Below are positions 1 through 49,882 of a stretch of DNA of 49,882 nt, piece after piece. The notes under the pieces were generated by a model. That model was not told the DNA's origin. It saw only the letters and a list, made by a program, of their open reading frames with translations, and made no database searches. The stretch comes from SAR324 cluster bacterium. GTDB lineage: Bacteria > SAR324 > NAC60-12. Location: positions 1-49,882 of the forward strand of contig JADFZZ010000036.1 of the NCBI GenBank assembly GCA_015232315.1, given 5' to 3'. Position 1 is the stretch's first letter. Each line of letters opens with the position of its first letter. The position numbers were made by a program, and so were the translations under genes.

Positions 1-847
1 AGAGTTTTACGGGTACCCCGGTTTTATTAGCGGGTTTGGGCAGGGTGATCTGCGCGTAACTCACTTGAGCTTGAGCGTATCGGCCTGGATGATGGTCTTT
101 ACGGGGAATCTCCAACTCGATTTCAAATCCCGGGGCGGTTTGTTCCATATAAGGCCAAAGTTTTTGAACTTCCTGATCTAATTTCCGGTTATGCGCCGCC
201 CGGACTAAGACGGTCGGTCCTTGAGCGGTCGTTTGAGCTTCCAAAAAAAGTTCATAAATATCGGATTCGGCGTCCGAAACAGAAACTAACTCCGTGTGGG
301 GAAGTTCTTTCTGGAGGGTCGCCAGTTGTTGAACAGACTCAATCCAACGATAACTTTCTTTTTCTTCAATGGGACGTTGGGCACGTTGTTTACTTTTACC
401 AAAGGTTTCATCATCACGGGACAAGAGTTTGACAAAGACCGTACCCAGAGGAATTTTTTCCGGAGTAAACAACACCACAGGGTGTAACAGGAATCCACGC
501 TGTTTTAGTGTCTGAAGAGGACCCGTACCATGTTTTTGGGATTGTGTACTAAAATCCAGTTGGGTCGTGTCGTGGACTCCTAATACAACCGAATAGGCGC
601 CGGCCCGTTTCACACTGGCCTCACGATGGCTTTTGAGAAGTTCATCTTCAGATACTTTCGGATTGCTTTGAAAACGGTACACGCCTTTGGCATTTGCTTC
701 ATCGGCACTGCTTCCATACAGCGTGGCCTGAGGACTCGAATATTGATCAGATAATATCGTCATTGCTCGTATGTTCAGTCGTTCATCATTAAATTTTAAT
801 GTTGCAAATTCCTGCTCAATCCAGGGAGCTACCGTAGTTATCAACAT
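1..847 (-). CDS. IS4-family (Tn5/IS50-type) transposase, 3' part outside window
   Basis: An open frame of 282 codons runs leftward from an ATG at 847 and leaves the window without a stop. The start has a good ribosome site (GGAGGT, about 6 nt upstream). The N-terminus follows the Tn5 transposase N-terminal domain: a Trp-Ile-Glu-x-Glu-Phe start, a segment like 'KGVYRFQSNP' and a 'LLKSHREA' helix. The catalytic core shows the first DDE aspartate in 'VHDTTQLDF' and the second in 'VSDAESDIYEL'; the third acidic residue would lie beyond the edge. The encoded enzyme would cut and paste its own element. The terminal inverted repeats were not identified. Intactness cannot be judged because the C-terminal third or more is missing. 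Confidence 0.88.
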   Translation of the reverse strand, partial: MLITTVAPWIEQEFATLKFNDERLNIRAMTILSDQYSSPQATLYGSSADEANAKGVYRFQSNPKVSEDELLKSHREASVKRAGAYSVVLGVHDTTQLDFSTQSQKHGTGPLQTLKQRGFLLHPVVLFTPEKIPLGTVFVKLLSRDDETFGKSKQRAQRPIEEKESYRWIESVQQLATLQKELPHTELVSVSDAESDIYELFLEAQTTAQGPTVLVRAAHNRKLDQEVQKLWPYMEQTAPGFEIELEIPRKDHHPGRYAQAQVSYAQITLPKPANKTGVPVKL

Positions 848-1084
848 GAGAACCTCCACTGATTCATGGTTTGTTTTTGTCACTGGATGTTCAGCTTAGC
901 ATAAAAATTTCAATTGTGGAAATGTGTCCAAAGTTAAGCTTAAACCAAGGGGGAATTGCTGCAAGTGCCTTCACAGGGCTTAACAGCCTTGCACCAGAGG
1001 CAGGGAAGCAGAAAACCCTGAATGACACGCTGTTTCAACTCCTGATTCGCCTTACAAACTGTGATTCATCAACCATTTGATCCA

Positions 1085-2089
1085 ATGCTTCATCGCCCAC
1101 GTTCCAAAGCTGGAATGATCATGATTCCCCTGATGATTTTTCTGTTCATGCTGACAACACTGGGGGTTTACGCATACCAGCAGTCGATACAGCACAGGCT
1201 ACAGACTGACGCCCTGCTGGATATGAACCGTGTCTATCAGTCCCTGAACAATATCCTGACGTCCGCACTCTCAGAAATTCAGAGAATGACCGTTGCGCAA
1301 CTCCGTGAAAAACCACTCAACCTGACTGCGGAAGCACTGCATGTGGAACCTGGATGGGAAGTCCGGTTGCCTGTCCCCGACGCCTCAAACCGGATCGTCC
1401 TGCAGACAAGCTATACCCGCCCGCATTCGAGGCTGGAATTTGAATCACTGTTTCTTCTCACTCCCTGTGATCTGACCCGTGTTTCTTTTCTGGTGATGAA
1501 CCGGCGCAAGTCTGGCACAACAACGACAGGTGACTGTCAACCGCATACTGTTTTTTTAAGAACGGAGGATCAAGACAACGCACAACCAGTCATGGGTGAT
1601 GCTGAAATTCTGTGGGCAGGAACAGAGTTGACTGTGACCGTGCATGGCCAAAAACAGGGGATTACGCTCAACCGCAGTGTTTCACTCCTGATTTCAGGAA
1701 ACACCCGCTTGTTCCTCAAGGCACCACTTTCACCACATCCACTTCAGATCACCACAACCGGCAACCTGGAATGGATTCCTCAAACCCAACTTTCAGCCGG
1801 ACAAAAACTTTTGTTTTTTGGAATCGTTGAACAGAATCTGCTGATTTATCAAACGGGCACGCCCCGGGATGTTTTGCAGGGATATTTTCTGGTAAAAGGT
1901 GAAGACTGTGTAAAACTGGACGGAAATATCCGGAGCCTCCAATGGCATGGGAGCCTTGCCTGTTATCATGAGCCTGATTTTGGATCCGTAACGCCGGAAT
2001 GGCTCAACGTGTCGCCTTCAGCCTCTGTTCCTGATGCGTTTATCCGATATTTTCTGCAATACCGGGGAACCAGGATAATCATGTTGTAA
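1085..2089 (+). CDS. Pilin/PilX-like exported protein, unknown
   Basis: This is a protein of about 334 residues with a short basic N-terminus ('HRPRSKAG') followed at once by one hydrophobic helix of about 20 residues and then a long polar part. That layout is typical of type IV pilus accessory proteins (PilX-like) or type II secretion minor pseudopilins, which have a positively charged leader and a single N-terminal helix. No glutamate at position +5 is visible, so prepilin processing is uncertain. The start is ambiguous: a GTG at 1061, ATG at 1085 and ATG at 1115 are all in frame and none has a strong ribosome site. The rest matches no family I recognise. No other pilus gene is nearby. Confidence 0.55.
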   Translation: MLHRPRSKAGMIMIPLMIFLFMLTTLGVYAYQQSIQHRLQTDALLDMNRVYQSLNNILTSALSEIQRMTVAQLREKPLNLTAEALHVEPGWEVRLPVPDASNRIVLQTSYTRPHSRLEFESLFLLTPCDLTRVSFLVMNRRKSGTTTTGDCQPHTVFLRTEDQDNAQPVMGDAEILWAGTELTVTVHGQKQGITLNRSVSLLISGNTRLFLKAPLSPHPLQITTTGNLEWIPQTQLSAGQKLLFFGIVEQNLLIYQTGTPRDVLQGYFLVKGEDCVKLDGNIRSLQWHGSLACYHEPDFGSVTPEWLNVSPSASVPDAFIRYFLQYRGTRIIML

Positions 2090-2202
2090 AACCGGTTTTC
2101 AGGAATTCAATCAATGATCGTGCTCTTGAGCAAATCCCGCTTTACTCTCAGTGCTGTGTGATATAGAACTCCCTTAAACGGCCTCAGCCATCTCCACAAC
2201 TC

Positions 2203-2266
2203 GTTGGCACGCCACCGGAGGTGGGTAAGGAGGGTTCCCCACCAGAGGTAGGGAACCAGAAAAAAT
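2203..2266 (-). repeat. Dispersed hairpin repeat, copy A
   Basis: A stretch of about 64 bp recurs in the opposite orientation near 46.52 kb. Thirty-nine consecutive bases (2226-2264) are identical to 46523-46561 on the other strand, and similarity continues imperfectly for about 25 more. Each copy contains an imperfect palindrome with arms GGTTCCC/GGGAACC. A weak third relative may lie at about 990-1015. It sits between two genes and probably represents a REP- or MITE-like family. Confidence 0.75.
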
Positions 2267-2290
2267 GGTTAAAGATTTAAGGAATCTCGA

Positions 2291-2782
2291 ATGATGAAGT
2301 TGTCAAATTTCCTGCTCGTTATCATGCTGTGGACGATGTCTGCGCCCTGTGCCTTGTCCGCGCCAACGCCTCTGGAAATGGAAAACATCCAGGGTCAGGT
2401 ACGACAGGCCTTCAAGGAATTTATTCAGTTATGGCGGACAGAACGTTATTTTGAGTTGTATGATTATGGAACCGAACAATCCCGCAAGAAACTGACGCTT
2501 GAGGAATACGCGACACGCATGGTGGAACTGAACTGGGTTCCTGTTGGAGACCTGAAAGATGAAGAGATGGAACTCTCGTTTGTTTTCAGAACCATGCTGT
2601 ATGTCAATGTTCCGCTGGAGTTCAAACACAAAAGCAACCAAAGCCTGCAATTCAAAAAAAAACAGGCCTTTCTGCTGATGCTGGAAAACAATAAATGGCG
2701 TTTCGATCTGCTTCAGATGATCCGTTCCCCGTTTTATACACCGGAGAAACCTTTACGGGAAGATCCCTCCAAACCGCAATAA
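2291..2782 (+). CDS. Exported protein of unknown function
   Basis: The 163-residue product starts with a clear Sec signal peptide (MMKLSNFLLVIMLW..., probable cleavage after 'CALSA' near residue 24). The mature part is a small alpha/beta domain rich in charged residues, with the pattern 'FIQLWRTERYFELYDYGTEQSRKKLTLEEYA' split over two helices and a C-terminal strand 'FLLMLENNKWRFDLLQM'. This is reminiscent of NTF2-like or DUF4864-like periplasmic domains, but the resemblance is by eye only. A purine-rich site (AAGGAAT) lies 6-8 nt before the ATG. The recD2 start follows 20 bp downstream, so the two may be co-transcribed, although no functional link is evident. Confidence 0.7.
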   Translation: MMKLSNFLLVIMLWTMSAPCALSAPTPLEMENIQGQVRQAFKEFIQLWRTERYFELYDYGTEQSRKKLTLEEYATRMVELNWVPVGDLKDEEMELSFVFRTMLYVNVPLEFKHKSNQSLQFKKKQAFLLMLENNKWRFDLLQMIRSPFYTPEKPLREDPSKPQ

Positions 2783-2802
2783 TCTTACTGTTTCTCGCCA
2801 CT

Positions 2803-4977
2803 ATGAGTCAGGAAGAACAAACACTGATAGGTGTTCTGGAAAAAATCATCCGCTCCTTTCCCGAAACCGGGTTCATGATCGGTGGCTTCCGCGAAGAAAA
2901 AACCGGGCAATATCTCATCATCAAGGGTTCCGTTTTCAATGTGAATGAAAATGATATCCTGCAAATCAAGGGACACTGGGAACAACACCGCATTTATGGA
3001 AAACAGTTTTCGGTGTCAGAATTCATGCCAACCCTTCCCCAATCGGTTGAAGGCATTGAACGCTATTTGTCATCCGATATGTTTCATGGCATAGGAAAAG
3101 CGACAGCAAAACGCATTGTGGAAAAATTCGGAGAAGATACCTTCAGGATCATTGATGAATCGCCGCAAGAGTTACTCAAGGTGGAACGCTTCACCAAAAA
3201 ACACCTTCAGGCTGTGCTGGATGTTCATGAAGAACAGAAGGAACTACGTGAACTGTTGAGCTTTCTTTACAGTTTGGGAATCTCGCAGACTTATGCCCGT
3301 AAAATTTACAATTTTTATGGAATAAGCTGTGTGCCTGTCATCCAGAGCAACCCCTACACCCTCACAGAAATTCAGGGCATTGGCTTCCTCACCGCGGATC
3401 AGGTGGCCTCCAGACTGGGCTTTGGCAACAATTCGCCGGAACGCGCAGTCGCGGGGTTATTGTATATGCTGGAGCAACTGGCTCAGAGCGGACACACCTG
3501 TTATCCCCGAGAATTGCTCCTCGAAAAAACCTCGCAGGACCTTCACATTGAACAACCCGTTCTTCAAACCGCCATCACCCAACTGCTGGCAGACCATTCC
3601 CTGAAAGAGCGGCTTATTATCCGTAATGAGCAAACCCTGTCGTTCATTGCGAGACCACGGTATTATTATGCGGAAAAACGAACGGCTGAAGCCCTGATGC
3701 GGATTTTCCAGAGCAGTTCCTACACCCGGTTTGAGCAGAAGGAAACACTCATCAGCCGTCAGGAAGCCCGTTGGGGCATGTCGCTGGACGCCATTCAGCG
3801 TGAGGCCATTCAAGCCGCTCTGGAACACAAGGTACTGATCATCACCGGCGGTCCGGGCACAGGAAAAACGACCATCATCCGCTTCATTCTGGAACTGATA
3901 AAACCGCATATTCCATCCATCGCACTGGCGGCACCCACTGGCCGGGCGGCTAAACGTCTTACGGAAACAACCGGAATGCCTGCCGTGACCATTCACCGGA
4001 TGCTGGAATATGGCCGGCAGGGATTTGTACGAAATCGGGACAATCCCCTGGAGACTGAACTGCTGATTGTGGATGAAACCTCCATGATCGACTGCCTGCT
4101 CATGGATGCCCTGATGGATGCCCTTCCGGTGGAATCAAGACTGATTCTGGTTGGCGATATTGACCAACTGCCGTCTGTCGGACCGGGAACCGTTCTGCAG
4201 GATCTGATTCATTCCGGAGAAATTCCGGTCATTCGTCTGCAAACCATTTTCCGCCAGTCCAACAACAGTCTGATCACCCTCAATGCCCACAAGGTACGCA
4301 AGGGAGAATACCCTGAAATCCATGAAGCACAGGGAGATCTCGCCGATTTTTATTTCATCCGCGAATCAGATCAGGACGCGATTGTAGCCAAAATTCTGAC
4401 AATGGTGACTGAGCGGATTCCCCAACGTTTTGGTTTTGACGCAAAACTGGACATCCAGGTGCTGTCGCCCATGCACCGTGGTCTGACAGGAACCATTGCC
4501 CTCAACGCGAGATTACAGGCCGCGCTCAATCCATCGGATACATTTCTGGAACATCGGGATTACCGTTACAGCAAAGGCGACAAGGTCATGCAACAACAGA
4601 ACAGTTATGACAAGGAAGTGTTCAACGGGGATGTGGGAATTGTCATGGATTGCAATCCGAAAACCAAAGAATTATGGGTGCAGTATGATGTGGGCATTGT
4701 GCACTACGACGAACAGGAACTGGACCAGATTCTGCTGGCCTATGCCATTTCAGTGCATAAATCCCAGGGAAGTGAATATCCGGCAGTGATTGTACCAGTG
4801 ACAGCCCAGCATTATGTCATGCTTCAGCGCAATCTGTTATACACGGCCATCACTCGTGGAAAAAAACTGGTCATTCTCATTGGAACCCCCAAAGCCTTGA
4901 AACTGGCCGTGGATAATGCCAGCCCCATGACCCGATACACCGCCTTGCTGGATGAGTTAAACGCCCGGCATCGTTGA
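2803..4977 (+). CDS. recD2: ATP-dependent DNA helicase RecD2
   Basis: The 724-residue product matches RecD2 (YrrC/TraA-like), a superfamily 1B 5'-3' helicase that acts in DNA repair without RecBC. The N-terminal half carries the RecD2-specific OB-like region and tandem helix-hairpin-helix segments ('FHGIGKATAKRIVEKFG', 'IQGIGFLTADQVASRLG'). Walker A is GGPGTGKT at about residues 349-356. Walker B is 'LLIVDETSMID' with D424/E425. Motif III is 'LVGDIDQLPSVGPG', and the C-terminal UvrD_C_2 part ends in 'LLYTAITRGKKLVILIG' (motif VI). I start at ATG 2803, since the frame upstream overlaps the preceding gene and family members begin near here. Length is normal for the family (about 720-740). Confidence 0.95.
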   Translation: MSQEEQTLIGVLEKIIRSFPETGFMIGGFREEKTGQYLIIKGSVFNVNENDILQIKGHWEQHRIYGKQFSVSEFMPTLPQSVEGIERYLSSDMFHGIGKATAKRIVEKFGEDTFRIIDESPQELLKVERFTKKHLQAVLDVHEEQKELRELLSFLYSLGISQTYARKIYNFYGISCVPVIQSNPYTLTEIQGIGFLTADQVASRLGFGNNSPERAVAGLLYMLEQLAQSGHTCYPRELLLEKTSQDLHIEQPVLQTAITQLLADHSLKERLIIRNEQTLSFIARPRYYYAEKRTAEALMRIFQSSSYTRFEQKETLISRQEARWGMSLDAIQREAIQAALEHKVLIITGGPGTGKTTIIRFILELIKPHIPSIALAAPTGRAAKRLTETTGMPAVTIHRMLEYGRQGFVRNRDNPLETELLIVDETSMIDCLLMDALMDALPVESRLILVGDIDQLPSVGPGTVLQDLIHSGEIPVIRLQTIFRQSNNSLITLNAHKVRKGEYPEIHEAQGDLADFYFIRESDQDAIVAKILTMVTERIPQRFGFDAKLDIQVLSPMHRGLTGTIALNARLQAALNPSDTFLEHRDYRYSKGDKVMQQQNSYDKEVFNGDVGIVMDCNPKTKELWVQYDVGIVHYDEQELDQILLAYAISVHKSQGSEYPAVIVPVTAQHYVMLQRNLLYTAITRGKKLVILIGTPKALKLAVDNASPMTRYTALLDELNARHR

Positions 4978-5128
4978 CCGGGAATCCTCTTACGCATCTG
5001 TTTCCGGATAAGCGTTCAGCTATCAGTATTCAGCCGTCAGTGTTTATGCGCTTTGGGAGCATTATGACTCAATAGCAGAATGATCGTTTGGCTTCCAGAG
5101 CTTGAGAATGCTTGAAAACTGAGAACGC

Positions 5129-5722
5129 TTACGTTTCTGGAGTCGTTTCCGGTTCAGGCTCAACATTGAGCGGTAATTCCATTTGAGTGGATTCATTGTC
5201 TGCCATGCCCAGTTCATTCAGGGAGGGGAGACTTTTCATGTCCTTGAGTCCGAATACTTCCAGAAACAGTTTGGATGTTCCATAAAGGCTGGGGCGTCCG
5301 GGAACCTGTTCTCTTCCAACAATTTTGATCAGCTTTTTCTGTAGCAGGGTCCGCAGGGAATAGGAACAGTCCACCCCTCGGATCTGCTCTATCTGTGCCC
5401 GGGTGCTGGGTTGTTTGTAAGCCACGATGGACAGGGTTTCCATCATGGCAGGTGACAACTTAATGGTTTTTGATTCATCAGATTTCACAACCCATTCCCG
5501 ATATTGCACCAGTGTTCGCATCTGGTATCCGTCCCCAATGGTTTCAATCCGGAACACTCTGCCTGTTTTCTCATAATCACGGTTCAATTTCTTGACACAT
5601 TCCCGCACCATCACAGTAGAAAGCCCTTCCACCGCCTCCGTGATCTGCTTCACTGAGACAGGTCGGGAGGAAACAAATAAAATGGCTTCAACGATTTCAG
5701 TAAAATTGGAGGAAGGTTTCAT
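5129..5722 (-). CDS. scpB: Segregation and condensation protein B
   Basis: The 197-residue protein is a typical ScpB, the tandem winged-helix kleisin partner that with ScpA and SMC condenses and segregates the chromosome. The first winged helix opens 'IVEAILFVSSRPVSVKQI'. The second holds the family hallmark 'LSPAMMETLSIVAYKQPSTRAQIEQIRGVD' in two adjoining stretches, followed by 'GREQVPGRPSLYGTSKLFLEVFGLKD'. The acidic tail of about 30 residues is usual. The ATG at 5722 is preceded by AGGAAGG on the coding strand. No scpA is visible nearby. It ends towards recD2 (convergent), with about 150 bp of non-coding DNA between. Confidence 0.95.
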   Translation of the reverse strand: MKPSSNFTEIVEAILFVSSRPVSVKQITEAVEGLSTVMVRECVKKLNRDYEKTGRVFRIETIGDGYQMRTLVQYREWVVKSDESKTIKLSPAMMETLSIVAYKQPSTRAQIEQIRGVDCSYSLRTLLQKKLIKIVGREQVPGRPSLYGTSKLFLEVFGLKDMKSLPSLNELGMADNESTQMELPLNVEPEPETTPET

Positions 5723-5763
5723 GTTTTTTTAAATTCGATGTTGTTCGGAATTTTTGGCAAATG

Positions 5764-5862
5764 TTGGGCGACCAGCGGGTCGCCCCTACACATTGGTTTC
5801 TACAACAGATGTCCGCGCCTATTTGTCCCAATTACGATGTAGGGCGACAGGTCGCCCCTGTA
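5764..5862. repeat. Paired palindromic intergenic repeats (GGGCGACC type)
   Basis: Two hairpin-forming units, each built from GGGCGAC(C) and a reversed GGTCGCCC, lie at about 5766-5785 and 5841-5857 and are separated by about 55 bp. The unit resembles the dispersed REP-like sequences common between genes of environmental Gram-negative bacteria. A related but distinct unit sits at 10962-11020. The pair lies between the 3' end of the HAD gene and the 5' end of scpB. Confidence 0.7.
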
Positions 5863-6534
5863 TTAAAACACAGGAAGCCCCCACAATTTCGGATTGAATT
5901 CTTCCAGACTGTTGAGAATCTGATGTGCCTCTCTGTAAACGTCATGCGCCATGTTGGGATCAGGTACCACAACGACCGACATACCGGCTTTCAAAGCAGC
6001 TTCCATTCCTGAGGGGGCATCTTCAAAAACCAGACAATCCTCAGGCCTGCCACCCAGTTCATCAGCCACAGCCAGAAAAATATCCGGTGCGGGTTTCCCC
6101 TGTTTCACCCTTGGATCATCGCCCGTAATCACGGTCTGAAATACATCGAACCAGCTTTTGTGACGGGATGTTTTGAGAGCAAACATTTCACGGGTGGTGC
6201 TGGTTGCCACACCTTGTGGAATACCCTGACGGGCCAGATGCTGTGTCAACCGCATTGCGCCCGGAAGAGGTTCCGCAGAAGGAAAGAGTTCCCGCAAACG
6301 CTCATTTCGTTGTTCCAGATATTGCTCTGGCTTGATAGGCAGATTCAAGGCGTTGACCAGAATGTTTGCCGCATCAATCGCTTTTTTACCAATCATCCTT
6401 GATTTGACAGACCAATCGAACGTCTTGCCGAATTTTCCGACAATCTCCTGAGTGACAATGGTGTAAAACTGTTCGGTGTCGAGCAGCAATCCATCCATAT
6501 CATACAGCACATGGGTGATTTTTTTAGAGTTCAT
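5863..6534 (-). CDS. HAD-superfamily phosphatase, HDHD1/pseudouridine-phosphatase-like
   Basis: The 223-residue product is a subfamily IA HAD hydrolase. The nucleophile motif is 'VLYDMDGLLLDTE' with D12 and D14. A four-helix cap follows, then motif II around 'GVATSTTREMF' and motif IV 'CLVFEDAPSGMEAALKAGM' followed by 'VVVVPDPNM'. The last signature is characteristic of the HDHD1/GS1 group (pseudouridine-5'-phosphatase, 2-deoxyglucose-6-phosphatase) and of beta-phosphoglucomutase relatives, so the natural substrate is a small sugar or nucleoside phosphate that cannot be fixed from sequence. I use the ATG at 6534, which has AGGA about 8 nt upstream; the in-frame extension to 6606 has no domain content. 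Confidence 0.88.
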   Translation of the reverse strand: MNSKKITHVLYDMDGLLLDTEQFYTIVTQEIVGKFGKTFDWSVKSRMIGKKAIDAANILVNALNLPIKPEQYLEQRNERLRELFPSAEPLPGAMRLTQHLARQGIPQGVATSTTREMFALKTSRHKSWFDVFQTVITGDDPRVKQGKPAPDIFLAVADELGGRPEDCLVFEDAPSGMEAALKAGMSVVVVPDPNMAHDVYREAHQILNSLEEFNPKLWGLPVF

Positions 6535-6692
6535 GTCATTCCTATTCGAGTTACACACATTTTCAAAAAATTGATTTTGCCAGTTACAGAAGCAAGGATC
6601 AAGCACTCGAAAAATGATTTGTAAAAACGCTTCAATAAATTAGAAAAATCTGAGCGCTGAAAGCTGAAAAATTACAACCTTTTAAATTGCTA

Positions 6693-6721
6693 TTGACCAA
6701 CCTGAATTAGACTTGTTATGA
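6693..6721 (+). promoter_or_regulatory. Sigma70-type promoter of decayed cytochrome copy
   Basis: TTGACC at 6693-6698 and TTATGA at 6716-6721 are separated by 17 bp. The same two boxes with the same spacing occur before the intact cytochrome gene at 10251-10279, while much of the spacer has diverged. Conservation of boxes against a changed spacer supports a real promoter. It could now drive the gene at 6996. Confidence 0.6.
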
Positions 6722-6773
6722 ACCACTAGAATCACTTTGGTTTTAATAAAAATTTTAGCAAGGAGACTATGCA

Positions 6774-6903
6774 ATGAAACAAGTTATTAAACTTATTAGA
6801 AAATCACTACTGGTAACAGCATGTCTGTGGAGATGAGCAATTTGAACAAAAACAGGAAGAACAGACTGTCTATAGAATAAACAGAGACGATTTAATCAAA
6901 TCA
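6774..6903 (+). pseudogene. Truncated 5' remnant of a cytochrome c' gene
   Basis: From the promoter at 6693 to about 6903 the DNA is clearly homologous to 10251-10470, the upstream region and 5' end of the cytochrome c' gene. The copy begins with ATG at 6774 and encodes 20 residues (MKQVIKLIRKSLLVTACLWR) before a TGA at 6834. About 30 bp of the signal-peptide region are missing relative to the intact gene. Recognisable sequence resumes ('EQKQEEQTV', 'INRDDLIK' equivalents) and ends near 6903. The four-helix bundle and heme site are absent. It is a decayed partial duplication, possibly left by a recombination event involving the 3.4-kb segment between the two copies. Confidence 0.85.
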
Positions 6904-6995
6904 GATTTCAGACAGAAATTTCTCTTTGGTACATCAAGACCCATACAGGTTGCTGGTGCAACCCATTATCACCATCATTTCATAAGGAGAACTCT

Positions 6996-8156
6996 ATGGA
7001 TAAACAGAAACTCGGCATTGGTGCTGCAATCATACTGATCCTGTTCATAGGATTTTATTTTTTTTTAGGCGAAGAACCTCCTCCTGAAGAAGTTGCGTCC
7101 GTAGTTCAAACACCACAATCGCCACCAATGCCTCCTGACGATGTAATTGTAAATGAAACAGAAGTGCCCAAATTGAAATTGGTGGACGATCCGACGCAGG
7201 CAGATACAGAATTGACTACTCCACCCAAGGACCATATGGCAGGAAAACCTGAAATAAAACAAAGGCTGGAAGAAATTGCTGCAGAATATGCTGAAAATCT
7301 GAAGATACCGGCATATTCACAAGTGATCGATGAAACAGCTCCTACCTTGAAACCTTATCAATTCAGACCCTACCAACGTCATTTTGGAAATTTCCAGTAT
7401 GATGTTGTATTGCCTAAAGCCAATTACTTTTATCCTGAAATAATCCCTTACAAATTCAGGATCTTCGCCAGCCAATCAGAACCTATTCCAGAAATTTTCA
7501 ATATAATTGCCGAAATATCTAATGAAACTGGTCTTGTTTTAGCTTCATTTGAGATTCCACAAACGACTAATGATGAGATGGAAAAAACGTATACTTTAGA
7601 CATTGCTCCACCTGCGGATGATAGCACTGCCTGGAGTGGTGAGCTTAAAATATTAACAAAATTTTTGGTAATGGGATATGGAGATAAAGCCTTGGTCACA
7701 CAAATTCAATATCAGGTTTCTGTAGGAGAAATTGTATCCATTGATGACACAACTGTTGAGGGACCTCATTTAATCATTCCTGTACACGTAAATGTTCCGA
7801 AACAGGCCCAATATAAATTAAGAGGGCATCTGTTCTCTCAGCAATCTGGTTTGCCGTTATTGCTGTTAGATGAAACACAATTATTGAATCAGGGCATGAA
7901 TACAGTGATGTTAAAAGCCCATATTTCTGGAATCAAATGGGTTAATGATGAAGGGCCATATCAATTGAAGTCGTTTATTCTCGAGCGCATGCCAGATGCA
8001 ATAAACAAAATCAGTTATGGTATGGGGAATACGGACAATGTCACATTTAATATTCCAGCTCATAGCTTCGATCAGTATAAAGATGAACCTTACAGTGATT
8101 CCGCAGAGCAACAAAAACTCCAAAGATTCCAGCAAATCATTCACAATATTAAATAA
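6996..8156 (+). CDS. Membrane-anchored periplasmic protein, unknown
   Basis: The 386-residue protein has one N-terminal hydrophobic anchor (about residues 7-24) followed by an acidic, proline-rich linker (about 26-85; 'EEPPPEE', 'SPPMPPDD') and a predicted beta-rich domain to the C-terminus. The topology predicts an inner-membrane anchor with the body in the periplasm. I do not recognise the family. Strand-like segments such as 'YDVVLPKANYFYPEIIPYKF' suggest immunoglobulin-like or similar sandwich folds. The ribosome site AAGGAGA lies 7-8 nt before the ATG. The gene is AT-rich compared with flanking chromosomal genes and probably forms a unit with the lipoprotein gene 240 bp downstream. Confidence 0.75.
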   Translation: MDKQKLGIGAAIILILFIGFYFFLGEEPPPEEVASVVQTPQSPPMPPDDVIVNETEVPKLKLVDDPTQADTELTTPPKDHMAGKPEIKQRLEEIAAEYAENLKIPAYSQVIDETAPTLKPYQFRPYQRHFGNFQYDVVLPKANYFYPEIIPYKFRIFASQSEPIPEIFNIIAEISNETGLVLASFEIPQTTNDEMEKTYTLDIAPPADDSTAWSGELKILTKFLVMGYGDKALVTQIQYQVSVGEIVSIDDTTVEGPHLIIPVHVNVPKQAQYKLRGHLFSQQSGLPLLLLDETQLLNQGMNTVMLKAHISGIKWVNDEGPYQLKSFILERMPDAINKISYGMGNTDNVTFNIPAHSFDQYKDEPYSDSAEQQKLQRFQQIIHNIK

Positions 8157-8397
8157 CAAAAATCTCAGACCATTTAATTTTTCACAGTTAAATTTTTTAA
8201 CTTTTTTTAGGATAAAAACAAAAAAATGTTATCACACCTAACAATTTGTTTTGAAATACATTATTTACAATTCACAACGAAAATCAGCTCAATCAGGAAA
8301 AAACCATTCACGACAAAAGACTGTAATAAATATAATATTTTAATTACGATCAACCCGTGTTCAACTGCAATTTATTAATTAACATTCAGGAGGCATT

Positions 8398-10125
8398 ATG
8401 AAAACTATAATTCGCTATCTAACAATTGGTGTTCTGGGATTTTCTGTAGCCCTGTCCGGTTGCCAACCACCACAGGAGGAGGATAATCATATCAATAATG
8501 ACGTGTCATCTGTTCAGATGGAATCAAAAAATTTAGATTTTGATTCCACGATGGAAACTCAACGTAACACGGTAGCACCTGACGTGATCTATATTGAGGG
8601 CTTCGGAAATTTTATGCATACCTCCAATGATAATAGTGGGAGTTCAATCATTCAAACCGTATTGAACTTTTTTATTAATACAGTGACTTCAATCACAGGT
8701 TCAACGTCAAGTGATTCTCAATTAGAAATGGCCAAACTATATTGGGGCGTATATAAATTAAATTTTAATCCAAGCATTTCTAAAGAGGCCCATCTGCATT
8801 GGGACTCCGGATATCGTTTTGACGCTATCGGCAGGGAGTTTACCTCCATAGCAGGTAATAAGTTCAATGCTACGCAATTATATGATAATTATGATTGTGT
8901 TGAAAGTTATATGGGGGCAACCAACAGTTCTCAAGATTCAGCGATCGATGTTTGTTCATCTGGAACCTATAATTCTGGTACAAAAGGGTTAATTACCAGG
9001 TTGAAAAATCTAATGGAAAACCAAGACACACGAGTAGGACAAAGTGGCACTTTTTGTGGCGACACCAATGGTTGTATTTTCATCACGCATTCAACTGGAG
9101 GTGGGGTCGCTGATGTGTTGCTGGCAGAGTTATATAAACATCGAACTGAAGCAGCTTATATGGTTAATGGCAAATCAATGTGGGAACGCATCAATTTTTC
9201 TCTTGAAATAGCGTCTGCATCCGGTGGAACTGGCTTGGCTTCATGGATTATTGATACGATTGCCAACCACGGTACCATTGATTTGATTGTGACCCAAGTG
9301 ACTTGTTCAGATACAGAACCCCTCATCCGCTTACTTTTCTCTCAATTCCGCTGTGGTCAACCAGGAAGTGAAGGTGCAGGATATAATCTTATTCCCGATA
9401 ATGCACGTAGAGCTACACTTTCAGGAAATCAACAAAATGATGGAAGAACCCCTGTACTCCATGTTGCCGGAAATGGTCACATTCTCTGGTTGGATTTATC
9501 TCTGCTTGGCTTTTCAATTTACGAAGGGGATCCTGTGATTGTAGATCATTTGAATTCGTATGAAAAATCCGCTAACCGTAATGATGGACTGGTCGGTCTT
9601 CATTCAGCCTGTGGATATAACAATACCTATGAGGTCACTAATTGTGTTGCAGGCTATGGTCTTTATACCAATCATCATCCGTTTATCTTAACTGAAGAAG
9701 GTCATCTCAGTCAGGTGATTCCAGGTGCCACCATGAAATCAATTGGAGGAAATGAGTATCTTTCAACTGTGGGATGGGTTCCTACTTCATCAAACTATAC
9801 AAAAGCTGTTACTACGGATGATGATAGTTCAACTGACGCAAAAAACTCTGCCAATAATAGTGCATTAACATCAACGCCAACATCTGCAGGAACATATAAT
9901 TTGCAAGTAAGAAATACGGTATCTGCTTCATTAGCAACCAAAACTGGGTCTAAATGTATTAATAAATTCATTGTATGTTTGGATTATGAATATTATTGGA
10001 ACGTTAATGGCACTCTGTCTGGTACAAATAGAATTTCTAATGATGATCAAAATCTTCCAAAAGTATTGCAAAGCATGGATTTATTAATGGAACGTGGTGA
10101 TGCGGGGGAAATGACTGTCCAGTAA
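8398..10125 (+). CDS. Lipase-like alpha/beta-hydrolase lipoprotein
   Basis: The 575-residue protein carries a lipoprotein signal peptide with lipobox 'ALSGC' (modified Cys22). A possible nucleophile elbow is 'FITHSTGGGVADVLL' with Ser232, resembling the lipase motif GHSxGG except that Thr replaces the first Gly. A second candidate triad element is 'NDGLVGLHSAC' with Asp396, resembling the 'NDGLVPVCSS' segment of bacterial triacylglycerol lipases, followed by His426/His427. This suggests an outer- or inner-membrane-attached esterase, but no overall family match is claimed. AGGAGG lies 5-6 nt before the ATG. The gene is AT-rich and Asn/Ser-rich, with a strong terminator after it. Confidence 0.65.
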   Translation: MKTIIRYLTIGVLGFSVALSGCQPPQEEDNHINNDVSSVQMESKNLDFDSTMETQRNTVAPDVIYIEGFGNFMHTSNDNSGSSIIQTVLNFFINTVTSITGSTSSDSQLEMAKLYWGVYKLNFNPSISKEAHLHWDSGYRFDAIGREFTSIAGNKFNATQLYDNYDCVESYMGATNSSQDSAIDVCSSGTYNSGTKGLITRLKNLMENQDTRVGQSGTFCGDTNGCIFITHSTGGGVADVLLAELYKHRTEAAYMVNGKSMWERINFSLEIASASGGTGLASWIIDTIANHGTIDLIVTQVTCSDTEPLIRLLFSQFRCGQPGSEGAGYNLIPDNARRATLSGNQQNDGRTPVLHVAGNGHILWLDLSLLGFSIYEGDPVIVDHLNSYEKSANRNDGLVGLHSACGYNNTYEVTNCVAGYGLYTNHHPFILTEEGHLSQVIPGATMKSIGGNEYLSTVGWVPTSSNYTKAVTTDDDSSTDAKNSANNSALTSTPTSAGTYNLQVRNTVSASLATKTGSKCINKFIVCLDYEYYWNVNGTLSGTNRISNDDQNLPKVLQSMDLLMERGDAGEMTVQ

Positions 10126-10172
10126 AAGAACAGTCATTCATTGATCATCGCAATCATAAGATCATCCTGAAG

Positions 10173-10212
10173 AAGCGGTTTCTGGTCATTGACTGGAAAC
10201 CGCTTTATTTTT
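10173..10212 (+). terminator. Rho-independent terminator of the lipoprotein gene
   Basis: A 10-bp perfect stem (AAGCGGTTTC at 10173-10182 pairing with 10196-10205), with further pairing inside the loop, is followed by a T-rich run (TTATTTTT). It lies 47 bp after the stop of the lipase-like gene and just before the promoter of the cytochrome c' gene. Confidence 0.85.
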
Positions 10213-10250
10213 GAGCCCCCCTCCTTTTGATGATCCTGAATAAATTATTA

Positions 10251-10279
10251 TTGACCTATCGGATCTCTACTTGTTATGA
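10251..10279 (+). promoter_or_regulatory. Promoter of cytochrome c' gene
   Basis: TTGACC (10251-10256) and TTATGA (10274-10279) with a 17-bp spacer. The same boxes at the same spacing stand before the decayed copy at 6693-6721. Confidence 0.65.
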
Positions 10280-10330
10280 ACCACTAGAACCACTTTGGCT
10301 TTGATAATCATTTTGCAGGGAGACCATGCC

Positions 10331-10891
10331 ATGAAAAATGTTAAGAACCTCATCAAAAAATCACTGTTGGTAACAGGATGTCTGTGGATGAGTGTGATCT
10401 ATCCGGTATATGCACAGGAAAAACCTGAACAAAAACAGGAAGAACAGACCGTGAATAAAATCAACAGAGATGATTTAATCAAATATCGTAATTATGTCAT
10501 GACGATCAAAGGAAATCACACACAGGCACTCCGTCTGCTAGTCGCTAAAAAAATCAACCTCAGAAATCAATTCATCACCCATGCAGAAGCATTGCGAGCA
10601 TTGTCCTTTGAAATGCTTCGATTGTTTTTACCTGGAAGTCTGGGGCCAAAATCCAGAGCAAAGGCTGAGATATGGGATCAGAATGGCCATTTAGCCAAAA
10701 AGTTTGTGGAACAAACCCAGATCATGGAAAAAGAAGCATCGCAACTGGTTGAAGTGGCTCGATATGGAAGTCTGGACAGCATCAAAAAACAACTCCGATC
10801 CTTTGAAAAAAATGGATGCAAAGGATGCCATTCAGAATTTCGTGGTGAAGGTCAACCAGATCCGATTGATGAATACAAGGAAGATGAATAA
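10331..10891 (+). CDS. Cytochrome c'-like (class II) exported heme protein
   Basis: The 186-residue product has a Sec signal peptide (residues 1-28, cleavage after 'PVYA'), a charged linker and a helical domain ending in a C-terminal heme-c site, 'CKGCH' at 163-167. One CxxCH placed near the C-terminus of a four-helix protein is the signature of the cytochrome c' / c-556 class, whose members bind NO or CO or carry electrons in the periplasm. The tail after the heme ('GEGQPDPIDEYKEDE') is acidic. I choose the ATG at 10331 because the signal peptide starts there and an AGGGAGA site precedes it. The upstream in-frame extension lacks a ribosome site. A decayed copy of its 5' end lies at 6.7-6.9 kb. 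Confidence 0.85.
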   Translation: MKNVKNLIKKSLLVTGCLWMSVIYPVYAQEKPEQKQEEQTVNKINRDDLIKYRNYVMTIKGNHTQALRLLVAKKINLRNQFITHAEALRALSFEMLRLFLPGSLGPKSRAKAEIWDQNGHLAKKFVEQTQIMEKEASQLVEVARYGSLDSIKKQLRSFEKNGCKGCHSEFRGEGQPDPIDEYKEDE

Positions 10892-10961
10892 CAAATAGTT
10901 CATCTTCATCAGTGACTTATGCTTTATCGGACGGGGTTGATCATATTTTGGGCCACAAATT

Positions 10962-11020
10962 GTAGGGGCGAACCTGTGTGTTCGCCCTACTCTTGGGCAG
11001 ACACACAGGTCTGCCCCTAC
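10962..11020. repeat. Compound palindromic intergenic repeat
   Basis: GTAGGGGC at 10962-10969 is mirrored by GCCCCTAC at 11013-11020, and two inner palindromes (GGGCGAA...TTCGCCC and GGGCAGAC...GTCTGCCC) fill the space. It is REP/MITE-like, found between two genes. The 300 bp from 10892 to 11191 hold nothing else that I can identify. Confidence 0.7.
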
Positions 11021-11191
11021 GGTACAAAACCCAAACTAGGTGGAAAATCAAAAACCGATTTTTTGACACATGACCGAAAATATGACCAACCCCTTTTTTC
11101 CCCACTTCCACGCTGGATTTTTTCTGGTCTATTTCTCTCAGGTTCGATAGTTTTATAGAAAAGCATCCACAATTACCTGAATGGAGTCCAT

Positions 11192-11614
11192 ATGGGGTTG
11201 AGTGTAGAAGATAAAAAAGAAGTGGAAGAAATTGTGAAAAGTGTCATGCAGTTGCATCAACTGGATGTGCAAGTCCTGCAACAACAATGGAGAAAGTTCA
11301 AGGAAGCGCCTGAAGCCAGACTTGCGGCATTGGAAGTTCAGACCTCTGAACTTGGCCGGGAAATTCGGGAATTCAAGCAGGATGTATCAAAACGTTTTGA
11401 ACAGGTGGATAAACGTTTTGAACAGGTGGATAAACGTTTTGAACAGGTGGATAAACGTTTTGAACAGATGCGTCAACAGATGGATGATCTCAACAAAACC
11501 ATGATGCGGCTCCATGAAAGCATGAATGCCCAGGTCTGGAAATTTCTTGGGGGATTAGGCGTTATTCTCATTTTATTACGTCTGTCTGGTTCGATTTTTC
11601 CTAATCTCCCATGA
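11192..11614 (+). CDS. Coiled-coil protein with C-terminal membrane anchor
   Basis: The 140-residue protein is almost entirely helical: a long coiled coil (about residues 5-115) ends in a single hydrophobic helix ('KFLGGLGVILILLRLSG', about 117-133). The centre carries heptads of the type KRFEQVD repeated exactly three times and a fourth time with changes, encoded by near-perfect 21-bp DNA repeats. The layout resembles DUF1640/CCDC90-like and Bdr-like tail-anchored proteins, which are frequently built from such heptads. The function is unknown. The start ATG has no strong ribosome site. Confidence 0.7.
   Translation: MGLSVEDKKEVEEIVKSVMQLHQLDVQVLQQQWRKFKEAPEARLAALEVQTSELGREIREFKQDVSKRFEQVDKRFEQVDKRFEQVDKRFEQMRQQMDDLNKTMMRLHESMNAQVWKFLGGLGVILILLRLSGSIFPNLP
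11390..11473 (+). repeat. 21-bp in-frame tandem repeat, four units
   Basis: Units of 21 bp begin at 11390, 11411, 11432 and 11453. The first three are identical (AAACGTTTTGAACAGGTGGA plus T) and the fourth differs in its last third. Each encodes one heptad, so copy-number change would lengthen the coiled coil without a frameshift. Confidence 0.95.
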
Positions 11615-11640
11615 TCATGAAATAACGCTTACCACAATGA

Positions 11641-12744
11641 TTATTCAGGACATTCCATAAGGTTGGAATATTCGTTCATCGCAAGTAGCGCAAAATAGGT
11701 AGGGCTGGCATCAATGTTATGCTTTTTATTAGGATGAGTTGGTCCAAAGTCAAATGGTGAAGGAAAACTACCGTTTTGTTTCTGGACAGATAAAAGTTTT
11801 TTAAGCATCTGACTTGACGGAATGTCAACTTTTCGGTTAGCCCGTAAATACGCATACAGGAGAATATCCATATTCAGTCCAGTTTTTATCACTCTGGTAA
11901 CATTCAATTTGTTCACAGCCTGCACCACTCTTTTGCGGGCAATCTCATATCGTTCCTGTTTGATCACACCATTCTTCTGTTCCTGCCAACCTCGAATCAC
12001 ATACATTTCCGGCAGAATATCGGCCCAACCAATCATCGCTCCTGAGGGTTCCAGTTCAAGTGACGGACTCTGAATATTCATCAATGGATTATGACGACTG
12101 AAGCGCGTGATGGATTTAAAATAGGCGAGCTTCGCATCCAGTTCATTCGTCACAGGAGAGCATTCAGGAACCAGATTCAAGGGGCCATAACTGCGCCGGA
12201 TATTTCCTGAAAAACATTCGCCAACACCATCGTTCTTCCAGTGGGAATGAATAAATTTGGCATAATAATCCATCATCGGTTTCATCTGACGAAATGGCGC
12301 ATAACTTTTTTCCATTCCGGTCAGCAACTTAACCAGGACACATCCTTCCCGTTCCCAAATATCCTGACCAAACGTACTTGAAAAGTAATCCATGATTTTT
12401 TTTCTGAGAAACAATTCTTCTCCGGAGTCCCCTGTGAATTTTATCACATCTTGATACATGAGAAAATGTACTAGAATATAAAGATCAACCTGAATAGGTG
12501 GAGTGGTGTTGTTTACATCCAGGTAACTTTGTTTGACAGAATATAAAAAATATTTTCTGGCTCGATTCATACTGGAATGGAGCACACTGCATAACAATCG
12601 CTGTTGGGGGGATAATCGCTGAATGGCAATGGTGCGTTGAATGGATGAGGGGAGTGTATGATTTTTCCAGGACCACCAGGTGAAATTGGCCAGCAACGCA
12701 ACAATCAGCACACACAGGATTACTTTGGACAACATAAATTTCAT
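11641..12744 (-). CDS. Membrane-anchored protein of unknown function
   Basis: The 367-residue protein has an N-terminal signal anchor (about residues 6-24) and a long helical body with many aromatic residues. The C-terminal region holds 'LLSVQKQNGSFPSPFDF' and 'ASPTYFALLAMNEY', which are reminiscent of the alpha/alpha-toroid repeats of terpene cyclases and prenyltransferases (QxxxGSF-like), but the catalytic acid motifs are absent. A role in glycan or lipid handling is possible but not shown. Four cysteines may form disulfides outside the cytoplasm. It follows the acyl-CoA dehydrogenase gene by 67 bp on the same strand; a stem-loop lies between. Confidence 0.6.
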   Translation of the reverse strand: MKFMLSKVILCVLIVALLANFTWWSWKNHTLPSSIQRTIAIQRLSPQQRLLCSVLHSSMNRARKYFLYSVKQSYLDVNNTTPPIQVDLYILVHFLMYQDVIKFTGDSGEELFLRKKIMDYFSSTFGQDIWEREGCVLVKLLTGMEKSYAPFRQMKPMMDYYAKFIHSHWKNDGVGECFSGNIRRSYGPLNLVPECSPVTNELDAKLAYFKSITRFSRHNPLMNIQSPSLELEPSGAMIGWADILPEMYVIRGWQEQKNGVIKQERYEIARKRVVQAVNKLNVTRVIKTGLNMDILLYAYLRANRKVDIPSSQMLKKLLSVQKQNGSFPSPFDFGPTHPNKKHNIDASPTYFALLAMNEYSNLMECPE

Positions 12745-12762
12745 GGGAAGCCTGAATTGCAG

Positions 12763-12789
12763 ACCTCCCCATCAACAAAACAGGGAGGT
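12763..12789. other. Stem-loop after acyl-CoA dehydrogenase gene
   Basis: A 7-bp perfect stem (ACCTCCC/GGGAGGT) with a 13-nt loop sits between two minus-strand genes. There is no clear T run on the minus side, so it may be an mRNA processing or stability element rather than a true terminator. Confidence 0.4.
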
Positions 12790-12811
12790 GTTTGAAAAAC
12801 CACAACGGATC

Positions 12812-13960
12812 TCAACGAAACCCTTCCATTTTGGCAATGATTTCTTTCATGACTTCATTCGATCCACCGCCTATCTCTGAAAGTTTGGAGTCTCTGTAAT
12901 AGCGGGCTACCGCATATTCTGCCATCAAGCCATAACCGCCATGAAGCTGACAGCATTCGTTCGTAACCCGCATCTGGGTTTGGGCGGCGATCAGTTTCAG
13001 AATGGACGTATCTCTGGTGAAATCGCCACCAGCCTGAACTCTGGAAACACAATACTGAGCCAATGCTTCAACGGACATAATTTCCGCCAGCATCTGCGCC
13101 ATTTTATGTTTGGTCACCTGGTAGGATGCCAATGCCTGACCAAACGTTTCCCGTTGCTGAATATAGGTTTTAGTCAACTCATAACACCGCTTCATGGCAC
13201 CCAGCATTTGAAACGCTCCCGCAAGACGTTCGAACTGAAACTGTTTCATCTGATACACAAACCCTTTGCCTTCATCACCAATCCGATGCTCTTCCGAAAC
13301 ACGAACGTCTTCCAGAACAATCTCGGCAGTGTCTGATGAAAGATGGCTGATTTTTTTAAGCGACCGGCCCACGGAAAACCCCGGTGTGTTGGTTGGGACA
13401 ACAAACAGCGAAAACCCGCCATGTCCCTGTGCGTCACTGGTCCGTGCGAGCAGTGTCAGAAAATCGGCCTGAGTTCCATTGGTAATGAACATTTTGGTGC
13501 CATTGATAAGGTAAGAATCACCATGCTTGACCGCTTTGGTTCGAATTCCTGCCACATCCGAACCGCATCCAGGCTCTGTAACCGCAATGGAACAGATCAT
13601 TTTTCCACGGATTGCGGGTTCAAGATAATTGCGTTTCAGAAATTCATTGCCAAAATGAGCAATTGCCGGAGTCGCCATATCTGTTTGCACAGCCAGTCCA
13701 AGGGATACCCCTGGAGAATCGCAACGAGCTAATTCTTCTGATAAGATCAGTGTGTAAAGATAATCCGCATTCATTCCGCCATATTCCTCAGGATAGGTGA
13801 GTCCGAGAAAACCCAATTCTCCGGCACGTTCCCATACATGGCGTGGTGTTTTGCCCGCCAGCTCCCATTGTTCCACATTCGGTCGAATTTCTTTTTCAAC
13901 AAATTGTTTCACAGTTTTTCGGAAAAGGTCATGTTCTTCAGTAAAATTCAACAAACTCAT
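12812..13960 (-). CDS. Acyl-CoA dehydrogenase
   Basis: The 382-residue flavoprotein has all three acyl-CoA dehydrogenase domains: a helical N-terminus, a middle barrel with 'AVTEPGCGSDVAG' and 'INGTKMFITNG', and a C-terminal helical domain with 'QRETFGQALASYQVTKHKMAQ' and 'CCQLHGGYGLMAEYAVARYYRDSK'. The place of the MCAD catalytic glutamate is glycine here ('SEIGGGSNEV'), whereas Glu244 in 'FQFERL' matches the base used by isovaleryl-CoA and long-chain dehydrogenases. This points to branched or long substrates. It is distinct from the isovaleryl-CoA dehydrogenase at 35-36 kb. It lies 74 bp after trpE(G) and may belong to the same transcript. Confidence 0.9.
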   Translation of the reverse strand: MSLLNFTEEHDLFRKTVKQFVEKEIRPNVEQWELAGKTPRHVWERAGELGFLGLTYPEEYGGMNADYLYTLILSEELARCDSPGVSLGLAVQTDMATPAIAHFGNEFLKRNYLEPAIRGKMICSIAVTEPGCGSDVAGIRTKAVKHGDSYLINGTKMFITNGTQADFLTLLARTSDAQGHGGFSLFVVPTNTPGFSVGRSLKKISHLSSDTAEIVLEDVRVSEEHRIGDEGKGFVYQMKQFQFERLAGAFQMLGAMKRCYELTKTYIQQRETFGQALASYQVTKHKMAQMLAEIMSVEALAQYCVSRVQAGGDFTRDTSILKLIAAQTQMRVTNECCQLHGGYGLMAEYAVARYYRDSKLSEIGGGSNEVMKEIIAKMEGFR

Positions 13961-14034
13961 GGGGCTCCTTCACAAAAGAATTGATTCAATCTAAATGCTG
14001 TCAATGCACGCTGAGCATTATTTTTTAAAATCCC

Positions 14035-16173
14035 TCATTGTTGTCCGGGAAGCAGTTCCAGAACACGATGGATCAGGCTGATTCCAGCTTCATCCTTGAG
14101 ACTCAGGATGGATTCAGGATGGAATTGCACAGTGACCACAGGTTTTGATTTGTGGCGCAAGGCCATGATCACCCCGTCGTCTGTTTCCGCAAGAATTTCC
14201 AGGCATTCCGGCAGGGTTTCACGTTCCACATAGAGACTATGATAGCGTCCCGCAATGAAGGGATTGGGCAATCCCTCAAAAATGGACTGGTTGTTATGGA
14301 AGATTTTTGAAGGTTTTCCGTGGATTGGTGTTTCAAATGTTTTCAGGGTTCCTCCGAAAAATTCTGCCATGCCCTGATGTCCCAGGCATACGCCAAATAC
14401 AGGAATATTTCGTTTAACAGCTTCGCCGACAAGTTCAGGAACCCCTAATTCACGAGGCGTTTTGGGACCGGGAGAAATGAAAATCAGATCCGGTTTGATG
14501 TCATCAATCATGGACGGTGGAAATCCGGAACGCAGGGTAATGACCCTGGCGTCAGTCTGTCGGACGTAGTTCGCCAGCGTGTGAACAAAACTGTCCTGAT
14601 TGTCTACAAACAGCACTGTTTTATTTTTTCCTGAGGGAATCCGGGGCACCTTGACAGATTTGATCAGTTTTTTCCCGAGCACCGCTTCCAGAAACGCTGA
14701 TGATTTGATGCGGGTTTCCCGTTCTTCAAGTGCCGGATCAGAATCAAACAGCAGGGTAGCTCCTGCGCGCACCGTCGCTTTACCCTGTTTGAGCTGAATG
14801 GTTCTGATGGTCATTCCGGTGCTGACGTTTCCATTGAATTTCAGCACGCCAATACATCCGCTGTACCATTCTCTTGGTGAGTTTTCCAGATCCTCAATGG
14901 TCTGCATGGCAATGGGCTTGGGAGACCCCGTCACGGTACAAGCCCACATGTGGCACAAGACAGCATCCAGCGCGTCATATTCCGCAGACAGTTGTCCTTC
15001 CACATGATCGACAGTATGGATCAGTCGCGAATACATTTCTATCAGACGGCGTCCACGGAGTTTGACACTTCCCGGAATACAGATGCGGGACATGTCATTA
15101 CGATCGACATCGGTGCACATGGTCAGTTCTGATTCTTCCTTTTCCGAGGAGATGAGCTGTTTGATGTGTTCCGCGGTCTCCATGGGGCTGTTTCCAACTG
15201 GAACCGTGCCTGAAATGGGACAGGTTTCAAAACGGCCATTTTCGACACGCACATACATTTCCGGGGATGCGCCAATGAGATGTTCATGCCCAAGGTTGAT
15301 CAAAAACGTATAGGGACTCGGATTGCTTTGACAAATTCGCTGGAACAGTGTCAGCGGTGGTTCGTCAAAACCGGTGGAGAAGGATTGTGACAGCACCACT
15401 TCAAAAAAGTCACCACGGCGGCATCCTTCACGGATTGCTGAAACTTTCCTTTCAAATTCACCGGGTTGATGATCGCAGGCAATCACACCATCCGCATTTC
15501 CCTGCACAACCGGATAACGCAGGCCACTGTGATCACTGGTAGTATGTCCCTCCGGGGTGTGAATGGTGTATTCCAGCTTGTAAGCCACTTCTTTCTGGCG
15601 GTCAACCACATACAGTTCCAGCGGAAAAAACAGATGGCAATCATGAATTTCATGATTTCGTGAATGTCTGGGCGTAATATTTTCAAATTGAAAAACCAGA
15701 TCATAGCCCATCGAGCCATAGAGTCCCAGATAGTCATCAGCCCCCTGAAACAAGGCATAGAAACAGCGGATCACTGAAAATATACTGGGTTGTTTGCTAC
15801 GTTCTTCTTCAGGGAAAAAAGCTGGCATGGGAAGAACTTCACCAGACAGCGAGTCCTCAGAACTGTGCAATGATTCAAGGTGTGGGTGTTTTTTCAAGGC
15901 AACAGCAAGCAGTGGCAACAGCAGTTTTCCATTTTTATTCAGGGCGTTGATCGTGAATTTTCTGGATGTGGAATAAAGTTCCAGAGCCGGGCCGACAAAA
16001 CCGATATCCCAGCGTGAATAGCGGTCAGGATATTCATAGTTGCTTACCAGTAGCACCCCCTGGTGATCATTGATGCGCTGGTAGACCGGATCAAGAGCGT
16101 TGGCAAGGTGCAGGTTTGTGATTTGTTTTTCAATGACGATACCGCCAGAAGTAGTGTATTGGCTATGATTCAT
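14035..16173 (-). CDS. trpE(G): Fused anthranilate synthase, components I and II
   Basis: The 712-residue enzyme joins TrpE (about 1-510) to a TrpG glutamine amidotransferase (about 525-712) and makes anthranilate from chorismate, the first step of tryptophan synthesis. The TrpE part shows 'LSQSFSTGF', 'SNPSPYTFLINLG', 'GASPEMYVRVENGRFETCPISGT' over consecutive strands, 'DVDRNDMSR' and 'TVTGSPKPIAM'. The amidotransferase triad is Cys596 ('FGVCLGHQG'), His685 and Glu687 ('FHPES'). The N-terminus ('NYEYPDRYSRWDIGF') is that of the fused type known from alphaproteobacteria (TrpE-clade3). It starts 12 bp after trpF on the same strand, which indicates an operon. Confidence 0.95.
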   Translation of the reverse strand: MNHSQYTTSGGIVIEKQITNLHLANALDPVYQRINDHQGVLLVSNYEYPDRYSRWDIGFVGPALELYSTSRKFTINALNKNGKLLLPLLAVALKKHPHLESLHSSEDSLSGEVLPMPAFFPEEERSKQPSIFSVIRCFYALFQGADDYLGLYGSMGYDLVFQFENITPRHSRNHEIHDCHLFFPLELYVVDRQKEVAYKLEYTIHTPEGHTTSDHSGLRYPVVQGNADGVIACDHQPGEFERKVSAIREGCRRGDFFEVVLSQSFSTGFDEPPLTLFQRICQSNPSPYTFLINLGHEHLIGASPEMYVRVENGRFETCPISGTVPVGNSPMETAEHIKQLISSEKEESELTMCTDVDRNDMSRICIPGSVKLRGRRLIEMYSRLIHTVDHVEGQLSAEYDALDAVLCHMWACTVTGSPKPIAMQTIEDLENSPREWYSGCIGVLKFNGNVSTGMTIRTIQLKQGKATVRAGATLLFDSDPALEERETRIKSSAFLEAVLGKKLIKSVKVPRIPSGKNKTVLFVDNQDSFVHTLANYVRQTDARVITLRSGFPPSMIDDIKPDLIFISPGPKTPRELGVPELVGEAVKRNIPVFGVCLGHQGMAEFFGGTLKTFETPIHGKPSKIFHNNQSIFEGLPNPFIAGRYHSLYVERETLPECLEILAETDDGVIMALRHKSKPVVTVQFHPESILSLKDEAGISLIHRVLELLPGQQ

Positions 16174-16185
16174 AAAGGCCCTGAT

Positions 16186-16833
16186 TTATTGTTCGTTTGC
16201 TGAGAGTTGTAACTGTGTTTGATGAACCGTGTTGAGAAGTTCTTTTAATTTATTAATATCTTTGACGCCGGGCGAAGATTCAATGCCGCTACAAACATCT
16301 ACGCCAAAAGGTTTGACCTGTTGAATGGCTTCAGCGATATTTGCGTTCCGGAGTCCACCCGCAAGAAACATAGTGCCTTGTCTGGCGGCCTGTGCCGCAA
16401 GAGACCAGTCATCAATGGTTTTTCCAGAGCCACCATACAAGTTGGGGTGCCAGGCATCCAGCAGAAATTTTTGCTGACCATATTGTTTAATTTGAGAAAT
16501 TTCAAATTCAGGTGACGCCCTGAAGGCTTTCATCCACGAAATTTTAAGAGCTGAAGTATATTCCGGTGTTTCATCACCATGCAACTGTGCCAGAACCAGG
16601 CCGGTTTCATTCATGATTTGTTCGAGTTGATGGAGAGGTTCATTGACAAACACGCCAACAGTGTTCACCTCTTCAGGCAATTGCGCACAAATCTCCCTGA
16701 TTTTTTCAGGTGAAATATATCGTGGTGACGGAGGATAGCAGTTAAAACCCAGCCAGGACACGCCTGAATCCACGCAGGCAAACGCCTGATCTCTGGAAGT
16801 CAGGCCACAAATTTTTACACATACTTGATACAT
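16186..16833 (-). CDS. trpF: Phosphoribosylanthranilate isomerase
   Basis: The 215-residue (beta/alpha)8 protein catalyses the Amadori rearrangement of phosphoribosylanthranilate to CdRP in tryptophan synthesis. Diagnostic segments are 'VKICGLTSRDQAF' with the catalytic Cys, 'VGVFVNEPL', 'AQLHGDE', 'LLDAWHPNLYGGSGKT' with the catalytic Asp and phosphate-binding loop, 'FLAGGLRNANI' and 'GVDVCSGIESSPGVKD'. It is the first gene of a two-gene unit with trpE(G). Pairing only steps 1 and 3 of the pathway is unusual; trpD, trpC and trpBA are not in the window. Its start faces the divergent gene at 16908, so the 74-bp gap should hold both promoters. Confidence 0.95.
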   Translation of the reverse strand: MYQVCVKICGLTSRDQAFACVDSGVSWLGFNCYPPSPRYISPEKIREICAQLPEEVNTVGVFVNEPLHQLEQIMNETGLVLAQLHGDETPEYTSALKISWMKAFRASPEFEISQIKQYGQQKFLLDAWHPNLYGGSGKTIDDWSLAAQAARQGTMFLAGGLRNANIAEAIQQVKPFGVDVCSGIESSPGVKDINKLKELLNTVHQTQLQLSANEQ

Positions 16834-16907
16834 ATCTGTTTTTTATATATATGATAAAACATCAGTGAAACAACAGATTATTAACTAGGAACACCGATTC
16901 AGGAATT

Positions 16908-18638
16908 ATGTCAGCTTCGGAAACTCAATCAAAACATCATCGTTCTGTCGCACAGTTGATTCGTACTACCAGTGTCAGCAATATGGATCAATACCTGAAC
17001 AGACTACAGGCGGAAATCAACAAATGGAAAGAATATTTCCGACAACAGCAGGAAAAATATTTTGCTGAAACCAATGATAGCAATACTGTACAAGTTCAGG
17101 AACTGAGTGCTGTCAGGCGGTTTCTGACCCAATTCATGGAACGTAAACTGGAAGAAGTGCGCTTGCTGGATGTTCCTCAGCAAGAGGAAGCCGTCCGCTT
17201 CATTCTCCCCTTCAATTCAGAAGGCGGGATTCGTGATTTTCTTCTGCATTTTTTTCAATTGGGAATTCACGACGGAAAAATGGATTATGTGGAGCGGGAT
17301 CCGTATGACAAGGAAGCTCACATTCTGTATGACATCTACAAAATCAAAAAAACAATGGAATGTATTGATGTGATGTTCCGAACACTTCGTGATCCGCAAA
17401 AACAATTTCCGTCAAGATTTTCTGAAGACGAAAAAGAAAAAATCCTGCTTGAATTGAGGGAGGTATTAAAAGTCCTTTACCGATATACAGTCAAATCAGA
17501 ATATCAAAAATTTTTATATCCCAAACTGACCGTTGATTTCGTCAGTCCGGAAAAAATTCTGGAGCGCCGTGAACAGCAGTTGTTTTACTGTTTCCCGCAT
17601 GTGATTGAAAAATATGATTACCGGAACCTGTTTTTTCTGATTTATTTCCGCAACGGGCTTTCCTCCAAAGTGCATGATGCCGCCAAAGTTTTTCACTACA
17701 ATTATTATAATTTTGAAATTCTCAAACAGGAATACCTCATGAACTGGCTGGAAAGCCAGTTGAAGAATAATCCCGCCAAAGAAAAAATCTATAACACCTA
17801 CGAAGTGGATGGCAAAACCATCAACGCCTGGATTGCTGAAGACCCCAGCAAGGAAATTGAATTATTGCAGAAATTGCCTATCAATAAATTCAATAATCTG
17901 ATTGAGGAAGTCAATCATGATGTCGATGACAAACTCAAAGTCAACATGCCGTCCATGAGTGAGAAATCAGGTGAACTTGCTCATTTCAAGCAAGAATCCA
18001 AAAAGGCGGTGAAATACACCAAGTCCCCACTGGCGATGTTGAAAAATCTGTTTGCAAAAAAAGAAACTCCGCCACCCAAGCCCGTCGTGGCCGCACCTGA
18101 ACCAGAACCCGAACCTGATCCGGAACCTGAACTGCATATTACGTTCATGAACGCCAAACAGGTCCCGTTTTTTTATCTTTGCCAGTCAGCGTCAGGATAC
18201 ACGGGTCGATTGCGATTGATTCAGCTTAAAATGGGTAATGATTTTAAACGGCTCGACAGCATTGTCACACGAGCCATGAAAATGTTTGGAGAAAACAGTG
18301 TGGTTCGGCGCCGTACCCCGAAACATGACTGGACCCTGCCCTATCTCATTCGGTATGTTCTGCCCGCGTATTCCAAGGACTACCTGTTTATTGTCGGTGG
18401 TGAAGCCAAAGTAAAATCAAAGGGAATGGGCTACAGCAGTGGCGATGAATATGTTTTTTCTCCGTATTGTGTGTTTGCGACGGCAGAACAGGATGAACGC
18501 TATGGTACCGTGATTGAACAACGGAGCGTGATGGGAAGAACTTTTTATGAATATGATATCAAAAACAGTGAAGTCCTCAAAAAAATTTCCGAATTTCTGA
18601 TACTGGTCGAGAACAAGGAGTTTTCTAAAAAATCATGA
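16908..18638 (+). CDS. Cytoplasmic protein of unknown function (576 aa)
   Basis: I do not recognise this family. There is no signal peptide or membrane helix. The N-terminal 390 residues are largely helical and charged with a coiled-coil start ('LNRLQAEINKWKEYFRQQQEKYF' split across two helices). A linker of Pro-Glu repeats (about 388-408, 'PEPEPEPDPEPE') separates a C-terminal alpha/beta domain of about 165 residues with 'FYLCQSASGYTGRLRLIQLKMG' in two strands. The stop codon overlaps the start of the YggU gene (ATGA, 18635-18638), implying translational coupling. Two modules joined by such a linker suggest a scaffold or regulatory protein. Confidence 0.7.
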   Translation: MSASETQSKHHRSVAQLIRTTSVSNMDQYLNRLQAEINKWKEYFRQQQEKYFAETNDSNTVQVQELSAVRRFLTQFMERKLEEVRLLDVPQQEEAVRFILPFNSEGGIRDFLLHFFQLGIHDGKMDYVERDPYDKEAHILYDIYKIKKTMECIDVMFRTLRDPQKQFPSRFSEDEKEKILLELREVLKVLYRYTVKSEYQKFLYPKLTVDFVSPEKILERREQQLFYCFPHVIEKYDYRNLFFLIYFRNGLSSKVHDAAKVFHYNYYNFEILKQEYLMNWLESQLKNNPAKEKIYNTYEVDGKTINAWIAEDPSKEIELLQKLPINKFNNLIEEVNHDVDDKLKVNMPSMSEKSGELAHFKQESKKAVKYTKSPLAMLKNLFAKKETPPPKPVVAAPEPEPEPDPEPELHITFMNAKQVPFFYLCQSASGYTGRLRLIQLKMGNDFKRLDSIVTRAMKMFGENSVVRRRTPKHDWTLPYLIRYVLPAYSKDYLFIVGGEAKVKSKGMGYSSGDEYVFSPYCVFATAEQDERYGTVIEQRSVMGRTFYEYDIKNSEVLKKISEFLILVENKEFSKKS

Positions 18639-18940
18639 CACAAACCCCATTTCATTGGAACGAGAAAACCCTCACACTTCATCTGCACATTCAACCTGGA
18701 GCTTCCAGAAACCGCTGGCAGGGATTTTATCAGGACCAGATCAAATTGAGCATTGCCGCGCCTCCGGTTGAAGGACAGGCCAATAAAAAATGCATCGAAT
18801 TTCTCGCAAAATCATTCCATGTCGCCAAATCGGATGTAACCATTCTCCGTGGAGAGAATAACCGGTCCAAGCTCATTCAAATCCACAATGCTGACCCTGA
18901 AATATGGAAATCAATTCTAAATACCTTCAAGCCATCCTGA
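18635..18940 (+). CDS. DUF167/YggU family protein
   Basis: The 101-residue protein belongs to the UPF0235 (YggU) family of small alpha/beta proteins of unknown function. The hallmark is 'LHLHIQPGASRNRWQGF...KLSIAAPPVEGQANKKCIEFLAK' with the conserved Gly-Ala-Ser, the Ala-Pro-Pro-Val-(E/D)-Gly-Ala/Gln-Ala-Asn core and 'VTILRGENNRSKLIQI'. The start overlaps the stop of the 576-aa gene and the stop overlaps the start of the TPR gene (TGATG), so all three are coupled. Confidence 0.9.
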   Translation: MTQTPFHWNEKTLTLHLHIQPGASRNRWQGFYQDQIKLSIAAPPVEGQANKKCIEFLAKSFHVAKSDVTILRGENNRSKLIQIHNADPEIWKSILNTFKPS

Positions 18941-21885
18941 TGAACAACAACAGAAGAACTTCCCAACGTTTTTCACCCACCCGACCTTCCTGTGGCAAGA
19001 AGAGGTGGATTTCTAAAAGGTCCGCCTTTTCAGGGATAGGGGCGGTTCTGCCAAGAGTGTTGAGCATTGCGTTTCACATGTTCCTGAGCATGCTTTTGCT
19101 GGCTGTTATCTGTTTCCATCCCCAGGCAACAGCCAAAACTCTCTGGAGTCAGGGACTGACTGAAGAAGAACACATATCGCTGCTGGAACAGGTGACAGAA
19201 GATCGCCTCTACACTATTGCCTATCAGGTTGCGGAAAGCTATATGCAGGATTACCCGGAAGGACCGTTTCTGGAAAAAGCGCATTATTACAAAGCCCGGA
19301 TTCTGGATGACTCCGAGGCGCCTCCCGATAAAACACTGGCTGAATACCAAGCCTTTCTGACAAAGTATCCAGAATCCTCCTATACGGCTGAAATCCATGG
19401 TCGAATCGGTTCCATTCATATTAAAACAGGACACTATGATGAAGCCATTTCCATTCTGGAATCCACACTTTCTCAACATGAAACAGGTGCTTTTCGTCCT
19501 GTCTGGTATTACAGACTGGGGCAGGCATGGTTCAATAAAGCTGAAAAAAATCGACAGGAACAGACAGAAAATATTGAGGAAATGTATCACAAGGCCTCAG
19601 AGAATTTTATTAAAGTGGATCCCCTGTTGCTCCCGCTGGAAGACCAACCGGATTACCATTATCTCAAAGGCTGGAGTTATCAGTATCAAAAGAACATACC
19701 CGCGGCGGAAATCAGTTTTCAGGCATATTTGAAAGTGCCGCAATCACATGAGCGTGCCAGTCTTGTGTATTATCAGATGGGAATCAACGCCCAGGTTCAG
19801 GCACAAATGGCCAATGCCCAATTATTTTTTGACACCATCGTGTCGCATTATCAGGATGTGAAAGTGTACCCTGCGGCCGTGTTCCGTGCGGCGGAAACAC
19901 GTTATATCCAGCATGAAACGTTGTTTTCATCACAACCGGGATCCAGTGTGCATCAGGAAACGCTGGAGCTGTTTCAAAAATATCTGGAAACAGGAGATCT
20001 CACCTATCAAGCGGTCACCTATTGCCGTCTGGGACAGCTTTATCAAGCCGCCGGTGATCCGGCGCAGGCCACAGCATCGTATCTGAAATATCTGGAAACA
20101 GGACAGGGGGATTACCTTGGCGAAGCATACTTTGGTCTGGCCCGGATTGAAGTTCAGACCAACCATCCTTCTGAGGCCATCCACTGGCTTGTAAAGGCGA
20201 AGAAACTCAATGATGCCAGATTTCATGCGGGTTCCGCAACGTTGTTATCACAACTCTATCAACAAACCCGGCAAGTCAAAAAGAAAATTGAGTATCTGTC
20301 TGAGGCAGTCAATTATTCATGGTGGCCTCCGGATCAACGCAATTATTTTTATCTGGAACTGGCACAAACTTATTTTGGGCAAAACCAGTGTTCTGACACC
20401 TTACGGGTCCTGTCTCAAAGTCCTCCGTTTGAAAATGTGATCCGAAAAGCCTATTCCGGTTATATGCAGGGCAAATGCTTGCTGGAAGCTGGAAAAACAG
20501 AAGAGGGTGTCGCCAGACTGGAATCGGTTTTTTCCCTCTTGGAGACACCGGAACCAGAACTCCGCAAGTCAGTGTTTGCCTTGTTGTCAACGGTTTACCT
20601 GAAACGTAAGGATTATCCACTACTGGTCAGTACCTGTGAAAAACAGCTTCTCCCCTTTCTGCCGGATGAAACCGAACGAAGCAGTTATTATCTCTATCTG
20701 GGGAAAGTGTTTATCCAGGCAGAAAAGATGGCTATGGCGCACGAATGGCTGACCAAAACAGATCAAGGTGGAATTTCCGATCAGGAACTGGAAGCCGTTT
20801 ATCTGAAAAGTCAGTTATATCTGAAAAACAAGGAAGATACCGCCGCTGAAAATCTGCTGTTGGCGGCAGTCAAACGACAGATCAGTGAAAGCGCCTGGAG
20901 CATTCCCATCCTTTTTGAACTGGGACAATTCTATGAACAACGACAGCAGTGGCCCAAAGCACTGAGCTGGTTTGAAGCAACCACACGCATGCAGGCCAAA
21001 CCACCCTTTGAAGAATTGCACAAACAAGCATCTGAACGATTCAATGGCGTTCGCAATCTGCTGGTCAGCAAAGAAATCAATGAACTGATCGCACAAAAAC
21101 AGTGGGCACCGCTAAGCCGTTTTATTCAGACGGAACTGGATGCTGCCCGAATGGAGCCAACTCCAACGATTATAGACATTCTGGCCAGCGCAGAACGGGA
21201 ACAAAAAAACTGGGAGGGAATTCTCAACGCCTATGCCCGTCTCTCCGGAAAAACATCGTCTTCCTTTACCGCATTGCTCAATCAGGGCACTGCCGCGATG
21301 GAGTTGAAACAGTATAAAAAAGCAGAAACATTTTATTTACAGGCACTCTCACAGATTGAAACACAAGATCCGGCAACACAGATTTATATGATCAAACAAT
21401 TAGGCCTGCTGTATCAAAATCAAAAGCGGCATGAAGATCTGGTCAAGGTTTATGAAAAATTATTTCCCTCGGTTCAGTCCTCGGCTGTTCAAATCCAGGT
21501 AGCCTATCTGCTGGGCGTTACCTGGTTAAATTCCTTGAAAGATGAGAAAAAAGGCCTGGAGTGGCTTGAAAAAACGGATCAGGGAGGAACTTCTGATGAA
21601 GAAATGAATGCCCTCCTGCTTCGAGTTTCGCATTTTACGGATAGCAATAAATCCATTGCCTTGCTGGAAAAGGCGCTTCCACGGAAGATTCCTGAAAAAT
21701 CACAATGGTTCCAGATGCTTCATTACCAACTGGGAGCCTTGTATTATGCACAGGAAAAATGGGAAAAATCCCTGGAATATTTCCAGAAGGTAGTGAAACT
21801 AAAACCAGTTCCGGGATATGAGCAGTATCATAAATCAGCAGTTGAATTGACGACAGAACTGAAGTCCAGGCTGAAAAAGAAATAA
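18940..21885 (+). CDS. Large exported TPR-repeat protein
   Basis: The 981-residue protein has an N-terminal basic stretch, a hydrophobic signal or anchor segment (about residues 38-60) and then an array of tetratricopeptide repeats to the end. Such proteins act as periplasmic or membrane-bound scaffolds (compare BamD, YbgF/CpoB, PilW-type). Two late modules are visibly related: 'WLTKTDQGGISDQELEAVYL' near residue 605 and 'WLEKTDQGGTSDEEMNALLL' near residue 880, each followed by helices ending in 'LGQFYEQRQQWPKALSWFEA' or 'LGALYYAQEKWEKSLEYFQK'. I use the ATG at 18940 overlapping the previous stop. It converges on icmF. Confidence 0.85.
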   Translation: MNNNRRTSQRFSPTRPSCGKKRWISKRSAFSGIGAVLPRVLSIAFHMFLSMLLLAVICFHPQATAKTLWSQGLTEEEHISLLEQVTEDRLYTIAYQVAESYMQDYPEGPFLEKAHYYKARILDDSEAPPDKTLAEYQAFLTKYPESSYTAEIHGRIGSIHIKTGHYDEAISILESTLSQHETGAFRPVWYYRLGQAWFNKAEKNRQEQTENIEEMYHKASENFIKVDPLLLPLEDQPDYHYLKGWSYQYQKNIPAAEISFQAYLKVPQSHERASLVYYQMGINAQVQAQMANAQLFFDTIVSHYQDVKVYPAAVFRAAETRYIQHETLFSSQPGSSVHQETLELFQKYLETGDLTYQAVTYCRLGQLYQAAGDPAQATASYLKYLETGQGDYLGEAYFGLARIEVQTNHPSEAIHWLVKAKKLNDARFHAGSATLLSQLYQQTRQVKKKIEYLSEAVNYSWWPPDQRNYFYLELAQTYFGQNQCSDTLRVLSQSPPFENVIRKAYSGYMQGKCLLEAGKTEEGVARLESVFSLLETPEPELRKSVFALLSTVYLKRKDYPLLVSTCEKQLLPFLPDETERSSYYLYLGKVFIQAEKMAMAHEWLTKTDQGGISDQELEAVYLKSQLYLKNKEDTAAENLLLAAVKRQISESAWSIPILFELGQFYEQRQQWPKALSWFEATTRMQAKPPFEELHKQASERFNGVRNLLVSKEINELIAQKQWAPLSRFIQTELDAARMEPTPTIIDILASAEREQKNWEGILNAYARLSGKTSSSFTALLNQGTAAMELKQYKKAETFYLQALSQIETQDPATQIYMIKQLGLLYQNQKRHEDLVKVYEKLFPSVQSSAVQIQVAYLLGVTWLNSLKDEKKGLEWLEKTDQGGTSDEEMNALLLRVSHFTDSNKSIALLEKALPRKIPEKSQWFQMLHYQLGALYYAQEKWEKSLEYFQKVVKLKPVPGYEQYHKSAVELTTELKSRLKKK

Positions 21886-21974
21886 GGACCCTAATGGCAC
21901 TACATTCTCTCAATGAGTTGTTTTTAAATTCAGCAGCACCATTGGTTATTGGAGTTGATCTGAAGGACTGACAA

Positions 21975-24900
21975 TTACATATTGCGACGGTATTGTCCGC
22001 CATGACGATAAAGTTTCTGTGAAATCTGCCCCAGGGAACACACCTGTGAGACATCCATCAGAACTTCAAACAAATTCTGGTTTTTCTCACAGGCATCCCC
22101 CAGACGTTGGAGTTCACGTTCAGCTTCAGGCTGATGAAATTTGTGGAACTGTTCCAGCGACACAAGTTGTGACTCTTTTTCCTCAGCAGTGGAACGTGCC
22201 AGTTCCAAATCATTGCCATAGTCCTGTGGATTCGGATTGAGGAACGTATTGACCCCGATAATTGGAAACTCGCCTGAATGTTTGAGGTGTTCATAATACA
22301 TGGACTCTTCCTGGATTTTGTTGCGCTGATACATGGTTTCCATCGCGCCCAGAACTCCGCCCCGATCAGACAACCGTACAAATTCAGAAAGGATCGCTTC
22401 TTCCACCAGTTGCGTCAATTCTTCAATGATGAAACTGCCTTGAAGTGGATTTTCATTTTTGGCCAGTCCGGATTCCCGGTTGATGATCAATTGAATCGCC
22501 AAAGCTCGCCGTACTGACTCCGCGGTAGGCGTGGTGATGGCTTCATCATACGCGTTGGTGTGCAGGGAGTTGCAATTGTCATAGATCGCGTACAACGCCT
22601 GAATGGTGGTGCGTATGTCATTGAAATCAATCTCCTGGGCATGCAGGGACCGTCCGGAAGTCTGGATGTGATATTTCAGTTTTTGCGATCGTTCGTTGGC
22701 GTGATATAGATTTTTAAGCGCCAACGCGAAGATGCGCCGTGCCACCCGGCCAATCACGTTGTATTCGGGATCCATGCCGTTGCTGAAGAAGAAACTCAAA
22801 TTGTGTGCGAACTGATCAATGCTCATGCCCCGTGACAGATAATATTCAATGAACGTAAAACCATTCGCCAGGGTGAACGCCGCCTGCGAAATCGGATTGG
22901 CGCCGGCTTCCGCAATGTGGTATCCGGAAATGCTGACCGAATAAAAATTGTTCACCTTGTTTTTGATAAAATATTCCTGAATGTCGCCCATCATTTTCAG
23001 GGCGAATGTTGTGGAAAAAATGCAGGTATTCTGTGCCTGATCTTCCTTGAGAATATCAGCCTGCACGGTTCCCCGAATGTTTTGCAGCACAGAGGCCCGG
23101 ATGTTGTGATAGATGTCTTTTGAAACAAGCTGGTGTCCTGAAACCCCAAGCGTTCCAATGCCCGTTCCATTGTGTCCATCAGGAAGATCTCCACGATACA
23201 TGGGCGGTTTGAATCCCCGTTGATGATAAAGTTCCTCAATCTTGTGCCGTGCCTGTTCGAACTGTCCTTCCTGATGCAGATGCTGTTCAACCTGCTGATC
23301 AATCGCTGCATTCATAAAAAACGCCAGCACCATGGGCGCCGGACCATTGATGGTCATGGAAACAGACGTGGACGCGTCACACAGGTCAAAGCCCGAATAA
23401 AGTCGTTTGGCATCATCCACGGTTGGAATGGAAACTCCGGAATTGCCGACTTTTCCTAAAATATCCGGACGATTTTCCGGGTTCGATCCATACAAAGTCA
23501 CAGAATCGAACGCTGTACTCAGACGAACCCCCTTCTGGCCTTTGGAAAGAAAGTGAAACCGGCGGTTGGTGCGTTCTGCCAGGCCTTCACCGGCAAACAT
23601 CCGTGTCGGATCTTCCCCTTCACGTTTGAACGGAAACACTCCGGCTGTGTAAGGAAATTCTCCGGGAAAATTTTCCAGATTGATCCATTGATAAATATCT
23701 CCCCAATCCTTGACGGAGGGAACCGCCACTTTGGGAATGTGAGTCCCGGCAAGACTGGTTCTGAAATTATCCACCTGAAATACTTTATCCCTGACCTGAT
23801 AACTGGTTTTATCCATTTGCAGAGTCTGGCGCTGAAGCAGGTATTTACTGAATCGGGAGGGCAAATCCGCAGGAAGGTGTTTCAGCAAATCATTGTATCT
23901 TTTGACAATGCTTTTTAATTCTGAGGGCACGCCATCGACTGAAATAGTCTGGAAGGGTTCCGGAAGTTCTGCGCCAAACTGAGACAGCGTGCCGTATAAT
24001 TGATAACATTCCCGGGCGGTTTGAGCGTCTTTTCCGGTTTGTTCCTTATAATCCCTCACCGTCAACGCAATATTTCGCAGATAATCCCGTCGGGATGCTG
24101 GAATCATTTCATTGCCGGACGAAATGGCATAGGATGCGGCATAGTTTCGTTTCCAGGACAATTGCTGTTTTTCAATCAAACGATGGATCAGGCTGTGATA
24201 AAACCAGTTGGTGCCAACGTCATTGAAGCGGCTGGCAATGGTGCCGAAGACCGGCAATTGTTCTTTGGGTGTTTCAAACAGATGCCGGTTGCGTTGATAT
24301 TGTTTCTGCACCGCCTTGAGAGCGTCATCCGCACCGGGTTTGTCAAATTTATTGAGTACAATCAGGTCGGCATAATCCAGCATGTCGATCTTTTCAAGCT
24401 GAGTGGCGGCACCGAATTCAGGCGTCATGACATACACACTCAAATCCACCAGATCTATGATGTCGGTGTCGCTCTGCCCAATTCCGGCAGTTTCGACAAG
24501 GATCAGGTCAAAACCGGCTTTTCGGGTCAGATGGATGGTGCCTTCCAGGGCGGCAGAGGTTGCATAATGCGCACGGCGTGTTGCCATGGAACGCATGAAC
24601 ACCCGGTTTGATTCAATGGCATTCATCCGCAATCTGTCGCCCAACAAAGCGCCATGAGTCCTGCGTCGGGTGGGGTCCACCGAAATGACAGCCATGCGAT
24701 ATTCAGGAAATTCCATGAGGAATCTGCGGACTATTTCATCGGTCAGACATGATTTTCCGGCGCCGCCGGTTCCAGTGATGCCGATGACAGGAACTTTGCG
24801 GGACAAGGGCAGGGAACTCAGCAAGGATTTAACGGCTTCCTGTTGATCCACATGATTTTCGAGCCAGGTGATGCTTTGGGCCAAGCTGGAAAAATCACTG

Positions 24901-25373
24901 GCATTCAATTGAGACGCATCCGGCATGGTTTCCTGTAAAATTCTGGCTTGACTGGTTTGATACAGCATGTCCGCGATCATGCCTTCCAGTCCAAGTTGTC
25001 GGCCATCTTCCGGCGAATAGATCCGGGCCACGCCATACTCCATCAATTCCTTGATTTCACGGGGAATGATCACACCGCCACCGCCGCCGAACACCTTGAT
25101 GTGCGATGCCCCCTGATCTTTGAGCAAATCCACCATGTATTTGAAAAACTCCATGTGTCCGCCCTGATAGGAACTGATCGCGATTCCCTGTGCGTCTTCC
25201 TGAATGGCGGTATTGACAATATCCTGCACGCCCCGATTGTGTCCGAGATGAATCACCTCAGCGCCTTGATCCTGAAGAATACGGCGGATGATGTTGATGG
25301 ATGCGTCATGTCCGTCAAACAGACTGGTGGCAGTGACAAACCGAAGGGATGGTGTTGGGCTGGAATCTGTCAT
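21975..25373 (-). CDS. icmF: Fused isobutyryl-CoA mutase
   Basis: The 1132-residue enzyme is IcmF, a B12-dependent isobutyryl-CoA/n-butyryl-CoA mutase with its own G-protein chaperone. Order: B12-binding domain (about 10-140, '[12 protein letters not shown]' with the cobalt-ligand His22), MeaB-like GTPase (about 190-420; Walker A GTGGAGKS at 201-208, 'NKFD' at 341-344), linker, and TIM-barrel mutase (about 520-1110). At the sites that in methylmalonyl-CoA mutase are Tyr89 and Arg207, this protein has Phe580 ('[13 protein letters not shown]') and Gln781 ('[10 protein letters not shown]'). That is the IcmF pattern and excludes methylmalonyl-CoA. The substrate would come from valine or branched acids. 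It lies downstream of leucine genes on the same strand. Confidence 0.95.
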
Positions 25374-25424
25374 AGGTTTCTCTCTTTGGGATATGTTTGC
25401 AAAAAAGCATGATTCATAATTTGT

Positions 25425-25724
25425 TTAACTGGCTTTTCTCTCCAGTTCCTCAGAAAAAATTGAGCCGATTTTTTTCACAATCAGGTCATCTCTGTTAGCG
25501 CTTCTCAATAATCCGGAAATCGATAAGTCTTCATCAATCAAAGGCCAGTAAATTCCAATTCCATCGACATCAATCTCAAAAATTTGTAATTGATTTTCCT
25601 GTGCAGACATCATTAACTTTGATCCGGTTTTTTCTAATGGAATCGAAATCCGTTCATTTTTAATTTTAAATGAAATGCTTTGAGAGGAGATTGTAAAATC
25701 CTGAATATCATATATTTTTTCCAT
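25425..25724 (-). CDS. DUF2442-like small protein (second copy)
   Basis: The 99-residue protein shows the pattern 'GIGIYWPLIDEDLSISGLLR', which closely follows the DUF2442 C-terminal signature, preceded by a short beta-rich domain ('ERISIPLEKTGSKL'). The N-terminus is divergent from the classical family. It begins only 1 bp after the stop of the upstream DUF2442 gene, so the three small genes form one cassette. Function is unknown; DUF2442 proteins are often next to DUF4160. Confidence 0.75.
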   Translation of the reverse strand: MEKIYDIQDFTISSQSISFKIKNERISIPLEKTGSKLMMSAQENQLQIFEIDVDGIGIYWPLIDEDLSISGLLRSANRDDLIVKKIGSIFSEELERKAS

Positions 25725-25725
25725 A

Positions 25726-26013
25726 TTACTCCAGTGGTTCTATATCCCGGTATTCAGGTGCAACGTCTTGTTGAGCATTTCGGGTTATAGGCTTCCATCG
25801 AGTTTGGACCGTATCTGCGGAAAGATCCGCTCCACAATCCCATTCGATAAAGTATTTACCATTGTGAATTCGCTTGAATTCGCTTCTGTCTTTTAGTGGG
25901 GCAAACGCTTCAGAATCCAGATAAGGACTGACGTCAAACAAACCCGTGGTTCCATCTTCGGTTTTGATGTAGAGCAGGTAATTTTCCTTTGGAATAATTT
26001 CTATAATATTCAT
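25726..26013 (-). CDS. DUF2442 family protein
   Basis: The 95-residue protein matches DUF2442: 'YLLYIKTEDGTTGLFDVSPYL', 'FAPLKDRSEFKRIHNGKYFIEW' and 'CGADLSADTV', i.e. a strand pair, the 'f..L.d...F..v' helix and the 'W..G.Dl..d' ending. Its start overlaps the stop of the DUF4160 gene by 4 bp (ATGA, 26010-26013). The pair is commonly found together and has a toxin-antitoxin-like organisation, though I know of no demonstrated activity. Confidence 0.85.
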   Translation of the reverse strand: MNIIEIIPKENYLLYIKTEDGTTGLFDVSPYLDSEAFAPLKDRSEFKRIHNGKYFIEWDCGADLSADTVQTRWKPITRNAQQDVAPEYRDIEPLE

Positions 26014-26282
26014 TGGTCTAGTCCTCTAATGGGAAAAGGTTTTTTTCCATTAACGGCCAATTGCCAATCAGCCATTAAATCCTCTTGGTGTATTTCAATC
26101 CATGCCACAACCAGTTTATGCTTCTTGGATGGAAGCGTGCCAGCCAGTACCGTTCCGTCCAGAATAGAATAGACTGCAACTTGCCCCTGATATTCCGCAT
26201 GAATATGGGGTACATTATGCTTATCCATATCGTAAAAGAACATCCTGATCAGAATGCCATAGAACATTGAAATGGTTGGCAT
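26010..26282 (-). CDS. DUF4160 family protein
   Basis: The 90-residue protein is a clear DUF4160 member: 'MPTISMFYGILIRMFFYDMDKHNVPHIHAEYQG' read as two strands and a conserved 'HxxPHxHaeY' loop, then 'GTVLAGTLPSKKHKLVVAWIEIHQEDLMADW'. The clustered histidines might bind metal. It is the first gene of a three-gene cassette inserted between the acetoacetyl-CoA synthetase and icmF genes, with a palindromic repeat region upstream. Confidence 0.88.
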   Translation of the reverse strand: MPTISMFYGILIRMFFYDMDKHNVPHIHAEYQGQVAVYSILDGTVLAGTLPSKKHKLVVAWIEIHQEDLMADWQLAVNGKKPFPIRGLDQ

Positions 26283-26359
26283 CGTTAATTCCCTTTTTAA
26301 ATTGGTCTCGGTTACTAAACCAATCCCAGACAGAACACGTTAGTTTTGGCTCCCATGGA

Positions 26360-26420
26360 TGCCGGATCAAGTCCGGCATGACAATCACTCCACAGTGTCA
26401 TTCCGGGCGAAGCCCCGGAA
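26360..26420. repeat. Two intergenic hairpins (REP-like)
   Basis: A hairpin TGCCGGA-TCAAG-TCCGGCA (26360-26378) and a second, TTCCGGG-CGAAGC-CCCGGAA (26401-26420), lie side by side. Both resemble the widespread 'GTCATTCCGGGCGAAG' intergenic repeats of proteobacteria. The surrounding non-coding stretch, 26283-26559, shows nothing else. Confidence 0.75.
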
Positions 26421-26559
26421 TCCAGAAAATTCCACAAAACTATATTTCTGCTTAGGTTTGGTTTATTGTGTTCTGTTTCCAACATAGTCAGACGTAATAT
26501 GAAACATGCCTCTCAGGGATAAAACCCGATCACTGCTGTAAAAATTGAGTTATTAATCA

Positions 26560-28512
<1,953 letters not shown>

Positions 28513-28543
28513 TTGCGCCTCTCTCATCATATTTTATATCAAA

Positions 28544-28692
28544 TCATGTTATGTTTTGCTTCACTTCAATTATTCTTTTAACCCAATCCAATACTTTTTG
28601 AGCTAATTCGATAGCTTTATTGTAATCTTCTTCAGTCACCTCTTCCATATCACCTCTTCAGGGCTTCCCGGCTTATATTCCTGATTGAACAT
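28544..28692 (-). pseudogene. Remnant of HEPN-domain toxin gene
   Basis: Two overlapping short frames together spell the C-terminal end of a HEPN protein. The first, from ATG 28692, encodes MFNQEYKPGSPEEV then leaves frame and stops. The second, from ATG 28648 with a GAGGTGAT site, encodes 34 residues including 'VTEEDYNKAIELAQKVLDWV'. A 10-bp direct repeat GAAGAGGTGA occurs twice, 14 bp apart. Removing one 14-bp unit would join the frames as 'PGSPEEVTEEDYNKAIELA', close to the usual HEPN ending. The N-terminal two thirds, including any RxxxxH RNase motif, are missing. Position directly after a MNT gene supports the reading. The similarity is by eye. Confidence 0.5.
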
Positions 28693-28999
28693 AGACCTCT
28701 TCTCCTTCTTCAAGGATCGTTTTATACATTAATCCGGGATTATTATGGTGTTTTTCCAAGTCTGATGGAGTGGCCACAATCAGGTCAAAAGGTATTTCCA
28801 GTCCCTTAATCTGGCGATATAAAAATTGGGCGGTATGCCTTCGATGTGTGCCTTCAGGCATCACCACCAACATATCAATATCACTTGTGGCTGTGGCTGT
28901 TCCACGTACCACTGAACCAAAAAGGATCAAACGAAGTGGTTGTACTAACTGGATAATATTTTCGGTAAGTTGTTTGACGACTGAAATGTTTATATCCAT
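28673..28999 (-). CDS. MNT-type minimal nucleotidyltransferase (antitoxin-like)
   Basis: The 108-residue protein is a minimal nucleotidyltransferase of the MNT type. The active-site motif is 'LFGSVVRGTATATSDID' with Gly28-Ser29, Asp40 and Asp42, and the third acid is probably Asp72 in 'IPFDLIV'. The C-terminus 'TILEEGEEVYVQSGI' is the usual family ending, so the gene appears intact. MNT proteins are normally paired with a HEPN RNase, which they neutralise by AMPylation; here only a HEPN fragment remains downstream. I use ATG 28999, which has AGGAG 9 nt upstream; a GTG at 29020 is less likely. It lies within the leucine gene cluster. Confidence 0.88.
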   Translation of the reverse strand: MDINISVVKQLTENIIQLVQPLRLILFGSVVRGTATATSDIDMLVVMPEGTHRRHTAQFLYRQIKGLEIPFDLIVATPSDLEKHHNNPGLMYKTILEEGEEVYVQSGI

Positions 29000-29016
29000 G
29001 ATTTCATCTCCTGTGA

Positions 29017-29463
29017 TCACATTCTGGCAACAACAGCCATGGTGGCTGTCATTTTGGAAACAAGTTTTTCCTGTCCGTTGTGGATCGAATAAACCCAGGC
29101 TTCGGTGACAATCACTGTTTTTCCTGGTTTGATGACTTCCCCACGGCAGCGTACCGATTCGCCAATGCCGGGACGGAGCAGGTTGAGTTTGAATTCAATG
29201 CTGAGAATGGCTTCATCCGAGCCAATCAGGGAGCATGCCGCGGCTCCGGCGGTGTGATCCGCGATGGTGGCTTGCAAACCCGCGTGTAAAAATCCATTCT
29301 GCTGTAAATGATGGGACTTGACGGTTAACCGGCTTTCGCACCAGCCGGGGCCGCAATCCACCAGTTCAATTCCATTCTCATGCACAAAGGCCGCTGACTC
29401 AAACATGCGTCGGGCATTTTTCATAAAATCAGGGTCTTTGTAATTCAGGCGTTCATCGCTCAT
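29017..29463 (-). CDS. PaaI-family hotdog thioesterase
   Basis: The 148-residue hotdog-fold protein has the PaaI signature 'QQNGFLHAGLQATIADHTAGAAA', containing the His-Ala-Gly loop and the Asp on the central helix, followed by 'SIEFKLNLLRPGIGESVRCRGEVIKPGKTVIVTEAWVY' in three strands. It hydrolyses acyl-CoA thioesters, perhaps clearing dead-end CoA esters from leucine breakdown. The start overlaps the HMG-CoA lyase stop by 4 bp (ATGA), so it is translationally coupled to the catabolic operon. Substrate is not deducible. Confidence 0.9.
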   Translation of the reverse strand: MSDERLNYKDPDFMKNARRMFESAAFVHENGIELVDCGPGWCESRLTVKSHHLQQNGFLHAGLQATIADHTAGAAACSLIGSDEAILSIEFKLNLLRPGIGESVRCRGEVIKPGKTVIVTEAWVYSIHNGQEKLVSKMTATMAVVARM

Positions 29464-30374
29464 GGTGAATCTCCGTTATAAAGAGCCTTCCCGGCTCGTG
29501 ATCGTATGCCGCATCCCAGAAAACTGGTGATTTCATGTCCAATCGCTACAATTTTTTCCAGATCAATTCCGGTATGAATTCCCATACCCCGGAGCATGTA
29601 AAGCACATCTTCGGTGGCAACATTGCCTGAAGCGCCTTGGGCATAGGGACATCCGCCCAGACCGGCAACCGAAGAATCAATCACAGAAATCCCCATTTGC
29701 AAAGCCGCAAAAATATTGGCCAGGGCCTGACCGTAAGTATCATGGAAATGAACTGCCAGTGCCGAAACCGGAATCTGCTGTATCAGATGTTCCAGCATGT
29801 GTTGGGTTTTGAGAGGCGTTCCGGTGCCGATGGTGTCGCCCAGTGAAATTTCATAACAGCCCATGTTAAACAGCGTTTTGGCAACATGCGTTACGGTTTC
29901 CACCTGAGTTTCTCCCTGATAGGGGCATCCCGAAACACACGAAACATAACCCCGGACTTTAATGCCCTGAACCAGGGCCTGTTCCATCACGGGTTCAAAC
30001 CGTTTCAGTGATTCCGCAATGGAACAGTTGATATTTTTTTGGGAAAAAGCTTCTGAGGCCGCACCAAAAACAGCGATTTCTGTGGTTCCCGACTCAATGG
30101 CCGATTCCAGTCCTTTCAGGTTGGGAACCAATGCGGAATAGGTCACGCCCGGTTTCCGGAATATACGTTTCATCACCTCAGCCGAATCCGCCATTTGGGG
30201 AACCCATTTGGGCGAAACAAAACTGGCTGATTCAATATGCGTAATTCCCGCGTCAGCCAGGGATTCGATCAGTTTCAGTTTGATCGGGATCGGCACAGGC
30301 ATGGATTCATTCTGCAATCCGTCTCGCGGGCCGACATCCACAATTTTTACTGTTGAGGGATAGGGATGGGTCAT
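29460..30374 (-). CDS. liuE: Hydroxymethylglutaryl-CoA lyase
   Basis: The 304-residue TIM-barrel enzyme splits HMG-CoA into acetyl-CoA and acetoacetate, the last step of leucine catabolism. Seen: 'DVGPRDGLQNE' near the N-terminus, 'SFVSPKWVPQMAD', 'YVSCVSGCPYQG', 'LGDTIGTGTP', metal-binding 'VHFHDTYGQALAN', and the family signature 'GLGGCPYAQGASGNVATED' with the essential Cys. Lengths and motifs are complete. The start overlaps the carboxylase alpha stop by 4 bp (30371-30374). Confidence 0.96.
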   Translation of the reverse strand: MTHPYPSTVKIVDVGPRDGLQNESMPVPIPIKLKLIESLADAGITHIESASFVSPKWVPQMADSAEVMKRIFRKPGVTYSALVPNLKGLESAIESGTTEIAVFGAASEAFSQKNINCSIAESLKRFEPVMEQALVQGIKVRGYVSCVSGCPYQGETQVETVTHVAKTLFNMGCYEISLGDTIGTGTPLKTQHMLEHLIQQIPVSALAVHFHDTYGQALANIFAALQMGISVIDSSVAGLGGCPYAQGASGNVATEDVLYMLRGMGIHTGIDLEKIVAIGHEITSFLGCGIRSRAGKALYNGDSP

Positions 30375-32377
30375 GCGGTTTCTCCTCTGGAAATTTCCAG
30401 CAATGCCACGCCTTCCTGAACCAGTTCTCCGGGAGAAAAGAATATTTCCTGAACCACGCCGTCAACTACCGCACGAATGGTGTGTTCCATTTTCATGGCT
30501 TCCATGATGACCAGCGGTTGATCTTTCTCCACCTTGTCTCCCTTGGTCACCATGACCTTGATAACAGTTCCGTTCATCGGTGCGTTCAGATTGCCTTCAT
30601 GACCATGATCCTTGCCTTCACCCAGATCAGGCATGACCTGTTCCAGAACAATGCGCTGATGTTCCATGAAAATGGTCAGGGTCTGTTGATACGCGACCAC
30701 AGACACATCAAATTTGTGTTTATTCAGGGTGACAGAAAGTATTCCATTTTCCAGTTTTCCAAAAATTTCATGCCAGTGACTGCCGATTTCTGCCAGAAAA
30801 TGTCCGGCTCCATGTTCGTGCAAACAGATGAGTAATTCCTTGCCTTTTGAATCTCTGAACCGGATTTCATGAACAGAGGGTTCATTCAAACGCCACCCAT
30901 CCATATTCAACCAGGGGGACCATTGGTCCTGGGGATTGATCAGGTGTTCATTGCGCCGTTGTCGGTTGAATACTTCGAACAAGGCACCCAGCACAGCGGC
31001 GCGTTCGGTTTGTTCAGGCAATTCCGTAAACAGGAATTCCCGGTTGTTTTCGATGAAATGAGTGTCTACTCCGCCTTTGCGGAAGGACTCATTTTCCGTG
31101 ATCCGATGTAAAAACTCAATGTTGGTTTTGACTCCTGCCACATGATAATCCGCCAGTGCCTGACTCATGCGGGACAGGGCCTGTTTTCGATTTTGATCCC
31201 AGACAATGAGTTTGGCGATCATCGGGTCGTAATACACCGTCACCGCATCCCCTTCTGTCACCCCGGTATCAATCCGTACATTGGGTGAAGTTTCCGGTGG
31301 TCGCAGATAATGCAGGGTTCCCGTGGAAGGCAAAAACTGATTTTCAGGATCTTCCGCATAAATTCTGGTTTCAAAGGCATGACCTTTGATCTGGAGTTGT
31401 TCCTGCTTCAACGGCAGAAGTTCGCCTGAAGCAACCCGTAATTGCCATTCAACCAGATCTTGTCCAGTGATCATTTCAGTCACAGGATGTTCCACCTGCA
31501 ACCGTGTGTTCATTTCCATGAAATAGAATGCGCCATTGGCATCCAGCAGAAATTCTACGGTGCCAGCCCCGACATAACCAATCACTTTAGCGGCTTCCAC
31601 AGCGGTTTCACCCATTTTTTTGCGTGTTTCCGATGCAAGTCCCGGTGCTGGTGCTTCTTCAATGATTTTTTGATGACGACGTTGCACCGAGCAATCCCGT
31701 TCAAACAGATAAACTCCATTGCCATGGGTGTCGGTGAATACCTGGATTTCCACATGACGGGGCTGTTGTACATATCGTTCAAGGAGCATGACACTGTTGC
31801 CAAAACTGGATTTGGCTTCACGTTGAGCCGCTTCGAGTGAGGATACAAAGTCTGAGGGATTTTTCACCACGCGCATTCCTTTTCCGCCACCACCGGCAAC
31901 GGCTTTCAGCAATACGGGATAGCCGGTTTTTTCGGCTTCACGGGCCAGATGTTCGGGGTCCTGGTTGTCACCGTGATAGCCGGGTACCAACGGAACACCT
32001 GCTTTTTCCATGATGGCTTTGGCCATACTTTTAGAACCCATCGCGACAATCGCTTCTGAGGGAGGACCAATGAACACCACCCCCTGAGCTTCGCATTGCC
32101 GGGCAAAATCAGCGTTTTCCGATAAAAATCCATAGCCGGGATGAATTGCTTCGGCACCAGTGTTTTTGGCAATTTCCAGAATTTTTTCTCCACGCAGATA
32201 GCTTTCTCCGGCAGGCGAACCCCCAAGATACAAGGCTTCATCGGCCATTTTGACATGAGTCGCATTGGCATCCGCTTCAGAATAAACCGCGACACAATGG
32301 ATTCCCATTCGTTTCGCTGTCCGGATAACTCTACAGGCAATTTCACCACGATTCGCGATCAATATTTTTCTGAACAT
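30371..32377 (-). CDS. liuD: Methylcrotonyl-CoA carboxylase, biotin-containing alpha subunit
   Basis: The 668-residue subunit combines biotin carboxylase (about 1-450: 'ILIANRGEIACRVIRTAK', ATP-grasp loop 'AVAGGGGKGMRVV', 'FMEMNTRLQVEHPVTE'), a linker, and a C-terminal biotin carrier domain with 'EAMKMEH' (biotinylated Lys629). With the beta subunit it carboxylates 3-methylcrotonyl-CoA to 3-methylglutaconyl-CoA. Its length and its place among liu genes identify the methylcrotonyl rather than the propionyl-CoA enzyme. It is coupled to liuE by a 4-bp overlap and separated from liuC by 107 bp of non-coding DNA. Confidence 0.94.
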   Translation of the reverse strand: MFRKILIANRGEIACRVIRTAKRMGIHCVAVYSEADANATHVKMADEALYLGGSPAGESYLRGEKILEIAKNTGAEAIHPGYGFLSENADFARQCEAQGVVFIGPPSEAIVAMGSKSMAKAIMEKAGVPLVPGYHGDNQDPEHLAREAEKTGYPVLLKAVAGGGGKGMRVVKNPSDFVSSLEAAQREAKSSFGNSVMLLERYVQQPRHVEIQVFTDTHGNGVYLFERDCSVQRRHQKIIEEAPAPGLASETRKKMGETAVEAAKVIGYVGAGTVEFLLDANGAFYFMEMNTRLQVEHPVTEMITGQDLVEWQLRVASGELLPLKQEQLQIKGHAFETRIYAEDPENQFLPSTGTLHYLRPPETSPNVRIDTGVTEGDAVTVYYDPMIAKLIVWDQNRKQALSRMSQALADYHVAGVKTNIEFLHRITENESFRKGGVDTHFIENNREFLFTELPEQTERAAVLGALFEVFNRQRRNEHLINPQDQWSPWLNMDGWRLNEPSVHEIRFRDSKGKELLICLHEHGAGHFLAEIGSHWHEIFGKLENGILSVTLNKHKFDVSVVAYQQTLTIFMEHQRIVLEQVMPDLGEGKDHGHEGNLNAPMNGTVIKVMVTKGDKVEKDQPLVIMEAMKMEHTIRAVVDGVVQEIFFSPGELVQEGVALLEISRGETA

Positions 32378-32484
32378 GTTTCCTACTCAGACGAGAGATG
32401 TGAGAAATGAGATGTGAGTTTCTCAATATTTGAAAGATTCACTGATTTCATTGATGTTCGATAGGCAACGATAGTCCTCACCCC

Positions 32485-33285
32485 TCATTTTTCCCCACTA
32501 TTCAAGTGAACCCAGTTTGGCGACCGTTTTTCCAGAAACGCTGACAGGCCTTCCTGTCCTTCTTCTGAAATCCGGATTTGGGCAATGAGTTGGGTGGTGT
32601 AGGCGATCAATTCATCATTGATTGGTTGGTTTGCTACCTGAAAAATCATGTTTTTGGCTGTTTTTAACGCTTCCGGGCCATTGTTGAGCAGTGTCTGGAT
32701 CAACGCTTCTTGTTGAGTTCCAAGCTGATCAGGTTCCACCACTTCATGCACTAGTCCCAATTTAAGAGCCTCCTGCGCGGAAAATCGCTCACCCGTCAAA
32801 AACAGCCGTCGTGCGGCCCTTGAACCGATGGCTTGAATCACATAGGGGCTGATGGTTGCCGGAACAAGTCCCACCTTGACTTCACTCAGGGAGAAAGAAG
32901 CCTTTGAGGATGCGAGCGCAATGTCACAGCAGGCAACCAGTCCCACCGCGCCGCCAAAGGCCGCGCCCTGAACCACGGCAATCGTTGGTAACGGAAATCC
33001 ATTGAGCAGTGACATCAAGCGGGCTAGTGCGGAGGCATCCCGGGCGTTTTCTTCCAGAGACAGGTCTTTCATGCGCCGCATCCAATTCAGATCAGCCCCT
33101 GCGGAAAAACTTTTGCCTTCTGAGGCCAGAACCAATAACCGGAGTTCCTTGCGGATTGCCAAAGATTCCAGATGCTGAATCAACTGATGGATCACCAGAT
33201 CATCAAACGCATTGTGAATTTCCGGACGATTGAGGGTTAGGGTGGCAACACCCTGTGAGATATTTAACAAAACAGTTTCAGACAT
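32485..33285 (-). CDS. liuC: Methylglutaconyl-CoA hydratase (enoyl-CoA hydratase family)
   Basis: The 266-residue crotonase-fold protein shows 'VATLTLNRPEIHNAFDD', the oxyanion-hole segments 'SAGADLNWMRRM' and 'GAAFGGAVGLVACCDIALAS', and 'FSLSEVKVGLVPATISPYVI'. 'GADLNWM' is typical of the AUH/LiuC group. It hydrates 3-methylglutaconyl-CoA to HMG-CoA. It lies between the two carboxylase subunit genes, as in many liu operons. Confidence 0.93.
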   Translation of the reverse strand: MSETVLLNISQGVATLTLNRPEIHNAFDDLVIHQLIQHLESLAIRKELRLLVLASEGKSFSAGADLNWMRRMKDLSLEENARDASALARLMSLLNGFPLPTIAVVQGAAFGGAVGLVACCDIALASSKASFSLSEVKVGLVPATISPYVIQAIGSRAARRLFLTGERFSAQEALKLGLVHEVVEPDQLGTQQEALIQTLLNNGPEALKTAKNMIFQVANQPINDELIAYTTQLIAQIRISEEGQEGLSAFLEKRSPNWVHLNSGEK

Positions 33286-33320
33286 AGTCGCATTTTTTAT
33301 GAAGATTTATGTTGCAATCC

Positions 33321-33345
33321 CTTGCCACAGAGACTCTGCGGCAAG
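33321..33345. other. Intercistronic stem-loop between liuB and liuC
   Basis: CTTGCC and GGCAAG enclose a second short stem CAGAG/CTCTG, giving an 11-bp interrupted hairpin in the 95-bp gap. There is no clear T run, so it may tune mRNA stability or expression between operon genes. Confidence 0.45.
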
Positions 33346-33380
33346 CCCTCAATACCTGAAGACAATCTCTTTGAGTTGAT

Positions 33381-34988
33381 TTACATCCTGAATAATCCGA
33401 ATCGAGTGGGTTCAATCGGTGCGTTCAACGATGCAGAAATAGACAAGGCCAGCACTTTCCGCGTTTCCGCAGGATCAATGATTCCATCATCCCAAAGTCT
33501 GGCGCTGGCATAATACGGATGCCCCTGCTGGTCATATTCCGCAATGATCTGCTGTTTGTAGGTGTTTTGTGTTTCTGTGTCCCAGGGTTTGCCGCTTTTT
33601 TCTACGGAGGCACGTTTTACTTCGGCCAGCACTCCGGCGGCCTGTTCACCGCCCATGACCGAGATTCGGCTGTTGGGCCACATGAACAATAATCGCGGAT
33701 CATAAGCTCGTCCGCACATTCCATAATTTCCAGCACCGAAACTTCCGCCGACAATGAGGGTGAATTTGGGAACTTTGGTGGTGGCAACCGCGGTGACCAT
33801 TTTGGCTCCATGCTTGGCGATGCCGCCGGCTTCATATTTTTGTCCGACCATGAATCCGGAAATATTCTGTAAAAACACCAGCGGGATGTTTCGCTGACTG
33901 CATAATTCGATGAAATGAGCGCCCTTGACCGCTGATTCGGAAAACAGAATGCCATTATTGGCAATGATGCCCACCGGATAACCCCAGATTCTTGCGAATC
34001 CGCAGACCAGGGTTGGACCATAATATTGTTTGAATTCATCAAATTCAGAACCATCCACTACTCGTGCGATCACTTCCCTGATGTCGTAAGGTTTTCGCAA
34101 ATCCGTGGGAACAATCCCGTGAATTTCAGCAGGATCATAGAGCGGTGCAACGGGTCGGGTGATATCCAGAGAAACAGGTTTTTTATGATTCAGGCGAGAC
34201 ACGCATTGCCGCGCAAGCTGGAGTGCATGATGATCATTGTTGGCATAATAATCGGTCACTCCGGAAATTTTGGAATGCACATCCGCACCACCGAGTTCTT
34301 CAGCCGTGACGATTTCTCCGGTTGCCGCCTTGACCAGCGGAGGTCCTGCCAGAAAAATGGTTCCCTGATTTCTGACGATAATGCTCTGATCCGCCATTGC
34401 TGGAACATAAGCACCACCGGCAGTGCAGGATCCCATCACGACAGCGATCTGGGCAATTCCCTTGGCAGACATGTTGGCCTGGTTGAAAAAAATGTGTCCG
34501 AAATGGTCACGATCAGGAAATACTTCTGCTTGCTGAGGTAGATTGGCACCACCGGAATCCACCAGATAAACGCATGGGAGATGGTTTTCTTCAGCGATCT
34601 TCTGCGCACGTAAATGTTTTTTAACGGTCAGGGGATAGTACGTGCCGCCTTTGACTGTTGCGTCGTTGGCGACAATCATACACTCTTGCCCGCAAACGGT
34701 GCCGATTCCGGCAATCACTCCGGCGGCGGGAATCGCTTCATCATAAACCTGATAGGCCGCAAGCTGGGAGATTTCCAGAAAAGGCGCCCCGGGGTCCAGC
34801 AAGGTTTTGATCCGGTCACGAGGCAACAGTTTTCCACGTTCAACATGTCGCTTCCGGGAACCGGCCCCCCCGCCGAGTTTGATGGTTTCCACCAGTTGTT
34901 TCATCTCAGAAACCAGTTGATTCATGGTTCTGGCATTTTCTTGAAAGTCGTGGCTTCTCGTATTGATTTTACTGTGGATGACAGGCAT
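33381..34988 (-). CDS. liuB: Methylcrotonyl-CoA carboxylase beta subunit
   Basis: The 535-residue carboxyltransferase subunit has the two crotonase-like halves: N-terminal '[22 protein letters not shown]', '[25 protein letters not shown]' in consecutive segments, and C-terminal '[26 protein letters not shown]' and '[25 protein letters not shown]'. It transfers CO2 from carboxybiotin to 3-methylcrotonyl-CoA. I start at ATG 34988, which has AGGA 7-10 nt upstream and gives the standard length; the frame extends 60 nt further up without support and would overlap liuA. Confidence 0.95.
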
Positions 34989-35022
34989 GGATTTTCCTGA
35001 AAATAATGATCTGTTGGTAGAG

Positions 35023-36189
35023 TTAAACCGATTCCTTGAACAATTCACGGCCGATCAGCATGCGGCGGATTTCAGAAGTTCCGGCTCCGATTTCATACAA
35101 TTTCGCGTCTCTGAGAAGTCTGCCCGTTGGAAATTCATTGATATAGCCGTTTCCACCGAGACACTGGATTGCGTTCAAAGCCATTTGTGTCGCGTTTTCA
35201 GCGGTGTAAAGAATAACGCCGGCCGCATCCTTACGAGTGGTTTCACCACGGTCACAGGATTTGGCGACAGCATAGAGATAGCTTCGGCTGGCGTTGAGTG
35301 TCACATACATATCGGCCAGTTTTCCCTGAATGAGCTGGAATTCGCCAATGGACTGGCCAAACTGTTTGCGTTCATGGACATACGGAACAACCACATCCAG
35401 GCAGGCCTGCATGATGCCAACCGGTCCGCCGGAAAGAATGACCCGTTCATAATCCAATCCGCTCATCAAAACTTTAACTCCCTCATTTTCACGTCCGAGA
35501 ATATTTTCTGCGGGCACTTCGCAATCTTCAAAAATCAGTTCACAGGTATTGGAACCGCGCATCCCCAGTTTATCCAGTTTAACACCACGGGAAAATCCCT
35601 TGAAATTCCGTTCCACAATGAAGGCTGTGATGCCTTTGGGGCCTGCACCCGGTTGGGTTTTTGCGTAAATCACATACACACTGGATTCAGGTCCATTGGT
35701 GATCCACATTTTTGATCCGTTGAGGATATAACGATCGCCCTGCCTGTCAGCCCGGAGTGTCATGCTCACCACATCTGAGCCGGCATTGGGTTCGCTCATG
35801 GCCAACGCCCCCACATGTTCGCCACTCACCAGTTTGGGCAGGTATTTCAATTTTTGTTCGTGGGTTCCATTCCGGTTAATCTGATTCACACACAGGTTGG
35901 AATGTGCTCCATAGCTCAACCCGATACTGGCAGACGCTCGACTGATACATTCCATAGCAATGGCATGGGCCAGATAGCCCATTTGCGTACCGCCATATTC
36001 TTCTTTGACGGTCAAACCAAGGACACCCAGATTGCCCAGTTTTTTCCACAAATCCTGAGGGAATTCATTTTTCTGGTCGATTTCTGCCGCACGGGGCGCG
36101 ATTTCCCGGTTTGCGAAATCGGTGACAGTATCACGCAGCATGTCGATTTCTTGGCCAAGATCAAAGTTCAGGCTTGGGTAGGCTTTCAT
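35023..36189 (-). CDS. liuA: Isovaleryl-CoA dehydrogenase
   Basis: The 388-residue acyl-CoA dehydrogenase oxidises isovaleryl-CoA to 3-methylcrotonyl-CoA. The sequence is strongly like known IVD proteins: '[13 protein letters not shown]', '[23 protein letters not shown]', and '[22 protein letters not shown]' with catalytic Glu248, while the MCAD-type Glu is replaced in '[16 protein letters not shown]'. The start overlaps the liuR stop by 4 bp (36186-36189), coupling structural gene to regulator. Confidence 0.96.
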
Positions 36190-36626
36190 GAGACTCCTTC
36201 AGTTAAGGTTTCAATTTTTTGCTGTTGAGATAAAGTTGCGGCCAAGGCATTCTGACAACGGATTTTGGCACCATCCAGTTCTTCCATGATGATTTCAATA
36301 TCCCGCATTTGTTCCCGTAGCATGTTCTGGCGTTCATCAATTTTGGTCAGAAATGAACGCAACTGGACCACATTGCCATGTTCCGGATCATACATGTTGA
36401 TCAGTTCTTGACTTTCTTTCAGGGACAATCCCAGTCGTTTTCCTCTTAAAATCAACTTGATGCAGGTCCGGTCTTTGGCGGAATAAATCCGGGTTTGTCC
36501 GTTGCGTTCAGGATTGATCAGTCCCTGTTCTTCATAAAACCGGATCGTTCGTGTCGTGATGTCAAATTCCTGGGATAATTGTGTGATCGTATAGGTTCTT
36601 TCCGCGGATGTGCCTGAGTTCCCCAT
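36186..36626 (-). CDS. liuR: MerR-family regulator of leucine catabolism
   Basis: The 146-residue protein has a MerR winged-helix head ('[30 protein letters not shown]') and a long dimerisation coil, with no metal-binding cysteines at the C-terminus. This is the LiuR type, which represses or tunes liu genes in response to branched-chain acyl-CoA. It heads the operon and has AAGGAGA 5-6 nt before its ATG. Tandem TTTACGTAAAC sites lie 40-90 bp upstream and are the likely autoregulatory operator. Confidence 0.93.
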
Positions 36627-36668
36627 GTGTTCTCCTTGATGTGTTCAAAATTAATGAATAGTTCAATA

Positions 36669-36720
36669 AACAATGTTTACGTAAACGTCAACTCTTTTTT
36701 ACGTAAACGTCAACATTGTT
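36669..36720 (-). promoter_or_regulatory. Tandem LiuR operator and liu promoter region
   Basis: Two nearly identical 17-18 bp sites (36675-36692 and 36698-36714) share TTTACGTAAACGTCAAC, with the palindrome TTTACGTAAA at the core. They are enclosed by inverted arms AACAATGTT (36669-36677) and AACATTGTT (36712-36720). On the minus strand each site reads TTGACGTTTACG, so the inner TTGACG can also act as a -35 box, with a poor -10 (TATTGA) 17 bp later. The shape resembles reported LiuR sites, from memory. Confidence 0.7.
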
Positions 36721-36804
36721 TTTTTATTAAGTATTTGAAAAAAGTACTTGCACCTTATCCGAGGTTCAAATATGGTTCCGCTTCTCAGATCATCCCCAAT
36801 GAAT

Positions 36805-36877
<73 letters not shown>

Positions 36878-36889
36878 CCTCTCAAAATC

Positions 36890-36905
36890 AAGCCCAGCGG
36901 GTTTT
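36890..36905 (+). terminator. Weak terminator after tRNA-Phe
   Basis: AAGCCC-AGC-GGGTTT forms a short hairpin with one G-T pair, followed by TT, 13 nt after the tRNA. It is plausible but weak. Confidence 0.35.
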
Positions 36906-37045
36906 CAACTTAAAAAAACAAAACACTTCCCAGTCATACAGAATTGTACACAGGTCACCGTTGAATCGTACATGAATCGTACACGGTTTTGGGGACCCTG
37001 AATACGAAGGGCAGTGGTTCCGTTTAAAGAATTAAAAAAAGCAGC

Positions 37046-39790
37046 TTAAGGAAGTGCCATTAGGGGAAAGCCTGTTTTAATTTTGCAGGCGATCATGGTG
37101 ATATCATCATTAAACTGATCCTTGGAGCAAATCGACAGGATTTTCTGAAAAATTGTGTCAATGAGGACTTTTGGTGGCATCTGTTGATGGGCAAGCAAAC
37201 AATCCCGTAATTCAGTTTCACCAAATAAAATATGGCCGTTCTGGTGAATTTCAATGAGACCATCCGTAAAAAAGAACAGCAGGTCATCTTCCTGAAGTTG
37301 TAGCGTTTCATCGCAATATTCCATATGGGGATTTATTCCAAGGAAAGGACCCGGCATGTTACGTGGCAGTGGCATGAGTTTCTGCTGGCGAACCAGTTGA
37401 GGATATGGGTGTCCCGCATGAGAGTAAGTCATGAGGCCTGTCTCCAGATCGATTCGGGCAATGAAAAAAGTCATGAAATAATCATCAGGAAGCGTTTTGT
37501 GCATGATACTGTTGAGTTGACAATTGAGTTCTGACGGCTTGTACAGGGAATTGGTTTGTCGAGCTGTTGCTTCGAATTGGCGGATGGCACCATAGGCCAT
37601 CGCTGTGATCAGTGCAGACGGAGAGCCATGTCCAGAGACATCTCCAATCAGAATGTAAAGGTGATTCTGAAGTGTCATGAAGCCATACCAGTCACCCCCG
37701 GTTTCAGTGGCTGGATGGATGAGTCCATCAATATCCATAGTGGGAATGACTGGAAATTTTTGAGGATAGAGTAGTTTTTGCATGGTTGAAGCCATTTTCA
37801 ATTCAGTTTCCATTCGGCCTTTTTCAACCATTGCAATACTCATTTCCGCAAGGCGTATGTGCATTTGGACACGAGCGAACAGTTCATTTTTGACAAAGGG
37901 CTTGGAAATATAGTCGTTGGCTCCCGCGTTGAATCCTTCTATCAGATCATGAACCTGATTTTTTGCTGTCAGGAAAATGACGGGTAATTCATTGGGTGAA
38001 TAGAGGGAACGAATGCGACGGCAAACTTCAAAGCCACTCATGTGAGGCATCATCACATCAAGCAGAATCAGATCCAGTTGCGTGTTCTTAATAAGATCCA
38101 AGGCTTCCATACCACTGGTTGCAGTGTAAACCAGATAGTTTTGCATTGTCAGTTGGTTGACAATTACCTGAAGATTGACAGGTTCATCATCGACCACCAG
38201 GATGCTGGACAAGGGTTTCTGCTGTTCCAAAGGATTCAATGTTGCCGGGAGTGCCTCCAGAGAACCTTCCTGTAGAGTTATTTCAGCCAGATAGTTGTGT
38301 TTCTCATCAATCAGAACAGAGGGCTCCGCGAGTTCCTGTCGGGATGTGATCGGCAGCGAGAAGGAAAAGGTGGAGCCTTCGCCTTCTCGACTTTCTACCT
38401 TGATTTGACCACCATGGAGTTCCACCAGTTGACGACTGATTGTCAACCCCAGTCCACTTCCGCCAAAAATTCGGGCAATGGAACCATCGGCCTGCTCAAA
38501 TGATTTAAAAATACTTTCCAGTTTGGACTTGGGGATCCCTATTCCCGTATCGGTGACAAAGATCCATAGGTGTGACGCGTCCACTCTTGAGTGGATTGTG
38601 ATCGTACCAGTGGTGGTGAATTTGATAGCATTGCCGAGCAGATTCATCAGGATCTGTTCCAAACGATTTTCATCGGCTAAAACCCGTGGGAGATTGTGCG
38701 GCAATTGGTCCACGAGTTCCAGCGATTTGTTTAAGGTCATCGGTTGACAGAGGGTAAGTGCTACATCCAGTACACTTTTGATATCCAGTGTCTTGAGTTG
38801 CAATTGCAGATCATTCTGCTTCATCCTGGAAAAATCAAGGATGTCATTGACCAGATGGGAAAGGCGTTTGCCACTCTGCATGATCATGGAAAGATTGTGA
38901 TACTGAATCGGGGTGACGGCTCCGCCAATGCCATCCAGCAGGGATTCACTCAGTCCAATGATTCCGTTCAGTGGCGTGCGTAGTTCGTGGGAAGTATTGG
39001 CCAGAAACTCGTCTTTGAGCTGATCCAGTCGTTTGAGTTCTTTATTCTGCTGTTCAATCTGAAAGTACGAACTGGCCAACTCAGCAGACATCTGATTGAA
39101 ATGTCTGCTGAGTTCCCCTATTTCATCATCACTGCGAACCATTACTTTGACGCCCAGTTCTCCCGGAGTCATTGATTTCATGGTTTTATCAAGATAGGAA
39201 ATGGGATGGATAATGGTACGAAGCAGTATCATGTTCAGCAGGAACAGCATCAGGAGGAGAATTGAACAGAGCAATGCGCCAAACAGGATGAACGATAATT
39301 GCTGTTCCCAGGACACATCCCCCAGGGCATAGGTGATCTGGATAAAACCGATGCGCTCTCCAATGGCACGGATGTCCTGCAGATAATGCAGGTGAGGTTC
39401 AGCACCTGATTTATCAATTTCCAGATAATGTCCTGTGGTGAATTTCTGAATGTCTGCGGGTTTCAGATTTTCGTAAAGTGCATTGAGTCCTTCGTAAACC
39501 AGCAATTTCCCCTGGGCATCATAAACATAGATGGTCTTGATTCCGGGAACCTTGAGGAGCGCCTGAACCCTCAACTTGACGGCTTTGAGGCGTCCTTCAA
39601 AAATTTCATTGGCAAAACGATCCTGATCCCGTTCAACCACAGTCTGCAACAGCACTTCGATTTTATTCAACACAGTCTGGAAACGCCGTTGCTGGAAGGG
39701 AAGCTGAATGATGCTGAAAATGACAGCGATAGACAGAAATGTAACAAGAATCGCCCCATTCACTTTGTGTCGGAGTTTGAGGGGGCTCAT
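37046..39790 (-). CDS. Hybrid sensor kinase with receiver and PP2C/SpoIIE phosphatase output
   Basis: The 914-residue inner-membrane protein holds: TM1 (about 13-31), a periplasmic domain (about 32-160), TM2 (about 165-190), HAMP (about 192-245), HisKA with His268 ('NTSHELRTPLN'), HATPase (about 370-480, 'GTGIGIP'-type N, G boxes), a receiver with phosphoacceptor Asp578, and a C-terminal SpoIIE/RsbU-like PP2C phosphatase (about 665-905, 'ETGGDWYG', 'IGDVSGHGSPSA' with Asp717, 'FNDDITMIACK'). Kinase, receiver and phosphatase in one chain suggest control of a partner-switch (anti-anti-sigma) pathway or of another phosphoprotein by an external signal. The gene for a periplasmic binding protein lies 91 bp upstream on the same strand. 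Confidence 0.93.
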   Translation of the reverse strand: MSPLKLRHKVNGAILVTFLSIAVIFSIIQLPFQQRRFQTVLNKIEVLLQTVVERDQDRFANEIFEGRLKAVKLRVQALLKVPGIKTIYVYDAQGKLLVYEGLNALYENLKPADIQKFTTGHYLEIDKSGAEPHLHYLQDIRAIGERIGFIQITYALGDVSWEQQLSFILFGALLCSILLLMLFLLNMILLRTIIHPISYLDKTMKSMTPGELGVKVMVRSDDEIGELSRHFNQMSAELASSYFQIEQQNKELKRLDQLKDEFLANTSHELRTPLNGIIGLSESLLDGIGGAVTPIQYHNLSMIMQSGKRLSHLVNDILDFSRMKQNDLQLQLKTLDIKSVLDVALTLCQPMTLNKSLELVDQLPHNLPRVLADENRLEQILMNLLGNAIKFTTTGTITIHSRVDASHLWIFVTDTGIGIPKSKLESIFKSFEQADGSIARIFGGSGLGLTISRQLVELHGGQIKVESREGEGSTFSFSLPITSRQELAEPSVLIDEKHNYLAEITLQEGSLEALPATLNPLEQQKPLSSILVVDDEPVNLQVIVNQLTMQNYLVYTATSGMEALDLIKNTQLDLILLDVMMPHMSGFEVCRRIRSLYSPNELPVIFLTAKNQVHDLIEGFNAGANDYISKPFVKNELFARVQMHIRLAEMSIAMVEKGRMETELKMASTMQKLLYPQKFPVIPTMDIDGLIHPATETGGDWYGFMTLQNHLYILIGDVSGHGSPSALITAMAYGAIRQFEATARQTNSLYKPSELNCQLNSIMHKTLPDDYFMTFFIARIDLETGLMTYSHAGHPYPQLVRQQKLMPLPRNMPGPFLGINPHMEYCDETLQLQEDDLLFFFTDGLIEIHQNGHILFGETELRDCLLAHQQMPPKVLIDTIFQKILSICSKDQFNDDITMIACKIKTGFPLMALP

Positions 39791-39881
39791 GAATTACTCT
39801 CTGATAGTGATGGCAGAATGCAAGGGGGCACCTTTTGAGGAGGTTCCAGATAGTCATGTTACGAATAATTTATTAATGATT

Positions 39882-40991
39882 TCATGGTGAAACAGTTTTT
39901 ATATAGACAGCATCTCCCTTTTCAAGTTTCAGAATGACTGCGGGTTTCACAGGATTACGGTTTTCATCAAAGGTGATTAATCCGGTAATTCCCCGGTATT
40001 GAGTGATCGCCAGGGCATCACGGATTTTTTTTCGATCAAGGGACTTAGCCTCACGAATGGCCTGAGCCAGAATCATGACAGAATCATAGGTCAACGGAAC
40101 AGTGGTTTGTTTGACAAGTCCATTCTTCGTTTCATATTTACCCACAAAAGTTCGGGATGCTGTATCAGGGGCATCCCTGTGCCAATGTGTGGTGTAATAG
40201 GTCCCGTCAATCAGATTTCCAATATAGTCATACATCCGGACTCCATAAGCGTCACCCCCCAGAAAGATGGCGGTAATGCCCATTTTACGGGCTTGTCCGA
40301 TCACCTGGGAGGAGTCGCGATAGTCTCCTGGCAGATAAATAATGTCAGGATTCATGGGTTTGGTTTTCTGGAGCAACTCTTCATAATTGGACACATCAAT
40401 CAGAAATTCTCCCTTCCATAGAATTTTGCCGCCTTGTTGTTCAAAACTCTGTATAAAAAATTCGGCGAGTCCGGTACTGTAGGTTCGATCTGTGTTCACC
40501 AGAACCACCGCTGTTTTAGCTTTGAGATCCTGAGTGGCAAAACGGGCCATGACTTTGCCCTGGAAAGGATCGGTATAGCAAACCCGGAAAATATAATCCC
40601 CCTCCAGCGTGACCTGAGGACTGGTGGAAATCGGGCTGATCAGTGGAATGCCTGCTGGTTGCAGAACGGATGCGGCACCGATAGAGTGTGAACTCCAGGA
40701 AGCTCCGATCATGGCGATAATCCCGTCATCGACAGCTTTTTTAGCCGCCATGCGAGAGCCAAGCGCTGTACTGTTGTTGTCATATTCAATCAGTTCCACG
40801 GGATGTCCCAACAAACCGCCTTGTTGATTGAGTGTTTCAGCCGCGTATTGAGCGGCTTCGAATAAAACAAGGTTGGTTGCCGCGGCATCCCCTGTCTTGG
40901 CCGCGATGACACCGATTTTCACAGGATCCGCCGCAATACCGGGAGTTGTAAGCATGAGCTGAAGCAAGAGCAGGAATGACAGAAATTTCAT
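39882..40991 (-). CDS. Periplasmic LivK-type substrate-binding protein
   Basis: The 369-residue protein has a Sec signal peptide (about 1-20, 'LMLTTPGIAA') and a type I periplasmic-binding fold of the Peripla_BP_6 group: 'KIGVIAAKTGDAAATNLVLFEAAQYAAETLNQQGG' read in sequence, 'GASWSSHSIGAASVLQPAGIPLISPISTSPQV', 'VVLVNTDRTYSTGLAEFF' and 'GLITFDENRNPVKPAV'. Such proteins bind amino acids, amides or small acids for ABC uptake, but no permease or ATPase is nearby. The downstream sensor kinase suggests a sensory use. I start at ATG 40991, which has GGAGG 6 nt upstream; the frame extends 87 nt further without support. Confidence 0.9.
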   Translation of the reverse strand: MKFLSFLLLLQLMLTTPGIAADPVKIGVIAAKTGDAAATNLVLFEAAQYAAETLNQQGGLLGHPVELIEYDNNSTALGSRMAAKKAVDDGIIAMIGASWSSHSIGAASVLQPAGIPLISPISTSPQVTLEGDYIFRVCYTDPFQGKVMARFATQDLKAKTAVVLVNTDRTYSTGLAEFFIQSFEQQGGKILWKGEFLIDVSNYEELLQKTKPMNPDIIYLPGDYRDSSQVIGQARKMGITAIFLGGDAYGVRMYDYIGNLIDGTYYTTHWHRDAPDTASRTFVGKYETKNGLVKQTTVPLTYDSVMILAQAIREAKSLDRKKIRDALAITQYRGITGLITFDENRNPVKPAVILKLEKGDAVYIKTVSP

Positions 40992-41173
40992 AAAGGCCTC
41001 CGGGAAAAATGTCACTTTGAAAACAAAGATAAAATACTCAATACCATCGCCAGTTAAAAGGTTTTTAGTAGAGGGCATCCAATCTTCTAAGGAACTTTCA
41101 AAAAATAACGAAGAGAGAACTCTTTAAGATCTTCAGTTTTAAAGATCCCTCACATTCGTTCTGAATGAGTGCG

Positions 41174-41206
41174 TTTTTCTGTGTTTTTACCAAAATCACA
41201 GAAAAA
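41174..41206. terminator. Bidirectional rho-independent terminator
   Basis: TTTTTCTGTG (41174-41183) pairs with CACAGAAAAA (41197-41206); the arms are themselves T- and A-rich, so it would work on either strand. It lies just after the stop of the heme-containing kinase and separates the redox operon from the binding-protein operon. Confidence 0.7.
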
Positions 41207-41222
41207 AACAAAGAGCCGGTTT

Positions 41223-42713
41223 TTATGAGGAGCCTGATGGTATTCGAATTGTGAAGGTGGTGCCCTTGCCGACATCGCTTTTGACTGTAATGGTGCCTTT
41301 GAGTTCTTCCACAATTCCCCAGACAATGGGTAAGCCCAGGCCTGTGCCTTTGGTTCCTTTGGAGGTGTAAAACGGTTCAAATATTTTATGGATGCTTTCA
41401 TGGGGGATGCCGCATCCGCTATCGCTCACCTGGACCACAATATAGTTTTCTGTCGTGCTGGCTTCAGTAAACGACGTTAAGATGATTTCTCCCTGTGTGT
41501 CTTCAATCGCATCCATGGCATTTAAAATCAGGTTGATAAACAATTGCTGCAAATGATTGATATCAGCCATGATCAACGGCAAATTTTCTTCAAAATTTCT
41601 GGTGATCACAATGTGCTTTTTTTCCAGTTGGCTGGTAAGAATCACCAGTGAATGCTCCATGGCGTCATGAAGAGAACTCATTCCCTGTTTGGATGGAACA
41701 GGGCGCGCAAAATCCAGCAGATTTTTGACAATCTCCCGACACCTTTTGGTTTCACGGACAATGACCTCCAGATCGTCCCGACTTTCCTTGTCTTCAATAC
41801 GCTTGAGCAAATAACTGCTATAGCTCAACACCCCGGTGAGCGGGTTGTTGATTTCATGAGCCACACCAGCGGCCAGACGTCCAATCGACGCCAGTTTATC
41901 CGATTGATACAATTGTCGGTGAGCCTCAGACAATTTCTGGGTCATTTGATTGAACGATTGGGCCAGATTTCCCAATTCATCATTGGTGGTTGTCACTATT
42001 TGATAATTCAAATCGCCACCTGCGACGCGATGAGTGGCCTGAACAATCTGATTCACAGGTTTTCCGACCAGATGCTGCACCAGAAAAAACAGCACGCCAC
42101 TTACGATGAGGATGGTCCCTACAGCAAAAATCATCATCCGGACCTGATTGTCCTCGATTTGCGCATCGACCTCAGCGAGTGACAAGGTGATATCCAGGAT
42201 TCCCAACACTTTCTGACTTTCTTCATGAGCATGACAATCTGATTGCCAACAACTGGGTTCATTGTAAATTGGATTGATCATTCCCAAATTGCGAAGGTTG
42301 GCGGAAGTATTGAAAATGCGGGTTCTTTCTGGAACTGACAATCGAACCAAGGGCTGATCCGCGGCGTGACAGGCATCACACGCTTCTGCATCCATATCCA
42401 CTTCAGTATCCAGTTCCGATCTATCCGAAGAAAAAATAATTTCGCCGCTTTTATTGATAATGCGAACTTTCTCGATGCCTTTTTGTTTACCAATCGCCTC
42501 AAAGGTCTGATGCAACCGTTTGCGGTTTTTCACCAGCATGTCGTTCTGTGTGATATTTTTTACTGTTTCGCTGAGATGATGAGTGCTCAACTCCATTTGG
42601 GCCAGTAATTGTTCCCGTTGAGCATTGATCACCATGAAGGAAAAAATGGTGATACTTGCCATGATGGCACTTCCAACAGCCAGAATGAGTTTGACTCCGA
42701 TTTTACTGGTCAT
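41223..42713 (-). CDS. Heme-c-containing membrane histidine kinase
   Basis: The 496-residue kinase has TM1 (about 7-29), a periplasmic sensor (about 30-190), TM2 (about 192-213), HAMP (about 215-265), HisKA with His286 ('GVAHEINNPLTGVL') and HATPase ('DSGCGIP', 'GTKGTGLGLPIV'). The sensor carries a heme-c site CDACH (112-116) and a second, wider motif CWQSDCH (155-161, a CX4CH form). These could attach one or two c-type hemes and let the kinase sense redox state, O2 or NO. There is no receiver domain. It starts 3 bp after the NrfD-cytochrome gene stop, so it is the last gene of the redox operon and the probable partner of the receiver protein at 45.1-46.3 kb. Confidence 0.92.
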   Translation of the reverse strand: MTSKIGVKLILAVGSAIMASITIFSFMVINAQREQLLAQMELSTHHLSETVKNITQNDMLVKNRKRLHQTFEAIGKQKGIEKVRIINKSGEIIFSSDRSELDTEVDMDAEACDACHAADQPLVRLSVPERTRIFNTSANLRNLGMINPIYNEPSCWQSDCHAHEESQKVLGILDITLSLAEVDAQIEDNQVRMMIFAVGTILIVSGVLFFLVQHLVGKPVNQIVQATHRVAGGDLNYQIVTTTNDELGNLAQSFNQMTQKLSEAHRQLYQSDKLASIGRLAAGVAHEINNPLTGVLSYSSYLLKRIEDKESRDDLEVIVRETKRCREIVKNLLDFARPVPSKQGMSSLHDAMEHSLVILTSQLEKKHIVITRNFEENLPLIMADINHLQQLFINLILNAMDAIEDTQGEIILTSFTEASTTENYIVVQVSDSGCGIPHESIHKIFEPFYTSKGTKGTGLGLPIVWGIVEELKGTITVKSDVGKGTTFTIRIPSGSS

Positions 42714-42716
42714 TTG

Positions 42717-44306
42717 TTATTCTCCATTTTCTTCCTCGTGACAACTGTCACAATTGTCCGCTTCTTTGGTCACACCAAAGGACTCATTTTCATTCCCACT
42801 TCCGGTATGACATTTTCCGCACAGTTCACCCTTGTCCAGCATCTCATGGGTGATTGCGGGAACGTTAGTGATGATCACCAGACCGAACATGTCCACATGG
42901 CAGGGCTTGCAATCCGGTCGTTCCTGGTATTCATTGTGTTTCTCATGATCAAAGATGACCAGACCGGGACTGTCTTTGCCCGGAGGAAACTCAAACGGTG
43001 GGGGATATTCCAGTTTTTGTTCCAGGGGATTCACGGTACGGTTCAACAGGGCGGCTTGAGGAACCTGATGATTCAGCTCATTTTTTTTGGCCAGAGCCAG
43101 GGCAATCATAGCGATCAGCAACAGGCCCCACATGCCCAGCACCAGCCTGACAGAAAAGACGGGGTTTTTCTCATGAGCACTCAATGGCATTGTCTCCAGG
43201 TCTTCCAGGGGAAACACCGGAAAATTTTTGACCACAATGCTGAAAATTGTAAAACCCAACGTCACAATGGCGGTGGTGATGGCAATTTCTGTCCATTTGG
43301 GGAAGTAGGTTTCGGTATTCAACATGCCGGTAATGCTGACATTCAAACGTCCGAGAATAAATCCCAACAGCACCAGCAGGGCACAAAAAAACAATCCCCG
43401 TTCATTTTCCCGGATTTTAGGGATCAGCAACAATCCGACGGGTAGCATTGTGCCGAGTCCCAGTTCTCCCCAGAACAGCACACTTTCCTGGGTGAACTCA
43501 AACATCAGCGGTAAATTGCCACGGTGGGACAGGTCTTGTAATTTCAGCACCAGAAAGACACTCAGTACCACGACAATGACCCGGGAAATCCCGACCAAAA
43601 TGTCGAGTTCGATACGTTTGCCAAACGCCCGGTAACTCAGAAACGATTCAAAAATGGTCATGGCCAGTCCGGCGGCGATGGCCGTGATAAAGAAAAAAAC
43701 AGGCAAAAAGGGAGAGTACCAGAGGCCATGGAGTTTATCCGGAACAATGACATATAACGTTCCGAGCGAGGATTGATGCAGGGTGGAGAGAATGACACCC
43801 AGGATTACCACAGGCAGGTAAATTGCCCGAACCCATTTCAGAGGGACCTTCAGATTGAAACGTTCAAAGAATATCGGACTGAACTCCAGTGCCAGCACCA
43901 TGGTGTATAACGTGACACACCAGGCCACCTCGAACATCACCGAATGTGGATTCCACATGATGAGGGGATGCCAGATGCGATACGGGCGACCCAAATCAAA
44001 CAACAGCGCCACAATGACCAGGCTGTAGCCTAAAAAGGCGGTCAGGATGGTTGGACGGGCAATGGCTTTGTATTGTTCCAGATTAAAAATGTGAACAGTG
44101 GCCGCAATGATAAAGCCACCGGCGGCCAGACCGACGCCCACCATCACATCAAAGCCAATCCAGATTCCCCAGGGGAATTCATCGGACAAATTGGTGGAAG
44201 CCCCGAGCCCTTTTCCAAAGCGGAGAAAGGTCGCGTAAAGCCCGATGACATAAATGATTCCTGCTACCACGCGCCAGAAGGTTAATTGAGGCAGTTTCAG
44301 TTTCAT
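42717..44306 (-). CDS. NrfD/HybB-like quinone protein fused to c7-type triheme cytochrome
   Basis: The 529-residue protein begins with an NrfD/HybB-like integral membrane part of about 9-10 helices (residues 10-425; 'EFPWGIWIGFDVMVGVGLAAGGF', 'LLFDLGRPYRIWHPLIMWNPHSVMFEV' in two helices), which exchanges electrons with the quinone pool. After a proline-rich linker a C-terminal domain carries three heme-c sites: CKPCH 466-470, CGKCH 496-500 and CDSCH 519-523, with preceding 'FDHEKH' ligands and the layout of c7-type triheme domains. The ferredoxin encoded upstream is the expected partner. I start at ATG 44306 (GGAG 6-9 nt upstream); the 51 in-frame codons above it overlap the ferredoxin gene. 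Confidence 0.92.
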   Translation of the reverse strand: MKLKLPQLTFWRVVAGIIYVIGLYATFLRFGKGLGASTNLSDEFPWGIWIGFDVMVGVGLAAGGFIIAATVHIFNLEQYKAIARPTILTAFLGYSLVIVALLFDLGRPYRIWHPLIMWNPHSVMFEVAWCVTLYTMVLALEFSPIFFERFNLKVPLKWVRAIYLPVVILGVILSTLHQSSLGTLYVIVPDKLHGLWYSPFLPVFFFITAIAAGLAMTIFESFLSYRAFGKRIELDILVGISRVIVVVLSVFLVLKLQDLSHRGNLPLMFEFTQESVLFWGELGLGTMLPVGLLLIPKIRENERGLFFCALLVLLGFILGRLNVSITGMLNTETYFPKWTEIAITTAIVTLGFTIFSIVVKNFPVFPLEDLETMPLSAHEKNPVFSVRLVLGMWGLLLIAMIALALAKKNELNHQVPQAALLNRTVNPLEQKLEYPPPFEFPPGKDSPGLVIFDHEKHNEYQERPDCKPCHVDMFGLVIITNVPAITHEMLDKGELCGKCHTGSGNENESFGVTKEADNCDSCHEEENGE

Positions 44307-44358
44307 GGATTCTCCATCATCCAAAAAAGGTTGAAAGGAAACCTTGGGGGTCTGTTGT

Positions 44359-45135
44359 TTAAGGTGTTTTTTTCTGGTTTGAATCAGGAGACTTCGAATT
44401 ATTTTTTTTCTGTTCCTGTTCCAGTGTGATCCTGCGGTTGATAATCCACCAGAGGCCAAACATCATGACACCACCCACACCCGCCACACTGGGAATCTGG
44501 GAGAGAATATTCCAGGTGAGTTTGGGATAGGCTTCGTCACTTCGGGCATGTTTGAAGCCGAGTTGATCAAAGGGAATATCTGAAAGGTACAAGACCGAAG
44601 TCCCTCCGGCTTCATGAACTCCATAGATATGATTCACATATCGGTTCGGATGATTCTGGAGGCGCTGTTGAGCCTGGGCAATCAGTTGGTCGCGCTGACC
44701 AAAGACAGTGGCTCCGGTGGGACATACAGAAGTACAGGCTGGTTGTTCTCCGAGTGAAACGCGTTTTTGATAGCACATGATGCATTTTTGCACCCGTGGC
44801 AAAACACTGTCCCATTCATATTTTGGAATTTCAAAGGGACAGGCCATGATGCAGTAACGGCAGCCAATACAACGATCCTCATGATAAATGACCGGACCTT
44901 CCTGCGTTTTTTCCAGAGCTGTCACAGGACACACCGAAACACATGTGGGTTCCAGACAATGAAAACATTGATGGCGAATGAACACATCATGCCGTTTTTC
45001 TACCATCGTCCAGGTGGTGGCCGACAACTTGAGGGCGCCATCTTCTTTGGGTAACTCGTTTATTTCCTTGCATGCCAGCGCACAGGCCTGACAACCGATA
45101 CATCGGGTTAAGTCGGTGAGGATCGCGTAACTCAT
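44359..45135 (-). CDS. HybA/DmsB-like four-cluster ferredoxin with C-terminal membrane anchor
   Basis: The 258-residue protein has sixteen cysteines in four groups that fit four [4Fe-4S] clusters: C12-C15-C18-C22, C57-C60-C65-C69, C89-C92-C95-C99 and C118-C121-C134-C138. This is the electron-transfer subunit of complex-iron-sulfur molybdoenzyme or hydrogenase type. A single membrane helix near 213-231 ('VAGVGGVMMFGLWWIINRR') anchors it, as in HybA. No Tat or Sec leader is present at the N-terminus ('MSYAILTDLTRC'), so the clusters may face the cytoplasm. No molybdopterin or hydrogenase catalytic subunit is nearby. It lies 52 bp before the NrfD gene. Confidence 0.93.
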   Translation of the reverse strand: MSYAILTDLTRCIGCQACALACKEINELPKEDGALKLSATTWTMVEKRHDVFIRHQCFHCLEPTCVSVCPVTALEKTQEGPVIYHEDRCIGCRYCIMACPFEIPKYEWDSVLPRVQKCIMCYQKRVSLGEQPACTSVCPTGATVFGQRDQLIAQAQQRLQNHPNRYVNHIYGVHEAGGTSVLYLSDIPFDQLGFKHARSDEAYPKLTWNILSQIPSVAGVGGVMMFGLWWIINRRITLEQEQKKNNSKSPDSNQKKTP

Positions 45136-45145
45136 AGAGTATCTC

Positions 45146-46282
45146 CTACCTTAAAAATAAATTGCAAAACGCTTCCCATGTTTTTTCATTCATAGGGACA
45201 TTGGTTGTGGCTTCCTTGTTTTGAGTAGCGGGATCATTGACAAGCAACTTTTGAAAACGGTCAATTTCCTCCTGATACCAGGAGGTGGCGGCCCCGCCAA
45301 TTTTTAATGTTTGCAGTTCTTCTGGCAAATTTTGTGGTTCGATTCGACAAATCCAGCCCAATTCATAGGGATTCATGTTGAGGTACTCCAGGTGTTCCGT
45401 CAATTCACTGTTGACCAGGGCGACCTGACCACTGATAGGTGCTGTGATTTGGGCGGTTTTGTTACCTTGACGGATAGTAAAGAGCAGATCTCCTTTCTTG
45501 AAAAAAGTACCTTCTACAGGTAATTCAAGGCCATCCACTTCCCCAATGATTTTTTGAACAAAATCATCAATTCCCATGCGCACCATCCCATTGAGTTCAA
45601 TCTGCATCCAGGTATGTTTGGGAGTGATAAACAAGCCTGTAGGAATATTGATTTCATATTTTTGGGAGGAAGCTCCCTGAGATGGCGTTACCAGATGGAC
45701 TGTCGGTCTTCGTTCGCGCTCAATACGATCCTGTCGCCGAATCAGTGTCTTGTTCACAAAAGCCACCAACTCATCTTCCGTGAATGGTTTTTGTACATAA
45801 TCCATCGCGCCATGTTTCATGGTTTCCACTGCGGATTCAATGGTGGCGTAACCCGTAATCATAATGACATCCACATCTGGACGGAAGTGCTTGACGGCCT
45901 TGGTAACGTCCAAACCGTTCATATCCGGCATTTTGAAGTCAGTGAATACAAAGTCATAATTGTTTTTCTGAACCAGCCCCAGGGCTTCCTGGCCGGTTTC
46001 TACCGTATCGATGGAGTAGCCGGCCATGACCAGTATTTTGCGGAAACTATCCAATACAATCTGTTCATCATCGACAGCCAGAATCCAGGCTTTGGGGTTG
46101 CTGACCTCAACACGTTTCAGACTTTTAGCCTCATCGGTGAATTCAAGGCGTAGTCCAACATACAGTGCGTTTTCCCGTTCACTTTTCAATTTTGCATTCT
46201 GTCTTTTCTGAATCAAAAGTCGCACCAGAACATCAGCGGTGATAAACAGCACACACATGAGAATGACTACGAGGACAGCCAT
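45146..46282 (-). CDS. Membrane-anchored receiver domain fused to GcvH-like domain
   Basis: The 378-residue protein has an N-terminal helix (about 2-24), a canonical receiver domain (about 66-180; D71/D72, phosphoacceptor Asp115 in 'FVFTDFKMPD', Lys165 in 'YVQKPF') and then a glycine-cleavage H-protein-like domain (about 212-315; 'LFITPKHTWMQIELNGMVRMGI', 'LPVEGTFFKKGDLLFTI', 'APISGQVALVNSEL', 'YELGWICRIEP'). The lipoyl-lysine position (8 before the Pro of APISG) is Asn274, with Lys275 next to it, so lipoylation is doubtful. No DNA-binding domain is present. It is the first gene of the redox operon, 10 bp before the ferredoxin gene. Confidence 0.9.
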   Translation of the reverse strand: MAVLVVILMCVLFITADVLVRLLIQKRQNAKLKSERENALYVGLRLEFTDEAKSLKRVEVSNPKAWILAVDDEQIVLDSFRKILVMAGYSIDTVETGQEALGLVQKNNYDFVFTDFKMPDMNGLDVTKAVKHFRPDVDVIMITGYATIESAVETMKHGAMDYVQKPFTEDELVAFVNKTLIRRQDRIERERRPTVHLVTPSQGASSQKYEINIPTGLFITPKHTWMQIELNGMVRMGIDDFVQKIIGEVDGLELPVEGTFFKKGDLLFTIRQGNKTAQITAPISGQVALVNSELTEHLEYLNMNPYELGWICRIEPQNLPEELQTLKIGGAATSWYQEEIDRFQKLLVNDPATQNKEATTNVPMNEKTWEAFCNLFLR

Positions 46283-46394
46283 AAGGAACTCCTAAAGAGA
46301 TTGATTAATAAATGATGATAAGGGTGTTTTTTGTCACATAGTTGCTGTTTATCAGAATAAAACAGAGAACTCAAACCGTTATTCCACTGGTAAA

Positions 46395-46457
46395 ACTACG
46401 TGTTTTTTTGTGATAAATTAATTTCTACCTGAGGCGTGGTTCAATAAACACGTAGTA
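46395..46457. repeat. 11-bp inverted repeat upstream of redox operon
   Basis: ACTACGTGTTT (46395-46405) and AAACACGTAGT (46447-46457) are perfect inverted copies 41 bp apart, centred about 145 bp upstream of the receiver-GcvH start. It could be a looping operator or a relic of a mobile-element end. Confidence 0.6.
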
Positions 46458-46522
46458 ATACGAGGAATGGCAAAAGAATAACATGGATAACGTGCCCCAC
46501 GGGACGTAGGGCACGAGCATAC

Positions 46523-46561
46523 TTTTTCTGGTTCCCTACCTCTGGTGGGGAACCCTCCTTA
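46523..46561 (+). repeat. Dispersed hairpin repeat, copy B
   Basis: These 39 bp are identical to the reverse strand of 2226-2264; similarity continues to about 46585. The core palindrome is GGTTCCC/GGGAACC. See copy A at 2203-2266. Confidence 0.85.
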
Positions 46562-46620
46562 GCCCACTCCGGTGGCTTGCCAATGCGCAGTGGAAGGGAA
46601 CCGGAGGTGCGTTATGGATT

Positions 46621-46645
46621 GGTTCCTGACGAGACGTCAGGAACC
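46621..46645. repeat. Perfect 11-bp hairpin
   Basis: GGTTCCTGACG-AGA-CGTCAGGAACC, an uninterrupted 11-bp stem with a 3-nt loop, sits right after copy B of the dispersed repeat and shares its GGTTCC edge, so it may belong to the same element. Confidence 0.75.
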
Positions 46646-46694
46646 AGATTAATGTTAAAAAACTTTTGATCGGGTGCTTAATACGAGTGCCTTG

Positions 46695-47040
46695 TAGAAG
46701 TAGTTTTTGCCTGATCATGGCTAAGCCCAGTCTTTTTCACAGACAATGTGCCGGGTTCTGGTCTTTACACGAAACTAAAGAACGCGGCGATAAGCCTCAA
46801 AAGCTAGACCTTAGCCGAAAAGTAAAAAGTCTTTCAATTTAGTATGAAAGAGGAGAAAAGAAGAGTGTAAATCAACAAATCAATCAACCCCGAACCGACG
46901 AGGTCGTTATTATAATGCGAATTAGGGGTTGCAAATATTTGCTAACAATGCGGATGTGTGATTCAATCTGAAGTGGTCGTCATTAATTGGAATCAGACGG
47001 TTACAGGACAGGTGCCTGGGAATCATAACCAGACACACAA
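46695..47040 (+). other. Non-coding stretch with several stem-loops, unexplained
   Basis: No credible gene is seen in the 768 bp between 46283 and 47050. Its right half contains nested pairings. CAACCCC/GGGGTTG (about 46881-46931) encloses CGAC-GAG-GTCG. GGTTA/TAACC encloses CAGG/CCTG (about 46998-47030), just before the ATG of the chimeric gene. The pattern suggests a folded RNA, an untranslated leader or a decayed element end. It matches no riboswitch, tmRNA or intron that I can name. Confidence 0.35.
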
Positions 47041-47050
47041 TAGGTGAAGT

Positions 47051-48865
47051 ATGGACAAAATAGTTTTATATGGAAATCTTCTGAGTGATATCAAACGTCG
47101 GATACGTCAGGCTCAGGCAAAAGCTGTATTATCGGTCAATTCAGAGATGATATGGATGTATTGGGATATCGGACGAATCATTTTGGAACGCCAACAAGAA
47201 GAAGGCTGGGGAGCCGGAGTGATTCCCCGATTATCCAGAGATATCCGCAATGAATTGCCTGAACAAAAGGGATTTTCAGAACGAAATATTGGTAGAATGA
47301 TCGCATTTTTTCGAGAATACCCCGATCCGCAATCAATTTTGCCACAGCCTGTGGCAAAATTAACGGAGCATTCCATTTTAAGTAATATTCCGTGGGGACA
47401 TCATGTGCTTCTGATGGAAAAAATCAAAGATAGAACGATCCGTTTCTGGTATATGGAACAAATCATCACAAACGGCTGGAGCCGTGAGACCCTTTCCTCC
47501 ATGATAAAAAATGATCGGCATCACCGACAGGGGCAGTTGGTTCATAACTTTGATAAAACTTTACCACAGCCTCAATCGGAGATGGTACGACAATCCTTAA
47601 AAGATCCCTATATTTTTGACTTTCTGACCATATCGGAACCGTTTGTGGAACGGGAACTGGAAACAGAACTCATCAGGCATCTTGAAAAATTTCTGATAGA
47701 GTTGGGAGCTGGATTTGCTTTTGTCGGCAGACAATACAAATTGACGGTGACCGACCAGGATTTTTTTATTGATCTGTTGTTTTATCATTTGAAGCTGCGG
47801 TGTTTCGTAGTGATTGATCTTAAAAAAGGTGCCTTCAAACCCGAAGGGGATTCAAGAGACTGCCGATTTGAGTCTTCCCCCCCACACAACGGAGTGACAA
47901 TGTACCCTCATACCGACCCTATTATCATTGCCCTGGATATTGATGATTTCCTAACCCATCATGAATCAAAATCTTTACGGGAAAGAGATTGGCGGGATCC
48001 TGTACATCACCATGAAGACCATTTCATCAGGGTGGAATTCCCTTATCGTGATCATCTGGTTCAGGTTGAACATGTGCTCACCCCTGCGTGTCTCGAATTT
48101 TTCAGGTTCCTGTTTGAACATGAAACAATCCGCGTGGCTTTTTTCAGTTCCGGTATTCGCGAAAGAAATCTTGATCTGGCCCAAAAGATTGTGCGGAAAG
48201 TCATGGAAAAAGACGGTGATTCCACCTGGATACAACGCTATGATGTGTATTCTCGTGAAGACTGTTTTGATACAGAAAGGCTCCGATTTCGTGTGGAAGA
48301 AAAAATCATGAACCAATTTCAGCCCAAACATTTTATGGGGAACCTTAAAAAGGATCTGCGCATGATATCCTGGGGCCGAGAAAAATATCAGGAATTGTAT
48401 CAACAAACGTTTCAGGACCCTTGGGTGCTTCTGCCTGATCCGGAAAAAGATAAAAATCTGCTAACCAATCTGATTCTGATCGAGGAGGATCCTTCCTATT
48501 TGTTCCCTGGTCAGGAAAAACATTTGTTGTTGAGCCCCACTTATAATCTTCCTTATCCGTATTTGATCAATTACCAGAAAGAGGACATGCCTTATGTCCC
48601 GGACGACTGGCGGAACCAGTTCAAATCCTTCAACACCATTTTTTATGCTGCGGGCCTGTTAAACCACATTCTGGAACGACATGTTTCAGAAGGCATTTCC
48701 TTACCTGAAATCCTGTGGCAGGCACAAAGAGACTTCTGGTTGGATCCTACAAATTACAAGGGACGTTATCCTCTCCATTTTTTCACCCAGGGCCGGGAGA
48801 TTCTGCGAAAATATAATCCCTCATTAAACTTCGCCGTTGCTTCCTCAAAACCTGGTTCTCAATAA
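47051..48865 (+). CDS. Chimeric ORF: truncated DUF1016 nuclease joined to HAD-like protein
   Basis: One open frame of 604 codons. Residues 1-265 match DUF1016/YhcG-type PD-(D/E)XK nucleases: N-terminal 'SVNSEMIWMYWDIGRIILERQQ', 'GFSERNIGRMIAFFREYP', then the catalytic region 'FFIDLLFYHLKLRCFVVIDLKKGAFKPE' read across strands. The family continues after 'KPE' with a conserved tail of 80-100 residues, which is missing. Instead about 18 low-complexity residues follow and then a different protein with its own start at 47900. The nuclease part therefore looks truncated by a deletion or insertion that happened to keep the frame. Whether a fused protein is made is unknown. The ribosome site at 47051 is weak. 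Confidence 0.7.
   Translation: MDKIVLYGNLLSDIKRRIRQAQAKAVLSVNSEMIWMYWDIGRIILERQQEEGWGAGVIPRLSRDIRNELPEQKGFSERNIGRMIAFFREYPDPQSILPQPVAKLTEHSILSNIPWGHHVLLMEKIKDRTIRFWYMEQIITNGWSRETLSSMIKNDRHHRQGQLVHNFDKTLPQPQSEMVRQSLKDPYIFDFLTISEPFVERELETELIRHLEKFLIELGAGFAFVGRQYKLTVTDQDFFIDLLFYHLKLRCFVVIDLKKGAFKPEGDSRDCRFESSPPHNGVTMYPHTDPIIIALDIDDFLTHHESKSLRERDWRDPVHHHEDHFIRVEFPYRDHLVQVEHVLTPACLEFFRFLFEHETIRVAFFSSGIRERNLDLAQKIVRKVMEKDGDSTWIQRYDVYSREDCFDTERLRFRVEEKIMNQFQPKHFMGNLKKDLRMISWGREKYQELYQQTFQDPWVLLPDPEKDKNLLTNLILIEEDPSYLFPGQEKHLLLSPTYNLPYPYLINYQKEDMPYVPDDWRNQFKSFNTIFYAAGLLNHILERHVSEGISLPEILWQAQRDFWLDPTNYKGRYPLHFFTQGREILRKYNPSLNFAVASSKPGSQ
47900..48865 (+). CDS. HAD-like protein with internal start (probable native gene)
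   Basis: An in-frame ATG at 47900 with GGAG 6-9 nt upstream begins a protein of 321 residues that is probably independent of the DUF1016 fragment before it. Near its N-terminus 'IIALDIDDFL' offers the paired aspartates of HAD hydrolases (Asp13, Asp15). 'VAFFSSGIRERN' resembles motif II, and 'NLKKDLRMI' with 'LILIEEDPSYLFPGQ' resembles motifs III and IV of NIF/FCP1-like members. The C-terminal third ('WQAQRDFWLDPTNYKGRYPLHFF' in two helices) is unfamiliar. A phosphatase role is inference. Confidence 0.6.
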   Translation: MYPHTDPIIIALDIDDFLTHHESKSLRERDWRDPVHHHEDHFIRVEFPYRDHLVQVEHVLTPACLEFFRFLFEHETIRVAFFSSGIRERNLDLAQKIVRKVMEKDGDSTWIQRYDVYSREDCFDTERLRFRVEEKIMNQFQPKHFMGNLKKDLRMISWGREKYQELYQQTFQDPWVLLPDPEKDKNLLTNLILIEEDPSYLFPGQEKHLLLSPTYNLPYPYLINYQKEDMPYVPDDWRNQFKSFNTIFYAAGLLNHILERHVSEGISLPEILWQAQRDFWLDPTNYKGRYPLHFFTQGREILRKYNPSLNFAVASSKPGSQ

Positions 48866-49036
48866 TCCCTGCTCCCGTCAATGATCTTGAAAGCGCTGGA
48901 GGATGAGCAGAGTCATCGGCTATTTCTTTGATATTGCATCCGGGGAATCCTTAAATTCCGGAAACTGCCACCACGACACACATTGTCAATCAGCAAAACG
49001 CAGTTTAAAGCTGGCAGCATCGGGGAAAACATGATT

Positions 49037-49172
49037 TGGTCGCAAGGTAGTCACATCCTGTAGAGACTTTGCATGAAACGTCTCTCATAATTTTTTCTGG
49101 TTGCGAGACTACAGCATCGTAACCGTCTATTTGTGGTTCCTGCCACTGAGAAGTTGCCTGCAACGTCCCTAC
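49037..49172. repeat. Palindromic and direct repeats in the gap before the nuclease remnant
   Basis: GTAGAGAC at 49060 is mirrored by GTCCCTAC at about 49164-49171, with smaller hairpins inside (AGAGAC...GTCTCT; GTTGCCTGCAAC). An imperfect direct repeat of about 20 bp (TGGTCGCAAGGTAGTC versus TGGTTGCGAGACTACA) is also present. The set resembles intergenic MITE-like units. Its right end supplies the TAG stop of the nuclease ORF. The rest of 48866-49036 shows nothing. Confidence 0.5.
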
Positions 49173-49777
49173 AAATCCAGTGACTCCACCCACACCTTTT
49201 TGCCTTCCACCACCACGCCAATGCCAATGATGTTCTGAATCCCCGCAACCCGGAGTTCAGTGGCGTAGTGTTTGTCCTGAATCTGCTTCAGGGCGCTGGC
49301 CATGGCCGATTCCCCGGTTTCTTCCCGGTGGCGGTTGATTTTTTTGAATTCCAGCACAAAGCCGGTTTTGTGAGGGTCTTTGGGCAGGAGCATGACGTCA
49401 TAGCGTCCATAGCCTGATTCCCGGTTGGAGCGCACCCGGTGTGTTTCGGACAGGTTCACCAGCATTCCCAGCACAAAGGCGTGATATACCTTTTCAGGTT
49501 CCTGTCCGGCGGTGTCATGAAAACTCAGGGTTTCCAGCACCATTTCCCGCAGCACATCCTCGAAGGTTTCCACATCGGCATTCAACAGGGCCTGCAGCAG
49601 GGGATGCAGCCGACGCTCACCGATTTGGCGACTGAGCCAGTGCTGGATGGAGGTGTGAAAAAAGTACTGGACTTCCCGGTTGGGAATGCCCAGTTCATAC
49701 AACGGGGTCAATTCCTGTTCCAAACGGTTGACTGGTTTAAGATAACCGCTGAAGGTTAGTGCAACCTGAAAACCCAT
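49169..49777 (-). pseudogene. 5'-truncated AAA-ATPase-like / PD-(D/E)XK nuclease-9 gene
   Basis: The 202-residue frame matches only the C-terminal part of the AAA-ATPase_like/DUF1703 family, whose full members have about 500-580 residues. It includes 'GYLKPV', 'IPNREVQYFFHTSIQHWL', 'FHAFVLGML'-type helix 'YHAFVLGMLVNLS' and the nuclease centre 'GYGRYDVMLLP' with Asp and 'TGFVLEFKKI' with Glu-x-Lys. The AAA ATPase half that should precede it is absent: upstream (49778-49882) the minus-strand sequence does not continue the family. It is likely a remnant, although a protein could still be made from ATG 49777. Confidence 0.7.
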
Positions 49778-49882
49778 GTCCTCTGGACATGGTCATGGTT
49801 CCAAGGCTCTGCCCGGAACCGGATGAATTCAAGAAAATGGATTCTGGGCACGATCCCATCGAATTTAAAGAAGGGATGGTGT

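Follow-up and report, generated by a model that had tools for sequence, protein, structure and literature searches.

The gene at positions 45146..46282 (minus strand) encodes a 378-amino-acid protein, here called TM-REC-GcvH, and is the first gene of an operon in the window (the whole 49,882-nucleotide stretch that was analysed). The remaining operon genes follow in the same direction on the minus strand: an HmcB/HybA-like 4Fe-4S protein (44359..45135), a NrfD/HmcC-like quinone-type membrane protein (42717..44459) and a membrane histidine kinase (41223..42713). The Fe-S protein has a C-terminal membrane helix, lacks a Tat signal and matches the NCBIfam HmcB model at 1e-76; an in-frame stop lies closely upstream of its start. 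The NrfD protein, whose true start is likely near 44306, matches Pfam NrfD (1.1e-26) and HmcC (9e-97), and a triheme cytochrome c7 domain is fused to its C-terminus (42735..42959, minus strand; three CXXCH motifs; Cytochrome_C7, 1.3e-9; TIGR04257, 9.8e-11, over cut-off). The HmcB and HmcC scores (258 and 325 bits) are under the equivalog cut-offs (420 and 550), and by this measure the two proteins are relatives, not members, of the Hmc complex. We found no acyl- or aminomethyl-transfer gene in the operon and no glycine cleavage genes beside TM-REC-GcvH: the neighbours are electron-transfer and signalling genes.

The kinase has a periplasmic Cache-like domain with HAMP, HisKA and HATPase domains. 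Two heme-c motifs are present in its sensor domain, CDACH (residues 112-116, 42366..42380, minus strand) and CWQSDCH, of the CX4CH type (residues 155-161, 42231..42251, minus strand), and both are found in 20/20 aligned kinases; the protein is thus a predicted c-heme sensor kinase. The sensor model is Cache-like, with WalK and the c-heme sensors GSU0935 and GSU0582 as its nearest matches. The window kinase resembles these two sensors (sCache_heme/DUF3365, PMC12889525) in its Cache-like model and CXXCH motif, but its second motif, CX4CH, is invariant. It has no Pfam DUF3365 match at E <= 0.1, and its assignment to the DUF3365/sCache_heme (heme-Cache) family was therefore rejected. Behind a periplasmic binding protein gene (39882-41078) lies a gene (37046-39790) for a large hybrid protein in which HAMP, histidine kinase, receiver and SpoIIE phosphatase domains form a single chain; it may prolong the same operon.

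The TM-REC-GcvH open reading frame is intact, and its coordinates and strand were verified. A single strong hydrophobic helix is present at the N-terminus (residues 1-26, 46205..46282, minus strand; Kyte-Doolittle hydropathy of 2.9 over residues 2-20; helix 2-45 in the structure model), with no segment at or above 1.0 past residue 60, and the positive flank behind the helix suggests that the bulk of the protein is cytoplasmic. The receiver domain (residues 67-176, 45755..46084, minus strand; Pfam PF00072, 5.3e-31) has the acidic pair, phospho-acceptor Asp, Thr/Ser and Lys of a receiver: D71, D72, D115 (the phospho-acceptor), T143, Y162 and K165 are present and are identical in 38/38 homologues. 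The third part is a lipoyl-free GcvH-fold (barrel-sandwich hybrid) domain (residues 220-328, 45299..45625, minus strand), which matches Pfam GCV_H (PF01597) at 4.4e-21, well over the cut-off. PDB sequence matches fall on separate stretches, to receivers (NtrC1, 1.6e-22) and to H-proteins (pea, 1.7e-16), and no DNA-binding domain was found in Pfam and NCBIfam profile searches. An AlphaFold2 model built with 17 sequences has a mean pLDDT of 78; in the GcvH part, most values lie between 80 and 94. Foldseek returned H-protein structures as its top matches, with receivers second; against the E. coli H-protein, the model has a TM-score of 0.91 (to target), an rmsd of 1.4-1.9 A and approximately 29% identity. 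An initial sequence-only reading had described a helix joined to a receiver with all of its acidic and Lys residues and then to an H-protein fold, and had proposed structural comparison with GcvH; the profiles, the hydropathy plot and the model, with its H-protein match, all bear this fusion out.

That reading had also claimed that no clear lipoyl lysine is present, and this proved correct. The hairpin strands in the model span residues 266-272 and 275-280, so that the turn is G273-N274, the place of the lipoyl lysine in GcvH; the hairpin tip as a whole is G273-N274-K275 (45458..45466, minus strand). When a domain profile was aligned to all GcvH-like domains of the fetched loci, N274 fell on a column that is Lys in 13/13 stand-alone short GcvH proteins (open reading frames grouped by length only, among them the same genome's own canonical GcvH on contig C24), and K275 fell on the next column. 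In place of the acidic ESV found before the lysine of ordinary GcvH, the window protein has RQG. Among 39 distinct receiver-GcvH proteins of the TM-REC-GcvH type (the window protein and 38 others), the lipoyl column is N in 11, H in 8, G in 6, K in 6 and other residues in the rest. The column that follows is R in 24, K in 9, H in 3, Q in 2 and Y in 1, and is thus basic in 36/39. Lysine on the lipoyl column is similarly rare in related groups: it is found in 0/34 soluble receiver-GcvH relatives with a residue there, 1/17 receiver-less membrane GcvH-like proteins (16 listed, plus that of locus L090, which automatic grouping had placed in the Lys group) and 1/13 Cys-rich GcvH-like proteins. The missing lysine is, by these alignments, a property of the family and not a local oddity.

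Lipoyl ligases require a lysine precisely at the tip position. The sequence-only reading had raised a shifted lipoylation site at K275, which would carry electrons or acyl groups in a phosphorylation-controlled manner; the lysine on the lipoyl column of some relatives could be considered for the same role. The genome does encode LipA (4e-122), two proteins of the LipB/LplA/BPL family and a canonical GcvH, and the 6/39 proteins with Lys on the exact column would suit such a scheme. The position of K275, however, is Arg in 24 of the 38 homologues, Lys in 8 and one of His, Gln and Tyr in the other 6, N, H and G predominate on the lipoyl column, ESV is not retained and the operon lacks a transfer enzyme. 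We consider shifted lipoylation very improbable, and at K275 it was rejected on homologue conservation; a conserved lysine at the exact lipoyl position, the finding that would have spoken against a lipoyl-free domain, was looked for in the homologues and is absent. As the genome makes lipoate, a missing pathway is not the reason for the loss of the site. In a tree of GcvH domains (116 columns), canonical and lipoyl-free proteins split on one branch with a weak support of 53, and lysine was part of the basis on which the canonical sequences were chosen; for both of these reasons, a single loss of the lipoyl site is likely rather than shown. Of the features of a functional H-protein, the window protein has the fold and the profile match and lacks the lipoyl lysine and the association with glycine cleavage.

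Conservation lies elsewhere in the domain. Outside the receiver, H223, W225, D239, D240, P282, C312, I328 and G329 are identical in 38/38 other family members, a pattern that points to selection on the GcvH-like domain for something other than lipoate. The alternative in the sequence-only reading, a lipoyl-free protein-binding module, gains support from these conserved positions, from a lipoyl column that is not conserved and from a lysine loss common to the receiver-bearing soluble, membrane-only and Cys-rich relatives. Cys312 (45347..45349, minus strand) could in principle make the domain a thiol redox switch or a small-ligand site, with the receiver as a second input. Its invariance and the redox-related character of the operon are in keeping with such a role, but it is a lone cysteine in a predicted C-terminal strand (310-316), where it may be merely buried, and the receiver-less relatives examined differ there (GWIVRV, GWVAIV); we regard this as improbable.

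Full-length relatives of TM-REC-GcvH were found at 34 other loci, 15 from a contig scan and 19 from the 296 genomes searched in one phylum (around G063), giving 35 loci with the window. In that phylum, 27/296 genomes have matches at E <= 1e-25, 20 of which span the receiver-GcvH junction and 7 of which cover GcvH only; the corresponding counts are 3/150 genomes in the phylum around G057 and 1/249 in that around G061. Among 52 genomes of its own phylum, the full-length form is found solely in the window's genome. This patchy distribution would fit horizontal transfer; the labels of relatives such as Xanthomonadales and Opitutaceae derive from metagenome bins, in which mis-binning is possible. 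A lost lipoyl site and a single occurrence in 52 genomes are also what would be expected of a decaying gene, a degenerate GcvH copy accidentally fused to a receiver, but the frame is open, the receiver catalytic residues are intact, the operons are conserved, and relatives across several phyla share 47-58% identity with invariant residues in both domains. This pattern refutes a pseudogene or accidental fusion, which we rejected as scarcely credible.

The gene neighbourhood is conserved as well (cassette genes were counted by tblastn; open reading frame listings missed some genes at GC-rich loci, as at L091). A gene for a histidine kinase with the diheme motifs (CXXCH and CX4CH) is present at 35/35 loci, in several phyla, and HmcB/HybA-like Fe-S and NrfD/HmcC genes at 30/35, or 30/31 of those with enough flanking sequence. 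At four of the five loci that lack the Fe-S and NrfD genes, the contig ends beside the kinase; at the fifth, L010, the regulator and kinase are present and no Fe-S or NrfD gene was found in approximately 18 kb upstream and 8 kb downstream. L010 has a tandem pair of membrane receiver-GcvH genes with the diheme-motif kinase at 6598-9164. The usual layout, cassette A, is Fe-S protein (with Tat signal), NrfD, 13-heme cytochrome, kinase, soluble receiver-GcvH and membrane receiver-GcvH. Cassette A often adjoins 16- and 19-heme cytochrome genes; at L093, L095-L097, L099 and L102-L105 it lies beside clusters of cytochrome genes with 16, 19 and 4 hemes, which suggests a connection with extracellular electron transfer. 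Most cassettes encode two receiver-GcvH proteins and further GcvH paralogues. The window and L091, its relative of closest architecture, keep the regulator and complex genes and lack both the second receiver-GcvH protein and an NtrC gene. L091 shares the window gene order with a separate pentaheme cytochrome gene, and the NrfD-c7 fusion of the window therefore looks like a compact form. Most of the relatives' kinases (L003, L006, L012, L017, L092-L109 and others) are 605-631 amino acids long; their catalytic domain is interrupted, between the N and G boxes, by an insert of approximately 130 amino acids that bears zinc-ribbon motifs of the CPxC type. This insert is missing from the kinases of the window (496 amino acids), L004 and L091.

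Matches that cover only the GcvH part proved to be membrane GcvH-like proteins of 230-250 amino acids with no receiver. Their genes belong to a sister arrangement, cassette B: in 6/6 such loci the membrane GcvH-like gene is followed by an Fe-S gene without a Tat signal and then by NrfD. Further along the cassette are genes for a Cys-rich GcvH-like protein, a related kinase that has the diheme motifs, an activator of the NtrC type and an M54 peptidase; it is complete at 4 loci. The Fe-S proteins without a Tat signal form an HmcB/HybA-like subfamily (window 44359-45135, L086-L090 and L017) with a C-terminal membrane helix and a positive tail. The Cys-rich N-terminal GcvH-like proteins (CxWxxxG...C...C..C) are found at L057, L059, L006, L110, L118, L119 and L121; they co-occur with a kinase/NtrC pair and an M54 archaemetzincin, also in genomes of the window's own class, and no literature link between GcvH-like proteins and this peptidase was found among open-licence papers.

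The window cassette is predicted to be a mosaic of the two. Its Fe-S protein groups with the cassette B set and the L017 copy at a support of 99, with the caveat that the window and L017 sequences are long branches, and its NrfD protein is closest to cassette B by both path and identity. Its kinase and regulator, in contrast, belong to cassette A by tree and identities. Because the Fe-S protein is of B type and the regulator and kinase of A type, the receiver-bearing GcvH protein appears to fill the slot of the receiver-less one. No other observation points as strongly as this swap to joint action of the GcvH-like domain with the Fe-S/NrfD proteins and to a receiver that contributes control by phosphorylation; the receiver-less gene directly preceding Fe-S/NrfD also points to a binding partner for the proposed protein-binding module.

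The reading that we favour, which we hold to have about an even chance of being right, is a two-component system that senses redox state and is coupled to a membrane complex for electron transfer, with docking of a lipoyl-free GcvH domain controlling this adjacent complex. The kinase, with its two periplasmic heme-c motifs, would probably read the redox state or a ligand (e.g. NO) of the periplasmic cytochrome pool. It would most likely phosphorylate Asp115 of the membrane-anchored receiver-GcvH protein, a pairing that we infer because the operon offers no other plain candidate. The regulator is tied to the membrane, has an invariant receiver, is accompanied by the kinase at every locus and lacks a DNA-binding domain, which makes protein binding, at the membrane, the likely output. 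The GcvH-fold domain would provide that output as a lipoate-free docking surface, its hairpin tip remade as a basic loop, and would meet the neighbouring Fe-S/NrfD(-cytochrome c7) complex on its cytoplasmic side. Docking would change on phosphorylation, and in this way the passage of electrons among quinones, the Fe-S protein and the cytochromes of the periplasm may be tuned, in whichever direction, without transcription. More broadly, a GcvH-derived family may have lost lipoate and turned into regulatory subunits, some in the membrane and some soluble, of an Hmc/NrfD-type respiratory complex. In the receiver-bearing branch, the kinase would then act on respiratory electron flow directly, through phosphorylation of a subunit of the complex or of its docking partner, with expression unchanged; we advance this extension with slightly less than even confidence.

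Some of the evidence weighs against direct control of the complex. Most of the relatives' Fe-S subunits have a Tat signal and are predicted to be periplasmic, so that a cytoplasmic GcvH domain could there touch only NrfD or the Fe-S tail. The two receiver-GcvH proteins and extra GcvH paralogues in most cassettes suggest more than a simple gate, gene linkage speaks for shared function, not contact, and L010 has the regulator and kinase but no Fe-S/NrfD genes in the flanks covered. TM-REC-GcvH may instead be a docking platform that brings some other partner to the membrane (a factor for assembly or maturation, a transcription factor or the second receiver-GcvH protein), with regulation through assembly or expression. 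A second, soluble receiver-GcvH protein beside the regulator in most cassettes makes hetero-oligomers plausible, and the sister cassette, with its NtrC-type activator and its Cys-rich GcvH protein, shows that kinases of this family are also paired with a transcription factor. Such a platform is possible but rather unlikely: in the window and L091 the regulator stays with the complex genes even though the second receiver-GcvH protein and NtrC are missing, and it is specifically Fe-S/NrfD that the membrane GcvH-like gene adjoins.

Compared with known systems, the domain matches the GcvH fold (PF01597) along its entire length and with a clear profile match. It differs from GcvH in lacking the lipoyl lysine, in its fusion to a receiver and membrane helix, in not lying beside gcvT/gcvP, and in the family-specific invariant D239-D240, C312 and basic hairpin tip. 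LbpA of the sHdr sulfur-oxidation pathway is likewise a GcvH-like protein outside glycine cleavage, with a dissimilatory redox role, but it carries lipoate (PMC6067878), whereas TM-REC-GcvH has no lipoate attachment site; no Hdr genes were seen in its operon. Of the NCBIfam models, HmcB fits the window Fe-S protein best and HmcC the NrfD protein, and many relatives' cassettes add a 13-heme cytochrome to this Hmc/HybAB-type core. The window operon departs from Hmc/HybAB in scores far under the equivalog cut-offs, in the added GcvH-like proteins and diheme-motif kinase, and in the cytochrome c7 fused to NrfD. In D. vulgaris, a response-regulator gene, rrf1, likewise lies in the hmc region. The N-terminal barrel-sandwich hybrid domain of NqrA (PF05896) is another lipoate-free fold of the lipoyl type that belongs to a respiratory complex, but it differs in protein context and has no receiver; the relative at L094 has a weak NQRA_N match (1.2e-4, below cut-off).

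Each component is already known: receivers, the GcvH fold, complexes of the NrfD type and heme sensors. The combination of these four and a lipoyl-free GcvH domain as the output of a regulator were not found described among the open-licence papers that could be searched, an absence that is not proof of novelty. Two-component systems usually target transcription or motility; if the favoured reading is true, a heme-motif kinase and a lipoate-free receiver-GcvH protein would give direct phosphorylation control of respiration, and the H-protein fold would gain a second role as a regulatory module. The relatives come from several phyla, many of them near multiheme cytochrome clusters of the extracellular-electron-transfer kind, and such genes should not be annotated as glycine cleavage proteins.

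Outside the operon, the window contains a YhcG/DUF1016 gene (47051-48865) with an internal junction that encodes CRFESSPPH, recalling a tRNA T-arm (no tRNA is called there). At this junction, the nuclease domain ends at profile position 86/157 and is followed by unrelated sequence.
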